From Sulfurisoma sediminicola (GTDB lineage: Bacteria > Pseudomonadota > Gammaproteobacteria > Burkholderiales > Rhodocyclaceae): DNA of 64,000 nucleotides. The notes under the pieces were generated by a model. It did not search any database. It was given only the letters and a program-made list of their open reading frames with translations, and was not told where the DNA came from. Both the position numbers and the translations under genes were made by a program. Numbering within the stretch: position 1 is the first letter of the stretch; each line of letters opens with the position of its first letter. Where the stretch lies: assembly GCF_003865015.1 (NCBI RefSeq), contig NZ_BHVV01000002.1:310001-374000 (forward strand), in the 5' to 3' direction. Shown in pieces: positions 1 to 64,000 of this stretch.

Positions 1-989
1 TCGAGCCGCCGCGCCGCCGCCAGGGCTGCCTCCTCGCTGCCGATCACGGCAGGCACGATCTGGGTGGACGAGGCCAGGGTGTCGATGCCGCGCGCATGCA
101 GGGCGGCGCGCAAGGCGTCGGCCATCGTCGCCAGCCGCGCGCGCTCCACCTCCATGTCCGGCACCAGGTCGAGTGCCGCATCGAGCGCGCCGAACGCGGC
201 CGGCTGAGGCGCAGTGCTGTAGATGAAGCCGGCACAGCGGTTGATCAGCCAGTCGATGAGCGCACGCGAGCCTGCGACGTAGGCGCCGGCGCCGCCCAGG
301 GCCTTGCCCAGCGTGCCCATGACGACGGGCACCTTGCCCGGCGCGAGCATCGCCAGGCCGCGACCCGCCGGGCCGAGCACGCCGGTGGCGTGGGCCTCGT
401 CGAGGTAGAGGATGGCGTCGTGGCGCTCGGCCAAGGCGGCGAGGGCGGGCACGTCGGCGCGGTCGCCGTCCATGCTGAACACCGATTCGGTGACGATGAA
501 CCGAAGTTCGCCGCGATGGACGTTCAGCAGTTCCTCGAGGTGCGCGAGGTCGTTGTGGCGGTAGCGGATCTGGCGCAGTCCCCGGCAGCCGGCGTGCAGG
601 CTGGCGTGGTTAAGGCGGTCGGTGAACACCAGCGGCCTGTGAGTCCCCGCGCCCAGCTCGAACAGCGCCGGCAGTACCGAGCTGTTGAGCTGGAAGCCGC
701 TGGCAAAGACCAGGGCCGCCTCGGCACCCTTGAAGGCGGCGAGGCGCGCCTCGAGTTCGAGCACCTCGCGCGAAGTGCCGGTGACCAGCCGCGAGGCGCG
801 CGAGCCGGCGCCGTGGCGGCGCGTCCACGCGCAGGCGCGCTCGACGAGCAGCGGATGGCGCGAGAGGCCGAGGTAGTCGTTGGAGGAGACGTCGATCAGC
901 AGCGGATCCGGCACGCGGAAAACCCGGCGCTGGCGGGACGCCGCCAGCGCCGCCAGGCGCGCATGGATCAGGTGGTCGAGATCAGCCAT
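1..989 (-). CDS. bioF: 8-amino-7-oxononanoate synthase, 3' end beyond window
   Basis: PLP-dependent condensation of pimeloyl-thioester with L-alanine, the first committed step of the biotin ring pathway (cytoplasm). About 329 codons are visible; the family usually has about 385-400, so the C-terminus lies left of base 1. The protein begins MADLDHLIHAR. It carries the family signatures SNDYLG, DEAHATG and MGTLGKALGG, whose Lys (about K229) is the Schiff-base lysine. The ATG at 989-987 overlaps the last 8 bases of bioA, so the two genes are translationally coupled. Identity is secure from the motifs and from bioA next to it. Confidence 0.93.
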   Translation of the reverse strand, partial: MADLDHLIHARLAALAASRQRRVFRVPDPLLIDVSSNDYLGLSRHPLLVERACAWTRRHGAGSRASRLVTGTSREVLELEARLAAFKGAEAALVFASGFQLNSSVLPALFELGAGTHRPLVFTDRLNHASLHAGCRGLRQIRYRHNDLAHLEELLNVHRGELRFIVTESVFSMDGDRADVPALAALAERHDAILYLDEAHATGVLGPAGRGLAMLAPGKVPVVMGTLGKALGGAGAYVAGSRALIDWLINRCAGFIYSTAPQPAAFGALDAALDLVPDMEVERARLATMADALRAALHARGIDTLASSTQIVPAVIGSEEAALAAARRL

Positions 990-2262
990 GCCCGCGTGAC
1001 GATTGCGACCACTCCGTGACCACTTCGCGCACGGCGGCGGTGAGCGTGGCCAGATCCTCGCGCTCGATGGTGAACGCCGGTGCGAGGTAGACGACGTCGC
1101 CGAAGGGCCGCACCCAGACCCCGCGCGTAACAAATGCCGGGCGCAGGGCCGAGGCCTGGTTCGTCGCCAGCTGTACCACGCCGATCGCGCCCTTGACGCG
1201 GACGTCGACCACACCGGGCAATGCGCGGCAGGGTTCGAGCTCGGCGGCAAGCTGCGCCGCGATCGCGGCGACCTGCTGCAGCCGCGGTTCGCGTTCGAAC
1301 AGGTCGAGCGAGGCATTGGCCGCGGCGCAGGCCAGCGGGTTGCCCATGAAGGTCGGGCCGTGCATGAAGGCGTCGTCGAAGCGATCGGAGCGAAAGGCGT
1401 CGAACACGCGCGTGCCGGCCACGGTGGCGGCCAGCGGCAGCGTGCCGCCGGTCAGCGCCTTGGACAGGCAGATGATGTCGGGCACGACGGCCGCTTCCGC
1501 GCAGGCGACCATGCGTCCCGTGCGGCCGAAGCCGGTCATGATCTCGTCGGCGATCAGCAGCAGGCCGTGGCGGTCGCAGGCAGCGCGGATGAAGGCGAGC
1601 GTCTCGGCGTCGTGGAAGCGCATGCCGCCGGCCCCCTGCACCAGGGGCTCGACGATGACGGCCGCGACCTCGTGGCACTGGGCGGCGAGCACACGCTCGA
1701 ATTCGGCGCGCTCGACCGCCGTGCGCGGCAATTCGGCGAAGCGCTGCACCGTGCGATAGGCGGCGAGGGCGTCATGAAAGCCGCTGGCGGGGTCGGTGAC
1801 CGACAGCGCGCCCAGGGTGTCGCCGTGATAGCCGTGGCGGAAGGCGATGAAGGCATGGCGTTCCTCGCCGCGGTTCTTCCAGAACTGCACCGCCATCTTC
1901 AGGGCGATTTCGACGGCGACCGATCCGGACTCGGAGAAGAAGGCATGTTCGAGATCGCCCGGCAGCAGTGTCGCCAGCCGCGCGGCCAGCGTGTAGCCCG
2001 GCTCGTGGGCGAGGCCGGCGAACATCACGTGGGGCAGCTTGTCGAGCTGCGCGGCGACGGCGGCCCGGATGTGCGGGTGGCCGTAGCCGTGGCAGGCGGT
2101 CCACCACGAGGCGATGCCGTCAATCAGGCCGCGGCCGTCGGCCAGTTCGATGCGTACCCCCGTGGCGCCGACGACGGGCAGCGGCAGCGGCGCGGTCGCC
2201 ATCTGCGCATAGGGCAGCCAGACGTGGTCGAGGGAGAGCCAGGAAGGCGCGGCAGGGGGCAT
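982..2262 (-). CDS. bioA: adenosylmethionine--8-amino-7-oxononanoate aminotransferase
   Basis: Class III PLP aminotransferase that converts KAPA to DAPA with SAM as amino donor, the second biotin ring step. The frame is open further upstream, but the start chosen is ATG 2262 (MPPAAPSWLSLDHVWLPYAQM). This gives 426 aa, the usual family length, and upstream extension would run through the divergent bioD gene. Visible motifs are WLPYAQM at the N-terminus, RHGYHGDT, ADEIMTGFGRTG and LSKALTGG with the PLP lysine at about K268. No good Shine-Dalgarno precedes the start. It is followed by bioF with an 8-base overlap. Confidence 0.95.
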   Translation of the reverse strand: MPPAAPSWLSLDHVWLPYAQMATAPLPLPVVGATGVRIELADGRGLIDGIASWWTACHGYGHPHIRAAVAAQLDKLPHVMFAGLAHEPGYTLAARLATLLPGDLEHAFFSESGSVAVEIALKMAVQFWKNRGEERHAFIAFRHGYHGDTLGALSVTDPASGFHDALAAYRTVQRFAELPRTAVERAEFERVLAAQCHEVAAVIVEPLVQGAGGMRFHDAETLAFIRAACDRHGLLLIADEIMTGFGRTGRMVACAEAAVVPDIICLSKALTGGTLPLAATVAGTRVFDAFRSDRFDDAFMHGPTFMGNPLACAAANASLDLFEREPRLQQVAAIAAQLAAELEPCRALPGVVDVRVKGAIGVVQLATNQASALRPAFVTRGVWVRPFGDVVYLAPAFTIEREDLATLTAAVREVVTEWSQSSRGHG

Positions 2263-2287
2263 GGAGGGAGCCGCTAGAATGGGGGCG
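2263..2287. promoter_or_regulatory. bioA/bioD divergent start region with possible leaderless bioD promoter
   Basis: Only 25 bases separate the divergent bioA and bioD start codons. On the + strand TAGAAT (2275-2280) resembles a -10 box. A transcript starting 7 bases after it would begin at or next to the bioD ATG, that is, leaderless. No convincing -35 box or BirA/BioR-type palindrome is seen. An in-frame ATG at 2279 could add three residues to BioD. Confidence 0.3.
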
Positions 2288-2959
2288 ATGAAACGCGCAC
2301 ATTTTATCACCGCGACCGGCACCGACCTCGGCAAGACCTGGCTGACTGCCGGCGTGGCGGGCGTCTGCGCGGCGCGCGGCGTCGCAGTGCGTGCGCTCAA
2401 GCCGGTGATGAGCGGCTACGATGAAGCGAGTCCCGCATCGAGCGATGCGGGCGTGCTGCTCGACGGTAGCGGCACGGCGGCGGAGGTCGCCAGGATCTCC
2501 CCTTGGCGCTTCGCCGCGCCTCTGTCGCCCGACCGCGCGGCCGCGCTCGAGGGCCGCGCCATCGACTTCGCCGAACTAGTCGGCTGGTGCCGCGGCGAAA
2601 TCGAGCGCAACGAGGGGCTGCTGCTGATCGAGGGCATCGGCGGCGTGATGGTGCCGCTCGACGAACGCCACACAGTGCGCGATCTCGTCGCCGCGCTCGG
2701 CATTCCGGCGCTGCTGGTCGCCGGCACTTATCTCGGTTCCCTGTCGCACACCCTCACGGCGCTGGCGGCGCTGCGCGAGGTCGGCATCGTGCCGGCGGCG
2801 GTCGTGCTCAACGAATCCGCCGGCAGCACGGTCAGCGTCGAGGATGCGGCCGCTTCGCTCGAGCCGCATCTCGGCGCCGTTCGTCTTATCATCGTGCGAC
2901 GCGACGATGCGGCCGGCCTCGAAGGGCTCGCCGATTTCCTGACAAAGGACCTGAAATGA
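2288..2959 (+). CDS. bioD: dethiobiotin synthetase
   Basis: ATP-dependent carboxylation and ring closure of DAPA to dethiobiotin. The protein has 223 aa, the normal length. It shows the P-loop GTDLGKT at residues 11-17, the conserved KPV followed by an acidic stretch, and [12 protein letters not shown], the GxGG motif of the second subdomain. Start ATG 2288 is preferred; ATG 2279 is in frame. It lies divergent from bioA/bioF, so this locus covers three of the four late biotin steps; bioB is not in the window. Its stop overlaps the ubiD start as ATGA, so the two are probably cotranscribed. Confidence 0.95.
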
Positions 2960-4419
2960 AATACCGCGACCTGCGCGACTTCGTCGCACAACTCGAAGCC
3001 ATCGGCGAACTCAAGCGCGTCGCCGTCGAGGTCGATCCGCACCTCGAGATGACCGAGATCTGCGACCGCGTGCTGCGCGCCGGCGGCCCGGCCATCCTGT
3101 TCGAGAAGCCCAAGGGCGGCACGATGCCGGTGCTGGCCAACCTCTTCGGCACGCCGCGCCGCGTTGCGTTGGGCATGGGCGAGGAATCGACCGAAGCCCT
3201 GCGCGAGGTCGGCAAGCTGCTGGCCTACCTCAAGGAGCCCGAGCCGCCGCGCGGCCTCAAGGACGCCTGGGAAAAGCTGCCGGTGCTGAAGCAGGTGCTC
3301 AACATGGCGCCCAAAATCGTTTCGTCCGCGCCCTGCCAGGAGACGGTGTGGGAAGGAAAGGACGTCGACCTGTCGCGCCTGCCGATCCAGACCTGCTGGC
3401 CCGGCGACGCCGGGCCGCTGATCACCTGGGGCCTGGTGGTGACGCGCGGCCCGCACAAGCCGCGGCAGAACCTCGGCATCTACCGCCAGCAGGTGATCGG
3501 CCCCAACAAGGTGATCATGCGCTGGCTCGCCCATCGCGGCGGCGCGCTGGACTTCCGCGACCACTGCCAGCAGAACCCCGGCCAGCCCTTCCCCGTCGCC
3601 GTGGTGATCGGCGCCGACCCGGCGACCATCCTCGGCGCCGTGACGCCCGTGCCCGATTCGCTCTCCGAGTACCAGTTCGCCGGCCTGCTGCGCGGCGCCA
3701 AGACCGAGCTGGTGAAGTGCCTCGGCTCCGACCTGCAGGTGCCCGCCACCGCCGAGATCGTGCTCGAAGGTTTCATCGCGCCGAACGAAACCGCCCCCGA
3801 AGGCCCGTTCGGCGACCACACCGGCTACTACAACGAGGTCGCCGAGTTCCCGGTGTTCACCGTCGAGCGCATCACGCTGCGGCGCGATCCGATCTACCAC
3901 AGCACCTATACCGGCAAGCCGCCCGACGAGCCGGCGATGCTCGGCGTCGCGCTCAACGAAGTCTTCGTGCCGCTGCTGCAGAAGCAGTTTCCCGAGATCA
4001 CCGATTTCTACCTGCCGCCCGAGGGTTGCTCCTACCGCCTGGCCGTGGTGAGCATGAAGAAGCAGTACCCCGGCCACGCCAAGCGCGTGATGTTCGGCAT
4101 CTGGAGCTTCCTGCGCCAGTTCATGTACACCAAGCTCATCATCGTCACCGACGACGACGTCGACATCCGCGACTGGAAGGAAGTGATCTGGGCGCTGACC
4201 ACGCGCGTCGACGCGGCGCGCGACACGCTCATCGCCGAGAACACGCCGATCGACTACCTCGACTTCGCCTCGCCGGTCGCCGGCCTGGGCAGCAAGATGG
4301 GCATCGACGCCACCAACAAGTGGCCGGGCGAGACGAACCGCGAGTGGGGCCGCCCCATCGTCATGGACGCGGACGTGAAGCGGCGCGTCGATGAACTGTG
4401 GGGCAAGCTCGGCTTGTAG
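2956..4419 (+). CDS. ubiD: 4-hydroxy-3-polyprenylbenzoate decarboxylase (UbiD)
   Basis: Prenylated-FMN-dependent decarboxylase of the ubiquinone pathway. The true start is ATG 2956 ([10 protein letters not shown]), inside the bioD stop, although the frame is open further upstream. Length is 487 aa against about 490-500 for the family. UbiD signatures include [34 protein letters not shown] and [11 protein letters not shown], which lie in the cofactor-binding region with the conserved Arg/Glu residues of the family. The partner flavin prenyltransferase UbiX is not in the window. Coupling to bioD has no obvious pathway logic and is probably a chromosomal-context link. Confidence 0.93.
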
Positions 4420-4762
4420 CGGCGGTGCCGGTGGCGCCGTCCCGCTAGCGCCGACTTTTCTCGATCAGCCAAGTCGTAGTGCGGGCGGTTTAGCGCCTGA
4501 AGAAACAGTCGCCCAGGTACGCAGCTACGTCCGGTCCTCGGCCATTGCAGCCGGTTGGTCGCCAAGCCCCATGAGGCCGATGATTGCACCCAAGCCGGCT
4601 TATGATGTTTTCAAACCCTTTGGCCTCTTACCGTTCACAAAGCTGTCACCCAGAAAAAGCACAGCAATCGGGAAGAATTAAGACAGGGCAAGAAATCGGT
4701 AGATGCCATTAACCACGAATTTGCGCCGGATTTCGGACAGGGAGTCCATCAGTGGTGCTCTT
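4420..4762. other. 343-base gap between convergent ubiD and response-regulator genes
   Basis: No credible gene is seen. The left part holds one short copy of the dispersed GCCGACTTTT repeat (4433-4461). The rest is lower in G+C than ubiD, and composition shifts here toward that of the following 13 kb, so it may be the left border of an acquired block. No strong intrinsic terminator was found. Confidence 0.5.
4433..4461 (+). repeat. dispersed repeat, short form (copy a)
   Basis: CGCCGTCCCGCTAGCGCC followed by GACTTTTC. It matches the copies at 24379, 40121 and 63854 apart from scattered substitutions and lies just after ubiD. GGCGC and GCGCC arms can pair ahead of the T-run, so it may work as a weak terminator. 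Confidence 0.6.
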
Positions 4763-5371
4763 CTACCTTGGGCCGTTCAGCCCCAGCGTCATGCGTACCA
4801 GCTGGGGTACGCCTTCAGCCTTGAGCTTCGCCATCAGCCTCGCTTTATGTACCTCAACTGTCCGCGCGCTAATGCCCAGTTCCACGGCAATGTCGCGGTT
4901 GTGCTTCCCGGCCACAACCAGTTCCATTACCTCGCGCTCCCTCGGTGTCAGTTCGGCCATTTGTGCGGCGACGCGCTCGCTCTGCTTCTTTTCCTGGAGG
5001 CTGGCATCCTGATACGCATAGGCCTCTTCAATGGCCTTCAGCAGGCGCGTTTCGTCCAAAGGCTTTTCGAGGAAGTCCACAGCCTCTGCACGAAAAGCCT
5101 CGCGGGCTGACGACACATCGCCATGGCCGGTGATGATCACCGCCGGAATGCCACAGCCAATGTCGCGCAACTTCTGCTGCAGTTCCAGCCCATTCATGCC
5201 GGGCATGCGGATATCGATAAGCAGGCAGCCGTGCCAGTCGGGCTGATAGGCATTGAGAAAACTGGCCGCATCCGCAAAAAAGGCTGTGCGATAGCCACGC
5301 AAACCCAGCAACAGGCCGAGTGCATCGCGCACCGAGGCGTCGTCATCGATGATGAAGACGGTGTTATCCAT
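4763..5371 (-). CDS. FixJ/TodT-type two-component response regulator
   Basis: 202 aa; an N-terminal receiver domain (about 1-120) and a C-terminal LuxR-type helix-turn-helix (about 140-200). The receiver keeps the acidic pair IDDDASVRD, the phospho-Asp in LIDIRMPGMNG, the Thr in IITGHGD and the Lys in EKP. The HTH shows LTPREREVMELVVAGKHNRDIA and GISARTVEVHKARLMAKL, typical of FixJ/NarL DNA-binding domains. It overlaps the 3' end of the sensor kinase gene by 8 bases, so it is that kinase's cognate regulator. The nearest likely targets are its own operon and divergent nhaD, where inverted repeats lie between the genes. The input signal is unknown. Confidence 0.9.
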   Translation of the reverse strand: MDNTVFIIDDDASVRDALGLLLGLRGYRTAFFADAASFLNAYQPDWHGCLLIDIRMPGMNGLELQQKLRDIGCGIPAVIITGHGDVSSAREAFRAEAVDFLEKPLDETRLLKAIEEAYAYQDASLQEKKQSERVAAQMAELTPREREVMELVVAGKHNRDIAVELGISARTVEVHKARLMAKLKAEGVPQLVRMTLGLNGPR

Positions 5372-6974
5372 GTATAGATTCCCTCATGGGATCGATGGGT
5401 AAGGCAAGTATGAAGCAACCGTGGCCACCGGCCTCGGCAACCAATGTTCCGCCATGCGCTTCGGCGATGGCGCGGCTGATCGCCAAGCCTAGCCCCAGGC
5501 CGCTGGACTTGGTCGAGACAAACGGCTCGAAGGCAGCATCGGATAGCGCGGCCGTCAGTCCGGGGCCGGTGTCTTCTATGCGGATATGAAGCTGATCCCC
5601 ACCGGTGAGCGTCGATGACAGCGTGACACGCCGCCCCCCTTCGGGATTGCCGGCAACCGCATCGAACGCATTGGCGAGCAGGTTTCTGAGGACGACCTCT
5701 ATCTGCAGCCGGTCGGCATGAAGCACCAATTCCGGGACAATGCTTGCGGTCAGCTCGACACCTAGGGACGGGGCCTTGGCACGAAATGGCTGGAGGACCG
5801 TCTCCATCAGTTCACTGAGCGGAATGCGTTCCAGCTGGGTCGTGCCTGTCCGAAAGAAGTCCCTGAGACGGCGAACGACCTCGGCCGCGCGCCCTGCTTC
5901 GCTGACCATGCGGCTGATGACATCGCGCAACTGTTCACTGCCCCCATCACGTTGCATGATTTGTTCGCTAGCCGAGCCATAAGCCGTCAGCGCAGTCAAA
6001 GGCTGATTGAGTTCATGGGCAATCGCGGCTGCCATTTCTCCGGCCGCCGCAAGTCGTAAAGTCTGGCGCAACTCGGATGCAGCACGTCGCTGCTCGTCGA
6101 CGGCGACGCCAATCAGGAAGCCGACTCCAGCCAACAGGAGGGAACGCATTTGGAGTTCGAATACCGTGATCCCGAGTGATCCCCAGACCCAGCCGGCCAG
6201 GAGCATGCCCAACTGCAAGAAGGACGCGCAGAAGACGGCCCCCAGCAGCCCTTGGCGTGATGCTGCCCAGACCAGGGGCAGAAAGAGCACGTAGACGTAG
6301 CGGTTCTGCACAGGATCGCTGGGCACAAAAACCAACCAGAGAGAGGCCAGCGCCAGCAACGCATAGCCAGCTGTCTCCCAGCGGATGATTACCGTTCGAA
6401 AGATCGATCTTCGCTGCGCATCCAGGAGCCACCACAGCAGTGGAAGTGTGACGAAGATTCCGACGCCGTCGCCGACCCAGAATCGCAGCACAGCGTTACT
6501 CCACTCCTCAGTCGGCATCAGACCAAACGCCGCAAGGCCCGATACGAACACCAGGCTGTTCGCCAGTGATCCGAGCACGACGATGGTGACCCAACGCACA
6601 AGGCTCGGACGGTCGACAAACATGCCACCTTCCGGAATATGGCGCTTGAGCATCAGCCCGATGCCGACATAGCCCATGGTTAACAGGGCATCGAGCACGA
6701 CAACTTCCAGAATCGAAGCCGCGAGATCCCGCACCACCAGATCGCTCACCAGGAGAGCAACAAAAAGCGTGATTGCGCCGCCGGCACCACCGCGCAGCAA
6801 ATAGAGGAGGCCGAGCGCCGGTGCCGGATTCCATGGTGTGATGTTGAGGCGGTGCAGTGGATCGATGAAGCTGGCCCAGTCGAGTGTCACGTAGGCCGCA
6901 CAAAACGCGACCGCCCATGCCCAACGTAGCCAGCCGGGTTCTCCCCGGACCTGTGGCGGATTCCTGTCCAACAA
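5364..6974 (-). CDS. MASE1-domain sensor histidine kinase
   Basis: 536 aa membrane kinase. Residues about 15-290 form eight or so hydrophobic helices of the MASE1 type (WAWAVAFCAAYVTLDW...FWVGDGVG). HisKA follows with phospho-His at about H320 in AAIAHELNQPLTAL, then a HATPase with N box NLLANAFDAV and G boxes DTGPGL and GLGLGLAIS. MASE1 ligands are generally unknown. The start is TTG with GGGGAG a few bases upstream; no in-frame ATG occurs before the membrane domain. It forms an operon with the FixJ-type regulator (8-base overlap) and is divergent from nhaD, which suggests control of ion homeostasis. Confidence 0.88.
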   Translation of the reverse strand: MLDRNPPQVRGEPGWLRWAWAVAFCAAYVTLDWASFIDPLHRLNITPWNPAPALGLLYLLRGGAGGAITLFVALLVSDLVVRDLAASILEVVVLDALLTMGYVGIGLMLKRHIPEGGMFVDRPSLVRWVTIVVLGSLANSLVFVSGLAAFGLMPTEEWSNAVLRFWVGDGVGIFVTLPLLWWLLDAQRRSIFRTVIIRWETAGYALLALASLWLVFVPSDPVQNRYVYVLFLPLVWAASRQGLLGAVFCASFLQLGMLLAGWVWGSLGITVFELQMRSLLLAGVGFLIGVAVDEQRRAASELRQTLRLAAAGEMAAAIAHELNQPLTALTAYGSASEQIMQRDGGSEQLRDVISRMVSEAGRAAEVVRRLRDFFRTGTTQLERIPLSELMETVLQPFRAKAPSLGVELTASIVPELVLHADRLQIEVVLRNLLANAFDAVAGNPEGGRRVTLSSTLTGGDQLHIRIEDTGPGLTAALSDAAFEPFVSTKSSGLGLGLAISRAIAEAHGGTLVAEAGGHGCFILALPIDPMRESIHG

Positions 6975-7042
6975 CGCTCCCCGTATCGTGCTTCGCTTCG
7001 TGATTGATCGTAACCGGAGAACAGATTAGGGGGTTCACCAGA

Positions 7043-7093
7043 ACCCGTAAAGGGTGCCGTTCCACACGAATCAGCTGTAAGGGTTGCCCTTAC
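7043..7093. promoter_or_regulatory. two inverted repeats between the kinase operon and nhaD (candidate operators)
   Basis: ACCC-GTAAA-GGGT (7043-7055) and GTAAGGG-TTG-CCCTTAC (7077-7093, perfect 7-base arms) lie in the 262-base divergent region. Both contain GTAA(A)GGGT, so they look like related sites for one dimeric regulator, most simply the FixJ-type regulator. No clear sigma-70 boxes could be assigned around them. Confidence 0.4.
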
Positions 7094-7236
7094 GTTGCCT
7101 CCCCAATATCTAAGCACGGCCGGATTTCTTAAGATTCGGTAACTCAAAAAAGACCATGGTCACGCCGCGTCGTGCCCCCGGATCCGCTACCCGCTACCGC
7201 CGTCGTTCTGACCCCTATACGTTCGGGAATATTGAA

Positions 7237-8520
7237 ATGATCACCGCTCTCGTCATCGTTTTCGTCATCGCGTACTCGGCCATCGCTGTGGAGCATCCGA
7301 TCAAGATCAACAAGTCAGCGTCGGCCTTGGTAGGCGCCGGGCTGTTGTGGACCATCTATGCCTTGTCGATGAACGATGCGCAGGCCGTCAGTGGGCAACT
7401 CAGCGAGTCGCTGATGGGAACCGCGCAGATCGTGTTTTTTCTGATGGGTGCCATGACCATCGTCGAGGTCGTCGATGCTCACAATGGCTTTGAAGTCATC
7501 ACCCGGCGCATCCGCACATCCCAGCTGGCCACTCTCATGTGGCTGGTGGGTTTCGTCACATTTTTCCTGAGTGCCGTTCTTGACAACCTGACCACGACCA
7601 TCGTCATGATCTCCTTGGTACGCAAGCTGCTGGCCAAGCACGATGATCGTCTCTTCTTCGCCGGCATCATCGTAATCGCCGCCAACTCTGGAGGCGCCTG
7701 GTCGCCGATCGGCGACGTGACGACCACCATGCTGTGGATTGGCGGCCAGATCACCACCCTGGCCATCATCAAGTCGGTGTTCCTGCCGTCCATGGCAAGC
7801 ATGATCGTGCCTTTGGGTATCACGGCCTATGCACTGCGCGGGCGCACAGTCGAGGCGCCACCGCTCAAGGAAAGTGACCATGGCCTGCACACCACCGAGT
7901 TCGAACGGAATCTCATGTTCTCCATGGGGATCGGCATCCTGGTCGCTGTGCCGGCCTTCAAGACTGTGACTCATTTGCCCCCGTTCATGGGCATCCTGTT
8001 TGGCTTGGGCATCCTTTGGCTGGTCGGCGATCTGGTACATCGACACAAGGAGGATGAAACCAAGCAGCATCTCACCCTGGTCCATGCCCTGAGCAGGATC
8101 GACATGAGCTCGATTGTGTTCTTCATCGGCATCCTGCTCGCGGTCGCCACACTGGAGCACACACACATCCTGACCGCCCTGGCCCGCTGGCTCGATCAGG
8201 CCGTGGGGAGGCAGGACATCATCGTCCTCATCATCGGGATCGTCAGTGCAATTGTCGACAACGTCCCGTTGGTGGCCGCTTCCATGGGCATGTATAGCCT
8301 AACGCAGTTCCCGGCCGATCACTTCCTGTGGGAGTTCCTCGCCTACTGCGCCGGCACCGGTGGCTCCATTCTCATCATCGGTTCCGCCGCCGGTGTGGCT
8401 GCGATGGGCTTGGAGAAGATCCACTTCTTCTGGTACGTCAAGAAAATGAGCGGTCTGGCACTGGTCGGGTATTTCGCCGGTGCCGGGGTCTATCTCGTGC
8501 AGTACCAGTTAATGCACTGA
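7237..8520 (+). CDS. nhaD: NhaD-type Na+/H+ antiporter
   Basis: 427 aa polytopic membrane protein of the ArsB/NhaD ion-transporter superfamily that exchanges Na+ (or Li+) for protons. Start ATG 7237 (MITALVIVFVIAYSAIAVEHPIKINKS) is chosen over an upstream in-frame ATG at 7156, because an Arg-rich non-membrane extension would be atypical. Family features include EHPIKINK, LDNLTTTIVM, NSGGAWSPIGDVTTTMLW and a second half with IVDNVPLVAASMGMY and GTGGSILIIGSAAGV. These two halves form an inverted repeat with conserved Asp/Asn in discontinuous helices. It lies divergent from a MASE1 kinase/regulator pair that may control it, and heads a run of stress-related genes. Confidence 0.88.
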   Translation: MITALVIVFVIAYSAIAVEHPIKINKSASALVGAGLLWTIYALSMNDAQAVSGQLSESLMGTAQIVFFLMGAMTIVEVVDAHNGFEVITRRIRTSQLATLMWLVGFVTFFLSAVLDNLTTTIVMISLVRKLLAKHDDRLFFAGIIVIAANSGGAWSPIGDVTTTMLWIGGQITTLAIIKSVFLPSMASMIVPLGITAYALRGRTVEAPPLKESDHGLHTTEFERNLMFSMGIGILVAVPAFKTVTHLPPFMGILFGLGILWLVGDLVHRHKEDETKQHLTLVHALSRIDMSSIVFFIGILLAVATLEHTHILTALARWLDQAVGRQDIIVLIIGIVSAIVDNVPLVAASMGMYSLTQFPADHFLWEFLAYCAGTGGSILIIGSAAGVAAMGLEKIHFFWYVKKMSGLALVGYFAGAGVYLVQYQLMH

Positions 8521-8525
8521 TTGGC

Positions 8526-8918
8526 ATGCCCAAACTGAAGACGATAAATGCCACGAGAACAATGCTCAGGCGCAGCTTCTGGACCTGGGCGATCCCGCGT
8601 CTTGTCGAACTGCCACCGTCCAGCTGGGACAGCGCGATACGCAATGCCCGGCAGATTGATTTCGATGGGGTCGAGCGGATCGGCATCATTTCCGGCGTTG
8701 CCTTTGTCGCCTACCTGCTGCGTGTCAGTCCGGAGCAGGCCGCTTCGATGACCTTGCCCATGATCTATTTCGTCCAGTTCGTTGAAGCAGTGCCTCTGCT
8801 CTTTCTGATAGTCGGCCCGGTATTTCTGCGACGGTCGCGTCGTGGCATTGACCTGGCAATAGAAGGCCATCGGGGACGGGCGGTGCAGCGCCCAGACCTT
8901 CAATCCGGGAACAAGTAA
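8526..8918 (+). CDS. small membrane protein of unknown function
   Basis: 130 aa, not recognised. The start ATG 8526 lies 5 bases after the nhaD stop, so it is probably cotranscribed; ATG 8562 (MLRRSFWTW) is an alternative. An amphipathic N-terminal half (RSFWTWAIPRLVELPPSSWDS) is followed by two hydrophobic stretches, about residues 52-68 and 76-100, the latter ending in a positively charged RRSRRG motif. The C-terminal 25 residues are polar. Because of its place directly after nhaD it could be an accessory of the antiporter, but nothing in the sequence shows this. Confidence 0.6.
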   Translation: MPKLKTINATRTMLRRSFWTWAIPRLVELPPSSWDSAIRNARQIDFDGVERIGIISGVAFVAYLLRVSPEQAASMTLPMIYFVQFVEAVPLLFLIVGPVFLRRSRRGIDLAIEGHRGRAVQRPDLQSGNK

Positions 8919-8936
8919 GTCAGCCAGGAGCGTCCG

Positions 8937-8995
8937 ATGAAAAATGTACTCATGGCCCTCGTCAGGTCCCCATGACTAACTATCTATCCAGATGA
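8937..8995 (+). promoter_or_regulatory. two overlapping mini-ORFs leading into the UspA-like gene
   Basis: After AGGAG, ATG 8937 opens a 12-residue ORF (MKNVLMALVRSP) ending TGA 8975. This overlaps as ATGA an ORF of 7 residues (MTNYLSR, 8972-8995), whose TGA again overlaps as ATGA the next gene's ATG 8992. The following gene has no Shine-Dalgarno of its own, so its translation may depend on ribosomes passing through this chain. Confidence 0.45.
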
Positions 8996-9459
8996 CGACC
9001 AGTACCGAAAGACTCTTGATCCCGATTGGCAGGAATCTTCGCTCGGGAGGAGCTATCCACTACGCGCTGCGCCGACACGCCATGGGCAGGCCCGTCGAAG
9101 TCTGCCTGCTGCATGTCAAGGAATCCCCTGGGCACTGGGAACTTCTCTTCAATCTTGGCCACAGTGAAGCGCATTTCGAGAAGCAGGCTGAGGTTGCGAT
9201 GACGAAGGCGGCTTTGCCACTGATACAGCAAAAGATTCCCTATGCCGCCTATTTGCGGTCGGGTGCGGTGGTGTTCTCGATTCTGGATGCAGCTGAAGAA
9301 CTCGACTGCCGGGAGATCGTCGTGCCGATGCCCCGCACCGGATGGAGAAGACTTTTTTCACGTGAGGTGATCAAGACACTACTGGCGCGACAGAGATTCG
9401 CGACCGTGATCACGGTCACCGGGGATGGACTGCCGATGAGACCACCGAAGCTGACGTGA
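8992..9459 (+). CDS. UspA-like universal stress protein
   Basis: 155 aa with the alpha/beta order of the UspA fold: an opening strand with LLIPIGRN, a long helix (GGAIHYALRRHA), strand VEVCLLHV, a central helix pair and a late strand EIVVPMPRTG. The usual ATP-binding GxxGxxxxxxGS signature is not clear, as the loop reads PRTGWRRLFSREVIKTLL, so it may be a non-ATP-binding member. It has no Shine-Dalgarno; its start codon overlaps the stop of a tiny upstream ORF (see 8937-8995). It sits between nhaD and the trehalose genes, consistent with a stress role. Exact function unknown. Confidence 0.7.
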   Translation: MTTSTERLLIPIGRNLRSGGAIHYALRRHAMGRPVEVCLLHVKESPGHWELLFNLGHSEAHFEKQAEVAMTKAALPLIQQKIPYAAYLRSGAVVFSILDAAEELDCREIVVPMPRTGWRRLFSREVIKTLLARQRFATVITVTGDGLPMRPPKLT

Positions 9460-9527
9460 TACCCACACCCCGACCATCAAGGACATTGGGCGCGACGACA
9501 AGGCGAAGGTACTTTGGGAGAGACAAA

Positions 9528-9857
9528 ATGCAGGGACAGGGAATGCAATGGATAGCATCTGTGGCAACCATCATTTTCGGATTGATGGGTATCTGGCGCG
9601 GCTGGCAAATGCGCTACCGGAATCGGCTCGACTTGATCTCGGATTGGGATAACCGCCCCTTGCCCAACCCTTCCGCCTATACCGAGTCCTTCGGTCGGAT
9701 CTATATCTGGATTGGTAGTGCGCTTGTGGGAATGCCACTAATACTTTGGCTGGGCTTGCCAATTCTCATTTGGGCTGGGATTGTCGCCATCATCGTCTGG
9801 TACTGGTTCTATGCAATCGATGCGATTACGCATCGCGCACGTTCGGCAAAGCAATGA
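9528..9857 (+). CDS. small membrane protein of unknown function
   Basis: 109 aa starting at ATG 9528 (MQGQGMQWIASVATIIFG) behind GGGAG; the open frame upstream of that is unlikely to be used. Three hydrophobic segments lie at about residues 7-24, 60-76 and 77-95, with a polar loop (RYRNRLDLISDWDNRPLPNPSA) between the first and second. It is not recognised as a named family. Codon use has less G/C bias than in the biotin/ubiD genes, like the rest of this block. Confidence 0.6.
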   Translation: MQGQGMQWIASVATIIFGLMGIWRGWQMRYRNRLDLISDWDNRPLPNPSAYTESFGRIYIWIGSALVGMPLILWLGLPILIWAGIVAIIVWYWFYAIDAITHRARSAKQ

Positions 9858-10028
9858 ACGTCTCGGCGCTGCATGCGCCAACAGAACATCCCAGTAGCAA
9901 GACTGATGCGACTGGAAGAGTGGATCCGCCAAATTCACCGTTGGAACTTGTGCAACATTTCTTGATCTCCAGAGGAGGAGAGTTTGGGGCGGCATTGGAA
10001 GCATCCTTTCCTGTGCCGCCCATTTTTT

Positions 10029-10113
10029 CTCTCAGGGATTCCTGCTCGCCAGTGGCGCGCAGGGGCAAAGCTGAGAGCAAGTCATCGTAACAAGGGCATC
10101 GACTGTGATGCCC
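10029..10113 (+). promoter_or_regulatory. structured leader upstream of otsA
   Basis: CTCTCAG (10029-10035) pairs with CTGAGAG (10071-10077) and encloses CCTGC-t-CGCC-AGT-GGCG-c-GCAGG (10041-10063), a nested hairpin. A second hairpin, GGGCATC (10094-10100) with GATGCCC (10107-10113), lies just before the AAAGGA ribosome-binding site of otsA. No T-run follows, so these are not plain terminators. The 278-base gap has no other convincing content. Confidence 0.45.
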
Positions 10114-10135
10114 TCCAATTCAAAGGAACTGTCCT

Positions 10136-12367
10136 ATGCGACTTTCCCTGCGCTTCGTTCTCCCGCTGATGCTTGTCTTGGCGGGAATTGCCTATTCGAT
10201 TTCACCACTGGTCGATCAGATGACCTTGCGCTGGTTCGTACGCGATCTCGATATACGTTCATCCCTGATCGCCAACACTATTCAGGAGCCTTTGCAGGAA
10301 CAGCTGGCGGCCGGTAAGAAGGCAAAGATCGGTGAGTTTTTCACTCGTATCACCCAGGACGAGCGGCTTTACGCGGTCGGCTACTGTGCTTCACCCCAAG
10401 TCAAGGCAGTGGCTAGCCGCTCACTTCCCGAAGAAATAGGCTGTGCCGACCTGGGGCGCTGGGAATTGCCTGGCGATCACCTGCTTGCCAGTGCCCAGGG
10501 ACCACTACATGTTGCAGTCAAGGCCATGACGAGTGAAGCCGCGCCAGCCGGCAAGCTTGTTCTTATCCATGACATGAGTTTCGTCACGCGGCGTAGCGAA
10601 GAGACCAAACGCTACGTCTTCTACCTCTTCATGGGACTGGCGGTGGTCGTATCGTTGATCACGGTCATCATCGCCCAGTTGTCGTGGCGTGGCTGGATGG
10701 CCGGTATGCGATCCCTGCTTCGCGGGGAGGGACTGCTGCGCCAGCCGGCGGCAGGATCACAGCCGGCCCTGCCGGAATTCAAGCCCATTGCCCGTGATCT
10801 GCAACTGCTGATCCGCGAACTGGAGGCAGAGACACGCGCACGCGACGAAAGCCAGATCACCTGGACGCCGGAAGCGCTGCGCGCGATTCTCCATGGTGAA
10901 CTCCGCGGCGAGGATGTTATCGTGGTATCCAATCGTGAGCCCTACATTCACCAGCGGCGGGGCGACCACATCGATGTTCAACGACCGGCGAGCGGTTTGG
11001 TCACCGCTCTCGAGCCCATCATGCGCGCCTGCTCCGGCACGTGGATAGCCCACGGGAGCGGATCCGCCGATCGCGAGGTTGTCGACAAGCATGACCGCAT
11101 CGCCGTCCCGCCGGAGACCCCCGCGTACAAGATCCGCCGCGTGTGGCTCACTCCCGAAGAGGAAGCCGGGTACTACTATGGGTTTTCCAACGAAGGGCTC
11201 TGGCCGCTCTGCCATATCGCCCATGTCCGTCCGATATTCCGATCGGGCGACTGGGCACAGTATGTCGCCGTCAACCGCAAGTTCGCCAAGGCCGTCGTGA
11301 GCGAGTCAAAGACGAAAGATCCCATCGTCCTCGTCCAGGACTATCACTTCGCCTTGCTGCCCAAGATGATTCGCGAGGAGCTACCGGAAGCCACGGTCAT
11401 CACCTTCTGGCACATCCCCTGGCCCAATCCAGAGTCCTTCGCCATCTGCCCGTGGGGAGAAGAGGTGATCGCTGGAATGTTGGGCAGCAGCATCCTCGGA
11501 TTTCACACGCAATTCCACTGCAACAACTTCGTCGATACCGTCGACCGCCTGCTGGAGGCGAGGGTCGACCGCGAATCATTCAACGTGTCCTATGGCGGAA
11601 AGCTGACGGCAGTCCGCCGTTATCCGATCTCGATTGCCTGGCCACCCGAACATGAAATGGTGCAAAAGGAGGTACCGACCTGCCGGGCCGATATACGCCA
11701 GAAAGAGGGCTTGCCAGCGGAACACAAGTGTGGAATCGGGGTGGACCGCCTCGACTACACCAAGGGTATCGTGGAGCGTTTTCATGCCATCGAACGATTG
11801 CTGGAACTGAATCCGGAATGGGTCGGTCGCTTCACCTTTATCCAGATTGCCGCGCCGACGCGCTCAGGCATCGATGAGTACCAGCACCATGAGGCGCAGG
11901 TGCGGGCGATGGCAACGCGCATCAACGGCCGCTTCGAGCGCCGGGGCCCGCCGCCCATTGTTCTAAAGGTCGAACACCACGAGCCAAGCGAAGTCTATGA
12001 GTATTTCCGCGCGGCCGATTTTTGCTTCGTCAGCAGCCTCCACGATGGCATGAATCTGGTCGCCAAGGAATTCGTAGCGGCACGCGATGACGAGCGCGGC
12101 GTCCTCATCCTCTCTCAATTCACCGGCGCTGCACGGGAATTGCCCGAGGCCTTGATCGTCAACCCCTACGACGCCGACCAGTGTGCCGCCGCATTGCACA
12201 TGGCGCTGACCATGCCGGATACCGAACAGCGGGACCGCATGCGACTGATGCGCGGATTGGTTGCCGAATTCAACGTCTTCCGCTGGGCCGGCCGCATGCT
12301 GCTCGACGCTGCCGCCATGCGACGACGCAATCGATTGGTGGGTTCGGGCGGTGCCAGGACGGCATGA
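10136..12367 (+). CDS. otsA: trehalose-6-phosphate synthase with N-terminal membrane sensor-like domain
   Basis: 743 aa, about 270 residues longer than E. coli OtsA. Helix 1 (about 5-25) and helix 2 (about 160-183) flank a roughly 130-residue extracytoplasmic region, as in sensor kinases. A short coiled linker leads to a complete GT20 synthase domain (about 258-735). Synthase motifs are VVSNREPY, HIPWPNPE, GVDRLDYTKGI (UDP-glucose/G6P-binding Arg and Lys) and HDGMNLVAKEFVA (nucleotide-binding Glu). The enzyme makes trehalose-6-phosphate from UDP-glucose and glucose-6-phosphate. AAAGGA precedes ATG 10136. The stop overlaps otsB. The periplasmic part could sense osmotic or envelope state; that is inference. 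Confidence 0.9.
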   Translation: MRLSLRFVLPLMLVLAGIAYSISPLVDQMTLRWFVRDLDIRSSLIANTIQEPLQEQLAAGKKAKIGEFFTRITQDERLYAVGYCASPQVKAVASRSLPEEIGCADLGRWELPGDHLLASAQGPLHVAVKAMTSEAAPAGKLVLIHDMSFVTRRSEETKRYVFYLFMGLAVVVSLITVIIAQLSWRGWMAGMRSLLRGEGLLRQPAAGSQPALPEFKPIARDLQLLIRELEAETRARDESQITWTPEALRAILHGELRGEDVIVVSNREPYIHQRRGDHIDVQRPASGLVTALEPIMRACSGTWIAHGSGSADREVVDKHDRIAVPPETPAYKIRRVWLTPEEEAGYYYGFSNEGLWPLCHIAHVRPIFRSGDWAQYVAVNRKFAKAVVSESKTKDPIVLVQDYHFALLPKMIREELPEATVITFWHIPWPNPESFAICPWGEEVIAGMLGSSILGFHTQFHCNNFVDTVDRLLEARVDRESFNVSYGGKLTAVRRYPISIAWPPEHEMVQKEVPTCRADIRQKEGLPAEHKCGIGVDRLDYTKGIVERFHAIERLLELNPEWVGRFTFIQIAAPTRSGIDEYQHHEAQVRAMATRINGRFERRGPPPIVLKVEHHEPSEVYEYFRAADFCFVSSLHDGMNLVAKEFVAARDDERGVLILSQFTGAARELPEALIVNPYDADQCAAALHMALTMPDTEQRDRMRLMRGLVAEFNVFRWAGRMLLDAAAMRRRNRLVGSGGARTA

Positions 12368-13125
12368 CCATGGGCCGCGCTGCCACCCCACCATCGCCAT
12401 CGCCGGATTGGGCCTTTTTCCTCGATGTCGATGGCACTCTGCTGGAGATCGCCGAGACACCTGCCGATGTGAAGGTCGACACCTGCCTGCTCGATCTGAT
12501 TGCGCAACTGTACCGTCGCAGTACCGGAGCGGTGGCGCTGGTCAGCGGCCGCTCGCTGACCGACCTTGACGCGTTGCTTGGCTTGCCACGCCTTCCCATG
12601 GCGGGGCAGCATGGCCTCGAGCGCCGTGATATGGCCGGACGCCTGTGGATACACGCCGCGCCACCGGCAGCAAAGTGCGCGATCAAGGAGGCGCTGGCAC
12701 CGGCGCTTGTCCGACATCCGGAATTGTTGCTGGAGGACAAGGGACTGACACTCGCACTTCACTACCGGCTGGCACCGCACCTGGCAGGCTATGCACATCG
12801 CTTGATGACCCGACTCGTATCAACGACCGGCGAAGGACTCGAATTGCAGCGAGGGAAGCGCGTGGTCGAAGTAAAACCCGCGGGCATCGACAAGGGCACA
12901 GCCATCGCCGAATACATGCGTGAGCCACCCTTCCTGGGGCGTACTCCCGTATTCATCGGTGACGACCTCAACGATGAGCACGGATTCTCCGAGGTTAACC
13001 GACTCGACGGAATATCGATCAAAGTGGGAAATGCTGCGAGTTGCGCCCGCTTCCGTCTGCCCAACGTCGCAGCAGTCAGGAGTTGGCTGGCGACTGCCAT
13101 GAAAGGATGGGAATGCAGAACCTAG
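12364..13125 (+). CDS. otsB: trehalose-6-phosphate phosphatase
   Basis: 253 aa HAD-superfamily phosphatase that dephosphorylates trehalose-6-phosphate. Motif I is FFLDVDGTLLE, with the nucleophile and acid/base Asp pair. Motif II is ALVSGRSL, followed by AGQHGLERR of the cap region. Motif III/IV is the Lys in EVKPAGIDKGTA and the acidic IGDDLNDEHGF. Start ATG 12364 overlaps the otsA stop as ATGA; a second ATG lies at 12370. The downstream GH15 gene begins inside its 3' end. A complete two-step trehalose pathway is therefore encoded by overlapping genes. Confidence 0.93.
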   Translation: MTMGRAATPPSPSPDWAFFLDVDGTLLEIAETPADVKVDTCLLDLIAQLYRRSTGAVALVSGRSLTDLDALLGLPRLPMAGQHGLERRDMAGRLWIHAAPPAAKCAIKEALAPALVRHPELLLEDKGLTLALHYRLAPHLAGYAHRLMTRLVSTTGEGLELQRGKRVVEVKPAGIDKGTAIAEYMREPPFLGRTPVFIGDDLNDEHGFSEVNRLDGISIKVGNAASCARFRLPNVAAVRSWLATAMKGWECRT

Positions 13126-14891
13126 ACTTGGCGTTGATCGGCAACTGTACGGTGGGCGCGCTTGTCGATGCGCGGGCCAGCATCGTCTGGGGCTGTTTCC
13201 CCCGGTTTGATGGCGATCCGGTCTTCTGTTCGCTCCTCCGCGAGTCGGAAGATTTTGGCTTTTCCGCTGTGGACCTCGCGGATTGCGAACGTACCGAACA
13301 ACACTATCTCGAGAACACGGCAATCCTGGTCACGCGTCTATATGACTGCCATGGCGGCGTGGTGGAGGTCACCGATTTTGCTCCCCGTTTTGGCCAGTAC
13401 GGCCGCATGTTCCGTCCAACGATGCTGGTCCGGCGCATCCGGCGGCTGTCCGGCAGCCCCCGCCTGACGCTGCGCCTGCGCCCCGCCAGCAGTAACGGCG
13501 CATCGCGCCCGGACGTAACTTGGGGCAGCAATCACATTCGCTACGTTGCCCCCGGACTCACGCTGCGCCTGACGACCGACGCCTCGCTGACGGCAATCAT
13601 GCAGGAAACGGCATTCTTTCTTGAGGATACGGTGACTCTGCTGCTGGGTGCCGACGAGACCGTGCACGAAGCCGCTGGCGAGGTGGGGCGCCGCTTCCTC
13701 GAGGAGACATCGCAATATTGGCACGAGTGGGTGCGTTTCCTCGGCATACCATTCGAATGGCAGCAGGCGGTCATCCGCGCGGCCATTACGCTCAAGCTCA
13801 ACGCCTACGACGACACTGGCGCCATTATCGCGGCCATGACCACCTCCATACCGGAGGCAGCAGGCAGCGGCCGCAACTGGGACTATCGCTACTGCTGGCT
13901 GCGTGATGGCTATTTCGTGGTGAACGCCCTAAACCGTCTGGGCGCGACCCGCACCATGGAACGCTATCTCGGCTACATCATCAACATTGCCGCCAATTCC
14001 GCTGGCGGTTCGCTACAGCCGGTCTACGGCATCGACGGTCGGGCGGAGCTCGACGAGCGTGAGGTGCCATCGCTGAGCGGTTATCGCGGCATGGGGCCGG
14101 TACGCATCGGCAACCAGGCCTATCGCCAGATCCAGCATGATGTCTATGGTTCGGCCATTCTTGCTGCGACCCATGTGTTCTTCGACCAGCGCCTGACCCG
14201 GCGTGGCGACGAAGCCCTGTTCAGACGGCTCGAGCTCTTGGGCGAGCAAGCCCGACGCTGCTACGACCAGCCGGATGCCGGGCTTTGGGAACTGCGCGGC
14301 AGCGCCCGCGTGCATACCTTTTCGGCCGTCATGTGCTGGGCCGCGTGCGATCGCCTTGGGCGAATCGCCGGCCAGTTGGGACTGGAGGAGCGCGCCACAT
14401 ATTGGGTCAGCTGCGCTCGCCAAATGAGCGAGATGATCATCCGACGCGCCTGGAGCGCATCACGCGGCTCATTCGTATCGACCTTCGAAGGCGAAACGAT
14501 GGATGCAAGCCTGCTCCTGCTGGCCGAGGTCGGTTTCCTCGATGCCGCCGATCCGCGCTTTGCGGCAACGGTCAGCGCTGTCGAGAAGGACCTGCGCCAT
14601 GGCGACTTCATATTTCGCTATGTGGAAAAGGACGATTTCGGCGAACCGGAAAACGCCTTCCTCGTCTGCACCTTCTGGTATGTCAATGCGCTGGCTGCAC
14701 TGGATCGTCGCGAAGAAGCGCGTGAATTGTTCGAGAAGCTGCTGGCCTGTCGTAATCGTCACGGACTGCTGGCGGAACACATCGATCCCCGTGGTGGAGA
14801 GCAGTGGGGGAACTTCGTGCAGACCTACAGCATGGTCGGGCTGATCAACGCCGCCATACGGCTCTCGATCCGCTGGGACCAAGCCTTCTGA
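13113..14891 (+). CDS. GH15 glycoside hydrolase (glucoamylase/trehalase-like)
   Basis: 592 aa, no signal peptide, so cytoplasmic. The N-terminal beta domain (about 1-210, starting MQNLDLALIGNCTVGALVD) is followed by an (alpha/alpha)6 barrel with the GH15 hallmarks GSGRNWDYRYCWLRDGYF and SLQPVYGIDG. A late acidic motif, LLAEHIDPRGGEQWGNFVQTY, probably includes a catalytic Glu. ATG 13113 is chosen for the family-type N-terminus; ATG 13107 is in frame. It overlaps otsB by 13 bases. Some bacterial GH15 proteins of this architecture hydrolyse trehalose, so in this operon it may recycle trehalose; glucoamylase or dextran-type activity is the alternative. Confidence 0.82.
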   Translation: MQNLDLALIGNCTVGALVDARASIVWGCFPRFDGDPVFCSLLRESEDFGFSAVDLADCERTEQHYLENTAILVTRLYDCHGGVVEVTDFAPRFGQYGRMFRPTMLVRRIRRLSGSPRLTLRLRPASSNGASRPDVTWGSNHIRYVAPGLTLRLTTDASLTAIMQETAFFLEDTVTLLLGADETVHEAAGEVGRRFLEETSQYWHEWVRFLGIPFEWQQAVIRAAITLKLNAYDDTGAIIAAMTTSIPEAAGSGRNWDYRYCWLRDGYFVVNALNRLGATRTMERYLGYIINIAANSAGGSLQPVYGIDGRAELDEREVPSLSGYRGMGPVRIGNQAYRQIQHDVYGSAILAATHVFFDQRLTRRGDEALFRRLELLGEQARRCYDQPDAGLWELRGSARVHTFSAVMCWAACDRLGRIAGQLGLEERATYWVSCARQMSEMIIRRAWSASRGSFVSTFEGETMDASLLLLAEVGFLDAADPRFAATVSAVEKDLRHGDFIFRYVEKDDFGEPENAFLVCTFWYVNALAALDRREEARELFEKLLACRNRHGLLAEHIDPRGGEQWGNFVQTYSMVGLINAAIRLSIRWDQAF

Positions 14892-14912
14892 CAATCTCAA
14901 GAGGAAACGAGA

Positions 14913-15269
14913 ATGCGCCTGACCGTACTGATTGCCTCCCTGCTCGCCATACTCGTGGCGCTGTTCGCCGTTCAGAACAGCGTAACTACGACGGTGGCCT
15001 TCCTGACATGGCGCTTCGAAAGCTCATTGGCGGTAGTGTTGGTCACAACCTTCGCTCTTGGTGTCGCGTGCATGGCATTGATCGGCACGCCGGCCAGTTT
15101 GCGGCAGCGCTGGGACCGCCGACAACAGCGAATCGAGATCGAGCGCCTGCAGGCCGAAATTCGCGATCTGCGCTCACGTCTCGAATTGGAGAAGACGACA
15201 GCATCCTCGGGGAGATTGATCGATGTCGACGAGTCGCCGTCCAAGATTGAATCCAAGGATTTGCCATAA
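14913..15269 (+). CDS. LapA/DUF1049-domain inner-membrane protein
   Basis: 118 aa. Two hydrophobic helices (about residues 3-20 and 38-58) separated by the short conserved FAVQNSVTTTVAFLTWRFESSL are typical of lipopolysaccharide-assembly protein A (DUF1049). A charged cytoplasmic coiled coil follows (RQQRIEIERLQAEIRDLRS). E. coli LapA, with LapB, scaffolds control of LPS synthesis; this homolog lacks a neighbouring LapB, so its role may differ. A good AAGAGGAAA ribosome-binding site precedes ATG 14913. It lies 21 bases after the GH15 gene, in the same likely operon. Confidence 0.75.
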   Translation: MRLTVLIASLLAILVALFAVQNSVTTTVAFLTWRFESSLAVVLVTTFALGVACMALIGTPASLRQRWDRRQQRIEIERLQAEIRDLRSRLELEKTTASSGRLIDVDESPSKIESKDLP

Positions 15270-15300
15270 GGCTGCGGTCGATCGATAGAGAACCTCACCC

Positions 15301-17292
15301 ATGCAGCCAAGAGTCTTTGCCTGGCTTTCTGAACTCACCCGCCGCAATGCCCTTCTGGCGATTCTGGTGGTCCTTGTCGCATCCGTGGCTGCGGCATGGT
15401 CCTTTCTGAATGTGCAGCAGGCCGTCAAGCATGCTCGCGCAACACTCCTGAGTAGTCTTCTTGCCACCCAGTCCGAGGCACTCCTGATCTGGGCTGAAGA
15501 AAAGCGAGCGGATACGACTCAATGGGCCAAAGATCCGTCAATCATCGCCGTAACCGGGAAGCTATTGGATCGTCACCGATTGGGTGGGGCTGCATCTGGC
15601 GATAACTCCAAAGAAGAGGCAATGTTTCTCGATCGCATAGCGCCCGCCATCGAAGACCTTCGCTTGGCCGCTGCCAATATCGTCGCCCCTGACGGAACGT
15701 TGATTGCTTCTCTGGTTCCGGAATTGGTCGGAACCAAGTTATCGCCGGAGTATCTCGCCCGCCTCAAACCGGCGTTCGATGGTGGCAGTGTTTTTATTGG
15801 GCCCACGCTCGAGCAAGATCGGTTACCCGGAATGACAGCGGAACGAAGAATGCTGTCGGTAATCTGGACCGCTGCACCAGTGAAGAGCCGCGAAGGCAAG
15901 GTTCTGGCTGTCCTGAGTCTTGGGCGCTATGCCACGAGGCGATTTGCCCACACGCTTGAAGTGACACGCCCAGGAGATACTGGGGAGACCTATGCGTTCA
16001 ACTCGAAGGGAATGCTGCTGTCGCCGAGTCGTTTTGAGTCACGACTAAAGGAAATCGGGCTAATGGATGCCGGCGGGGCGCTGTCGCCCGGTGTGATGCC
16101 ATTGCGGGAATACTTGCCCGCGGTCGGCTTTTCGCCACACATGCCTTTGACGGCACTGGTAGGTCAGGCAATCGCGAAGGCAAAATCTTCCTCTGCTGAG
16201 TTTCAGGGAACGATGCTGAAGCCCTATCTGAACTATGTCGGAACGCCTGTCATTGGTGCTTGGCAGTGGTTGCCCTCTCTGGATCTTGGCATTGCCATAG
16301 AAATGGCAGAAGTCGAGGCGTACGCACCCATAGCATTTGTAAACACCAATCTCCTCATCTTGCTACTGACCCTTGCCTTCGCAGTGTTCGTTGGACCATT
16401 GTTGCCGCCACTGCTATGGCGGCGATTCGTACCGATAACAGAGGGAAATCGGATAGGAAGTTACCGACTCTCAAAGAAGATCGGGGAAGGCGGTTTGGCC
16501 GATGTCTACGAAGGAGTACATGATGGGCTGGAGAAACCAGTAGCAGTCAAGATCATGAAGGGACAATTGCGAGAAGAGCTGGAGACCCGCTTCGAGCGCG
16601 AAGCACGGCTGCTCGCTTTGCTGAACCATCCTCGCATTGTCTCGGTGTTCGATGCTGATTACTGTGAGGATGGCCGCCCCTACTATGTGATGGAACTTAT
16701 CGATGGCCATCCATTAGGGCGACTTGTGGAAAACGGGGGGCCGGTGGCAGAGTGGCTGGCATGCGAAATACTGAAGCAGGTCTGCGACGCAGTGCAGTAT
16801 ATGCACGACCGGGGCATTACGCATCGCGACCTCAAGCCGGAGAACATTCTTGTCCAGGAAACTGCTGACGGGGCGCCGCAAATCAAACTGATTGATTTTG
16901 GCTTTGCCAAATCCCTTACCGAGAAGGATCGGATGCATCTGACGCAGGACATGAGCCTGATGGGGACTTTGGGCTACATGGCGCCGGAACGAATCAAGAA
17001 TCCGGAAGACACTGATATTCGGGGGGATGTGTATTCCGTTGGCGCCATCGGTTATTTTCTTGTGACGGGCAAGGAACTGATTCCCGACATCGGAAACCTT
17101 GACGACCTGAATGGTCATCCAATTCCCGATCCGGGCTCTATTAATAATGATGCGCTCGCCGGCATTATCGGGAAAGCCATGTCGAATCGGAAAGCGGAGC
17201 GATGGTCATCGTGCGCCCATTTGGCGGAGGCGCTTAGTCGATATATGGCAAGACAACCAGTAAGTAATGGCCATGTCCATCCTTGGCAGTGA
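15301..17292 (+). CDS. transmembrane sensor Ser/Thr protein kinase
   Basis: 663 aa. A signal-anchor helix (about 18-36) and a second helix (about 340-366) bracket a roughly 300-residue periplasmic region resembling a double-Cache sensor; the cytoplasmic kinase domain runs about 385-650. Kinase motifs are all present: glycine loop IGEGGLADVYEG, VAVKIMK lysine, THRDLKPENIL catalytic loop, LIDFGFAKS (DFG) and GTLGYMAPERI. This inverts the common bacterial layout, since here the sensor is N-terminal as in histidine kinases. It follows the LapA-like gene by 31 bases and overlaps the antiporter gene by 26. Substrates unknown; the neighbouring OtsA and antiporter are candidates. Confidence 0.85.
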   Translation: MQPRVFAWLSELTRRNALLAILVVLVASVAAAWSFLNVQQAVKHARATLLSSLLATQSEALLIWAEEKRADTTQWAKDPSIIAVTGKLLDRHRLGGAASGDNSKEEAMFLDRIAPAIEDLRLAAANIVAPDGTLIASLVPELVGTKLSPEYLARLKPAFDGGSVFIGPTLEQDRLPGMTAERRMLSVIWTAAPVKSREGKVLAVLSLGRYATRRFAHTLEVTRPGDTGETYAFNSKGMLLSPSRFESRLKEIGLMDAGGALSPGVMPLREYLPAVGFSPHMPLTALVGQAIAKAKSSSAEFQGTMLKPYLNYVGTPVIGAWQWLPSLDLGIAIEMAEVEAYAPIAFVNTNLLILLLTLAFAVFVGPLLPPLLWRRFVPITEGNRIGSYRLSKKIGEGGLADVYEGVHDGLEKPVAVKIMKGQLREELETRFEREARLLALLNHPRIVSVFDADYCEDGRPYYVMELIDGHPLGRLVENGGPVAEWLACEILKQVCDAVQYMHDRGITHRDLKPENILVQETADGAPQIKLIDFGFAKSLTEKDRMHLTQDMSLMGTLGYMAPERIKNPEDTDIRGDVYSVGAIGYFLVTGKELIPDIGNLDDLNGHPIPDPGSINNDALAGIIGKAMSNRKAERWSSCAHLAEALSRYMARQPVSNGHVHPWQ

Positions 17293-18298
17293 TCTGGCGA
17301 CAGTGATCGTTGCAGCAGTCCTGGTGGGGCTGGGCGGAGATGGCTTTCTGCGCGGCGTATTGGGTGCAGCCTACTGGCTGCGCGTCCCCAAGCTGCTCGT
17401 TGCGACGACCTTGGCGGCGTTTGCCACTTCAAGCCCGGAACTGACGGTATCGACATTGGCCGCGCTCTCCGGCAAGCCGGAAATTGGGCTTGGCGATGCT
17501 CTTGGCAGCAACGTGGTCAACGTTGCCCTGATCTTCGGCCTGGCATTACTCTTCGGCCCCATCCACGCCAAGGCAGCCGAGTTCGGCCGCGACTTTGCAC
17601 TGGCAATTGCTGTGCCCCTGATCATGTTCCTGTTGGCCTACGATGGAATGCTCTCGCGTTTCGATGGCGGCCTGCTGCTGTTGATTTTTGCCGGGTGGAT
17701 GGCGGTGGTGATTCGTGCCGGGGCCGCGAACAGAACACTCGTGAATGTCGAAGATGTTCCGTATTCGGTCGGTCAGACCCTCGTCTTTGGCATTGGCGGA
17801 CTGATTGCGCTCATCGTGGCCGGCCGCTTGTTCGTGACAGGGGCGACGGGCATGGCAATTACGCTTGGCATCGACACCTATGTCATCGGGGCAACAGTGG
17901 TCGCTGTGGGGACGTCGTTACCTGAGTTGGTAACCGTCGTGCTGGCTCGCATGCGTGGCCACGACGAGATAGGTATCGGAACACTGATCGGCAGCAATCT
18001 GTTCAATGGTCTTGCCATCGTTGGGGTCGCCACGTCCATCTACCCGGCGACCATCGCGACCCGCGAACTATTTGTTGCAGTCGCCTTTGGGATCGCGGGA
18101 TTACTGCTCCTGATTCCCAACGCCAACGAAGCGATTCCGCGAGTACGTGGCGTAATGTTGATTACTCTTTACGCTACGTTCGTTGTGGTGACGTTGGCAA
18201 TTGCCCACATTGAGCGATCCGATCTGCTCGGTGTGAGTGACGGGTTTCGGATCGGTTACCTGTCGTTCGCATCCTCTGACTTTTTGGTGCCACGATGA
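17267..18298 (+). CDS. CaCA-family Ca2+/cation antiporter (YrbG-like)
   Basis: 343 aa integral membrane protein with the two inverted alpha-repeats of sodium/calcium exchangers. Repeat 1 carries TTLAAFATSSPELTVS and GDALGSNVVNVALIFG. Repeat 2 carries GATVVAVGTSLPELVTVVLA and GTLIGSNLFNGLAIVG. The paired Glu/Asn/Ser residues form the cation site in the family. Start ATG 17267 overlaps the kinase gene; ATG 17273 is a close alternative. No Shine-Dalgarno is clear, so translation is probably coupled to the kinase. It likely exports Ca2+ or Na+ and closes this stress-related block. Confidence 0.87.
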   Translation: MAMSILGSDLATVIVAAVLVGLGGDGFLRGVLGAAYWLRVPKLLVATTLAAFATSSPELTVSTLAALSGKPEIGLGDALGSNVVNVALIFGLALLFGPIHAKAAEFGRDFALAIAVPLIMFLLAYDGMLSRFDGGLLLLIFAGWMAVVIRAGAANRTLVNVEDVPYSVGQTLVFGIGGLIALIVAGRLFVTGATGMAITLGIDTYVIGATVVAVGTSLPELVTVVLARMRGHDEIGIGTLIGSNLFNGLAIVGVATSIYPATIATRELFVAVAFGIAGLLLLIPNANEAIPRVRGVMLITLYATFVVVTLAIAHIERSDLLGVSDGFRIGYLSFASSDFLVPR

Positions 18299-18403
18299 CC
18301 GGTAATTGATTGGCTGCTGACTTAGCCGGTATTGTTCCCCAACGACTGCAATGGCCGAGAACCGGACGAAGCTGCCAACCAGGTGGCTATCTCGTCAAGG
18401 GCG

Positions 18404-19153
18404 CTATCGGACGATCGCCGAAGTGCCTCGGCAATATTCGGCATCGGACAGCAAGCGCGCCAATTCCTTTTTGACCACGGCGTAGCATTCGCACGCGCGG
18501 GTTTCCAGACCGGCCCGATCGAGCACTGATATGTGGCCGCGGCGGTAACTGATGAAGCCGGCGCGCTGCAGGTTTCCCGCCGCCTCGGTAATGCCTTCGC
18601 GGCGTACGCCGAGCATGCTGGCGACCAGTTCCTGCGTCATGACCAACTCGTTGGAAGGCAGTCGGTCCAGTGTCAGCAACAGCCAGCGGCAGAGTTGCTG
18701 TTCCACGGAATGGTGCCGGTTGCAGGCGGCGGTCTGCGCCATCTGGGTTATCAGCGCCTGGGTGTAGCGCAGCAGCAGGCGCTGCAGCGAGCCGGCGCGG
18801 TCGAATTCCTGCATCAGCACGCGGCGCTCCAGCCGGTAGGCGTGGCCCGCGGTCTGGACCACGGCAGAGCTTGACGTGGTGTTTCCGCCCAGGAACAGCG
18901 AAATGCCGACGACGCCCTCGTTGCCCACCCCTGCGGTTTCGGCCGATGCGCCGGACTCCATGACATAGTGCAGCGACACGATCGCGGTGGTGGGGAAATA
19001 GGCGTGCTGCAACTGTGTGCCGGGTTCGTAGAGCGTCTTGCCGAGCGGCAGCGGGACTGGCTCCAGATTTGCGGCCAGGGCTTCGAATTCCGCCGGGGGC
19101 AGCGCGGCGAGCAGATGGTTCCGGTTCGGGCTATGGAGCGACGGAATCGCCAT
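18404..19153 (-). CDS. Crp/Fnr-family transcriptional regulator
   Basis: 249 aa. The N-terminal cyclic-nucleotide-binding-like beta roll (about 15-150; LPLGKTLYEPGTQLQHAYFPTTAIVSL) is followed by a Crp-type winged helix (about 165-235; ELVASMLGVRREGITEAAGNLQRAG). The Fnr [4Fe-4S] cysteines and the cAMP-binding RS motif are not evident, so the effector is unknown. It lies 3 bases after the REC-PAS gene and is the last gene of a three-gene operon with a hybrid kinase. A phosphorelay would thus be encoded together with a one-component regulator. Confidence 0.85.
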   Translation of the reverse strand: MAIPSLHSPNRNHLLAALPPAEFEALAANLEPVPLPLGKTLYEPGTQLQHAYFPTTAIVSLHYVMESGASAETAGVGNEGVVGISLFLGGNTTSSSAVVQTAGHAYRLERRVLMQEFDRAGSLQRLLLRYTQALITQMAQTAACNRHHSVEQQLCRWLLLTLDRLPSNELVMTQELVASMLGVRREGITEAAGNLQRAGFISYRRGHISVLDRAGLETRACECYAVVKKELARLLSDAEYCRGTSAIVR

Positions 19154-19156
19154 GTC

Positions 19157-19981
19157 CTAGTTCTTTGCAGTGAGTTCCACGCCGATGCCGCGGTAACCGA
19201 TGAACCGGCTCGCCTGGTTGAACATCGGCTCGCCGCTCACCCGGAATTGCTGCCGCGAGCCATCGGCATTCACGCGGCTGAAGACGAAATCGAGGAAGGG
19301 CTGGCGGGCGGCAATCCTTTCCTGCAGCAGCTCCCGCTCCGCCTCGTTCCATCCAGTCGCCCGAACATCGTTCCCCTCTTCCTGCAAGGTGCCGACGCGG
19401 ATGCCGAGCATCTCGAGAACCGGGCCGGAGACCTTGGTGAAGTTGCCGTTCTCGTCCTGTTCCCAGTACCAGTCGGAGGCCAGTTCGGTCAGGCTGCGAA
19501 AGCGGGCTTCGCTTTCGCGCAGTTCGGCGGTGCGCTCCTGCACCTTCTGTTCCAGTTCCTTGCTGTAATTCTCCAGCTTCTTGTACAGCAGCCGCACCTC
19601 GAGCATGTTGCGGATGCGCGTCCTGACTTCGACCAGGTCGAAGGGTTTGCTGATGAAATCCCGCGCGCCCGCCTGCAAGGCGCGCATCTTGTGGCCGGGT
19701 TGCGCGGTGACCACGAGGACCGGCAGGTAGGCGTCGGCATCGTTGGTCTTGAGGCCTTCCATGACCTGGAATCCGTCCATGCCGGGCATCTGCAGATCGA
19801 GCAGGATCAGGTCGTAGGCGTTTTCCCGATGCAGCGCGCAGACCTCCTGCGGATTCATGGTCGAGGCAACGCGAGTGTAGCCGCCTTCACGCAGCGTTTG
19901 TTCCAGCAGAATGACATTCGACTCCTGGTCGTCGACGATCAGGATGCTGGCGTTGAGAATCTCGGACTCGGCAAGCATCAT
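19157..19981 (-). CDS. REC-PAS response regulator without known output domain
   Basis: 274 aa. Receiver domain at about 10-130 with VDDQESN, phospho-Asp in LILLDLQMPGMDG, VVTAQPG and SKPFD. A coiled coil (about 140-160; KELEQKVQERTAELRESEARF) leads to a PAS domain (about 160-265; ELASDWYWEQDENGNF...GYRGIGVELT). There is no DNA-binding, GGDEF or kinase output domain, so it may act by protein contact or as a phosphorelay intermediate. ATG 19981 overlaps the hybrid-kinase stop (ATGA); the Crp-like gene follows by 3 bases. Confidence 0.85.
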   Translation of the reverse strand: MMLAESEILNASILIVDDQESNVILLEQTLREGGYTRVASTMNPQEVCALHRENAYDLILLDLQMPGMDGFQVMEGLKTNDADAYLPVLVVTAQPGHKMRALQAGARDFISKPFDLVEVRTRIRNMLEVRLLYKKLENYSKELEQKVQERTAELRESEARFRSLTELASDWYWEQDENGNFTKVSGPVLEMLGIRVGTLQEEGNDVRATGWNEAERELLQERIAARQPFLDFVFSRVNADGSRQQFRVSGEPMFNQASRFIGYRGIGVELTAKN

Positions 19982-21675
19982 GCGGGTTCCTTGTTAACGG
20001 CGGGGCCTGGTACTTTCAATGCCATGTCCAGCGTATCCATGAACTGGGGGACCTTGATCGGTTTGGTGAGATAGTCGAAGAATCCGGCCTGAAGCGCCTT
20101 CTCGATATCATGGGGCACCGCGTTGGCGCTGAGCGCGATAATTGGAATATGCGCCGTTGTCGGGTCCGCGCGCAGGATTTTCATGGCTTCGAGCCCGCTG
20201 ATGCCGGGCAGGTTGATGTCCATCAAAATGGCTGCCGGCTGATAGACGCGCGCAAACTCGATGCCGAGATTGCCATCCGCCGCGGAAAGCAGCCGCAGGT
20301 CCGGCCGGCGCGCAATCAGTTGTTCGACCAGTTCGAGGTTGGCCGGATTGTCTTCCACATAGAGAACCGTGCGGCGCGGCGCGCCATCGGATACCCGCGG
20401 CAGCGACAGCGCCGCATGCGCGACCTCCTGCATTGCAAGCACTGGCGCGGTCGTCAGGCTCAACTCGAACCAGAACACGCTTCCTGCCCCGACGGCGCTA
20501 TCCGCCCCGATGGTGCCCCCCATCAGTTCGACCAGCCGCTTGGTCACCACCAGGCCGATGCCGGTGCCTTCCTCCGCGCCGACTTCCTTGCCGAGACGAT
20601 TGAAGGGCTGGAAAAGCTGCGCCAGTTGTTCCGGCGCCAGACCCCTGCCGGTGTCCCGGATATTGATGCGGATGGAATCAGGAGGACTCGGTATGTATTC
20701 CACCGTAACCGTGCCTTCCGGCTTGTTGTACTTGATGGCGTTGAAAAGCAGGTTGATCAGAACCTGTTTGACCCGGGTCCGGTCGGCGCTGACGAAGTAG
20801 GGAAACTCGAAATGCGGATACGTCATGGCGATGCCGCGTTTCTGTGCCTGCGGGTCCACCATGGCCCGGCACTCGAGCATGACTTCGGCCAGCGAGACCG
20901 GTTCGTGCGACAGCGTCGCCTTGCCCGACTCGATCAGCGCCAGATCGAGAATTTCGTTGATCAGTTCCAGCAGGTACCACCCCGCCTTGAGAATCTGCTC
21001 GAGGTTGCGCTGCTGGGCGGGCGTTGGCGGCGGCGTGCCGGATTCAAGGAGCTGGGTGAAACCGAGGATCGCATTGAGCGGCGTGCGCAGTTCATGGCTC
21101 ATGCTGGAAAGGAAATCCGATTTCGCCAGATTGGCTTTTTCCGCCAGGGACTTCGCGGTCTCCAGCTCGGCATTCCGATCCTGCAGGGCCTGATCGAGCT
21201 GTGCCCGCTCGGCTTCGACCTGCTTGCGCGCGGTGTTGTCGGTGCCGATCAGCAGGTAGCCGATGATGGCATCCGCCGCGTCGCGCAGCGCCGTGACCGA
21301 CACCACCGCCGGCAAGCGGCTGCCGTCCTTGCGGATATAGGTCAATTCATAAATGTCCTCGATGCCGCGCGAGGCCTTGAAGACCAATGCCTCGAAGCCC
21401 GGCAAGATCGGCGTCGACAGCTCGACGCTCAACGCCGCGGCGCGCGCGATCACTTCCTGCGGGTCCGAAATGTCGGCCGGCGTGATCTGGTTGAGGACGT
21501 CGGCCGCCGCGTAGCCCAGCATGTGCTCGGCGCCGACATTGAAGATCTGGATCACGCCCTTCGCGTCGGTGGCAATGCAGGAGAAATTCGCGCTGTTGAA
21601 AATCGCGTGCTGCAGGGCCCCGGTCTTGAGCAGGGTTTCCTGGCGGTGCCTTTCGATGGTTCGAGTTTCGGGCAT
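19978..21675 (-). CDS. PAS hybrid sensor histidine kinase with C-terminal receiver
   Basis: 565 aa from ATG 21675 (MPETRTIERH), which has an AGGAA ribosome-binding site; an upstream in-frame start at 21750 is less likely. PAS domain at about 20-150 (SANFSCIATDAKGVIQIFN), coiled coil, HisKA with phospho-His in SSMSHELRTPLNAILGF (about H194), HATPase (NLLFNAIKY, DTGRGL, GTGIGL), then a receiver (about 440-555) with VLYVEDNPANLE, phospho-Asp in ILMDINLPGISG and TKP. No membrane helix, so it is a cytosolic sensor. Together with the REC-PAS protein it could run a multistep relay controlling the Crp-like regulator. Confidence 0.9.
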   Translation of the reverse strand: MPETRTIERHRQETLLKTGALQHAIFNSANFSCIATDAKGVIQIFNVGAEHMLGYAAADVLNQITPADISDPQEVIARAAALSVELSTPILPGFEALVFKASRGIEDIYELTYIRKDGSRLPAVVSVTALRDAADAIIGYLLIGTDNTARKQVEAERAQLDQALQDRNAELETAKSLAEKANLAKSDFLSSMSHELRTPLNAILGFTQLLESGTPPPTPAQQRNLEQILKAGWYLLELINEILDLALIESGKATLSHEPVSLAEVMLECRAMVDPQAQKRGIAMTYPHFEFPYFVSADRTRVKQVLINLLFNAIKYNKPEGTVTVEYIPSPPDSIRINIRDTGRGLAPEQLAQLFQPFNRLGKEVGAEEGTGIGLVVTKRLVELMGGTIGADSAVGAGSVFWFELSLTTAPVLAMQEVAHAALSLPRVSDGAPRRTVLYVEDNPANLELVEQLIARRPDLRLLSAADGNLGIEFARVYQPAAILMDINLPGISGLEAMKILRADPTTAHIPIIALSANAVPHDIEKALQAGFFDYLTKPIKVPQFMDTLDMALKVPGPAVNKEPA

Positions 21676-21769
21676 GACTGACTTCCTGAAAAGTGTACAA
21701 GGAACCAGGGACCTGTCGGGTCCGCGACCGGGAATGACGAGATCCTGCACCGGAACGAGCCCGGCCGGG

Positions 21770-21919
21770 TCAGAGGATCTTGCGCCCTTCGATGATCCTG
21801 AGCAGGACCACGACGATGGCGATCACGATCAGGATGTGGATGAAGCCGCCCAGCGTGTATGAAGTCACCAGGCCGAGGAGCCACAGGACGATGAGGATTA
21901 CGGCGATTGTGTAGAGCAT
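21770..21919 (-). CDS. lmo0937-like 49-aa membrane protein
   Basis: 49 aa, almost entirely two hydrophobic helices with a short turn (GLVTSYTLGGFIHILIVIAI), ending in the basic tail EGRKIL. This matches the lmo0937/DUF5670 family of tiny membrane proteins, often induced by stress in Gram-negatives; function unknown. ATG 21919 has AGAGG upstream. Confidence 0.7.
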   Translation of the reverse strand: MLYTIAVILIVLWLLGLVTSYTLGGFIHILIVIAIVVVLLRIIEGRKIL

Positions 21920-22046
21920 GGGAGGGCCTCTTTGAAAGGGTATTCGGTTCTCGTCCTCTGGCTGCGAGGAATGAATCGGAGTTTCCGCCCAATCGGTCAG
22001 GCAGTCCGTGCGGTAGCGCACATGCGGGTTCGCGCGACGAAAGCGC

Positions 22047-23231
22047 CTAGTCCCCCAGCAACTCGGCAACCGCTCCGAACTGCTCCACGTGCTGCGCCAC
22101 CACTTTGACAATCACGATGATCGGAATGCTCAGCAGCATGCCCCAGACGCCCCACAGCCAGGCCCAGAACAGCAGCGAGACGAATACCGCTGCGGTGTTC
22201 ATCCTGGCGATCCTTCCCGTCATCCAGGTCGTCACGAAGTGACCGACCACCGTGGCGATCGCCAATGACGTCCCGCCAGCCAGCAGCATCATCGAAAGCG
22301 TATCGAACTGCATGAATGCCGCCATGCCGATGACGACGGCGGTAACGATGGGGCCGAGGTAGGGAACCAGGTGCAGCAGGCCGGCGGCCACGGCCCAGGC
22401 GCCGGCGTTTTCGAGCCCGAGCCAGCTCAAGGCGATCCAGGTCAGCAGCGCTACCAGCAGGTTGGTGACCAGCAGCATGAACATGTAGCGCTGTATCGAT
22501 TCGTCGATGTCGTCGAGGATGCGCACGGTGACTTTCCGCTGCGACAGCGAGGGGCCTGCCAGGCGCACCAGCTTTCGCTTGTAACTGTCGCCGGACAGCA
22601 GCAGAAAGAAGGTCAGGAAAAACACCATGCTGGCCTGTCCGATCAGTGCTGCGGCGCCCATGGAGTTCGCCCACAGGAAATTGCCCAGCTTGAAGCCGGG
22701 CGTGTCGATGACGACGCGAGTCACACGCTGCTTCGGCGGCGAAGCCAGCCCTGCCGCCTCGCTGGTCGCCTTCTCGATCTGGCTCGCGGCGGCTTGCATT
22801 TTCTGCATGGTACTGGTCTCGCCTTGACGCAGTTTGGCGATGCCGACCGACAGTCGGCCAACCGCTTCCGGCACCTGATCGAGGATGGTCTGTATCTGCC
22901 CACTCAGGGAGTTGGTCCCCAGAACGATCGCGCAGACGATCCCCGTCATCACGACACCGGTTCCCGCCAGGCGCGGAATGCGGAGCCGTTCGAGCCAGGC
23001 GACGAGGGGATTCAGGGTATAGGCGAAAAGGATCCCCAGCAGCAGGGATACAACGAAGCTCTGTGCCCAGTCCAGGGCGAACACCACGGCGAAGGCGGCG
23101 AGGATGAACAGCGCCATGTTCCGCCCCGATGTCGGCTCCGGACCCATGGAATGCGACGCGGTCGGCGCGAGGTCCGCCGGTGGCTGATTGCCCGCTGGGG
23201 CTGCCGGCCCGGTAGTTGCGATCGCTGTCAT
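22047..23231 (-). CDS. AI-2E family transporter (PerM-like)
   Basis: 394 aa from ATG 23231 (MTAIATTGPAAPAGN); the frame continues 17 codons upstream but without a better ribosome-binding site. A Pro/Ala-rich cytosolic N-terminus precedes helices such as NMALFILAAFAVVFALDW and SFVVSLLLGILFAYTLNPLV. A long extramembrane loop follows, then the conserved C-terminal LLHLVPYLGPIVTAVVIG and LLFWAWLWGVWGMLLSIPI that define the family. Members export autoinducer-2 or act as Na+(Li+)/H+ antiporters, and no autoinducer synthase is near. It is probably a stress or ion exporter. Confidence 0.82.
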   Translation of the reverse strand: MTAIATTGPAAPAGNQPPADLAPTASHSMGPEPTSGRNMALFILAAFAVVFALDWAQSFVVSLLLGILFAYTLNPLVAWLERLRIPRLAGTGVVMTGIVCAIVLGTNSLSGQIQTILDQVPEAVGRLSVGIAKLRQGETSTMQKMQAAASQIEKATSEAAGLASPPKQRVTRVVIDTPGFKLGNFLWANSMGAAALIGQASMVFFLTFFLLLSGDSYKRKLVRLAGPSLSQRKVTVRILDDIDESIQRYMFMLLVTNLLVALLTWIALSWLGLENAGAWAVAAGLLHLVPYLGPIVTAVVIGMAAFMQFDTLSMMLLAGGTSLAIATVVGHFVTTWMTGRIARMNTAAVFVSLLFWAWLWGVWGMLLSIPIIVIVKVVAQHVEQFGAVAELLGD

Positions 23232-23276
23232 GTGCAGACACTCACCGGATGAATTGCGACGGGGTGGAGGCCCCGC

Positions 23277-23309
23277 GGGCACTGCCGGACTCCGGGTCCG
23301 GCAGTGCCC
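23277..23309. terminator. 14-bp perfect hairpin between BON and AI-2E genes
   Basis: GGGCACTGCCGGAC and its exact complement GTCCGGCAGTGCCC enclose TCCGG. It follows the BON-domain gene in its direction of transcription, but no T-run is attached. It may be a transcript-end stabiliser or a Rho-type end rather than a classical terminator. Confidence 0.45.
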
Positions 23310-23325
23310 GACGGGATGCCGTTGA

Positions 23326-23640
23326 CTACTTCACCCGCATGTCGTTCTTGACGGACTTCACGCCGGGGACGCCTTTTGCCAACGCGACCGCCTTGTTTGC
23401 CGCAACACTCGAACTCACGAAGCCGCTCAGCTGCACAACGCCCTTGAAGGTCTCGACATTGATCTCGGAGACCTTCAAGGTGGGCTCGTCGAAGATGGCC
23501 GCCTTCACCTTGGTGGTGATGACGCTGTCGTCGACGTACTCGCCGGTCCCCTCTTGCGTCGATGTCGACGCGCAACCCACCACGAATACCAGCGTAAAGG
23601 CCAGGAACAGCGCGGAAAGATACTTGTGTAGTTGTTTCAT
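23326..23640 (-). CDS. BON-domain lipoprotein (OsmY-like)
   Basis: 104 aa. A signal peptide with the lipobox LVFVVGCAS (Cys at about 23) is followed by a single BON domain: DDSVITTKVKAAIF, VSEINVETFKGVVQLSGFV and AVALAKGVPGVKSVKND. BON domains bind membranes or lipids; OsmY-like proteins are osmotically induced periplasmic or outer-membrane proteins. TGGAGA precedes ATG 23640. It is part of a group of small envelope-stress genes on this strand. Confidence 0.85.
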   Translation of the reverse strand: MKQLHKYLSALFLAFTLVFVVGCASTSTQEGTGEYVDDSVITTKVKAAIFDEPTLKVSEINVETFKGVVQLSGFVSSSVAANKAVALAKGVPGVKSVKNDMRVK

Positions 23641-23841
23641 GATCGAATCTCCAGAATGGGTGCGGAACGGGAATTGCCTTTTCGGTTTCGAACAAGGCGC
23701 CCTGCGCAGTTTGTGTCGAACCCTGCAATCGAACATAGTCACAAGGCGCGTTGCCGTCGGTGCGTTGCCGTACATAGCGCCGCGGTTCGTGCAGGCGTCG
23801 CCGATGGGTTCGCGTTCACGTTGCCGAACTGACGCGATGGC

Positions 23842-24330
23842 TTACATCCCGCCGAGATCGTTGATCGCATCGACGACCACCCCCGTTCCAATCGCAATCA
23901 GCAGTATGTCGCCGGCGACGCGCACGTAGCGATGGCCGGACGGTGGCGGGCCGATCTGCATCACGAGCGGCTGCGGCACGTCGTAAAAAATGACCTCGCG
24001 CGGCAAAGGATGTCCGACCTTCCATTTCTTCGCCAGGCCCGGCGGCATGCAGCCGTTGTGCTTCTTCGCCAGGCCCGGCGGGCAGCTGCGGCCGCGGTAA
24101 TGCTCGACGTAGTATTCACGCACCAGCACCTGCTGCCGCTCCTCGAAGTGGCGATTGCTTCCGGAGGCATGGCGGTCGTTGTCGCCCTTCGATTTTCTGT
24201 CGTCATCGCGGTGCTCGTTCCGTTGATTGCCGCTATTGCCCTTGTTGCCCTTGTCGGCCATGACGGGGCCTGCCGCCAGGATGCCCGCCATCGCAAGCGC
24301 CAGAATTGTTGTCGGGAAAGCTGGTTTCAT
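23842..24330 (-). CDS. RcnB-like periplasmic protein
   Basis: 162 aa with a cleavable signal peptide (MKPAFPTTILALAMAGILAAGPVMA). A low-complexity polar stretch rich in Lys/Asn/Asp/His follows (about 26-65), then two PPGLAKK repeats (about 84-101). The C-terminal RcnB-type motif is SGHRYVRVAGDILLIAIGTGVVVDAI. RcnB in E. coli modulates Ni/Co homeostasis, but most members are uncharacterised. The PPGLAKK-type repeats are typical of proteobacterial homologs. Confidence 0.75.
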   Translation of the reverse strand: MKPAFPTTILALAMAGILAAGPVMADKGNKGNSGNQRNEHRDDDRKSKGDNDRHASGSNRHFEERQQVLVREYYVEHYRGRSCPPGLAKKHNGCMPPGLAKKWKVGHPLPREVIFYDVPQPLVMQIGPPPSGHRYVRVAGDILLIAIGTGVVVDAINDLGGM

Positions 24331-24378
24331 GTTGGATCTCCGGTAGGTTTGTCTGGATCGGCAAGCTGTTCAGATACT

Positions 24379-24406
24379 CGCCGTGTCGCCAGCGCCGATT
24401 TTTGTC
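24379..24406 (+). repeat. dispersed repeat, short form (copy c)
   Basis: CGCCGTGTCGCCAGCGCCGA followed by TTTTTG, between two minus-strand envelope genes. One base differs from GCCGACTTTTT of the other copies. Confidence 0.55.
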
Positions 24407-24422
24407 GCCGCGCGTACGCGGC

Positions 24423-24623
24423 TCACTTCTTCTTCTCGCCCTTCGCCGCGTCCTGGATGTTTTCGCCGGCCTTCTCGATCTGCTGGCCGACCTTCTCGAT
24501 GGCCTTGTCGGCATCCTTGCCGGCGCGCTCCGCCGGCCCCTCCTGTTGCTGGCAGGCGGTGAGTGCCGCCAGCATCGCGCCCGTGGCCAGGAATACGCCG
24601 AGCGCCTCACGATATTTCTTCAT
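24423..24623 (-). CDS. small lipoprotein with amphipathic helical repeat
   Basis: 66 aa starting at ATG 24623 behind a strong AAGGAGAT site. Signal peptide with lipobox LAALTACQQ; the mature part is one amphipathic helix built on a degenerate heptad (DKAIEKVGQQIEKAGENIQ) and a Lys-rich end. It resembles entericidin-type or apolipoprotein-like small lipoproteins, but the assignment is loose. It belongs to the envelope-stress gene group. Confidence 0.65.
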   Translation of the reverse strand: MKKYREALGVFLATGAMLAALTACQQQEGPAERAGKDADKAIEKVGQQIEKAGENIQDAAKGEKKK

Positions 24624-24702
24624 CTGGATCTCCTTGTGCTTCGCTTCCCCGGAATCCCGGGGTGACCGTGCCGCCGGCTTTCGCCGGCGCAGGGGGATGT
24701 CA

Positions 24703-24918
24703 TTACTTTCCGACTTCGTGGCCGATGATGCCGCCAACGGCTGCACCGCCCACGGTTCCAGCCGTGCTGCCACCCGTAAGAACAGCGCCTGCGACGGCAC
24801 CGGCGCCGGCGCCGATGGCCGTGTTCTTGTCCTGTGTGGACATCCCGGAACAGCCGGCGAGGCCAAACAGCGCTGCCGCGGCAACTGCACTGACTGCATA
24901 TTTCCGTATCGTTCTCAT
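24703..24918 (-). CDS. glycine-zipper lipoprotein (OsmB-like)
   Basis: 71 aa from ATG 24918 (AGAGGTAA ribosome-binding site). A lipoprotein signal peptide with LFGLAGCSG is followed by a glycine-zipper double helix, AIGAGAGAVAGAVLTGGSTA and GGAAVGGIIGHEVGK. OsmB/SlyB-type proteins of this kind sit in the outer membrane and respond to osmotic or envelope stress. Placed next to OmpA-like and BON genes. Confidence 0.8.
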   Translation of the reverse strand: MRTIRKYAVSAVAAAALFGLAGCSGMSTQDKNTAIGAGAGAVAGAVLTGGSTAGTVGGAAVGGIIGHEVGK

Positions 24919-25010
24919 TTGGCTTACCTCTTTGTCGAACATTGGACTTCAGGTGCTTCTTGCCTGGCTTCGACCAGCGCTGCCGGGCTCGCGATTCCCT
25001 GCTGCAACGA

Positions 25011-25649
25011 TTACCGGACGATCCTGCTGCCCACCACTTCGATATCGACGCGGCGGTCGCCCTGCAAGCACTCGGTCACGGCTGTGCTCCTGGCGCCGAG
25101 ACAATCGCCGGCCTTCGTCACGGGCTGCGTTTCACCCCTGCCTTCGGTGCTGATGCGATTCGACTCGATGCCCTTGCTCATCAGATAGGTCTTTACCGCT
25201 GCTGCGCGCTGCTCGGAGAGCGCCATGTTGTAGCTTTCCGAGCCGAAGCGGTCGGCATGGCCGACTGCGGTGATGACTTCCGGCGTGATGTCCTTCGTCT
25301 TGCCGACGAAATCATCCAGTGCGGCTCGCCCTGCCGGACGCAGGTCCGCCTTGTTGAAGTCGAACAGCGTGTCGGCATCCAGCGTCACGCGTTGTGCCAC
25401 GGGCTTGGGCGAAGGTTCGGACCTGGCCATGGGCGGGACGACATAGTTCGAGCCGCATTCGGCAGTCGATGCCGGTGCCGGGCCGGTACCGCTGTGCCAG
25501 CAAAGGCCGAACCCGCTTTTCACCACCCCGCTGCGCTGGTCCAGGACCAGTGCATTGTTCTCCGGGTTGGGCTGCGCCGTCGCCGCGCCCATCGCCAAGG
25601 CACACATCACCGCTGTGCCGACATGCTTCCGTGTGAATATGGTTTTCAT
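25011..25649 (-). CDS. OmpA-like peptidoglycan-binding outer-membrane protein
   Basis: 212 aa from ATG 25649 (MKTIFTRKHVG), with a signal peptide ending about ATAQ. A short variable region (about 25-90) is followed by an OmpA C-terminal domain (about 95-205): TLFDFNKADLRPAGRAALDDF, VGHADRFGSESYNMALSEQRA, GEGR-type RGETQPV and GDRRVDIEV. The Asp and Arg of this motif bind diaminopimelate. There is no N-terminal eight-strand barrel, so it is anchored differently from OmpA. Likely an envelope-stabilising protein. Confidence 0.88.
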   Translation of the reverse strand: MKTIFTRKHVGTAVMCALAMGAATAQPNPENNALVLDQRSGVVKSGFGLCWHSGTGPAPASTAECGSNYVVPPMARSEPSPKPVAQRVTLDADTLFDFNKADLRPAGRAALDDFVGKTKDITPEVITAVGHADRFGSESYNMALSEQRAAAVKTYLMSKGIESNRISTEGRGETQPVTKAGDCLGARSTAVTECLQGDRRVDIEVVGSRIVR

Positions 25650-25805
25650 GGTTGTTCCCGTTTCAAAGTTTGGATTTCTCGCCGCCTTCTGCTGCATTCC
25701 TGCGCCCGACTGCCCGCGAAAGCGGCGAGATACCGACAGCCATTGCGGCCATCATTCCTCGAATCCGGAACCATCTCTGTGCGCTAGCGCGCATTGCACA
25801 CGCTC

Positions 25806-25870
25806 GCACCGGCTTGCACGCGTCGCCGGTGCAGCCATGCCGCGGATGGCTGGGTGCCGACTTTTGTCAG
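25806..25870. terminator. hairpins plus divergent repeat copy (d) downstream of the PiT operon
   Basis: GCACCGGC (25806-25813) pairs with GCCGGTGC (25824-25831), and GCCAT pairs with ATGGC just beyond. The segment ends GGGTGCCGACTTTTG (25851-25865), matching the 3' edge of the long form of the dispersed repeat. The PhoU-like gene stops inside it. It is probably the operon's transcript end. Confidence 0.45.
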
Positions 25871-26511
25871 ACCATCTTCACCACGATGTCGTGGAGGGTG
25901 TTGGCGCACGCGGCCATGCGCTCGGCGCCGTTGGTGAGGTGGCGGTAGATCTCGCGGCGCTTGAACATGTGGATGTAGTCGTCGCCGGTGAATAGCTGGG
26001 CCAGCGCGCGGCGGTAGAGCTTCTCCACCTTGCGCTCGGCCTTGCGCGCGAGGTTGGCATCGGCCGCGGCTTCTGCCGGCGTGCGGCCGAGCCGGGCGAA
26101 GCCGGCCTCGAGCGCCTGCACGCCCTCGAGCAGGTGGTGCGCCATCTCCAGCGTAACGGCGTCGGGCGCCAGCTGCAGCGCGTGCATCTCGCTGACCGCG
26201 TCCTTGCAGCCGTTGACCACCTCGTCGAGGCTGGTGATCGCGCGGTAGATGTCCTCGCGGTCGATCGGTGTCGAGAAGGCCTCGTTGAGGATGTGGATGT
26301 TGCCCATCTTGACGCGGTCGGCCGCGTGCTCGTCTTCGCGGATCGCCTCGCCGACGGCGTCGTCGCCGGTTTCCATGAAGCGCACCAGCAGGCTCACGGT
26401 ATGGACCACCTGGCGGCTCTGCTCGTGGAGCATCGCGAAGAAGTTCGGCGTTTTCGGGAAGACGCGCTCGACCATTCGGGCCAGCAGGGATTTGCCCTGT
26501 TCATTGTTCAT
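25867..26511 (-). CDS. DUF47/PhoU-like phosphate transport regulator
   Basis: 214 aa all-helical protein of the TIGR00153/DUF47 family, the usual partner of PiT permeases. It starts MNNEQGKSLLARMVERVFPKTPNFFAML and carries the acidic PhoU-like metal motifs REDEHAADRVK and TPIDREDIYRAITSLDEV; EKLYRRAL lies near the C-terminus. The ATG overlaps the permease stop as ATGA, giving tight coupling. The family is thought to gate or tune low-affinity phosphate uptake. Confidence 0.9.
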   Translation of the reverse strand: MNNEQGKSLLARMVERVFPKTPNFFAMLHEQSRQVVHTVSLLVRFMETGDDAVGEAIREDEHAADRVKMGNIHILNEAFSTPIDREDIYRAITSLDEVVNGCKDAVSEMHALQLAPDAVTLEMAHHLLEGVQALEAGFARLGRTPAEAAADANLARKAERKVEKLYRRALAQLFTGDDYIHMFKRREIYRHLTNGAERMAACANTLHDIVVKMV

Positions 26512-27542
26512 GGCAGCACCATTCGCAGAAGGAAGTGGAAGACGATGGACACCGTGGCGGCGCCGGGGATGGTGATGACCCAGGTGGTGACTATCTCGCC
26601 GGCCTTGGCCCAGCGCACCGACCTGGGCCGCTCGGAAGCGCCGATGCCCATGATGGAGGTGGCGACGACGTGGGTCGTCGATACCGGCGCGCCGACGGCC
26701 GAGGCGGCGAGGATCACCGCGGTCGAGGTCAGCTGCGAGTCGAGCGCGTGCAGCGGCCGCACCTTGTAGATGGCGAAACCGAGGGTGCGCACGATGCGCC
26801 AGCCGCCGGAGAGGATGCCGAGGGTCATCGAAACCGCGCAGGCCAGCATCACCCACAGCGGCACCGCGAAGGTCTCGAGGAAGCCGCCGATCAGCAGCAC
26901 CAGCGTCAGAATGCCCATGCTCTTCTGCGCATCGTTGGCGCCGTGGGAGAAGCCGAGGCCGGCCGCGGTGAGCCATTGGGCGTTCCTCAGAGTGCGGTTC
27001 ATGATCGGCCGCGCGCCGCGCAGCAAGAACATCATGACGCGATGCACGCCGAAGGCGACCCAGAAGCCGATCAGCGGCGACAGGATCAGCGCCGCCAGCA
27101 CCTTCGTCACGCCGGTGATGTGGCCGTGCCGCAGCTCGCCGAAACCCCAGAGCACGTGGTCGGCCCCGACCGAAACCACCACCGCGCCGGCCAGCCCGCC
27201 GACCAGCGCGTGCGATGACGAGGAGGGGATGCCGCGCCACCAGGTCAGCAGATTCCAGGCGATGGCGCCGATCAGGCCGCAGAGAACGATGGTCAGCGCC
27301 GCGACGCGGTCGAGGCCGTCGAGCACGACGAAGGAGCCGATGGTGTTGGCCACCGCGGTGCCGCCGAGCAGCGGGCCGAGAAACTCGAAGGTGGCGACGA
27401 TGAGGACGGCCTGCACCGGCGTCATCGCCCGCGAGGCGATCACGGTGGCGATGATGTTGGCGGCGTCGTGGAAGCCGTTGGTGTAGTCGAAGACCAGGAC
27501 GATCAGCACCACCGCGACGGCGAGGACGAAAACCGGATCCAT
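26508..27542 (-). CDS. PiT-family inorganic phosphate permease
   Basis: 344 aa membrane protein that imports (metal-)phosphate driven by the proton or Na+ gradient. Both PiT signatures are present: FDYTNGFHDAANIIATVIAS near the N-terminus and GFSHGANDAQKSMGILTLV in the second half, each with the GxHDAxN core. Further family motifs are WWRGIPSSSSHALVGGLAG and the late SAVGAPVSTTHVVATSIMG. Operon with the DUF47 gene by ATGA overlap. Low-affinity constitutive uptake is the usual role. Confidence 0.93.
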   Translation of the reverse strand: MDPVFVLAVAVVLIVLVFDYTNGFHDAANIIATVIASRAMTPVQAVLIVATFEFLGPLLGGTAVANTIGSFVVLDGLDRVAALTIVLCGLIGAIAWNLLTWWRGIPSSSSHALVGGLAGAVVVSVGADHVLWGFGELRHGHITGVTKVLAALILSPLIGFWVAFGVHRVMMFLLRGARPIMNRTLRNAQWLTAAGLGFSHGANDAQKSMGILTLVLLIGGFLETFAVPLWVMLACAVSMTLGILSGGWRIVRTLGFAIYKVRPLHALDSQLTSTAVILAASAVGAPVSTTHVVATSIMGIGASERPRSVRWAKAGEIVTTWVITIPGAATVSIVFHFLLRMVLP

Positions 27543-27551
27543 GGCCGCAGC

Positions 27552-27797
27552 TTAGCGCGGTTCGCTGCGGTCCGAAGCGTCCTTTTCCGGCAGCAGGCAG
27601 GCCCCCTTGTCGCAGGCGAAGACCGAGTGGCGCCACCAGGCGAACCCGACCAGCGCCAGCGCGGCGCAGGCCAAGATCTCGGCCATGCCGGGCGGCGGCC
27701 GTCCCGCCTGCCACCAGGCGACGAGAACCTTGAGCGATTCGATGCCGGCTACCAGCAGGGCGAAGGCGACGACGAGAAAGGCCAGTCGCTTTGCCAC
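27552..27797 (-). CDS. small two-helix membrane protein of unknown function
   Basis: 81 aa if started at GTG 27797, which overlaps the dacB stop (TAGTG). Two hydrophobic helices (LAFLVVAFALLVAGIESLKV and AEILACAALALVGFAWW) are followed by a polar tail containing two Cys (VFACDKGACLLPEKDASD). No family recognised. Its end lies 9 bases before the start of the phosphate permease gene, so one transcript from dacB into the phosphate genes is possible. Confidence 0.55.
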   Translation of the reverse strand: MAKRLAFLVVAFALLVAGIESLKVLVAWWQAGRPPPGMAEILACAALALVGFAWWRHSVFACDKGACLLPEKDASDRSEPR

Positions 27798-29263
27798 TAC
27801 GGCGCCCGCTCGTACACCCACTGCAGCAGCGCGTCCTGCGCCGGCTGCGCGGCGGCGGCGTGCGGGTGATTGACGAAGAACACCACGATCTGGTGGCGCC
27901 CGCTCTTGTCGAGCACGTATCCGGCCATGGTCTTCACGCCCTCGAGCGAGCCGGTCTTGATGTGGGCCTGGCCGGCGGCGCTGCCGTCGCGCAGCCGCTT
28001 CTTCATGGTGCCGTCGACGGCCAGCAGCGGCAGCGAGGCCATCAGCTCGGGCATGACCGGGCTCTTCCAGGCGGCCTGCAGCAATCGTGCCGTGCTCTCG
28101 GCCGAAATTCGCTCGCGCCGCGACAGGCCGGAGCCGTTGTCGAGCACGAGTTCGGGCATGCGCAGCGCCTTGGCTTCGAGCCAGGCGCGAACGGCCGCGT
28201 CGGCCTGGGCGGTGGTGGCGCCGCCGTTCGAAATCGACGCCGAAGGCGGCACTTTTTGCCCGAGGGTGAGGAAGAGCTGCCGCGCCATTACGTTGTTGGA
28301 GAATTTGTTGATGTCGCGGACGATCTCGGCCAGCTGCGGCGATTCGACGCTCGCCAGCAGGCGCGCGCCGGCCGGCGGCGCGCCGTCGCGCACGCCGCCC
28401 GCGAGGCTGCCGCCGAGTTCCGACCAGAGCTGGCGGAACACGCCGAGAACGTAGTGCGGATGGCCGAGCAGGCCGATGTTCCATTTCTGTTCGCCGCAGG
28501 CCGTCGGGTAGGTGCCGGTGAGCACCAGGCGGAAGCTGTTGCCGTGGCTCGCGAGATCCGCGCGCAACGCCTCGCGCCATTCGCTGCCGGGCGGGCAGGG
28601 GCCGCTGCCCGTCTTGAGCAGGTTGACGATGTCGAGGTTGGCCGGCGCGGGCTCGGCCAGGACGAGGATGCGCCCGCCCTCGGGCGCGAGCGTGAGGCGC
28701 ACGGCCTTGAAGTTCAGCAGCAGCGCGTCGGGGCCGACGTTGTAGGGGCGCAGCGGCTTGTCGTCGAAGGCCGCTTCGTCGTGGGGGATGGCGGCGAAGG
28801 CGCTGCGGTCGAGGACGAGGTCGCCGCGGATTTCGCGCACGCCGCGGGCGCGCAGCTGGCGGAGCAGCAGCCAGAACTGCTCGAAGGTCAGCTTGGGATC
28901 GCCGCTGCCGACCAGGTGCAGGTCGCCGGGCAGCACGCCGTCGGCGGGCGGCAGGCTCAAGGGTGTCGCGGCCAGCGCGCTGGTCTTCCAGGTGTAGGCG
29001 GGGCCGAGCAGCTCGAGCGCGGCGAAGGTGGTGACGAGCTTCATCACCGAGGCCGGATTCATCGCCGCATTGGCATTGACGCCGACGCGCGGAAACACCG
29101 CACCCGTTTCCTGCACCACCACACCGACCGCGGACTGCGGGATGCCGGCGGCCTTCAGCGCGCGGGCGACGGGTATCGGCAGGCGCTCGTCGTAGGCGAC
29201 GTTCTGCGCGGCCGCGGGCAGGACCGGCAGGAGCAGCAGCAGGAGTCGCAGCAGGAGAGCCAT
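27797..29263 (-). CDS. dacB: D-alanyl-D-alanine carboxypeptidase/endopeptidase (PBP4, S13)
   Basis: 488 aa periplasmic penicillin-binding protein with signal peptide MALLLRLLLLLLPVLPAAAQ. The active-site SVMK lies at S72-K75 (NPASVMKLVTT). The SxN-type loop reads NGSGLSRRERIS and the KTG box HIKTGSLEGVKTMAGYV. A large insert between the first and second motifs is typical of S13 enzymes. The role is trimming or cleavage of peptidoglycan cross-links. It directly abuts the stop of the preceding gene (29264), so the two are coupled. Confidence 0.93.
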   Translation of the reverse strand: MALLLRLLLLLLPVLPAAAQNVAYDERLPIPVARALKAAGIPQSAVGVVVQETGAVFPRVGVNANAAMNPASVMKLVTTFAALELLGPAYTWKTSALAATPLSLPPADGVLPGDLHLVGSGDPKLTFEQFWLLLRQLRARGVREIRGDLVLDRSAFAAIPHDEAAFDDKPLRPYNVGPDALLLNFKAVRLTLAPEGGRILVLAEPAPANLDIVNLLKTGSGPCPPGSEWREALRADLASHGNSFRLVLTGTYPTACGEQKWNIGLLGHPHYVLGVFRQLWSELGGSLAGGVRDGAPPAGARLLASVESPQLAEIVRDINKFSNNVMARQLFLTLGQKVPPSASISNGGATTAQADAAVRAWLEAKALRMPELVLDNGSGLSRRERISAESTARLLQAAWKSPVMPELMASLPLLAVDGTMKKRLRDGSAAGQAHIKTGSLEGVKTMAGYVLDKSGRHQIVVFFVNHPHAAAAQPAQDALLQWVYERAP

Positions 29264-30211
29264 TCAGATCACGATGTAGCGGCGGCGCTCGTCGAAGCGC
29301 TCGACCGCGGCGCGCGCCTCTTCCCGGTCGATGCGCACGGTCATCACCACCCAGCGTCGTAGGTCGCGGGTGGTCAGCTCGACGAAGCGCAGGATGTCGG
29401 CCTGCGGCTCGTCCGCATCGACGATGACACCGAAGCGATTCACGGCCAGCTGAACCGGATCGAGGCGCAGCGACGCTTCGGGCGCGGCGAGGTAGGCCAC
29501 CAGCGTTTCCAGGAGCCGCGCCGGCTGCAGGGCGTCGACCGTCTCGCGCAATCGCTCCTGCAGCTCGGCCAGTCGGCGGGTATGCGACTCGGGGCCCTCG
29601 CTGCGCGCGTGGGCGCGGGCGACCGATTGCTCGTCGCGCAGTTCCTGCCTTTCCTCCCGCACCTCGTCGACGTGGGCGACGAATCCCTTGAGCAGGCCGT
29701 CGAACATGGCCTCGGCCAGCCGCCGGTGGGCGCCGTCGAGGTCGGGGCTGGGCTCGGCCAGCGTGTGGTCGGCGAAGCTCAGGGTCTTTTGCGGCTCGTC
29801 GTGGACGATGATTTCGCCCGCCACCCGGCTGCCGAAGCCGGCCGTGACGTGCCGGCGCATGCCGAGCATCGCGCAGCACTGGCCGGGGGGCACCACGGCG
29901 TGTCCCGCCAGGTAGTCGCGGACGCACTGGCTGCGCGCCAGCATCTGCTCGACGTCGTCGGCGCTGCCGAACAGCGCGTGCACCAGCGGGTCGGTGGCGA
30001 AGGCCGCGCGGCTGATCTCGAACGGGCCGGGGATGGCCATGGCCACCCGTTCACAGTAGTCGTACGCGTGGCGCACGGACTCGGCGAGGATGCGCTCATG
30101 CCCTCCCACGGTTTGCAGCAGCGGATCGACGGTGGCGACGGCACGCCCGATCAGCGCCGCGGTCTGGGCGTCGAGTGCGGGGGGCGGGCGCAGCCAGTCG
30201 AAAAGTCCCAT
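29264..30211 (-). CDS. conserved protein of unknown function
   Basis: 315 aa soluble protein beginning MGLFDWLRPPPALDAQTAALIG, behind AAGGCAGG. No signal peptide or membrane helix. The first half contains ERILAESVRHAYDYCERVAMAIPGP and a cysteine pair in PPGQCCAMLGMRRHV. A central long helix is highly charged (DEVREERQELRDEQSVARA), and the C-terminal part is mixed alpha/beta (VNRFGVIVDADEPQADILRFVELT). I do not recognise the family. It is coupled upstream of dacB with no intergenic base. Confidence 0.6.
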   Translation of the reverse strand: MGLFDWLRPPPALDAQTAALIGRAVATVDPLLQTVGGHERILAESVRHAYDYCERVAMAIPGPFEISRAAFATDPLVHALFGSADDVEQMLARSQCVRDYLAGHAVVPPGQCCAMLGMRRHVTAGFGSRVAGEIIVHDEPQKTLSFADHTLAEPSPDLDGAHRRLAEAMFDGLLKGFVAHVDEVREERQELRDEQSVARAHARSEGPESHTRRLAELQERLRETVDALQPARLLETLVAYLAAPEASLRLDPVQLAVNRFGVIVDADEPQADILRFVELTTRDLRRWVVMTVRIDREEARAAVERFDERRRYIVI

Positions 30212-30388
30212 GAGCCTGCCTTTTAATTGATCGGAGCGACGCAGTCATCCAGATTCGACATGTGCGGATATTGCCATGCAAACCGCCTCCGTTGGTGGGG
30301 CGGTCCGTCCGTCGGCTTGCCGCGGGCGCGATAATCGTTGGCACCGCAGGCGTGGGACGCGGACAATGCAACTTTGGGAGATTGCCTG

Positions 30389-30514
30389 ATGAACAAGTTA
30401 CCGGGCTGGGGCAAGGCGATCGTGGCCGTCGTCGTGTTCGCGATCCTCTACGGAGCCGCCCAGCTCCTGCTTTTCCTCGACAAGACATCCAGTGGCAAGC
30501 CCGGACTGGATTAG
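30389..30514 (+). CDS. 41-aa single-helix membrane protein
   Basis: A small ORF with GGGAG 11 bases upstream: MNKLPGWGKAIVAVVVF, a hydrophobic helix to about residue 30, then LDKTSSGKPGLD. Basic N-terminus, one transmembrane segment and acidic C-terminal tail look like a real small inner-membrane protein. Function unknown. Confidence 0.45.
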   Translation: MNKLPGWGKAIVAVVVFAILYGAAQLLLFLDKTSSGKPGLD

Positions 30515-30593
30515 CTGCTCGGGCCGCCCCTGCGTCAGGGGTAGAATGCCGGCCCCTGATCCATACCCGCAACCGCCCAGAGGAGAGACGCAA

Positions 30594-31169
30594 ATGTCCG
30601 GTCACGGATTCCATGTGCACGGCCCCCACGATCATCACGTCGAGCACGTCGCCCAGCATGGCGGCGACGAGTTCACTTCCCGTCTCGCCGTGCTGACGGC
30701 GGTCCTGTCCACGGTCGGCGCCGTCTTCGGCTACATGGGCGGCCATTCGCAAAATGCCGCGCTGCTCTACAAGAACGAGGCGGCGATCCAGAAGACCTCC
30801 GCCTCCAACCAGTGGAACTACTATCAGGCCAAGAGCAACAAGCAGAACCTCGCCGAACTCTCGGTCACGCTGACCGCGGGCGAGGCGCAGGAGAAATTCA
30901 GGCAGGCGATCGAGCGCTACAAGAAGGAAAAGGAAGAGATCAAGGTGGATGCCGACAAGCTCGAGGCCGCCGCCAAGGAGGCCGACAGGAAGAGCGAGGC
31001 CGAGATGCATGTGCATGAGCGCTGGGCCATGGCCACCACGCTGCTGCAGATCGCGATCGCGCTTTCGGCCATCACCCTGCTGACGCGCAAGCGGTGGCTG
31101 CTGGTCGGCGTGTATGGTTCGACCGGCCTCGGCCTGGTCGCCGGCGTGATGGGCTATTTGCACCTGTAA
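30594..31169 (+). CDS. DUF4337 membrane protein with His-rich N-terminus
   Basis: 191 aa, start ATG 30594 behind AGAGGAGAG. The N-terminus is very His-rich (MSGHGFHVHGPHDHHVEHV), a possible metal-binding tail. Helix 1 is about residues 30-50. A long Lys/Glu coiled coil follows (about 60-140; NQWNYYQAKSNKQNL is a DUF4337 signature), then two helices (about 143-160 and 167-188). Function of the family unknown. A TAGAAT box at 30542-30547 may be its -10 element. Confidence 0.8.
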   Translation: MSGHGFHVHGPHDHHVEHVAQHGGDEFTSRLAVLTAVLSTVGAVFGYMGGHSQNAALLYKNEAAIQKTSASNQWNYYQAKSNKQNLAELSVTLTAGEAQEKFRQAIERYKKEKEEIKVDADKLEAAAKEADRKSEAEMHVHERWAMATTLLQIAIALSAITLLTRKRWLLVGVYGSTGLGLVAGVMGYLHL

Positions 31170-31208
31170 GCGAATGCCGCTCCCGCATTTCCCGCGGTGC
31201 TTCGCCTG

Positions 31209-32696
31209 ATGGCCATGACGCCCGGGCGCAGTCCCGAAACGCGGGCAACCGCAGTCCTGCTTGCCGCGCTTTCCCTGCTTGCCGGCTGCGCTGTCGCGCC
31301 GGCGGACGATCGCCAGCGGGCGCTCAACAGCTGGCTGCAGCTCGGGCCGGGCGGCGACAGCTCGCTGCGCGCCATCGTTGGCGCCGGGGCGGATTGTCCG
31401 ACCGCCATCATCGACCAGGCCGTGCGGCCCATGACGCCGCGGGCCGAGCCAAGCAAGGCGCAGCCACTGGCGGGCGCAGGAGGCAACCGGGCGTTCAATC
31501 CTGAGTTCGATGTCAGGTCCTGCGAACTCGCGGTGCCGTCGGCGGCGCGTGATGCGAGCATCGATGGCCGTGCCATTCCGCTGCCCAGGGGCGAGATCAA
31601 ACGCATCGTCGTGGTCGGCGACACCGGCTGCCGCATCAAGGTGCCGGCCGGCGGCAAGGGCGATCCGATCCAGGACTGCGCCAGCCCCGCGGCATGGCCC
31701 TGGCCCCGGATCGCTGCGGCGGCGGCGCGCGCCCGGCCCGATCTGGTCATCCACGTCGGCGACTATCACTACCGCGAATACTGCGATGACCCGCGCCTCT
31801 GCCCCCCCCTCCGCGAACAGGGGGTGGTGGTGGGTTACGACTGGGCCGGCTGGAATGCCGACTTTTTCACCCCGGCCGCGCCGCTGTTGTCCGCGGCGCC
31901 GTGGGTTTTCGTTCGCGGCAACCATGAGAACTGCGACCGCGGCGGCGAGGGGTGGATGCGCTTTCTATCGCCCCTGCCGTACCAGGCCTGCGGCAATCAG
32001 ACGTACAAGTCCGCCACCCGCTCCGTGCTCGGCAACAACTTCACCGCCGCAGCCTATCGCATCGACCTGGACCGCAAGCTTGGCCTGATCGTCGCCGACA
32101 ATTCCGGGCACGAGGACTACCGCCCGGCACGGGAGACGCCGCGCGATGTCGAATTGTTCAGGCAGACGCTTGCCGCGCTGCGCGAGGCGCCCGCCACGCA
32201 GCGATTGTGGTTCCTTTCGCACCGCCCGGTCTGGTACGACCTGCTCGACCCTGCGTCGCAGCCCAACGCCCTGCAGGCCGCCCTGCGCAATGGCCTGCCC
32301 GCCAACGTGCAGGTGGCTTTCGCCGGCCACCAGCACGCATTCGAAACCATCAATTTTTCACCCGACGCCGATCGCGCCTTCCATCCGGCGGGGCGGCCGG
32401 CGCAGGTGATCGTCGGCGGCGGCGGCACCCAGCTCGAGTCGCTCGATCCGCATTCGCCCTTCTACGAGGGCGAGGGCGGCACCGGCAGCACGGAACGGGC
32501 GCGGCCGGACGGACGGCTCTACGATGGTGTGGCGGCAGCGACGGGCCTGGTTCTCAACCGCTACAGCTTCCTGCTGCTCGAGCGTGACGCCGAGGGATGG
32601 GGCGGCACGGTGCTCGACCCCGACGGGCTCCCCATCACCCGCTGCCGCCTGAGTGGCGGCAGCAAGGAACTGGCCTGCACGTTTCCCGGGCATTGA
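31209..32696 (+). CDS. exported calcineurin-like metallophosphoesterase (lipoprotein)
   Basis: 495 aa from ATG 31209; GTG 31197 and ATG 31215 are alternatives and no ribosome-binding site decides. The N-terminus has a lipoprotein signal with LLAGCAVAP. The dimetal phosphoesterase motifs are in order: VVVGDTGC, VIHVGDYHYRE, VRGNHENC and FAGHQHAFE; an LSHRP segment precedes the last. Cysteines in the domain suggest disulfides. A periplasmic phosphatase/nucleotidase is likely; substrate unknown. Confidence 0.82.
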   Translation: MAMTPGRSPETRATAVLLAALSLLAGCAVAPADDRQRALNSWLQLGPGGDSSLRAIVGAGADCPTAIIDQAVRPMTPRAEPSKAQPLAGAGGNRAFNPEFDVRSCELAVPSAARDASIDGRAIPLPRGEIKRIVVVGDTGCRIKVPAGGKGDPIQDCASPAAWPWPRIAAAAARARPDLVIHVGDYHYREYCDDPRLCPPLREQGVVVGYDWAGWNADFFTPAAPLLSAAPWVFVRGNHENCDRGGEGWMRFLSPLPYQACGNQTYKSATRSVLGNNFTAAAYRIDLDRKLGLIVADNSGHEDYRPARETPRDVELFRQTLAALREAPATQRLWFLSHRPVWYDLLDPASQPNALQAALRNGLPANVQVAFAGHQHAFETINFSPDADRAFHPAGRPAQVIVGGGGTQLESLDPHSPFYEGEGGTGSTERARPDGRLYDGVAAATGLVLNRYSFLLLERDAEGWGGTVLDPDGLPITRCRLSGGSKELACTFPGH

Positions 32697-32772
32697 GCAA
32701 CCCCGCAAGCCCGGCGGTGCCCGCTTTGGGCTGGAATGGGCCTCGCCAACCCGATTCAAATTCGCGGCAAGA

Positions 32773-32802
32773 CTTGAAATCCCTCATGCTTATCCCTATT
32801 AT
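32773..32802 (+). promoter_or_regulatory. groESL promoter with overlapping sigma-70-like and sigma-32-like boxes
   Basis: TTGAAA (32774-32779) and TATTAT (32797-32802) are spaced 17 bases, a good sigma-70 match. The same DNA reads CTTGAAA and CCCTATTA at 14-base spacing, close to the heat-shock sigma-32 consensus. The downstream end abuts the CIRCE operator. Confidence 0.75.
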
Positions 32803-32828
32803 TAGCACTCGTTGCGGGCGAGTGCTAA
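32802..32828. promoter_or_regulatory. CIRCE operator (HrcA site)
   Basis: TTAGCACTC-N9-GAGTGCTAA, a perfect match to the CIRCE consensus with the canonical 9-base spacer. It lies immediately after the -10 box of groESL, so HrcA would block initiation. Confidence 0.97.
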
Positions 32829-32909
32829 CAGCCGACCGCAAGACTCAACCGATGATGGCTGCAGGATCATCCTGCGCCGCAACTGTTTTAACTGGAAGGA
32901 GCCACCCGA

Positions 32910-33200
32910 ATGAAAATCCGTCCCCTGCATGATCGCGTGATCGTCAAGCGCGTCGAAGCCGAGCGCACCACCGCCAGCGGCATCGTCATCCCCGACACCG
33001 CCGGCGAGAAGCCGGATCAAGGCGAAGTCGTCGCCGTCGGCACTGGCAAGGTCATGGACGATGGCAAGGTCCGCCCGATGGCCGTCAAGGCCGGCGACCG
33101 CGTGCTGTTCGGCAAGTATTCCGGCCAGGCCGTCAAGGTCGATGGCGACGAGCTGCTGGTCATGCGCGAAGAAGACATCATGGGCGTCGTTGAGGCCTGA
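32910..33200 (+). CDS. groES: co-chaperonin GroES
   Basis: 96 aa, the standard length, and start behind AAGGAG. Sequence features are [16 protein letters not shown], the mobile loop ([21 protein letters not shown]) that docks on GroEL, and the C-terminal [16 protein letters not shown]. It forms the heptameric lid of the folding chamber. First gene of the CIRCE-controlled operon, 45 bases before groEL. Confidence 0.98.
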
Positions 33201-33242
33201 TGGCCGACGTTGACTGCAATTAACCGAATTCTGGAGAGATAA

Positions 33243-34921
<1,679 letters not shown>

Positions 34922-34931
34922 AGGCCAGGAA

Positions 34932-35017
34932 CGGGAGGAAACCCAGGTTTCCTCCCGTTGCCCACCTTCCTTCTGACCAGCGCCCCGCACGGTTTCCCGT
35001 GCGGGGCGTTTGGCTTT
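34932..35017 (+). terminator. groESL transcript end: hairpin followed by intrinsic terminator
   Basis: CGGGAGGAAAC/GTTTCCTCCCG (34932-34957, loop CCAG) is followed by CGCCCCGCACGG/CCGTGCGGGGCG (34981-35008, loop TTTC), then GTTTGGCTTTT. Strong GC stem with a T-rich tail, a good Rho-independent terminator. Confidence 0.85.
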
Positions 35018-35330
35018 TGGGGGCCGCGAAAAAGTGCCGCCCTGCGTGCGTCCAACGAGCCAGGCTGCGCAAATGAAAAATGCCTGCTGGCGCAGGCGCG
35101 TTGTCGGCGCCGGCGCCACGGCGGGCGGGCTCGTTCGGTGTGCTAGACTTTTTGCCAGGGAAAAAGACGGCGGGGAGCGGATCGATGCAGGGGAGATCCG
35201 CTCCCCGAGACTTTCGTAGCACCGCAGTAGCGGGTTACGGTAGTCTCCGAAGACCGAAAAAGGAGAACAGCGCTACGCACTCTAGGGTTGATCTCTTACA
35301 CTCAACTTACTCTGGCGGGATCATGCCCCA
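35018..35330 (+). other. gene-free structured stretch before the OmpR-type regulator
   Basis: No convincing protein gene. TAGACT (35142-35147) could be a -10 box. Downstream lie CTTTTT/AAAAAG (35146-35165), GGGGAGCGGAT/ATCCGCTCCCC (35172-35182 with 35196-35206, perfect 11 bp) and GAGACT/AGTCTC (35206-35251). The density of pairable segments suggests a small RNA or a long structured 5' UTR of the two-component operon. Confidence 0.4.
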
Positions 35331-36020
35331 ATGAGAATCCTCCTTGCCGAAGACGATCGCGTCATTGCCGATGGACTGATCCGGTCGTTGAAGAAGGCCG
35401 GCTACGCGGTAGATCATGTCGCCAACGGCGCAGAAGCCGACGCGGGGCTGCTGACGCAGCAGTTCGATCTGCTGATCCTCGACCTGGGCCTGCCCAAGTT
35501 GTCCGGCATCGAGGTGCTCAAGCGCCTGCGCGGCCGCAAGAGCGCGTTGCCGGTGCTGATCCTGACGGCACAGGACGGCATCGAGGATCGCGTGCGCGGC
35601 CTCGATGCCGGGGCCGACGACTACCTGACCAAACCCTTCGCCCTGCCCGAACTCGAGGCGCGGGTGCGGGCATTGACGCGCCGCGGCACCGGCCAGCCGA
35701 CCAAGATCGAGGTCGGCCCGCTGAGCTACGACCAGTCCGATCGCATCGCACGGCTCGGTGGCGAAGTCGTCGATCTCTCGGCGCGCGAACTGTGCCTCCT
35801 CGAGGTCATGCTGCTGCGCGTCGGCCGCCTGGTCAGCAAGGAACAGCTCGTCGAGCACATGTGTGGCTGGGACGAGGGGGTGAGCACCAACGCCATCGAG
35901 GTCTATGTGCACCGCCTGCGCAAGAAGCTGGAGCCGGGCGGCGTGAAGATCGTGACCCTGCGCGGCCTCGGCTACTGCCTGGAAAAACCAGGCGGAGGCA
36001 GCGTTGAAAAAGGCAGTTGA
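35331..36020 (+). CDS. OmpR-family response regulator (TctD/QseB-like)
   Basis: 229 aa. Receiver domain (about 1-115): LLAEDDRVIADGL, phospho-Asp in LLILDLGLPKLSG, LTAQDG and TKPFALPEL. The winged-helix effector domain is at about 130-220: LSARELCLLEVMLLR, TNAIEVYVHRLRKKLEPGGV and TLRGLGYCLE. Overlaps the kinase gene by 17 bases. The operon precedes the DUF4212/SSS symporter genes, so solute uptake is the likely target, as for TctDE-type systems. Confidence 0.92.
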   Translation: MRILLAEDDRVIADGLIRSLKKAGYAVDHVANGAEADAGLLTQQFDLLILDLGLPKLSGIEVLKRLRGRKSALPVLILTAQDGIEDRVRGLDAGADDYLTKPFALPELEARVRALTRRGTGQPTKIEVGPLSYDQSDRIARLGGEVVDLSARELCLLEVMLLRVGRLVSKEQLVEHMCGWDEGVSTNAIEVYVHRLRKKLEPGGVKIVTLRGLGYCLEKPGGGSVEKGS

Positions 36021-37488
36021 AAGGGGCAAGAGGGGCGAAAGGTTCGGCTCCGTCTTCAGCGACCAGAATCCCAGCGAATACAACTCCCTGTTCGGGGAGA
36101 TCCTCGACTGGATGCTGGCGCCGCTGCTGCTGGTCTGGCCCATTTCCATCGCCGCGACGCACCACATCGCCAACGACATCGCCAACCAGCCCTACGACCA
36201 GGCGCTGGCAGACCGCGTCAGCAGCATCGTCAGCCAGCTCAAGGTCACGCCCGATGGCGTGTCCGTGACCCTGCCCCCGATCGCGCGGGTGTCGCTGACC
36301 GAGGACGAAGAGGACCGGCAGTTCCACCAGGTCATCCTCGCCGGGGGCGACCTCATCGAGGGCGATCCCGACATGCCGCAGTTGCCGGTCGGCGAGCCGC
36401 GCGTACCGGGCGGGGTGAAGCTGCGAGACGGCCTGATGATGGGCGAGCAGGTGCGCATCGCCTACCAGCTGGTGCCGGCGCAGTGGGACGCGCGGCCGCT
36501 GCTGATCCAGGTGGCAGAGACGCGCAAGCAGCGCGAGGCGCTGGCTTCGCGCATCATCTCGGGCGTGCTGCTGCCGCAGTTCGCCATCATTCCGCTGGCG
36601 GTGATCCTGGTCTACCTCGGCCTGTCCAAGGGGCTGGCCCCGCTCGAGCGCCTGCGCGACCGCATCCGCGCGCGGCGTCCGAGCGATCTTTCGCCGATTC
36701 CGGTTCGCGGCGTACCGGACGAGGTGCGCCCCCTGGTCGTGTCGTTCAACGAGATGATGCAGCGGCTCGAGGAGAACCTGCAGGCGCAACAACGCTTCAT
36801 CTCCGATGCCGCGCACCAGATGAAGACGCCGCTGACCGGTCTCAAGATGCAGGCCGAGCTGGCGCTGCGTGAAACCGACCCGGCGCTGATGCGCGCCGAC
36901 CTCGAGCGCATCGCCGCGAGCACCGACCGGGCGGCCCACCTGATCTACCAGCTGCTGCAGCTGGCGCGCGCCGAAGCCAGCCACGAAAAGGTGCACAAGG
37001 CCGAGCAGCTCGGCCTCGAGGTGCTGGCCCGCGCCGTCACCCAGGACTGGGTCGAGCGCGCGATCGCCAAGGGCATCGACCTCGGCTTCGAAGGGACCGG
37101 GAGGCTGTTGCTCATCGACGGCGTGCCGCTGCTGCTGCGCGAAATGCTCAACAACCTGATCGACAACGCCATCAAGTACACCCAGCGTGGCGGCCATGTC
37201 ACCGTGCGCTGCCGCGGCGATGAATTCGCCATGCTCGAGGTCGAGGACGACGGTCCCGGCATCCCCGAGGCCGATTACGAGCGCGTCTTCGAGCGCTTCT
37301 ACCGCGTGCTCGGCACCGACACCGACGGCAGCGGCCTGGGCCTGCCGATCGTGCAGGAGGTCGCCGTTCTGCACAGCGCCACCGTGGAACTGGGCGCGGG
37401 CGCCTGGGGCCACGGCACCCGGGTGACCGTGGTCTTCCCGCGCAAGGGTTCGGACGTCATGCCCTATGACCTTCGTCAGAAAACCTGA
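36004..37488 (+). CDS. sensor histidine kinase (TctE/QseC-like, 2CSK_N)
   Basis: 494 aa from TTG 36004, which has GGAGG 8 bases upstream; no nearby ATG fits. Helix 1 (about 38-54) and helix 2 (about 180-200) flank a periplasmic sensor of the 2CSK_N type (NDIANQPYDQALADRVSS). HAMP-like linker, HisKA with phospho-His in SDAAHQMKTPLTGLKMQ, HATPase with NNLIDNAIKYT, DDGPGIP and GSGLGLPIV. TctE-type kinases sense organic acids outside the cell, which agrees with the symporter genes downstream. Confidence 0.9.
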   Translation: MKKAVERGKRGERFGSVFSDQNPSEYNSLFGEILDWMLAPLLLVWPISIAATHHIANDIANQPYDQALADRVSSIVSQLKVTPDGVSVTLPPIARVSLTEDEEDRQFHQVILAGGDLIEGDPDMPQLPVGEPRVPGGVKLRDGLMMGEQVRIAYQLVPAQWDARPLLIQVAETRKQREALASRIISGVLLPQFAIIPLAVILVYLGLSKGLAPLERLRDRIRARRPSDLSPIPVRGVPDEVRPLVVSFNEMMQRLEENLQAQQRFISDAAHQMKTPLTGLKMQAELALRETDPALMRADLERIAASTDRAAHLIYQLLQLARAEASHEKVHKAEQLGLEVLARAVTQDWVERAIAKGIDLGFEGTGRLLLIDGVPLLLREMLNNLIDNAIKYTQRGGHVTVRCRGDEFAMLEVEDDGPGIPEADYERVFERFYRVLGTDTDGSGLGLPIVQEVAVLHSATVELGAGAWGHGTRVTVVFPRKGSDVMPYDLRQKT

Positions 37489-37503
37489 CGTTCGAAGGGA
37501 TTC

Positions 37504-37564
37504 TGTAAGACTGTTGTCAGCTAGCTGCAAGGACAATGCGGACCAGCCTGTAGTGGTTGGTCCG
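37504..37564 (+). promoter_or_regulatory. possible regulator-binding direct repeat and hairpin before the symporter genes
   Basis: TGTAAG (37504-37509) and TGTCAG (37515-37520) are 11 bases apart start-to-start, the spacing favoured by OmpR-family dimers. CGGACCA (37539-37545) pairs with TGGTCCG (37558-37564). Both lie in the 183-base gap between the kinase and DUF4212 genes. Confidence 0.3.
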
Positions 37565-37671
37565 TCCATGCGCATGCGGATCGCCCCAAGGCGAACGGAT
37601 GATGCGGCCACAAAAAGGGGAAAACCCGGGGGCGCGTCGGGCGGGACAAACCACAGGAGGAGGAACCCTTC

Positions 37672-37935
37672 ATGCAACTGACGCAGAAGCACCACGACTA
37701 CTGGAACAAGAACCTCAGGATCACTGCGATCCTGCTGGCGATCTGGTTCGTCGTCACCTTCGTGTTCGGCTGGTACGCACGCGAACTCAACGAGATCAGC
37801 TTCATCGGCCCGCTGGGCTTCTACATGGGGGCCCAGGGCGCGCTGATCATCTACGTCGCGATCATCTGGTTCTACGCCCGCTTCATGAACAACCTGGACC
37901 TCGAATACGGCGTCCACGAAGGGGAGGACGAATAA
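37672..37935 (+). CDS. DUF4212 small subunit of Na+/solute symporter
   Basis: 87 aa, start behind CAGGAGGAGG. Features are HHDYWNKNLRITAILLAIWF, a periplasmic GWYARELNEISFIGPLGFYMGAQG and a second helix IIYVAIIWFYARFMNNLD. This is the standard DUF4212 layout of two helices that accompanies VC_2705-type symporters. Its stop overlaps the symporter start (TAATG), so the two are translated together. Confidence 0.92.
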   Translation: MQLTQKHHDYWNKNLRITAILLAIWFVVTFVFGWYARELNEISFIGPLGFYMGAQGALIIYVAIIWFYARFMNNLDLEYGVHEGEDE

Positions 37936-40046
37936 TGAGCGGCCAAGTCTCTCAATCCCAGTTCTACCAGAACCTCAAGAAGTACTACACCTTCTACACC
38001 GGCGGCTTCATCACTTTCGTCGTCATCGTCGGCATCCTCGAGCAGATGGGCGTGCCGAACAAGGTGCTGGGCTACATGTTCCTGTTCGCCACCATCCTGC
38101 TCTACGCCGGCATCGGCTTCATGTCGAAGACGGCGGACGTGTCGGAATACTACGTCGCGGGCCGCCGCGTGCCGGCGCTGTTCAACGGCATGGCGACCGG
38201 CGCCGACTGGATGTCGGCGGCTTCGTTCATCGGCATGGCCGGCACGCTGTACCTGACCGGCTACGACGGCCTCGCCTTCGTCATGGGCTGGACCGGCGGC
38301 TACTGCCTGGTGGCCCTGTTCCTCGCGCCCTACCTGCGCAAGTTCGGCCAGTTCACCATCCCGGACTTTCTCGCCGAGCGCTACGGCGGCAACCTGCCAC
38401 GCCTGATCGGCGTGCTCGCCGCCATCGTCTGTTCCTTCACTTACGTGATCGCGCAGATCTACGGCGTCGGCCTCATCACCAGCCGCTTCACCGGCCTGGA
38501 GTTCGGCGTCGGCGTGTTCGTCGGCCTCGCCGGCATTCTGGTCTGCTCCTTCCTCGGCGGCATGAAGGCGGTGACCTGGACGCAGGTGGCGCAGTACATC
38601 ATCCTGATCTTCGCCTATATGATCCCGGTGGTCTGGCTGTCGGTGAAGGACACCGGCAACCCGATCCCGCAGATCGCCGCCTACGTCTCGGCTCTGCCCA
38701 AGGTGACCGCGCTGGAGAAGGAGTTCAACGACAAGACCACGCCCAAGGGGGCGGCCGAGGAATCGGTGCGCGCGATCTTCCGCGATCGCGCCGCCGCCGC
38801 CGATGCCAAGCTCAAGGGCCTGGAAGCCGGTGGCGCCAACTACCTCACCGAGGAGAAGGGCAAGCTCGCCGCCAAGGTCGCGGAACTGAAGGCCGCCAGC
38901 CCGGTGGATGCCAAGGCCGTCGAAGCCGCCGAGAAGGCCGTCAAGGACTTCCCGGTCGACCCTTCTGCCGCCAAGAAGGCCTGGACCGCGGCCAAGGGCG
39001 GCGCGGCCGCCAAGGCCGCCCCGGTCAAGGCCCACGCCGAGCCCTTCGCCGCCACCGGCAAGACGCCGGAGGAGGTTGAGAAGAACCGCAACAAGGCCAA
39101 GAAGAACTTCCTGGCGCTGATCCTCTGCCTGATGGTGGGCACGGCTGCGCTGCCGCACATCCTGATGCGCTACTACACCACGCCGTCGGTGAAGGATGCC
39201 CGGACATCGGTGACCTGGTCGCTGTTCTTCATCTTCCTGCTCTACTTCACGGCGCCGGCGCTGGGCATCCTGGCCAAGTTCGAGGTCTATAACAACCTGG
39301 TCGGCTCGAGTTTCGCCTCGCTGCCGGCCTGGGTCTCGAACTGGGCCGCGGTAGACAAGACGCTGATGGCGATCGCCGACATCAACAAGGACGGCATCGT
39401 GCAGCTGGCCGAAATCACCATCGGCGGAGATCTGATCGTGCTGGCGACCCCGGAAATCGCGGGCCTGCCCTACGTGATCTCGGGTCTGGTGGCTGCCGGC
39501 GGCCTGGCGGCAGCGCTCTCTACCGCCGACGGTCTGCTGCTGACCATCGCCAACGCCATGTCGCACGACCTCTACTACAAGATGATCGACCCGCAAGCCT
39601 CCACGGTGCGCCGCCTCGCGGTGTCCAAGGGCCTGCTGCTGGTAGTGGCACTGGTGGCCGCGTATGTGACCAGCCTGAAACCGGGCGACATCCTGTTCCT
39701 GGTCGGTGCCGCGTTCTCGCTGGCCGCCTCGGGCTTCTTCCCGGCCCTGGTGCTCGGCGTGTTCTGGCGGCGCGCCAACTACCTCGGTGCCGTCATCGGC
39801 ATGAGCGCGGGCCTTGGGCTCTGTTCGTACTACATGTACATGACCTACCCGTTCTTCGGCGTCAATGCGCCGCTGTGGTGGGACATCGCTCCGATCGCCG
39901 CAGGCTTCTGGGGTATCCCGGTCGGCATCATCGGCGTGATCGTCGGTTCGCTGATCTCCCCTGCGCCGAGCAAGCAGATCCAGGAACTGGTCGACCACGT
40001 GCGTTATCCGAACCTGGAAGGCGACATCAATACCGCCGGTGCCTAA
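37935..40046 (+). CDS. VC_2705-type Na+:solute symporter (SSS family) with large insert and EF-hand-like loop
   Basis: 703 aa. SSS-type helices include ADVSEYYVAGRRVPALFNGMA, ATGADWMSAASFIGMAG and the late AALSTADGLLLTIANAMSHDL, as in the ActP/VC_2705 branch that usually carries acetate or other short carboxylates. Residues about 252-390 form an Ala/Lys-rich, probably coiled extramembrane insert. Residues 482-493 read DINKDGIVQLAE, a textbook EF-hand Ca2+ loop, in another loop. Start ATG 37935 overlaps the DUF4212 stop. An intrinsic terminator follows. Substrate not proven. Confidence 0.88.
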   Translation: MSGQVSQSQFYQNLKKYYTFYTGGFITFVVIVGILEQMGVPNKVLGYMFLFATILLYAGIGFMSKTADVSEYYVAGRRVPALFNGMATGADWMSAASFIGMAGTLYLTGYDGLAFVMGWTGGYCLVALFLAPYLRKFGQFTIPDFLAERYGGNLPRLIGVLAAIVCSFTYVIAQIYGVGLITSRFTGLEFGVGVFVGLAGILVCSFLGGMKAVTWTQVAQYIILIFAYMIPVVWLSVKDTGNPIPQIAAYVSALPKVTALEKEFNDKTTPKGAAEESVRAIFRDRAAAADAKLKGLEAGGANYLTEEKGKLAAKVAELKAASPVDAKAVEAAEKAVKDFPVDPSAAKKAWTAAKGGAAAKAAPVKAHAEPFAATGKTPEEVEKNRNKAKKNFLALILCLMVGTAALPHILMRYYTTPSVKDARTSVTWSLFFIFLLYFTAPALGILAKFEVYNNLVGSSFASLPAWVSNWAAVDKTLMAIADINKDGIVQLAEITIGGDLIVLATPEIAGLPYVISGLVAAGGLAAALSTADGLLLTIANAMSHDLYYKMIDPQASTVRRLAVSKGLLLVVALVAAYVTSLKPGDILFLVGAAFSLAASGFFPALVLGVFWRRANYLGAVIGMSAGLGLCSYYMYMTYPFFGVNAPLWWDIAPIAAGFWGIPVGIIGVIVGSLISPAPSKQIQELVDHVRYPNLEGDINTAGA

Positions 40047-40076
40047 GTTACCGAGGAGGAGGGGGCAACCCCTTGC

Positions 40077-40109
40077 AAAACCGGCCCGTTCCCGGGCCGG
40101 TTTTTTTTT
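40077..40109 (+). terminator. intrinsic terminator of the symporter operon
   Basis: AAAA, then CCGGCCCG-TTCC-CGGGCCGG (40081-40100), then nine T. The A-tract upstream would let it work in both directions. Confidence 0.95.
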
Positions 40110-40120
40110 CGCCTATTGCC

Positions 40121-40158
40121 GCGTCGGCGTGTCGCCAGCGCCGACTTTTTGGATCAGA
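40121..40158 (+). repeat. dispersed repeat, short form (copy e)
   Basis: GCGTCGGCGTGTCGCCAGCG followed by CCGACTTTTTGG. Here GTCGGCG and CGCCGAC can pair directly ahead of the T-run, so this copy looks like a working terminator. The TPR gene's stop lies at its edge. Confidence 0.65.
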
Positions 40159-40744
40159 AAGGCAGTTCTGGAATGAGATGCATCAGATCGGCGCGCTCGG
40201 CGTCCTGCACCAGGCGTTTCGCGCGCTTGGGCTCGAAGCCGACCAGGCGCTCGACCACGGCTTTGACCTGGTCGGGTTCGTTGGCGTGATGTCGCGCCAT
40301 GCCGAGCTGGTACCAGGCTTCGCCGTTCATCGGCTGCAGGGCGACGGCCTGCTCGAGCGCAGCGGCCGCATCGCTGTGCCGGCCGAGGCGGGCATGAGCC
40401 AGGCCCATGCCGTACCAGGCGCGGTCGAGGATGGGCTTGAGGCGCACGGCCTCGCCGAAGGATTGCACGGCGTCAAGGGGCTTGCCCATCTGCTCGCGCA
40501 CGAAGCCGAGGTTGAAATGGCTGTCGGCATCATCGGGAGCCAGCCGCAAGGTCTCGATGAACCACTTCTCGGCGACGTCGAAACGCTTTTTCTGTGCCGC
40601 GATGAAGGCGAGGTGGCGCGCGGCCTGCACGTCGTCGGGCTGGATGCGATAGGCCGTGGCGAATTCATCGAAGGCGGCTTCCTCGCGCCCGAAAAAATGC
40701 AGCAACCAGCCGCGGGCATAATGGCGCCAATGTTCGAAATTCAT
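40154..40744 (-). CDS. TPR-repeat protein
   Basis: 196 aa from ATG 40744 (MNFEHWRHYARGWLLHFFGREEA); upstream in-frame sequence would overlap the divergent gene. At least four tetratricopeptide repeats: AAFDEFATAYRIQPDD, AEKWFIETLRLAPDDADSHF, AVQSFGEAVRLKPILDRAWY and AAALEQAVALQPMNGEAWY. No signal peptide, so probably a cytosolic protein-interaction scaffold. Partner unknown. Divergent from a small membrane protein, 38 bases between starts. Confidence 0.8.
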   Translation of the reverse strand: MNFEHWRHYARGWLLHFFGREEAAFDEFATAYRIQPDDVQAARHLAFIAAQKKRFDVAEKWFIETLRLAPDDADSHFNLGFVREQMGKPLDAVQSFGEAVRLKPILDRAWYGMGLAHARLGRHSDAAAALEQAVALQPMNGEAWYQLGMARHHANEPDQVKAVVERLVGFEPKRAKRLVQDAERADLMHLIPELPF

Positions 40745-40782
40745 CCCCAACCCTGATTGTTTGCGAGATACGGAAAGATACC

Positions 40783-41067
40783 ATGGCACCAACGGAACTC
40801 CTGCTGCTCGGCGTGCTGCGCGCGTTGGTCGAAGTCGCGCTGCTGTCACTGCTCGGCCAGGGTGTGGTCGCGCTGCTCGCCGGCAGCCGCCGCGCCACCA
40901 ATCCGATCTACGTCCTCTTCGGCATCGTCACCAAACCGGCGATCCGCGCCGCGCGCTGGATCACGCCAAAGCTCGTCATCGACAAGCATATTCCCTTCGT
41001 TTCCTTCTTCCTGCTGTTCTGGCTGTGGATCTTCCTCGCCTGGGCCAAGCAGTTTCTGGCCAGCTGA
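40783..41067 (+). CDS. small membrane protein of unknown function
   Basis: 94 aa. Helix at about residues 5-33 (LLLLGVLRALVEVALLSLLGQ), a basic middle containing NPIYVLFGIVTKPAIRAARWI, and a second helix (FVSFFLLFWLWIFLAWAKQFL). The central NPIY...TKP motif recalls YggT-like proteins only loosely. Ends 5 bases before a long copy of the dispersed repeat. Confidence 0.65.
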   Translation: MAPTELLLLGVLRALVEVALLSLLGQGVVALLAGSRRATNPIYVLFGIVTKPAIRAARWITPKLVIDKHIPFVSFFLLFWLWIFLAWAKQFLAS

Positions 41068-41072
41068 GCGGA

Positions 41073-41157
41073 GGCACCCCAAGGGCGCAATCCCGCAAGG
41101 AGCCCTGCACTTCCTTCGGTCGGATTTGCTTCGCGGCGCGCAGGCGCCGCTACGGCG
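41073..41157 (-). repeat. dispersed repeat, long form (copy f), at the cyclase 3' end
   Basis: Reads on the + strand GGCACCCCAAGGG, then ATCCCGCAAGG, then GGATTTGCTTCGCGGC, then ACGGCG, in the same order as the reverse complement of copy h at 61787-61880, with a different spacer. The last codons and stop of the minus-strand cyclase gene lie within it. Confidence 0.65.
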
Positions 41158-42571
41158 CCAAGCTGCCCTGTCTCTCCAGGTTGTGCAGGAAGCGCGCGAG
41201 GTGGCGGTCGGTCTGGGCCGTGTGGTTGATCAGCCAGTCGACCAGCAGCAGCTGAACGCGGAAGGTGAGGTAGAGCGGATGGTATTTGCCGGACTCGATC
41301 GCGCCACGCAGTTTGGTGAAGTTGTCCGCGAACGTCAGGTGCTGGCGCTGGTGCTCCTCGGCGAAGGGGTAGTGATGCTGGCGCATCAGGGCTTCTTCGG
41401 TCTTGAAATCGGAGAGCACGTAGTCGGCGAGAAAGCTCAGGGCCTGCTTGGCCGAAGCCGGCTCCTCGCCGAGAATGGCCTCGGCCAGTTGCGCCATGCG
41501 TTTGAGCAGTTCGCGGTGCTGGGTGTCGATCTCGGCGACGCCGACCGCGTATTCCTCCCTCCAGGCGATCTCGAGGCCGCGGCCGCTGGCCTCGGCCTTG
41601 CCCGAGGCCAGCACTTCATCGCAGCGGGCCAGATAGACCTTCGTCGCCTGGTCGTTGGGGGCGATGGCGGCACAGCGTTTGAACAGCTGTTGGGCGCGCC
41701 AGACGTCGTGCATGTGATAGCAGGCCACGGCCTCCTCGAACATCGGCAGCGTCGTGAGTTTGCCGGCGCGATTCTGCGGCGTGTCGGCGTCGAGCACTTC
41801 GTAGACCGCCTGGGGGTGGCTCTTGCCCTTGACCAGAATGCGGTCGATGAAGCGGATGCGGTAGCGCGAGGGATCCTGCAAGGCATAAAGGGTGTGCTCG
41901 CTGATCAGGAGCGGGGCGGCGTAGTCCTTGGTCACGCCCTCTAGGCGCGAGGCGAGATTGACCGAGTCGCTGATCACCGTGCTGTCCATGCGATTGAGCC
42001 CGCCGACGGTGCCGAGCAGGACCATGCCGGTATTGAGGCCGATGCCGATGTTCACCGGGCTGTAGCCGGCGCGGGCGCGGCCGAGGTTGTAGACCTCGAG
42101 CTGGGCCAGCATGTCGATGGCGGCGGCCAGTGCGTCGTCGGCGCTGCCGGGGAACAACGCCATGATGGCGTCGCCGATGTACTTGTCGATGATGCCTTCG
42201 TTGCGGCCGATCACCGGCTCCATCTCCGACAGGTAGGAGTTGATGAAGCGGAAGTTCTCCTGCGGCGTCATCGTTTCCGACAGCGCGGTGAAGTCGCGGA
42301 TGTCGGAGAAAAGGATGGTCATTTCCTTTTCGACGTGCGTACCGAGTTCGACTTGCATGATGCTCGGCGTGCGCAGCAGCGAGAGGAACTGGCGTGGCAC
42401 GAACTTGCTGTAGGCCGCCTCGGTTCGGGCGAGCGTGGCGCGCGTATGCTCGTGCGCCCGCGTTTCGCGTTCGACGGCTTCGCGCAGGGCATCCAACTCG
42501 GCTTCTTGCAGCGATTTCTGCGGTTGGGCGAGCGATTGGGGCCCGGTCTCCGTGGGTTGGGTTTCGGCCAT
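41150..42571 (-). CDS. class III nucleotidyl cyclase fused to a hemerythrin domain
   Basis: 473 aa from ATG 42571. A coiled coil (about 20-55) and the FVPRQFL motif lead to a cyclase catalytic domain (about 80-255). It has both metal Asp (FSDIRDF, YIGDAIM) and the adenine-type specificity pair Lys in IIDKYIGD and Asp in SDSVNLASRLEG, so adenylate cyclase is predicted. After a linker, a hemerythrin domain (about 335-465) has IDTQHREL, EEHQRQHLTF and LINHTAQTD. The His normally found before FxxEE is Asp (about D388, in LSDFKTEEALM). This predicts an oxygen- or redox-sensing cyclase. The stop codon falls inside a repeat element. Confidence 0.88.
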   Translation of the reverse strand: MAETQPTETGPQSLAQPQKSLQEAELDALREAVERETRAHEHTRATLARTEAAYSKFVPRQFLSLLRTPSIMQVELGTHVEKEMTILFSDIRDFTALSETMTPQENFRFINSYLSEMEPVIGRNEGIIDKYIGDAIMALFPGSADDALAAAIDMLAQLEVYNLGRARAGYSPVNIGIGLNTGMVLLGTVGGLNRMDSTVISDSVNLASRLEGVTKDYAAPLLISEHTLYALQDPSRYRIRFIDRILVKGKSHPQAVYEVLDADTPQNRAGKLTTLPMFEEAVACYHMHDVWRAQQLFKRCAAIAPNDQATKVYLARCDEVLASGKAEASGRGLEIAWREEYAVGVAEIDTQHRELLKRMAQLAEAILGEEPASAKQALSFLADYVLSDFKTEEALMRQHHYPFAEEHQRQHLTFADNFTKLRGAIESGKYHPLYLTFRVQLLLVDWLINHTAQTDRHLARFLHNLERQGSLAP

Positions 42572-42676
42572 GCTCTTCAAATATCACAATGCAGCCCGTC
42601 ACGCAATCTTTTGCCGGAATGGAGCGTGCGGCCCCCACTTTTCTTGATCGCGGTCATGGCCGGCGACGCAGCAGTG

Positions 42677-42691
42677 TTGACCTAGGTCATA
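42677..42691. promoter_or_regulatory. FNR/ANR-like box upstream of the cytochrome cluster
   Basis: TTGACCTAGGTCATA with the perfect palindrome TGACCTAGGTCA (42678-42689), close to the TTGAY-N4-RTCAA consensus of FNR/ANR/DNR regulators. A -10-like TATCAA at 42713-42718 (or TAATAT at 42726-42731) places the box near -41 or -55. Confidence 0.55.
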
Positions 42692-42772
42692 ACGCACTGC
42701 ATCAATTTCACATATCAATGCATCCTAATATTTCGGCCTTGTCTTTCACCTTCGATCGAAAGGAAGCGCAAC

Positions 42773-44410
42773 ATGAACGTACGGGGAATCAAGCGTCTGG
42801 CTGCGTGGCCGGCGCTGGCGACCGTGACAATGGCGCTGGTGCTGGGGTGGCCGATCATGGCGGGTGCCGCGGAAGAGAAAAATGAGCCACCGCCGGTGAA
42901 GATGAACACCACGGCCGACCACAGCAAGTTCAAGGAACTGCAGCAGACCTTCAAATCGGGGCCGGAGGTCACCAAGGCCTGCCTGTCCTGCCACACCGAG
43001 GCCGCCAAACAGGTGCATCGCACCAAGCACTGGACCTGGGAGTTCCTCAATCCCGAGAACAACCAGCGCCTCGGCAAGAAGAACGTCCTCAACAACTTCT
43101 GCATCTCGATCTCGCAGAACTATCCCTTCTGCACCTCCTGCCACGTCGGCTACGGCTGGAAGGACAAGGACTTCGACTTCACCTCCGAGGTCAATGTCGA
43201 TTGCCTGGCCTGCCACGACACCACCGGCAACTACAAGAAGGCGGCTGGCAAGGCCGGACATCCGCTGTACGAGCCGCTCGAAACGCCCCCGGGCTCGGGC
43301 AAGTTCACCCAGCCGCCGGACCTGAGCAAGATCGCGCAGAAGGTCGGCAAGACCAGCCGCGACACCTGCGGTTCCTGCCATTTCTTCGGCGGCGGCGGCG
43401 ACGGCGTCAAGCACGGCGACATGGACAGCTCGCTGGCCGCGCCCGACAAGGAACTCGACGTGCATATGGACGCCTCGGGCCTCGACTTCACCTGCGGCAC
43501 CTGCCACAAGACCTCGAGCCACGACGTTCCCGGCAGCCGCTACACGCCGACCGCGATCGACAAGGGCGGCGCGCAGATGCGCGGCAAGGCCGAGGACGCC
43601 AAGCGCAACCCGGCGACCTGCAACTCTTGCCATGGCAACGCGCCGCACAAGAAGCAGGATCGCCTCAACGGCCACGCCACCAAGCTCGCCTGCCAGACCT
43701 GCCATGTGCCGGCGATGGCGCGCGGCGGCGTGCCGACCAAGATGAGTTGGGACTGGTCCACGGCCGGCCAAAGGGACAAGGACGGCAAGCCGATAACCAA
43801 AAAGGATGACAAGAATCACATCATCTACGAGAGCCGCAAGGGCGATTTCGTCCTCGGCGAGAAGGTGAAGCCCGAATATCGCTGGTTCAACGGCAAGGTG
43901 ACCTACACCCTGCTCGGCGACAAGGTCGAGAAGGGCGCAACGCCGGTCGGCATCAACATGATCGGCGGCAGCCCGAACGACGGCAAGTCGCTGATCTGGC
44001 CGATGAAGGTCATGCGCGGCAAGCAGCCGTTCGACCCGGTGAACAAGACGCTGGTGATGCCGCACACGGCGGGCAACGACGACATCGGCTACTGGAAGAA
44101 CCTCAACTGGGAACCGGCCATTGCGGACGGCATGAAGAATGTCGGGGCGCCGTTCTCGGGCAAGGTCGACTTCCTCTCGACCGAAATGTACTGGCCGATC
44201 ACCCACATGGTCGCGCCCAAGGACAAGGCCGTGGCCTGCGCCGAGTGCCATTCGGCCAAGAGCCGCCTCGCGGGCCTGCCCGGCATCTACATGCCGTCCT
44301 ACAGTGCCAGGAGCTGGCTGGACCTGATCGGCTGGCTGCTCGCTGCGGCGACGCTGGCCGGTGTCATCATCCACGGCGCGCTGCGCGTTTTCCTCGGCAG
44401 GAAGGGGTAA
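42773..44410 (+). CDS. octaheme c-type cytochrome, tetrathionate-reductase (OTR) family
   Basis: 545 aa; signal peptide (about 1-33), then eight CxxCH heme motifs at C70, C120, C144, C199, C241, C283, C307 and C489, and a C-terminal helix (about 515-540, WLDLIGWLLAAATLAGVIIHGAL) anchoring it in the membrane. The NFCISISQNYPFCTSCHVGY region is typical of the OTR group. Shewanella OTR reduces tetrathionate, hydroxylamine and nitrite in vitro. The downstream cytochrome b could feed it with quinol electrons. First gene of a cluster with YeeE and rhodanese genes, so a sulfur substrate is favoured. Confidence 0.88.
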   Translation: MNVRGIKRLAAWPALATVTMALVLGWPIMAGAAEEKNEPPPVKMNTTADHSKFKELQQTFKSGPEVTKACLSCHTEAAKQVHRTKHWTWEFLNPENNQRLGKKNVLNNFCISISQNYPFCTSCHVGYGWKDKDFDFTSEVNVDCLACHDTTGNYKKAAGKAGHPLYEPLETPPGSGKFTQPPDLSKIAQKVGKTSRDTCGSCHFFGGGGDGVKHGDMDSSLAAPDKELDVHMDASGLDFTCGTCHKTSSHDVPGSRYTPTAIDKGGAQMRGKAEDAKRNPATCNSCHGNAPHKKQDRLNGHATKLACQTCHVPAMARGGVPTKMSWDWSTAGQRDKDGKPITKKDDKNHIIYESRKGDFVLGEKVKPEYRWFNGKVTYTLLGDKVEKGATPVGINMIGGSPNDGKSLIWPMKVMRGKQPFDPVNKTLVMPHTAGNDDIGYWKNLNWEPAIADGMKNVGAPFSGKVDFLSTEMYWPITHMVAPKDKAVACAECHSAKSRLAGLPGIYMPSYSARSWLDLIGWLLAAATLAGVIIHGALRVFLGRKG

Positions 44411-44414
44411 GAAC

Positions 44415-45053
44415 ATGTCCGCACACGCAATGCAGAAACTCTACGTCTTCAAGATCTTCGAGCGCATCTGGCACTGGTCGCAGGCGGGACTGATCATCTT
44501 CCTGCTCATTACCGGTTTCGAGGTGCACGGCAGCTACGCCAACTTCGGCTTCGAGAAGGCGGTGAATTACCACACCATCGCCGCCTGGTCGCTGGTCGGG
44601 CTGTGGGTGTTCGCAATCTTCTGGCACTTCACCACCGGCGAATGGAAGCAGTACATCCCGACGCTGGCGAAGGTCGATGCCATGGCCAAGTACTACCTGT
44701 TCGGCATCTTCGTCAATGCGCCGCATCCGTTCCGCCTGACCACGCTGAAGAAGCACAACCCGCTGCAGCGGCTGGCCTATCTCGGGGTGATGCTGTTCAT
44801 CGGCCCGCTGATCTGGTTCACCGGCTGGTTCTACATCTTCTTCGACAAGTGGCACGCCTGGGGCTGGGACAAGTACCTGAGCCTGGAATGGGTGGCGTTC
44901 TTCCACACCATCGCCGCGTTCATGATGCTGCTGTTCCTGATCGCCCACGTCTATCTGACCACCACCGGCCACACCCCGCTCGCCCACATCAAGGCCATGA
45001 TCACCGGCTGGGAAGAGGTCGAGGCCGAGGAAACTGCGCCGGTCAAGCACTGA
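44415..45053 (+). CDS. membrane cytochrome b (quinol-linked, b561/thiosulfate-reductase type)
   Basis: 212 aa from ATG 44415 (MSAHAMQKLYVFK), 4 bases after the octaheme gene. Four helices carry candidate heme-ligand histidines: ERIWHWSQAGLIIFLLITGF, VNYHTIAAWSLVGLWVFAIFWHF, LAYLGVMLFIGPLIWFTGWF and FFHTIAAFMMLLFLIAHVYLTTTGH. Such di-heme subunits oxidise quinol (or reduce quinone) for periplasmic cytochromes. This is the probable membrane anchor and electron entry of the octaheme complex. Confidence 0.87.
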   Translation: MSAHAMQKLYVFKIFERIWHWSQAGLIIFLLITGFEVHGSYANFGFEKAVNYHTIAAWSLVGLWVFAIFWHFTTGEWKQYIPTLAKVDAMAKYYLFGIFVNAPHPFRLTTLKKHNPLQRLAYLGVMLFIGPLIWFTGWFYIFFDKWHAWGWDKYLSLEWVAFFHTIAAFMMLLFLIAHVYLTTTGHTPLAHIKAMITGWEEVEAEETAPVKH

Positions 45054-45100
45054 ATGCAATTGCAACAATCAATCCAGCTTTGCCCAAGAGGAGAATCAAT

Positions 45101-45493
45101 ATGACACGCAAGTTTTCGATGACCGTGCTGGCGGCGCTGCTCGGCGCCACCGCGATGACCAGTGCCCTGGCCTATGACGCCGACTGGAAGCGCGGCCGCG
45201 TCTATTACCGCCAGGTGTGCACCAGTTGCCACATGGCGCAGGCGAACAAGCAGTTCGGCCCCAACGAGCGCACCAAGGCCGACTGGACCGCCTACCTCAG
45301 CGCGGACAAGCACAACAAGGGCAAGGACACGATCAAGCAGTATTACAGCAAGCAGTACCGCGCCAGCATCAAGGCCAGCAACAAGGCGGCCGAGAAGTTC
45401 GCCGATACGCCCGATCAGGAGCTGATGGACGACGTCAAGGCCTTCCTGATCAAGAGCGCCAAGGACGGCGACTCCCCGGCCAGCTGCAGCTGA
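45101..45493 (+). CDS. small monoheme cytochrome c
   Basis: 130 aa with signal peptide (to about ALA-YD) and a single CTSCH heme motif near the mature N-terminus (RVYYRQVCTSCHMAQANKQF). The remaining 90 residues are Lys-rich helices (DKHNKGKDTIKQYYSKQYRAS, DQELMDDVKAFLIK). AAGAGGAG ribosome-binding site. Probably a soluble electron carrier working with the octaheme protein. The C-terminus ends in a Cys (PASCS). Confidence 0.85.
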   Translation: MTRKFSMTVLAALLGATAMTSALAYDADWKRGRVYYRQVCTSCHMAQANKQFGPNERTKADWTAYLSADKHNKGKDTIKQYYSKQYRASIKASNKAAEKFADTPDQELMDDVKAFLIKSAKDGDSPASCS

Positions 45494-45507
45494 TCCGCCG
45501 AACCATC

Positions 45508-45545
45508 CCCCGCACCCCTCTGTCCGAACGAGGGGGCGGGTTCGT
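45508..45545 (+). terminator. hairpin between cytochrome c and YeeE genes
   Basis: CCCGC-a-CCCCTC pairs with GAGGGG-GCGGG and is followed by TTCGTTGTG. An imperfect intrinsic terminator, perhaps an attenuator that lowers expression of the two distal genes relative to the cytochromes. Confidence 0.45.
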
Positions 45546-45567
45546 TGTGTGACAAGGAGAGCAATTC

Positions 45568-46797
45568 ATGTCTGAAGGCGCATCCTGGCGGGCCGGCTTC
45601 AAGGCCGACTACGAAAGCATACTTGTCGAACCCTGGGCGCCGCACATCGGTGCCATTCTGATGGTGATGATCATCCTGCTGCTGATGGTCAACGGCCTGT
45701 TCTGGGGCGTCTTCGGCGGGCTCAAGCTCTGGGGCGACTGGTTCAACAGCAGCATTGGCCTCGGCCCCCTGCTCGGCATCAAGAGCGACCTCGACGGCCC
45801 GCTGATGCACCGCATGTCGCTGATGAACATCACCCTGATCGTCGGCGCCTTCGCCGCGGCGATGATCTCGCGCCAGTTCTCGATCTTCCGCGCACCGAAG
45901 CTCGAGTACATCTGGGGTGCCGCGGGCGGCACGCTGATGGGCGTTGGCGCCACGCTGTCCGGCGGCTGCACCACCGGCGGCTTTTACACCCCGGCGCTGC
46001 ATTCCTCGCCGGCGGGCTGGGTGATGGCGGCGGGCCTGATCATCGGCGCCGTGATCGGCCTCAAGCTGCTGATGTGGACTCTCGAAAATATCGAGTGGGG
46101 CATGCAGGCGCCCGGCGCCATCGAGCCGCCGGGGCGCGCGATCCATCCCTGGATCGGCGTGGCGCTCATCGCCATCATCATCGCGTGGACCCTGAACTGG
46201 GCGACGAGCGGCGACGAAAAACTGGTCGGGCGTGCCCTCATCGTCATCGCCGGCTTCCTCATGGGCTTCGTCATGCACCGCTCGCGCCTCTGTTTCGCCC
46301 GCTGCTTCCGCGAGCCTTTCATGACCGCCGAGGGCGACATGACCAAGGCCATCATCGTTTCGCTGGCGATCGGCATTCCCGCAGCGGCGCTGCTGTTCGA
46401 GAAGAAGCTGATCGACCCCTACCTGGCGATCCCGCCGACCTTCTGGCTCGGCTCCCTGCTCGGCGGCCTCATCTTCGGCCTCGGCATGGTCTTCGCCGGC
46501 GGCTGCGCCTCGGGCGCGCTGTGGCGTGCCGGCGAGGGCCACCTCAAGCTGTGGGTGGCGGTGTTCTTCTTCGCCTGGGGCGGCTCGACCTTTTCGGGGA
46601 TCCTGCACCACTGGGACGTGATGACGCGCGACGTCAACCTCGAGAGCATCGAATTCACCAAGGTCGGCATCCAGACCTACCTGCCGGATATGGTCGGCGG
46701 CTGGGGCTGGGCGCTGTCGATCAGCCTGGGCATCCTGGCGATTTGGTACGCCTGGGTGCGCTACAACGAATCCACCGAGAAATTCACGGTTGTCTAA
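45568..46797 (+). CDS. YeeE/YedE-family sulfur-compound transporter
   Basis: 409 aa membrane protein. Two homologous halves each carry the family's GGC motif: GVGATLSGGCTTGGFYTPAL (first half) and GLGMVFAGGCASGALWRAGE (second half), with a third Cys-containing HRSRLCFARCF helix between. In thiosulfate importer TsuA and relatives, these cysteines pass sulfur-containing ions across the membrane. Between a cytochrome c and exported rhodaneses, it probably moves thiosulfate or sulfane sulfur. No fused TusA domain is present. Confidence 0.87.
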   Translation: MSEGASWRAGFKADYESILVEPWAPHIGAILMVMIILLLMVNGLFWGVFGGLKLWGDWFNSSIGLGPLLGIKSDLDGPLMHRMSLMNITLIVGAFAAAMISRQFSIFRAPKLEYIWGAAGGTLMGVGATLSGGCTTGGFYTPALHSSPAGWVMAAGLIIGAVIGLKLLMWTLENIEWGMQAPGAIEPPGRAIHPWIGVALIAIIIAWTLNWATSGDEKLVGRALIVIAGFLMGFVMHRSRLCFARCFREPFMTAEGDMTKAIIVSLAIGIPAAALLFEKKLIDPYLAIPPTFWLGSLLGGLIFGLGMVFAGGCASGALWRAGEGHLKLWVAVFFFAWGGSTFSGILHHWDVMTRDVNLESIEFTKVGIQTYLPDMVGGWGWALSISLGILAIWYAWVRYNESTEKFTVV

Positions 46798-46812
46798 CGA
46801 AGGAGACTCTCC

Positions 46813-47964
46813 ATGAATATCAAGCTCAAGAGCATAGCGCTGGCCGTCGCGCTGGCATTGCCCGTCGCCTTGCCGGCGGCCCTGCTGAGCGAGCCGGTCC
46901 GGGCGCAGCAGGACGTGAAGAAGGACGGCTGGTATCGCCATATCGTCGATATCGACTTCGTCAAGCCCTATGTCGACATCCCGCCCAAGCCCGGCGTCAT
47001 GCTGATCGATTCGCGTCCGGCGGCGCGGCAGTATGACCCGGGCCACATCCCCGGGGCAATCAACATTCCCGACAGCCAGTTCGACAAGCTCGCCGACAAG
47101 CTGCCCGCCGACAAGGCCACGCTGCTGATCTTCTATTGCGGCGGCTTCGAGTGCATGCTGAGCCACCAGTCGGCCTTCAAGGCCGAGAAGCTGGGCTATA
47201 CCAACATCCGCGTCTATTCCGCGGGCAGCCCCGACTGGGCCAAGAACGGCACCGGGCAGTCGGTTTCCGCCGCCTATATCAAGAAGCTGCAGGCCGACAA
47301 GGCGCCGCACATGCTGATCGATGCGCGGCCGAAGCGTACCGCCGACAAGGGCATGATCCCCGGCGCGGTCAATATTTCCGAGAGCGAATTCGACAAGAAT
47401 GTCGACAAGCTGTCGGCCGACAAGGCGACGCCCTTGATCATTTATTGCGGTGGCCTGGAGTGCGTGCTTTCCGACAAGGTCGCGGCCAAGGCCCGCGCGC
47501 TGGGCTACACGGACGTCAAGACCTATCCCGAAGGCTATCCGGAATGGGAGAAGCTGTTCGGTGCGGCACCCGCGGCGGCTCCGGCCGGCGCGGCCGCTCC
47601 GGCGGCGGCGCCCAAGGCGGCAGCGCTCGAGCCCGGCAAGGAGAAGGGCTCGGTCACCGTCGCTTCGTTCGAGAAGGTGCTCAAGGAGCAGCCCGACGCG
47701 ATCAACCTCGTCGACGTGCGGGACGCCAAGGAGTTCGCCGGCGGGACGATCAAGGGTGCGAAGAACATCCCGATGAATGCGCTGGAAAAGGCGATCGACC
47801 AGCTGCCCAAGGACAAGCCGACGGTCTTCATCTGCGGTACCGGTGCCCGCTCCGGCGAGGCCTACGACACGGTCAAGCTGGTGAAGGCGGATCTGCCGGT
47901 GTATTTCATCGACGCCACCATCAAGTTCCTCGGCGACGGCAAGTTCGAGATCAAGCAGAAGTAA
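46813..47964 (+). CDS. exported triple-rhodanese sulfurtransferase
   Basis: 383 aa with signal peptide (about 1-31). Three rhodanese domains with active-site Cys at about C109 (FYCGGFEC), C212 (IYCGGLEC) and C341 (FICGTGARSG). Domains 1 and 2 share the unusual CGGxEC loop, so they look like an internal duplication. An Ala/Pro-rich linker (about 250-272) separates domain 3, whose loop differs. All three Cys are retained, so it could carry persulfide sulfur in the periplasm. It is the last gene of the octaheme cluster and is followed by two hairpins. Confidence 0.88.
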   Translation: MNIKLKSIALAVALALPVALPAALLSEPVRAQQDVKKDGWYRHIVDIDFVKPYVDIPPKPGVMLIDSRPAARQYDPGHIPGAINIPDSQFDKLADKLPADKATLLIFYCGGFECMLSHQSAFKAEKLGYTNIRVYSAGSPDWAKNGTGQSVSAAYIKKLQADKAPHMLIDARPKRTADKGMIPGAVNISESEFDKNVDKLSADKATPLIIYCGGLECVLSDKVAAKARALGYTDVKTYPEGYPEWEKLFGAAPAAAPAGAAAPAAAPKAAALEPGKEKGSVTVASFEKVLKEQPDAINLVDVRDAKEFAGGTIKGAKNIPMNALEKAIDQLPKDKPTVFICGTGARSGEAYDTVKLVKADLPVYFIDATIKFLGDGKFEIKQK

Positions 47965-47982
47965 GTTCCGCCAGGAATATCG

Positions 47983-48036
47983 CGGCGATACGCATCGCCG
48001 CCGCGACGAGGGGCTGCGGCCCCTCTTGTCGTTTAT
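47983..48036 (+). terminator. double hairpin ending the sulfur/cytochrome cluster
   Basis: CGGCGAT-ACGC-ATCGCCG (47983-48000) and GAGGGGC with GCCCCTC (48008-48025) followed by TTGTCGTTTAT. The second fits a weak intrinsic terminator. It separates the cluster from the DUF485/ActP pair. Confidence 0.6.
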
Positions 48037-48151
48037 GGTGTTCGCCGCTAAGCTGTCAAAATGCTGACGTAAGACCCGCGTCAGTCCCCTTGCGTAGATT
48101 CCGCTTCGCTAAGAAGCAGAAGTCCATCTTTGGAGGAAAAGGAGACTAACC

Positions 48152-48463
48152 ATGGCACAGGAAATCTGGGAACGAATTCGGGCCAACCCGAAGTTCCAAA
48201 AACTCGTCAGTAAGCGCAACAACTACTCGATCGTCATGAGTATCCTGATGATCATCGCCTATTACGGCTACATCCTGCTCGTCGCTTTCGACAAGTCCTT
48301 CCTGGCCACCAAGATGGGCTCGGGCATGGTCATGTCGATCGGCATTCCGATGGGCGTGGGCGTCATTCTCTTCACCATCATTCTGACCTGGATCTACGTC
48401 CGCCGTGCGAACACCGAGTTCGACGCCGATGCTGAAGAGATCATCAAGGAGGCCACCAAGTGA
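48152..48463 (+). CDS. DUF485 (YjcH-like) membrane protein
   Basis: 103 aa: soluble N-terminus [15 protein letters not shown] (the DUF485 signature), helix 1 [21 protein letters not shown], helix 2 [24 protein letters not shown], acidic tail. The standard small partner of ActP-type acetate symporters. Strong GGAGG sites upstream. Its TGA overlaps the symporter's GTG start. Confidence 0.92.
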
Positions 48464-50145
48464 GCGTTTCCAACAAGCAGATTCTCGGCGGCCTTGCGCT
48501 GCTGGCCCTGGCCGGCGGTGCCTTCGCCGCGGGCGCCGACCTCGGCACCACCCAGAAGCAGGCCACCAACTGGACGGCCATCGTCATGTTCGCCATTTTC
48601 GTCGGCGCCACGCTGTGGATCACCAAGTGGGCGGCGTCCAAGACCAAGACCGCGGCCGACTTCTACACCGCGGGCGGCGGCATCACCGGCTTCCAGAACG
48701 GCCTCGCGATCGCCGGCGACTACATGTCGGCGGCCTCCTTCCTCGGCATTTCCGGCCTGGTGTTCGCCAACGGCTTTGACGGCCTGATCTTCTCGATCGG
48801 CTGGCTGGTCGGCTGGCCCGTCATCACCTTCCTGATGGCGGAGCGCCTGCGCAACCTCGGCAAGTTCACCTTCGCCGACGTCGCCTCCTATCGCTTCGCC
48901 CAGACCCCGCTGCGCAGCTTTGCTGCCACCGGCACGCTGGTCGTGGTGGCCTTCTACCTGATCGCCCAGATGGTCGGCGCCGGTCAGCTCATCAAGGTGC
49001 TGTTCGGCCTCGAGTACATCTACGCTGTGATGATCGTCGGCGTCATCATGATGATGTACGTGCTGTTCGGCGGCATGACCGCGACGACCTGGGTGCAGAT
49101 CATCAAGGCGGTGATGCTGCTCGGCGGCGCGACCTTCATGGCCCTGGCCGTGCTGTTCCAGTTCGGCTTCTCGCCCGAGGCGCTGTTCGCCAAGGCGGTC
49201 GAGGTGCATGGCAAGCACGACGCCATCATGAGTCCGGGCGCGCTGATCACCGATCCGATTTCGGCCATATCGGTCGGCATGGCGCTGATGTTCGGCACCG
49301 CAGGTCTGCCGCACATCCTGATGCGCTTCTTCACCGTGCCCAACGCCAAGGAAGCCCGCAAGTCGGTAGCCTGGGCGACGACCTGGATCGGCTACTTCTA
49401 CATCCTGACCTTCATCATCGGCTTCGGCGCGGTGGTCAACCTGATCCCGAATCCGTCCGAGTACTACGTCGGTGGTGAACTGGCCAAAGGCCTAAAGGGC
49501 GGCGGCAACATGGCGGCCGTGCATCTGGCCAACGCCGTCGGCGGCAACTTGTTCCTCGGCTTCATCTCAGCCGTGGCCTTCGCCACGATTCTGGCGGTGG
49601 TGGCGGGCCTGACGCTGTCGGGCGCCTCGGCCGTGTCGCATGACCTTTACGCCTCGGTCTGGCGTCATGGCAACGTCGATTCCGCCACCGAACTGCGCGT
49701 GTCCAGGATCACCACGGTGATCCTCGGCATCGTCGCGGTCGCGCTGGGTGTGATCTTCGAGAAGCAGAACGTCGCCTTCATGGTGATGCTGGCCTTCACG
49801 GTCGCCTGCTCGGCCAACTTCCCGGTGTTGTTCATGTCGGTGCTGTGGAAGAACTGCACGACGCGCGGCGCCGTCGCGGGTGGTACCGTCGGCCTGATCC
49901 TCTCGGTGGTGCTGACCGTGGTTTCGCCGGCCGTGTGGGAAGCCGCCCTTGGCAACCCGAAGGGCAGCGCGATGTTCCCCTACGCTTCGGCCGCCATCTT
50001 CTCGATGACTGCCGCCTTCTTCGTCATCTGGCTGGTGTCGATCCTCGACAACAGCGCGCAGGCACAGAAGGAACGTGCGCTGTTCGGCGACCAGCTGACC
50101 CGGTCCGAGACCGGCGTCGGCGCCTCGACCGCCTCCGCGCACTAA
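48460..50145 (+). CDS. actP: ActP-type cation/acetate symporter
   Basis: 561 aa SSS-family symporter with an N-terminal signal-like helix ([17 protein letters not shown]), [37 protein letters not shown] and the late [18 protein letters not shown]. Length and partner gene match E. coli YjcH-ActP, so acetate or a similar short acid is likely. GTG start 48460 overlaps the DUF485 stop. Ends in an intrinsic terminator. No acs gene lies nearby, so regulation cannot be inferred from neighbours. Confidence 0.9.
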
Positions 50146-50173
50146 GCAGTACCCGTACCGCAACACCAGGAAG

Positions 50174-50200
50174 AACCCCGGGTCCGCCCGGGGTTTTTTC
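50174..50200 (+). terminator. intrinsic terminator after actP
   Basis: CCCCGGG-TCCG-CCCGGGG followed by six T. Confidence 0.95.
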
Positions 50201-50230
50201 TTGCGGGGAGCGTGCCGCTTTGGCTATAAT
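50201..50230 (+). promoter_or_regulatory. promoter of tRNA-Phe
   Basis: A consensus TATAAT (50225-50230) lies 12 bases before the tRNA; TTGCGG (50201-50206) is a possible -35 at 18-base spacing. Confidence 0.7.
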
Positions 50231-50242
50231 TCGCGCCTCTTT

Positions 50243-50318
50243 GGCCAGTTAGCTCAGTTGGTAGAGCAGCGGATTGAAAATCCGCGTGTCCTTGGTTCGA
50301 TTCCGAGACTGGCCACCA
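50243..50318 (+). tRNA. tRNA-Phe (GAA)
   Basis: 76 nt with encoded CCA. Acceptor GGCCAGT/ACTGGCC, D-arm GCTCAGTTGGTAGAGC, anticodon stem CGGAT/ATCCG around TTGAAAA with GAA at 50276-50278, T-loop TTCGATT. All arms pair. Confidence 0.98.
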
Positions 50319-50325
50319 GCATCCG

Positions 50326-50358
50326 AACGGCCCTCCACTGGAGGGCCGTTTCCTTTTG
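50326..50358 (+). terminator. intrinsic terminator after tRNA-Phe
   Basis: AACGGCCCTCC-ACT-GGAGGGCCGTT followed by TCCTTTTG. Confidence 0.9.
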
Positions 50359-50420
50359 TCCTTCCGCGCGATGCGCGCATACTGCTTGACGGCAGGCAAG
50401 TTCAGGTCCTGCTTCGCCGA

Positions 50421-50426
50421 TATAAT
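50421..50426 (+). promoter_or_regulatory. -10 box of the hemA operon
   Basis: Consensus TATAAT 30 bases before the hemA start. No good -35 is seen at 16-18 bases; TTGACG at 50386 is too far away. Confidence 0.5.
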
Positions 50427-50455
50427 TGAGCCGTAAGGAGTTTTCGGCACCGCCC

Positions 50456-51709
50456 ATGCAGCTTTTCGCCCTCGGCATCAATCACCACACGGCGCCGCTC
50501 GCCATGCGCGAGCAGTTGGCGTTCGACCCCGTGCGGCTGCAGCAGGCATTGCATGATTTGCTGCGGGCCAAGCCGGTGCGCGAGGCGGCCATCCTGTCGA
50601 CCTGCAACCGGACCGAACTCTACTGCGCCGCCGACCAGGCCTGTGCCGCCGCCGACTGGCTGGCCGAGTACCATGCCCTGCCGCCGTCACGGATCGAACC
50701 CTACCTCTACACCCATCCGCAGAAGGATGCCGTGCGCCACATGTTCCGCGTCGCCTCCGGCCTCGACTCGATGGTGCTGGGCGAGCCGCAGATCCTCGGC
50801 CAGATGAAGCAGGCGGCGCGCGCCGCCGAGGAAGCGGGCACGCTCGGCACGCTGCTGTCCAAGCTGTTCCAGCGCACTTTTTCCGTGGCCAAGGAAGTGC
50901 GCTCGACCACCGCCATCGGCGCCAACATCGTCTCGATGGCCGCCGCCTCGGTGCACCTGTCGGCCCGCATTTTCGAGAGCATCGCCGGGCAGAAGGTGCT
51001 GTTCATCGGCGCCGGCGAAATGATCGAGCTGTGCGCCGCGCATTTCGCCGGCGAGAATCCCAAGCGGCTGACGGTGGCCAACCGCACGCTGGAGCGCGCG
51101 CAGGCGCTGGCCGAGCGCTTCAACGGCGATGCCATGCGCCTCGACGAGCTTTCCGAGCGCCTGGCCGAATACGACATCGTCGTCTCCTGCACGGCGAGCC
51201 AGTTGCCCATCGTCGGCCTCGGCATGGTCGAGCGCGCGCTCAAGGCGCGGCGCCACCGGCCGATGGTGATGGTCGACCTGGCCGTTCCGCGCGACATCGA
51301 GGCAGAGGTCGGCGACCTCGACGACGTCTTCCTCTACACGCTCGACGACCTCGGCCAGCTCGTCGAGCAGGGCATGGAATCGCGCCAGGCCGCCGTGGTC
51401 GAGGCCGAGTCCATCATCGACGACCGGGTGCAGAATTTCCTGCACTGGATGGATACGCGCGAGGTGGTGCCGACCATCCGGGCGCTGCGCGATGCCGCCG
51501 AGCGCACGCGCCGCCACGAAGTCGAGCATGCACTCAAGATGATCCGCCGCGGCGACGATCCGGCCGCGGTGCTGGAAGCGCTGTCGCACGGACTCACCAA
51601 CAAGCTGGTGCATCCGCCGACCCAGGCGCTCAACCAGGCCGAGGGCGAGGAGCGCGCCGAGGTGGCGCAGCTGCTCTCCCGCATCTACCGCCTCCATTCC
51701 GACAACTAG
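50456..51709 (+). CDS. hemA: glutamyl-tRNA reductase
   Basis: 417 aa. NADPH-dependent reduction of Glu-tRNA to glutamate-1-semialdehyde, the first step of tetrapyrrole synthesis. Catalytic C50 lies in [10 protein letters not shown]; the substrate region includes [15 protein letters not shown]; the Rossmann NADPH domain includes [18 protein letters not shown] 50456 gives the canonical [15 protein letters not shown] start. Heads hemA-prfA-prmC-grxD, an order common in beta/gammaproteobacteria. The nearby multiheme cytochromes would need this pathway, but the linkage is likely coincidental. Confidence 0.96.
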
Positions 51710-51766
51710 CTGACCGCAATCGCGGCCGTCGCCACCACGGCGCGGCCGCGCGGCTGTTCCATTGCC

Positions 51767-52843
51767 ATGAAGCCTTCCATCCGCAGCAAACTCGAACAAC
51801 TCGCCGCCCGCCTCGACGAGGTCGACGGCCTGCTGGCCGAAGAGTCGGCGGCGCGCGACATGGACAAGTTCCGCAAGCTCTCGCGCGAGCGCGCGGAGGT
51901 CGAGCCGGTGGTGGCGCTCTATCGCCGCTTCCTGCAGGCGGAGGGCGACCTGGCCGAGGCCGAGGGCTGGCTGGCCGACCCCGAGATGAAGGCCATGGCG
52001 CAGGAGGAGATCGCCGCCGCCCAGGAGCGCCTGCCGGCGATCGAACTCGAGCTGCAGAAGCTGCTGCTGCCGAAGGATCCCAACGACGACAAGAACATCT
52101 TCCTCGAGATCCGCGCCGGCACCGGCGGCGACGAATCGGCCCTGTTCGCCGGCGACCTGTTCCGCATGTATTCGCGCTACGCCGAGCGCCAGCGCTGGAA
52201 GGTCGAGGTGGTGTCGCAGAACGAGTCCGACCTCGGCGGCTACCGCGAGGTGATCTGCCGCGTCGAGGGGCAGGGCGCCTATTCGAAGCTCAAGTTCGAG
52301 TCGGGCGGCCATCGCGTCCAGCGCGTTCCGGCGACCGAGGCGCAGGGGCGCATCCACACCTCCGCCTGCACCGTGGCGGTGATGCCCGAGGCCGACGAAC
52401 TCGTCGCCATCCAGATCAATCCCGCCGACCTGCGCATCGACACCTTCCGCGCCTCCGGCGCCGGCGGCCAGCACATCAACAAGACCGACTCGGCCGTGCG
52501 CATCACCCACATTCCCTCGGGCCTCGTCGTCGAGTGCCAGGACGACCGTTCGCAGCATCGCAACAAGGCACAGGCCATGAGCGTGCTCGCGGCGCGCCTG
52601 GCTGACATGCAGGAGCGCGAGCAGGCGCAGAAGATCGCCTCGACGCGCAAGTCGCTGGTCGGCAGCGGCGACCGCTCCGAGCGCATCCGCACCTACAATT
52701 TTCCGCAGGGCCGCGTCACCGACCACCGCATCAACCTCACGCTCTACAAGCTGGCGATGGTGATGGAGGGCGACCTCGACGAGTTGATCGGCGCGCTGAC
52801 GGCCGAGCATCAGGCCGAGCTGCTTGCGCAGCTCGCTGAGTAA
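51767..52843 (+). CDS. prfA: peptide chain release factor 1
   Basis: 358 aa. Reads UAA/UAG stops. The tripeptide anticodon PAT lies in [14 protein letters not shown] (about 187-189) and the universally conserved GGQ in [12 protein letters not shown] (about 232-234), the site methylated by PrmC. Long N-terminal coiled domain and C-terminal [19 protein letters not shown] are typical. Begins 57 bases after hemA. Its stop codon is the left edge of a small inverted-repeat element. Confidence 0.97.
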
Positions 52844-52909
52844 TGGCCCACCACCCCCGGCCCCGCCTCAAGGCGGGGAGCCTCCTTGCTCGCTGCGCTC
52901 GACCATTAC
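52840..52909. repeat. inverted-repeat element between prfA and prmC
   Basis: GTAATGG (52840-52846, including the prfA stop) and CCATTAC (52903-52909) bracket a CCCCGCC-TCAA-GGCGGGG hairpin (52861-52878) and a GCTCGCTGCGCTCG motif. It looks like a small mobile-repeat relic. The rest of the 151-base gap contains another GTTCGCTTCGCGAAC palindrome (52939-52953). Confidence 0.4.
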
Positions 52910-52994
52910 GGGGCGCTACGTGGCGACGGTGCAGCGGATGTTCGCTTCGCGAACACGCCGTCTCGCCTTGGGGCGGCCCGGCGGCGAGACTGCC

Positions 52995-53867
52995 ATGAGC
53001 GCGGCAACCGTAGCCGGCGCGCTGGCGGCCGCGCGCCAGTCCATCCCCATCGTCGAGGCACGGCTGCTGCTGCGCCATGCGCTCGGCGCAAGCGCCGCTT
53101 GGCTCGAGGCGCACCGCGACGATCTCCTGCCGCGCAGCGCGGCGGAAGCCTTCGCCGCGCTGGTCGAGCGCCGCGCCTGCGGCGAGCCGGTGGCCTACCT
53201 GCTGGGCTTCCGCGAGTTCTACGGCCGCGAGTTTTCGGTGACGCCCGACGTGCTGATACCGCGGCCCGAGACCGAACTGCTGGTCGAAATCGGACAGAAA
53301 ATAGTCGGCACCCCAGGGGTACTTCCTGCGGGGCGCGCTGGCGATACGGCGAGTCTGCTCGATCTCGGCACCGGCAGCGGCTGCGTCGCCATCACGCTGG
53401 CGCTGGAACTGCCGCAAGCACGTGTCTCCGCCGCCGACATTTCCGCCGCGGCGCTGGCGGTCGCCCGTGCCAACGCCACGCTGCTCGGCGCCGATGTGAG
53501 CTTCGTCGAGAGCGACTGGCTGGCCTGCTTCGGCGGCCGGCGTTTCGACCTCATCGTCTCCAATCCGCCGTACGTCGCCGCCGGCGATCCGCACCTGAGC
53601 GAGGGCGACTTGCGCTTCGAGCCGCCGTCGGCGCTGGCTTGCGGTGCCGACGGCCTCGACGCGATCCGCCGCATCGTTGCCGACGCATCGCGCCATCTCG
53701 AGGCCGGCGGCTGGCTGCTGCTCGAACACGGCTACGACCAGGCCGACGCCATGCGCGAACTGCTCGCCGCCGCCGGCTTCGCCGACATCGAGCAGCATCG
53801 CGACCTGGCCGGCATCGTCCGCGTATCGGGCGGGCGCTTGACGAAATATCAGGAAGCGCTAAACTAG
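52995..53867 (+). CDS. prmC: release-factor glutamine methyltransferase
   Basis: 290 aa. Methylates the GGQ glutamine of RF1/RF2 with SAM. ATG 52995 (MSAATVAGALAAARQSIPIVEARLLL) is chosen; the open frame upstream crosses the prfA-prmC repeat. PrmC motifs are LIPRPETELLVE, SAM site LLDLGTGSGCVAITLA and catalytic SNPPYVA (about 190). Residues about 102-119 (GQKIVGTPGVLPAGRAGD region) are encoded by an in-frame copy of the dispersed repeat, placed in the linker between the N-terminal helical domain and the methyltransferase fold. Confidence 0.93.
   Translation: MSAATVAGALAAARQSIPIVEARLLLRHALGASAAWLEAHRDDLLPRSAAEAFAALVERRACGEPVAYLLGFREFYGREFSVTPDVLIPRPETELLVEIGQKIVGTPGVLPAGRAGDTASLLDLGTGSGCVAITLALELPQARVSAADISAAALAVARANATLLGADVSFVESDWLACFGGRRFDLIVSNPPYVAAGDPHLSEGDLRFEPPSALACGADGLDAIRRIVADASRHLEAGGWLLLEHGYDQADAMRELLAAAGFADIEQHRDLAGIVRVSGGRLTKYQEALN
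53298..53351 (-). repeat. dispersed repeat, intermediate form (copy j), inside prmC
   Basis: On the + strand AGTCGGCACCCCAGGGGTAC, then CTGCGGGGCGCGCTGGCG and ACGGCG. This matches the reverse complement of copy h with about 30 internal bases missing. It keeps the prmC reading frame open. Confidence 0.7.
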
Positions 53868-53905
53868 TACCTGACAATTTCAATCAACTATTCGGAGTTC
53901 CCCCG

Positions 53906-54229
53906 ATGGACGTCAAAGAAAAGATTCACCAGACCGTGACCGGCAACCCCGTGGTGCTGTTCATGAAGGGCACGCCGCAGTTCCCGCAGTGCGGCTTTTC
54001 GGCCAAGGCCGTGCAGATCCTCAAGGCCTGCGGCGTCGACAAGTTCGCCACCGTCAATGTCCTGACCGAGCCCGAGATCCGCACGGGCATCAAGGACTAC
54101 GCCAACTGGCCGACGATTCCGCAGCTGTTCATCAACGGCGAGTTCATCGGCGGCAGCGACATCATGATGGAGATGTACCAGGCCGGCGAACTGCAGCAGA
54201 AGCTCGAGGGCATCGCAAAGGCGGCCTGA
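53906..54229 (+). CDS. grxD: monothiol glutaredoxin (Grx4/GrxD)
   Basis: 107 aa. The CGFS active site (C29-S32) in KGTPQFPQCGFSAKAV, WPTIPQLFINGEFIGGSDI for glutathione binding, and standard length define the class. Such proteins carry [2Fe-2S] clusters with BolA partners. Begins 38 bases after prmC, end of the hemA operon. Confidence 0.96.
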   Translation: MDVKEKIHQTVTGNPVVLFMKGTPQFPQCGFSAKAVQILKACGVDKFATVNVLTEPEIRTGIKDYANWPTIPQLFINGEFIGGSDIMMEMYQAGELQQKLEGIAKAA

Positions 54230-54235
54230 TCCGCT

Positions 54236-54252
54236 TGATCAGCCGCTGATCA
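54236..54252. terminator. palindromic hairpin between convergent grxD and hydrolase genes
   Basis: TGATCAG-CCG-CTGATCA. The minus-strand hydrolase stop codon lies in one arm. Short and without a T-run, so its function is uncertain. Confidence 0.35.
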
Positions 54253-55200
54253 CTTTGCGGCCGCGGTCGCCCAGACCGCGAGCCCCTGGGCGTCGAGGTC
54301 GAGGTCGAGGCGCCACAATTCCAGAATCTCCTCTTCCGCCAGCGCGACGCCGTGGGCGCGCGCTTCCTCTAGCAGGTAGCCAGCAAGCGCAGTGCGGATC
54401 GTCGGCACCGGATCAGCGCCGGCTGCCGCCTTGACGGCGGCCAGGGTGAGCTTCACGCAATCGTCCATGCGACGCAACATCTGCGCGGCCAGCGGCCGCG
54501 GCGAACCGAGGCGGCTGAAATGCGTGAGGTAGACCGCCTCGGGTTCGAGCGCCATCATGCGCTCGACCGAATCGCGCATGTCGACCGGGTCGAACTGCAC
54601 CGGCGTCGCCGAGGGAAAGACGAAGGCGCGGCCGTCTACGTCGAGCTCGCGGTAGCTGATGCCGAAGGTGTCGCCGGTGAAGATGCCCTTGGCGGCGCGG
54701 TCGTGGATGAACACGTGATGCTTGGCATGGCCGGGGCTGTCGTGGCAGACGAGTTCGCGGTGGCCGAGCTTGATGGTCGTGCCTTCGGTGGCCTCGATGA
54801 TCCGTTCGGCCGCGACCGGCAGCAGCTCGCCGTAGAGCGCGCGTGCCGTCTCGCGGCCATAGACTTCCTCCGTTGCCGCCATCAACCTGGCCGGATCGAT
54901 CATGTGGCGTGCGCCGCGCGGATGCACCACCAGCCTGGCCCCGGGAAAGGTCCGCATCATCGCACCGGCGCCGCCTGCGTGGTCGAGGTGGATGTGGGTG
55001 AGGATGACGTAATCGACCGCGTCCGCCGTCAGGCCGAGCGCAGCGAGTGCCGCCTGAGCGTGCGGCAGGCTGGCGTTGCTGCCGGTGTCGACGAAGGCGG
55101 CGCGGCCGTCGTCCACGACGAGGTGGATGGCTGCCAGCATGTGCCGCACGTAGCCGGCATCGAAGGCATGGATGCCGTTGTGGTAGTCGATCAGATGCAT
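54250..55200 (-). CDS. metallo-beta-lactamase-fold hydrolase
   Basis: 316 aa, no signal peptide. The dimetal motif is LTHIHLDHAGG, followed by HDSPGHAKHH, FTGDTFG and LTHFSRLG, which supply the remaining ligands. Closest in layout to generic MBL/glyoxalase-II-like hydrolases; the roughly 80-residue C-terminal helical extension (MLRRMDDCVKLTLAAVK) is additional. Lies 4 bases after the fructosamine-kinase-like gene and is the last of five packed genes starting at argH. Both it and the kinase may deal with sugar- or carbonyl-damaged metabolites; that is inference. Confidence 0.83.
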   Translation of the reverse strand: MHLIDYHNGIHAFDAGYVRHMLAAIHLVVDDGRAAFVDTGSNASLPHAQAALAALGLTADAVDYVILTHIHLDHAGGAGAMMRTFPGARLVVHPRGARHMIDPARLMAATEEVYGRETARALYGELLPVAAERIIEATEGTTIKLGHRELVCHDSPGHAKHHVFIHDRAAKGIFTGDTFGISYRELDVDGRAFVFPSATPVQFDPVDMRDSVERMMALEPEAVYLTHFSRLGSPRPLAAQMLRRMDDCVKLTLAAVKAAAGADPVPTIRTALAGYLLEEARAHGVALAEEEILELWRLDLDLDAQGLAVWATAAAK

Positions 55201-55204
55201 CGTT

Positions 55205-55981
55205 TCACCCCCGCAGTTCCGCCAGCAGCCGCGCGATCATGCGCTTGGCCTGACCCAGGTAGCCGGCGCCGAAGATGTTGAAGTGGTTGAGGATATGGTA
55301 GAGGTTGTAGAGCGTCTTGCGCGCCTCGTAGCCGGAATCCAGCGGCCAGGCCTCGCGGTAGGCGGCGTAGAAGGACTCGGGGAAGCCGCCGAACAGTTCC
55401 GCCATGGCGATGTCGGCCTCGCGGTCACCGTGATAGCAGGCGGGGTCGAAGACCACGGGCGTGCCATCGGGCAGCATGCCGGCGTTGCCGCCCCAGAAGT
55501 CGCCGTGGAGCAGGCTCGGCACGGGATGGCCATCGACGAAAAAGGCGGCGACCTTCTCGCAAAGCTCCTCGCCGTCCTGCAGCGTCAGTCGGTCCGCGCC
55601 CTTGCTGCGCGCCAGCGCCAGCTGCGGCCGCAGCCGCCGCTCGGCGAAGAAGCGCGGCCAGCTGTCCATCCAGCCGTTCGGTTGCGCTCCGAGGCCGATG
55701 AAGTTGTCGGTGGGCCAGCCGAAGCGTTCGCCGGCATGGCGATGCAGCGCGGCCAGCTGCCGGCCGAGCGTCGCGCCGGCGGTCCGATCGAGCGAACGCA
55801 ATTCGAGGTATTCGAGTTCGAGGAAGGCCTGGCCGTCGGCGTGGCCATGGCGGCCGACTGCGGGAACGCGGACCGTGCCGGTCTCGCGCAGCGCCGCGAG
55901 CCCGGCGACCTCGGCCTCGAACCGCGGCAGGTCCGCTGCGTCGGCGGTCTTGACGAAGGCGCGTTGGAGGAGGGCGTTCAG
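55205..55981 (-). CDS. fructosamine kinase family protein, N-terminus truncated
   Basis: Family motifs are clear: FVKTADAADLPRFEAEVAGL, FGWPTDNFIG, SLLHGDFWGGNAG (catalytic Asp) and VFDPACYHGDREADIAM. No ATG or GTG is available in frame. The kinase upstream is intact to its TGA, and the family's first roughly 35 residues (GGxxN-type nucleotide loop) are absent. The possible start is CTG 55981, which overlaps the upstream TGA as CTGA, like the ATGA junctions elsewhere here, giving 258 aa; TTG 55801 would remove the Lys as well. It may be a pseudogene or a remodelled enzyme. Normal members deglycate ketoamine-modified proteins. Confidence 0.65.
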   Translation of the reverse strand: MNALLQRAFVKTADAADLPRFEAEVAGLAALRETGTVRVPAVGRHGHADGQAFLELEYLELRSLDRTAGATLGRQLAALHRHAGERFGWPTDNFIGLGAQPNGWMDSWPRFFAERRLRPQLALARSKGADRLTLQDGEELCEKVAAFFVDGHPVPSLLHGDFWGGNAGMLPDGTPVVFDPACYHGDREADIAMAELFGGFPESFYAAYREAWPLDSGYEARKTLYNLYHILNHFNIFGAGYLGQAKRMIARLLAELRG

Positions 55982-57279
55982 TTCGAGGCCAGCCGTGCGT
56001 TGGCGATCGACAGTCGCGATGCCATGACCCGGAGGAAGGACTGGTAGAAGTGCATGCGCGTCGCCTCCGAGGCGTGGCGCAGTGCCTGGCCGGCGATGGT
56101 GACGACGCGCGCGGTGGTCTGGGCGATGACGTCGGCGCCGCGCACGTGATGGCCGCCGCCGACCACCGCCATTTCGCCGAACACCTCGCCGGGAGAGAGC
56201 ACGTTGAGGACGCGGCCCTTCTTCACGACGCGCAGCTCGCCCTCGAGCAGGAAGCAGAAGGAGTCGCCGTGCTCGCCGTCCTTCATCACCAGCGTTTCCG
56301 GCGCGACTTCCTCCCAGCGCGAGAAACGCACGACTTCCCAGATCTCGACGTCGGAGAAGTCGTGGAAGAACTCGATGGCGCGCAGCGACTCGAATTTCTC
56401 CGAGTCGGGGAACATGCTCTGGCGCGAGGCGATCTGCTGGTTGCGGAAGGACTGCGCCAGGTCGTGGGCGAACTCCTCCCAGGTGGCATAGCGGGCGTCG
56501 AGTTCCTTCTGCATGGCGCGGGCGACGATGGCGTCGAGGCTGGGCGGCAGATCGGCGCGGAAGGTCGAGGGCGGCGGTGCGTCCGAGTTACAGATCGCGT
56601 AGATCATGCCGAAGTTGTTGTTGGCGTTGAACGGCAGCCGCCCGGTGAGCAACTGGTACATCACCACGCCGAGCGAATAGATGTCGGTCTGGTGGGTGAG
56701 CGGCATCTCGCGCACCTGCTGCGGCGACATGTAGGCCGGCGAGCCGACGCCCGAAACCTGGGTGCGCGTCTCGTCGCCGGTGCTCTGGATCGCCGCGCCG
56801 AAATCGGAAATCTTGATGTCGCCGCCCGTGCCGGAGAGCAGGATGTTGGCCGGCTTGATGTCACGGTGGGTGATGCCCATGCGGAAGGCGTAGTCGAGCG
56901 CGCGGGTGCATTTGAAGATGATCTCGACCAGGCGCTCCACCGGCAGCAGGTTGTCGGCGCGGCAGAACTGCTCGAGGGTGCCGCCGGCGACGTACTCCAT
57001 GACGATGTAGCTGTGCTCGTCGCTGCCTTCCTCGGCCATCACCGCGTCGAAGATCTGCACGATGTGCGGGTGGAACAGCTTGCCGGCGAGCGAGGCCTCG
57101 TTGATCAGGAGGTGGCGATAGACCTTGCCCTTCTCCCGATCCTTGAGGACGTCGGCGAAGATGAGCTTGATCGCCACTTCGCGATTGGCGAAGGAGTCGT
57201 AGCCGAGGTAGACGGTGGAGGTCGCGCCCTCGCCCAGCTTGCCGCGGATCTCGTATTTGCCGATGCGTTCGATGCTCAT
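55978..57279 (-). CDS. Ser/Thr protein kinase with C-terminal cyclic-nucleotide-binding domain (1)
   Basis: 433 aa. Kinase domain about 1-265: GEGATSTVYLGYD, VAIKLIF, THRDIKPANILL, ISDFGAA, GSPAYMSPQQV. Linker about 265-305, then a Crp-like cyclic-nucleotide-binding domain (about 305-425) with the phosphate-binding cassette FGEMAVV followed by VRGADV. No membrane helix. It is paralogous along its full length to the next gene upstream. Starts 7 bases after that gene's stop. The layout recalls eukaryotic cGMP-dependent kinase in reverse order. Confidence 0.9.
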   Translation of the reverse strand: MSIERIGKYEIRGKLGEGATSTVYLGYDSFANREVAIKLIFADVLKDREKGKVYRHLLINEASLAGKLFHPHIVQIFDAVMAEEGSDEHSYIVMEYVAGGTLEQFCRADNLLPVERLVEIIFKCTRALDYAFRMGITHRDIKPANILLSGTGGDIKISDFGAAIQSTGDETRTQVSGVGSPAYMSPQQVREMPLTHQTDIYSLGVVMYQLLTGRLPFNANNNFGMIYAICNSDAPPPSTFRADLPPSLDAIVARAMQKELDARYATWEEFAHDLAQSFRNQQIASRQSMFPDSEKFESLRAIEFFHDFSDVEIWEVVRFSRWEEVAPETLVMKDGEHGDSFCFLLEGELRVVKKGRVLNVLSPGEVFGEMAVVGGGHHVRGADVIAQTTARVVTIAGQALRHASEATRMHFYQSFLRVMASRLSIANARLASN

Positions 57280-57286
57280 GCGTCGC

Positions 57287-58569
<1,283 letters not shown>

Positions 58570-58570
<1 letters not shown>

Positions 58571-59964
58571 CACAGACTTTTGCGCAGGCGTGCGATCGCG
58601 GCGCGCACCTGCACCGGCGCGGTGCCGCCGATGTGGTCGCGTGCGGCCAGCGAGCCCTCGACGGTGAGCACGGCGAAGACCTCCTCGCCGATCAGCTTTG
58701 AAAAGGCCTGCAACTCGGCCAGCGTCAGGTCGGCGAGGTCACAGCCGCGCTTCTCCGCTGCCTGCACCGCGCGCGCCACGGCCTCGTGGGCATCGCGGAA
58801 GGGCAGGCCCTTCTTTACCAGGTAGTCGGCGAGGTCGGTGGCGGTGGCGTAGCCCTGCTTCAGCGCGGCGCGCATCGCCTCCGGCTTGACCTTGATGCCC
58901 GGCACCATCTCGGCGAAGACGCGCAGGGTGTCGATCAGCGTGTCGGCCGTGTCGAATAGCGGTTCCTTGTCTTCCTGGTTGTCCTTGTTGTAGGCCAGCG
59001 GCTGGCCCTTCATCAGCGTCAAGAGCCCCATCAGGTGGCCGAAGACGCGGCCGCTCTTGCCGCGCGCGAGTTCCGGCACGTCCGGGTTCTTCTTCTGCGG
59101 CATGATCGACGAGCCGGTGGTGAAACGATCGGCGAGGTCGATGAAACCGACGCGCGGGCTCATCCAGAGGATCAGTTCCTCCGACAGCCGCGACAGGTGC
59201 ACCATCACCAGCGAAGCGGCGGCGGTGAACTCGATGGCGAAGTCGCGGTCCGACACCGCGTCGAGCGAGTTCTCGCAGACGGCTTCGAAGCCGAGCTGCT
59301 CGGCCACGAACTCCCGGTCGATGGGGAAGGTGGTGCCGGCCAGCGCGGCGGCGCCCAGCGGCAGGCGATTGGTGCGGCGGCGGCAGTCGGCGAAGCGTTC
59401 GCGGTCGCGGCGCATCATCTCGACGTAGGCGAGCAGGTGGTGGCCGAAGGTGATCGGCTGCGCCACCTGCAGGTGGGTGAAGCCGGGCAGTGGCGTCGCG
59501 GCGTGCTGCTCGGCGGTGTCGATGAGCGCGCGGATGAAGTCGGCCAGCAGGCCGTCGATGGCGTCGATGGTGTCGCGCAGCCACAGGCGGATGTCGGTGG
59601 CGACCTGGTCGTTGCGCGAGCGGCCGGTGTGCAGGCGCTTGCCGGCATCGCCGACCAGGGCGGTCAGGCGCTTCTCGATGTTTAGATGGACATCCTCGTC
59701 GTCGAGGTTCCAGTTGAATTCACCGCGCTCGATCTCGCCGCGGATCCGCTCCATGCCCCGCTCGATGGCGGCGAGGTCGGCGGCTGCGATGATGTTCTGC
59801 TGCGCCAGCATCCTGGCGTGGGCGAGCGAGCCGCGGATGTCCTGCAGCGCCATGCGGCGGTCGAAGAAGACCGATGCCGTGTAGCGTTTGACCAACTCCG
59901 AGACCGGTTCGGTGAAACGGCCGGACCAGGTCGACGTGGTGGACGTGCCGGCTGACTCTGACAT
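58570..59964 (-). CDS. argH: argininosuccinate lyase
   Basis: 464 aa, the last step of arginine synthesis (argininosuccinate to arginine and fumarate). The superfamily signature [15 protein letters not shown] is present, plus [16 protein letters not shown] and [16 protein letters not shown]. Divergent from the AlgZ-like kinase with 39 bases between starts, as in many beta/gammaproteobacteria. Its stop overlaps the first of two kinase genes, so the housekeeping promoter may drive the kinase cluster. Confidence 0.97.
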
Positions 59965-60003
59965 AATGAAAATTCCGGAAATTCAGTGGGTTTCTGAGAC
60001 TTC

Positions 60004-61011
60004 GTGAGCGAAAGTATACGGGAAAACGGGCCGTTCCCCCGCCTGCCTGACTGTTGCAACCTCGGCATCTGGCTGCGGGTGTTGCTCGCCGTCAACCTCG
60101 GCGGGCTGGCGGTCGCCTTCGCCCGCGCCGCGGCAAGCAGCCTGCTGGGGGAATTCATGGCGCTGGCGGCGCTGCTCGAACCCGTCGTGCTGGCCAGTCT
60201 GCTGGCGCTGTGCGTGGCGCAGCGCTTCCTGATGCGCCTCGACCCGCGCGCGGCAGCGGCAGTCGTCCTCGCGATCGTGCTGGCGCTGACGGCGCTGTTC
60301 CACGCGCTGTTCATGACCCTCGGCGGCAGCCAGCTCTGGCGTGCCCTGACCTGGGCGGGGCTGGGCACGCTGCTGCTGCTCGGCTACTTCGACCTGCGCG
60401 CCCGCGCCCAGTTGCCGGCGCTGGCCGAGGCGCGGCTGCTGGCGCTGACCTCCCGCATCCGCCCGCACTTCCTGTTCAACTCGATCAATGCCGTGCTCGG
60501 CGTGCTGCGCAGCGACCCGCGCCGCGCCGAGCGTGCCCTCGAGGGAATGGCCGATCTGTTCCGCGCCCTGATGCGCGACAACCGCGAGCTGGTGCCGCTG
60601 TCCGACGAACTGGCGCTGGCGCGGCAATACCTCGACCTGGAGAAGCTGCGTCTCGGCGAACGCCTGCAGGTGCGCTGGGAGATCGACTCCTGTCCGGTCG
60701 ATACGCTGGTGCCGCCGCTGATGCTGCAGCCGCTGCTCGAGAATGCCGTCTACCACGGCATCGAGCCGGCCGAGCATCCGGGCGAGCTGCTGGTGCGCAT
60801 GGCCGGCGACCCGGGAAAGGACGGGCGCATGATCGTCGAGATATCCAATCCGCTCGTCGCCGGCGGCGACCATCAGCGCGGCAACCGCATGGCGCTGGCC
60901 AACATCCGCGAGCGGCTGATGTTGTATTACGATCTGGAAGCGCGCCTCGAGATCGCCGAGCGCGACGGCCGCTACACCGTGCACATCATCATCCCCAATC
61001 GCCGGCAATGA
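60004..61011 (+). CDS. LytS/AlgZ-type sensor histidine kinase
   Basis: 335 aa from GTG 60004. Four hydrophobic helices (about 20-130), then the His_kinase domain with phospho-His in ALTSRIRPHFLFNSINAVLG and an HATPase with QPLLENAVYHGIEP and NIRERL. Family of AlgZ (FimS), which signals without a periplasmic sensor domain. Stop overlaps the regulator start (ATGA). The neighbouring argH is the usual position for algZ-algR. Confidence 0.9.
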   Translation: MSESIRENGPFPRLPDCCNLGIWLRVLLAVNLGGLAVAFARAAASSLLGEFMALAALLEPVVLASLLALCVAQRFLMRLDPRAAAAVVLAIVLALTALFHALFMTLGGSQLWRALTWAGLGTLLLLGYFDLRARAQLPALAEARLLALTSRIRPHFLFNSINAVLGVLRSDPRRAERALEGMADLFRALMRDNRELVPLSDELALARQYLDLEKLRLGERLQVRWEIDSCPVDTLVPPLMLQPLLENAVYHGIEPAEHPGELLVRMAGDPGKDGRMIVEISNPLVAGGDHQRGNRMALANIRERLMLYYDLEARLEIAERDGRYTVHIIIPNRRQ

Positions 61012-61784
61012 ATCCCCTCCGTCTCCTGCTCGTCGATGACGAGGTACCCGCCCGCGCCCGCCTGCGCGACCTGCTCGGCGACATCGCCGCCGAGCTGCCG
61101 ACCGAGGTGGTGGCCGAGGCCGGTGACGGCATCGCGGCGCTCGAGCGCATCGAGGCGCTTGCGCCCGGCGCCATCGACATCGCGCTGATCGACATCCGCA
61201 TGCCGCGCATGGATGGCATCGAACTGGCGCAGCACCTGGCCCGCCTGCCGCAGCCGCCGGCAGTGATCTTCGCCACGGCCTACGACCAGTACGCCGTCAA
61301 GGCCTTCGAGCTCAATGCCATCGACTATCTGCTGAAGCCGGTGCGCGCCGAGCGACTCGCCGCCGCGCTGAAGAAAGCCGGCCCGGCGTCGCTGCCGTAC
61401 GCGGCCCTGCGCCAGCTGGCGCCGGAGGGACGCCGCCACCTGCGCTGCCCCGAGCGCGGCCGCGTGCTGCTGGTGCCGGTGGCCGATGTGCTCTACTTCA
61501 AGGCCGAGCAGAAGTACGTGACGGCGCGCACCGCCGAACGCGAATACCTGCTCGAGGAATCGCTGACCCAACTGGAACAGGAATTCGCCGCGCGCCTCGT
61601 CCGCATCCACCGCAACTGCCTGGTCGCGCGCGATGCGGTCATCGGCTGTGCCCGCGAACCGGTTGCCGGGGCGGAGGGCGAGCCGCCCGAACTGCATTGG
61701 ACACTGGCGCTCGAGGGCGTACCCGAACACCTGGTGGTCAGCCGCCGCCAGTGGGCCCAGGTCAAGGCGCTCCTCGGCATCTGA
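61008..61784 (+). CDS. LytTR-family response regulator (AlgR-like)
   Basis: 258 aa. Receiver domain: LLLVDDEVPARARL, phospho-Asp in IALIDIRMPRMDGIE, FATAYDQYAVKAF and LLKPV. LytTR DNA-binding domain (about 145-255): LLVPVADVLYFKAEQKYVTA, LEQEFAARLVRIHRNCLVA. AlgR-type regulators control surface polysaccharide, pili or metabolism depending on the species. Its gene is followed by a long repeat copy. Confidence 0.92.
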   Translation: MNPLRLLLVDDEVPARARLRDLLGDIAAELPTEVVAEAGDGIAALERIEALAPGAIDIALIDIRMPRMDGIELAQHLARLPQPPAVIFATAYDQYAVKAFELNAIDYLLKPVRAERLAAALKKAGPASLPYAALRQLAPEGRRHLRCPERGRVLLVPVADVLYFKAEQKYVTARTAEREYLLEESLTQLEQEFAARLVRIHRNCLVARDAVIGCAREPVAGAEGEPPELHWTLALEGVPEHLVVSRRQWAQVKALLGI

Positions 61785-61786
61785 AG

Positions 61787-61880
61787 CGCCGCGCCGTCCC
61801 GCCAGCGCGCCCCGCAGGTGCCGCGAAGCAAATCCCCTTGCGGGAATGTACCCTTGGGGTGCCGACTTTTCGGCGAATCT
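61787..61880 (+). repeat. dispersed repeat, long form (copy h)
   Basis: CCGTCCCGCCAGCG, then an internal part containing CCCCGCAGG, CCGCGAAGCAAAT, CCCCTTGCGGGAAT and GTACCCTTGGGGTG, then CCGACTTTTC. The outer segments are joined directly in the short copies (a, c, e, i). The end of the element marks the 3' end of a small minus-strand gene. Confidence 0.75.
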
Positions 61881-62085
61881 AGGCCTGACGCTGCCGACGG
61901 TGGGACAGGCAGCCGCCGCACATGCACAGGCAGATGCCGCCCAGCAGCAGGGCCCCCAGGCCGACGGCCAGCGCCGCGATGCCATGGGCCGCGCCCAGGC
62001 CGCTCACGCTCAGCAGGGTGGCGATGCCGAGCACCAATCCGAGCACCGCGAAAACGAGGTTGATCGAGAAGAAAGCGGTTTTCAT
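61879..62085 (-). CDS. small two-helix membrane protein with Cys-rich end
   Basis: 68 aa behind AAGGGGAATG. Helix 1 is about residues 5-28, helix 2 about 34-55, followed by ICLCMCGGCLSHRRQRQA with four Cys and basic residues. Could bind a metal or form disulfides or thioethers at the membrane; family not recognised. Divergent from the LysR gene, which may regulate it. Confidence 0.6.
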   Translation of the reverse strand: MKTAFFSINLVFAVLGLVLGIATLLSVSGLGAAHGIAALAVGLGALLLGGICLCMCGGCLSHRRQRQA

Positions 62086-62208
62086 GACATTCCCCTTCGC
62101 TCCATTTGGAAAGCTGCGCCTCTACTGAGGCCTCGGTGCTACCATAAGCAGAATGGTGCGACGCAACAAGCGATCAATTTTCACCCGACGCACAAGAAAA
62201 TCTCACCC

Positions 62209-63180
62209 ATGACCTATCGCCTGCCGCCGCTGAATGCCCTGCGCGCCTTCGAGGTCGCCGCGCGCCATCTCAGCTTCAAGAACGCGGCGCAGGAACTCTC
62301 CGTCACGCCGACCGCGATCAGCCATCAGATCAGGATGCTCGAGGACTTCCTCGGTCTGGCGCTGTTTCGCCGGCTGACGCGATCGCTGGAACTGACGCCG
62401 GAAGGCGAGGCCATGCTGCCGAAGGTGCGCGAGGGGCTCGAATGCTTCGCGGCCGCCGTGGAAAGCGCGCGCGTGCAGGTGGCGCAGGAAAGGCTGATCG
62501 TCGTCGCCCCACCGTCCTTCGCCACGCGCTGGCTGGTGCCGCGCCTGAAGGGGTTCTCCCAGGCGGCGCCGGGAGTGGAACTGCACCTGGTCAGTTCCCT
62601 GAATGCCATCGACGGCGAGCAGCCAGGTGCGGCACGAATATTCGACAGCATCGACTTGCGCGAGGAAGAGTCGCAGGTCGCCATCTGCTTCGGCACCGGG
62701 GACTACGCCGGCCTTCACGTCGACCGGATCCTGTCCTCCGGCTACTTCGCCGTCTGCAGCCCCAGGCTCATGGAAGGTCCGCATCCCCTTCGGGAACCCG
62801 CGGACATCCGCTTCCACGCCCTGATCCATGACGACACCATCGCCAACGAGCGGGCCCGCCCGAGCTGGGAAGAGTGGCTGCGCCTGGCCGGTGTGACTGG
62901 CGTCGACGCCAGCGCCGGTCCCCACTTCCGCGACTCCGGCCTGGCCCTGGTAGCTGCCATCGATGGCATGGGCATCGCGCTCGCGTCGAGGCCGCTGGCG
63001 GCCACCGAGGTCGCGGCGGGACGACTCGTGTCCCCCTTCAAGATATCTGTCCAGCACAACTACGCCTACTACCTGGTGACCCCGGAAGCGATCTCCGCCC
63101 GACCGGCGGTCGAAGCCTTCCGCCGCTGGCTGCTGGCCGAGGCTTCCGCCATGGAAGAGTTCTGCAGATCCCACTGCTGA
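62209..63180 (+). CDS. LysR-family transcriptional regulator (GcvA-like)
   Basis: 323 aa. Winged helix about 1-65 with LPPLNALRAFEVAARHLSFK and NAAQELSVTPTAISHQIRMLEDFLG, typical of the GcvA subgroup. The effector-binding domain is about 95-305 (LIVVAPPSFATRWLVPRL). The nearest divergent target is the 68-aa membrane protein; the sequence gives no hint of ligand. Start ATG 62209 (MTYRLPPLN). Confidence 0.9.
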   Translation: MTYRLPPLNALRAFEVAARHLSFKNAAQELSVTPTAISHQIRMLEDFLGLALFRRLTRSLELTPEGEAMLPKVREGLECFAAAVESARVQVAQERLIVVAPPSFATRWLVPRLKGFSQAAPGVELHLVSSLNAIDGEQPGAARIFDSIDLREEESQVAICFGTGDYAGLHVDRILSSGYFAVCSPRLMEGPHPLREPADIRFHALIHDDTIANERARPSWEEWLRLAGVTGVDASAGPHFRDSGLALVAAIDGMGIALASRPLAATEVAAGRLVSPFKISVQHNYAYYLVTPEAISARPAVEAFRRWLLAEASAMEEFCRSHC

Positions 63181-63320
63181 GCGCAGGGCTGGCTTCGTGC
63201 TTTGGCGTATCGGTACGGCCGAGCAACAGGCACGAGGGGGATGTCGCAGTTCGGCCAGAAGCGGAAGTGGGCTGAGGCACCGAAAAGCAGACGTTGTGTA
63301 CAGAATGGAGTTTGGAAATC

Positions 63321-63707
63321 ATGATTAATAAAATGCTCAAAGCGTGTGTGATTATTTCAGTGGTGTTTTTTGCACTTGGAGGGGTCGCGCAAGCGCAAGT
63401 GTCGGTTCCTGAACCGACGCAAGACCCTTCTGCACTGTATAGGCTTTTCCGAACTCAAAACATGTTCATGTTTCTTTTGCTCGATACGCGAACCGGGCAG
63501 ATTACGCAAGTTCAGTGGAACATAGAGACCGAAAAGCGATTCACTGAACCGCTCAATCTCAAGCCGCTCGTGGCTGATGGCAAACCAGGACGGTTTACGC
63601 TTTATCCGACGCAAAACGTCTATACGTTCATTCTCCTCGACCAGGTCTCGGGGAATTCGTGGCAGGTGCAGTGGGGTAAAAATCCGCTCATTACTCCAAT
63701 TAACTGA
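63321..63707 (+). CDS. exported protein with two TQN-LLD-QVQW repeats, unknown function
   Basis: 128 aa, signal peptide MINKMLKACVIISVVFFALGG...AQA. The mature part consists of two copies of about 28 residues: YRLFRTQNMFMFLLLDTRTG with QVQWN (40-67) and FTLYPTQNVYTFILLDQVSG with WQVQWG (92-119), probably beta hairpins. Codon use and base composition are clearly more A/T-rich than the neighbouring LysR gene, which suggests acquisition. I do not recognise a named family. The Shine-Dalgarno is weak (GGA). Confidence 0.65.
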   Translation: MINKMLKACVIISVVFFALGGVAQAQVSVPEPTQDPSALYRLFRTQNMFMFLLLDTRTGQITQVQWNIETEKRFTEPLNLKPLVADGKPGRFTLYPTQNVYTFILLDQVSGNSWQVQWGKNPLITPIN

Positions 63708-63853
63708 CCAGATGTTCGCAGGTGGCGATAGCCGACATGCGCTGAACACATTGGGATAAAGATGCCACCAATTAACCGATTGCAAGGCGATGCGACCTAG
63801 GAGGTTGAGCTTTTGCTTTCCCAGCGTCTGAAAGGCGGCAACGGGTCGATAGC

Positions 63854-63880
63854 CGCCGTCCCGCCAGCGCCGACTTTTTC
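63854..63880 (+). repeat. dispersed repeat, short form (copy i)
   Basis: GCCGTCCCGCCAGCGCC followed by GACTTTTTCC, 11 bases before the sigma-factor start codon. Confidence 0.65.
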
Positions 63881-63891
63881 CTGCATAGCTC

Positions 63892-64000
63892 ATGACCGCT
63901 GACGAACTGTCCCTGCAGCTTGCCGATCTTCGCCCGCGACTCGTTCGTTTCGCCCGCCTGCAGTTGCGCGACGATGCGGCGGCCGAGGACGCGGTGCAGG
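63892..64000 (+). CDS. ECF-type RNA polymerase sigma factor, 5' part only
   Basis: 36 codons visible: MTADELSLQLADLRPRLVRF, then ARLQLRDDAAAEDAVQ running off the window. The helix LxDLRPRLVRFARLQLRD followed by AEDAVQ is region 2 of ECF sigma factors. Sub-family and anti-sigma cannot be seen. A repeat copy sits in its leader. Confidence 0.75.
   Translation, partial: MTADELSLQLADLRPRLVRFARLQLRDDAAAEDAVQ

Follow-up and report, generated by a model that had tools for sequence, protein, structure and literature searches.

The closest described enzyme to the one studied here is the soluble octaheme c-type cytochrome of the OTR family from Shewanella (SO_4144, PDB 1SP3, TIGR04315). The purified protein reduces tetrathionate, nitrite and hydroxylamine and interacts with a small tetraheme cytochrome (PMC4484225), and transcription of otr in a marine acidobacterium went up with tetrathionate in sediment microcosms (PMC8528874). 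Lysine ligation of the catalytic heme has been described, and the hemes of MmcA lie between -100 and -450 mV, similar values being reported for the Shewanella OTR (PMC11024163). For the heme enzymes SoxAX and TsdA a common first step was proposed, in which thiosulfate is oxidatively conjugated to the active-site cysteine; the two differ in the acceptor, since SoxAX passes -SSO3 to a SoxYZ cysteine and TsdA uses a second thiosulfate (PMC6879331). A study on lucinid symbionts places SoxY-S3 and soxZ beside otr (PMC11237559). In Desulfurivibrio dismutans, the Psr operon encodes an exported three-domain rhodanese together with a quinone-linked periplasmic sulfur enzyme, the molybdenum enzyme PsrABC (PMC12142623).

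The window analysed was a stretch of 64,000 nucleotides of Sulfurisoma sediminicola (contig NZ_BHVV01000002.1, positions 310,001 to 374,000). Five genes on the + strand, in the order OTR, cytochrome b (cytb), monoheme cytochrome c (cytc), YeeE and triple rhodanese (Rhd3), were found with intergenic gaps of 4, 47, 74 and 15 bp, and a sigma-70 promoter scan gave no promoter. The first-pass annotation had named the same five genes, and all were recovered, co-directional and with the expected domains. The features are given below.

42644..42657, + strand: FNR/DNR-like box 1, TTGATCGCGGTCAT (pattern scan; a similar pair lies 5' of OTR in the relative L007)
42677..42690, + strand: FNR/DNR-like box 2, TTGACCTAGGTCAT (pattern scan)
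42773..44410, + strand: octaheme c-type cytochrome of the OTR family with signal peptide and C-terminal membrane helix (TIGR04315, 1SP3, eight CXXCH)
43100..43102, + strand: codon of Cys110, equal to Cys64 of 1SP3, a non-heme cysteine (alignment; invariant in 122/122 OTRs)
43409..43411, + strand: codon of Lys213, equal to Lys153 of 1SP3, the catalytic-heme ligand (alignment; invariant in 122/122)
44415..45053, + strand: b561/Ni_hydr_CYTB-type cytochrome b, proposed membrane quinone partner of OTR (PF01292, 80 bits)
45101..45493, + strand: exported monoheme cytochrome c whose penultimate residue is Cys, proposed sulfur-carrier arm (one CXXCH, CTSCH)
45485..45487, + strand: codon of Cys129 of cytc, the penultimate residue (...PASC-S-stop)
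45568..46797, + strand: YeeE/YedE-type sulfur transporter (PF04143, 150 bits)
46813..47964, + strand: exported triple-rhodanese protein Rhd3 (three PF00581 domains, hydrophobic signal-like N-terminus)
48008..48025, + strand: terminator-like stem-loop 3' of the last gene, Rhd3 (consensus scan)

The five genes are one operon and not a chance assembly. The gene-neighbourhood survey proposed earlier as a check recovered the gene set in dozens of genomes; OTR was nearly always next to cytb in 80 related loci, and cytc, Rhd3 and often YeeE lay beside the pair in more than half, either co-directional or divergent. Among 250 genomes of the order, OTR was above the cut-off in 23, and Rhd3 and cytc were each present in 8, all of them within the 23 OTR genomes (Fisher p=1.5e-9, a statistic that ignores the relatedness of the genomes). 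On the tree of 122 OTRs most occurrences of the module fall within a single large clade (44/49 rows, several of the others being cut contigs), with 13 changes compared to 40.6 in shuffles, a comparison that likewise takes no account of relatedness. The window genome is that of a betaproteobacterium, and the Sulfurisoma MAG L004 is a close relative (OTR 87%). A cultured relative with the module is Aromatoleum tolulyticum (L038). In plasmid records, only OTR and cytb were found, in Paracoccus and Photobacterium, without the module and with no Rhd3. The earlier statement that no pathway of exactly this composition has been described is in accordance with the open-access literature, where none was found. 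OTR, rhodanese and YeeE belong to known families; the operon recurs but, to judge from the open literature that can be searched, has not been described, and the carrier-arm pattern set out below is the new element.

The OTR of the window has 545 aa, eight CXXCH motifs and a transmembrane helix at about 515-540. It scored 632 bits against TIGR04315 (cut-off 375), which places it in the family, and aligned to 1SP3 with E=9e-113 over the mature protein. The eight CXXCH motifs, Cys64, Asp150 and Lys153 of the Shewanella enzyme are all conserved in it; Cys64 is presumably positioned at the catalytic heme. The two enzymes differ in that the window OTR has a membrane anchor and a cytochrome b as its partner, whereas the Shewanella protein is soluble, and in that the window operon adds sulfur-transfer genes and a Cys-tailed partner.

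This partner is the cytc, which had been annotated correctly as a monoheme carrier, with its terminal cysteine overlooked. Its Pfam matches were weak and to cytochrome c families alone, with none to the SoxY domain PF13501, and a Foldseek search with its model gave no significant fold match. Apart from the two heme cysteines the protein has only Cys129, and both this penultimate residue and His71 were invariant in 53/53 homologues. The AF2 model had a mean pLDDT of 93, falling to about 60 for the last residues only, as expected for a flexible tail. As modelled, cytc would thus resemble SoxY in bearing a cysteine on a flexible C-terminal arm.

The same terminal cysteine was seen in small proteins at other OTR loci. 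The window genome carries a second OTR copy (L003), a member of another OTR clade, which the first-pass annotation had overlooked; 1.1 kb from it lies a DUF302 protein whose last residue, after a Gly-rich tail, is Cys. All OTR-linked DUF302 proteins (20/20) end in Cys with a Gly-rich tail, compared to 0/25 with a terminal Cys for DUF302 proteins encoded away from OTR in these same relatives. At a third set of loci, OTR is accompanied by an exported 107-aa protein, usually encoded after a DUF3373 porin; this protein ends in GC in 19/19 complete copies. In locus L162 the genes run Rhd3, an OTR::cytb fusion, SoxY (ending GGCG) and SoxZ, so that a SoxY domain (PF13501) stands at the equivalent carrier place. 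The arrangement seen in the accessible part of the lucinid report (PMC11237559) is like that of L162, an OTR with a Cys-arm carrier; there the neighbourhood is noted, and neither the betaproteobacterial module nor further proteins with a C-terminal Cys are brought in. By homologue searches, at least one Cys-ended partner (cytc, DUF302, 107-aa or SoxYZ) was located in 64/81 OTR loci with full flanks, and the 17 loci without one were the outer clade (16) and L155. Among small ORFs of exported type, a mechanical count found Cys at one of the last two positions in 57/224 near OTR versus 3/95 farther away (p=2.6e-7); this count overlooks many true carriers, because antisense ORFs mask them. In L134 a cytochrome c whose penultimate residue is Cys lies 5' of an outer-clade OTR; it has no homologue in the other loci and was left uncounted. 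Four unrelated families with the same terminal Cys beside the same enzyme are hard to explain unless OTR meets that Cys. The pattern suggests that the main substrate of OTR is sulfur bound to the arm of a carrier protein, which recalls the Sox pathway, rather than free tetrathionate.

The last two genes of the operon were analysed for cysteines of sulfur transfer. Cys22, Cys91 and Cys293 of the transporter TsuA matter for transport. The window YeeE shares PF04143 and these three pathway cysteines with the TsuA/YeeE transporter; in the alignment with 6LEO its Cys134, Cys242 and Cys313 correspond to Cys293, Cys22 and Cys91, and all three were invariant in 33/33. It differs from TsuA in the swapped order of its halves, in its score of 99.8 of 400 bits, which is below the equivalog cut-off, and in the absence of a TusA-like partner next door in the window operon. 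The Rhd3 model revealed three domains (AF2, pLDDT 90), each having a catalytic-loop cysteine (C109, C212 and C341), with C114 and C217 in addition; the motifs are CxxxxC in domains 1 and 2 and CxxGxRS in domain 3, and all five cysteines were invariant in 47/47. An exported rhodanese with Cys in every domain, as annotated, was thereby confirmed, and the proposed handling of sulfane sulfur by Rhd3 and YeeE is consistent with the invariant cysteines in both. Compared with the Psr operon of Desulfurivibrio dismutans, the rhodanese accompanies an octaheme cytochrome here instead of a molybdenum enzyme.

The region 5' of OTR was scanned with the strict pattern TTGAY-N4-RTCAW. The FNR-like box claimed at 42677 was present, and a second one at 42644 had been overlooked. 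Strict boxes 5' of OTR genes numbered 22 in 26.6 kb, where the frequency in other intergenic DNA would predict 2.4; OTR operon heads held 42 sites in 43 kb and other intergenic DNA 2 in 22.5 kb, and the density at module operon heads was 0.98 per kb compared to 0.09. The enrichment 5' of OTR in other genomes was about 10- to 11-fold, and the nearest relatives L004 and L007 also carry such boxes. A strict site was found in 34/122 OTR loci, the majority having none. Judged from these sites, FNR/DNR-type control of OTR loci appears common but not universal by the strict pattern.

The sequences themselves show the gene set, the conserved cysteines, the recurrence of partners with a C-terminal Cys, the fusion, the boxes and the Sox, rDsr and cd1 genes of the host. 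From these results we infer, with confidence that is evenly divided, that the operon is a quinone-linked periplasmic sulfur machine with a carrier arm; the inference extends to formation of the complex in this organism, the carrier function, the substrate, the direction and the flow to Dsr. The OTR, by its own C-terminal helix, and cytb would form one membrane complex exchanging electrons with the quinone pool. The Lys-ligated catalytic heme and the invariant Cys of OTR would act on the Cys at the carrier tip, joining a small sulfur compound to it through an S-S bond or releasing the compound again. Thiosulfate, sulfide or sulfane sulfur is the likeliest such compound, and the carrier in the window operon would be cytc through Cys129. 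Rhd3 would accept sulfane sulfur from the arm, YeeE would move sulfur across the membrane, and the sulfur so delivered would be oxidized by cytoplasmic reverse Dsr. The net direction would most likely be oxidative, from sulfur to quinone, under FNR/DNR-type control and for use with nitrate or nitrite; this direction, which rests on host gene content and on heme potentials measured on a homologue, is favoured because the hosts are Sox/rDsr sulfur oxidizers. SoxB was present in 23/23 OTR genomes of the order and DsrA over the cut-off in 18/23, with split copies in 2 more. Betaproteobacteria as a rule have ubiquinone, and with ubiquinone the low-potential hemes of the OTR type favour electron flow from sulfur to quinone, the reductive direction still being conceivable.

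The arm reading may be compared with the two thiosulfate systems. It is an even question whether OTR-cytb is a quinone-coupled counterpart of SoxAX, having as substrate the sulfur on the terminal Cys of its carrier, with at least four unrelated carriers recruited independently. The proposed logic is alike, a heme enzyme with an active-site Cys and a carrier Cys on a flexible C-terminal arm, and SoxYZ itself occupies the place of the carrier in L162. The difference is that OTR is not homologous to SoxAX, nor are cytc, DUF302 and the 107-aa protein homologous to SoxY, and that the electrons of OTR would reach quinone via cytb, compared to a soluble cytochrome c for SoxAX. TsdA likewise uses c-type heme and an essential active-site Cys to convert thiosulfate and tetrathionate into each other (PMC6879331); it is di-heme, of an unrelated family and without a quinone partner. 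With its invariant non-heme Cys and its reported tetrathionate activity, OTR could be the multiheme equivalent of SoxAX/TsdA, the carrier arm taking the role of second substrate, and its reduction of tetrathionate would be the small-molecule version of the arm reaction. Counted against the arm reading were the activity of the purified Shewanella OTR on tetrathionate, nitrite and hydroxylamine (PMC4484225), the induction of otr by tetrathionate in the marine acidobacterium (PMC8528874), the outer-clade OTRs, which on present evidence have no Cys-ended partner, and the chance that the terminal Cys is a redox thiol, a metal ligand or an attachment point.

Free tetrathionate or another sulfur oxyanion may instead be reduced anaerobically, with electrons passing from quinol through cytb to OTR, Rhd3 and YeeE using the thiosulfate and cytc serving only as electron carrier. 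This explanation, the one closest to the first-pass annotation, has perhaps one chance in four. It agrees with the name of the OTR family and the assays (PMC4484225), with the tetrathionate induction in microcosms (PMC8528874), with the FNR-like boxes and with the resemblance of cytb to the cytochrome b of thiosulfate reductase (118 bits, below the cut-off of 204), but it leaves the invariant C-terminal cysteines of four unrelated partners unexplained. SoxB in all surveyed OTR genomes of the order and DsrA in most also speak against it, and ubiquinone together with the low-potential hemes cited above makes quinol-driven reduction awkward. Of the sulfur-respiration module first proposed, the coherent sulfur module, the quinone-type cytb and the FNR/DNR-type boxes are retained; given the Sox/rDsr hosts, the low-potential hemes and the C-terminal Cys of the partners, the proposed reduction or disproportionation of a free oxyanion is no more probable than a reaction in which sulfur on the arm is oxidized or transferred.

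The terminal cysteines might also be redox or docking thiols, forming a mixed disulfide with OTR or acting as heme ligand, the partners delivering electrons and not sulfur. An internal disulfide is impossible in cytc, which has only Cys129 besides its two heme cysteines, and the invariant His71 could be a distal ligand. The explanation is nevertheless unlikely, because no heme motif was present in those DUF302 and 107-aa partners that were inspected at sequence level, a known sulfur carrier, SoxY, takes the same place in L162, and Rhd3 and YeeE are sulfur-transfer proteins. Slightly less probable still is a role of OTR in reduction or detoxification of nitrite or hydroxylamine with the sulfur genes as bystanders. 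The Shewanella enzyme does reduce both compounds (PMC4484225), NrfA was not found in the window genome and the boxes are FNR/DNR-like, but three cd1-type nitrite reductase matches in this genome mean that nitrite reduction is already covered. Two things favour sulfur over nitrogen: OTR, cytc, YeeE and Rhd3 all have invariant cysteines, and there is co-occurrence with SoxB and DsrA. The genes of cytc, YeeE and Rhd3, with these cysteines, are tied to that of OTR, and nitrogen chemistry needs no invariant non-heme Cys. A disproportionation module with oxidation and reduction branches split among OTR, Rhd3 and YeeE is the least credible, since the hosts have Sox and as a rule DsrA, the window host has cd1 nitrite reductase genes and no DsrE/TusA adjoins the window genes, even though the disproportionator Desulfurivibrio dismutans has a triple rhodanese in its Psr operon (PMC12142623) and YedE-type genes are part of the YTD clusters of disproportionators (PMC8528874).

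The reading of arm-bound sulfur names single cysteines in small soluble proteins and is hence sharply testable. Should most proteobacterial OTRs prove to act, together with a quinone partner, on sulfur bound to a carrier, their annotations would need revision, and sulfur electrons would have a new entry into the quinone pool beside Sqr.

The membrane partner was compared between paralogous loci. The window cytb matched PF01292 only, its score against the thiosulfate reductase cytochrome b model (PhsC, NF011582) being 118.5 bits with a cut-off of 204. The OTR-cytb pair also holds across the wider class, and the fusion in L162 is a single polypeptide of 736 aa. A near-identical cytb pair was not seen in two of the genomes with two OTR copies. 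In four other genomes with two OTR loci, the cytb copies had 99.2-99.8% nucleotide identity (one of the four comparisons resting on 180 bases of a cut contig) and the OTRs 73-77%. Since the cytb pairs are near-identical while the OTRs have diverged, the result suggests that gene conversion has been confined to cytb and that both OTR paralogues share a single membrane partner. In these four genomes the paralogues with shared-type cytb adjoin different carriers.

The window genome carries a second locus for the octaheme cytochrome c (OTR) and its b561-type cytochrome b (cytb).

G000:C8:354844-356226 (L003 9671-11978), second OTR+cytb locus

The cytb of this locus was identical to the window cytb at 599/600 nt while the two OTRs shared 74.5% identity, a sequence pattern that points to a gene conversion between the two loci confined to cytb. 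A DUF302 protein ending in ...GGGGGGGGGGSGC is encoded upstream of this second OTR+cytb pair. In loci L005 and L146, the sulfur module was flanked by, or common to, both OTR paralogues within a single neighbourhood, supporting their joint function.

The window rhodanese (46813-47964) carries CxxxxC at the active-site loop of domains 1 and 2, and its best NCBIfam match by E-value was selenoprotein TsoB, listed with UxxxxU; together these motifs suggest a redox-active pair in this rhodanese subfamily. The window YeeE (45568-46797) is a circular permutation of the thiosulfate transporter TsuA, its two halves being in swapped order, and it retains each of the three pathway cysteines.

The gene order in another genome was triple rhodanese, OTR::cytochrome b fusion and SoxY-SoxZ.

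L162 5481-9769, natural OTR::cytochrome b fusion (736 aa) with its neighbours

SoxY genes, and additional YeeE/YedE or sulfate-permease genes, were located no more than a few kb from the module in L047, L051 and L009, which is further sulfur context.

Two other neighbours of OTR were recorded.

L134 6288-6752, monoheme cytochrome c (C-terminal ...RFCN), distinct from that of the module
L048 5549-7348, DUF3373 outer-membrane-porin-like protein, downstream of OTR+cytb

The cytochrome gene immediately precedes an OTR of the outer clade; the other loci contained no homologue of it, so its position is possibly due to chance. The porin-like gene was present 3' of OTR+cytb in L048 and 16 other OTR loci, most of them devoid of YeeE, and its product may import or export substrate.

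The intergenic region with FNR-like boxes is common to the module and a divergent gene, whose product is a possible oxygen- or NO-sensing cyclase.

Window 41150-42580 (-), adenylate/guanylate cyclase domain fused to bacteriohemerythrin
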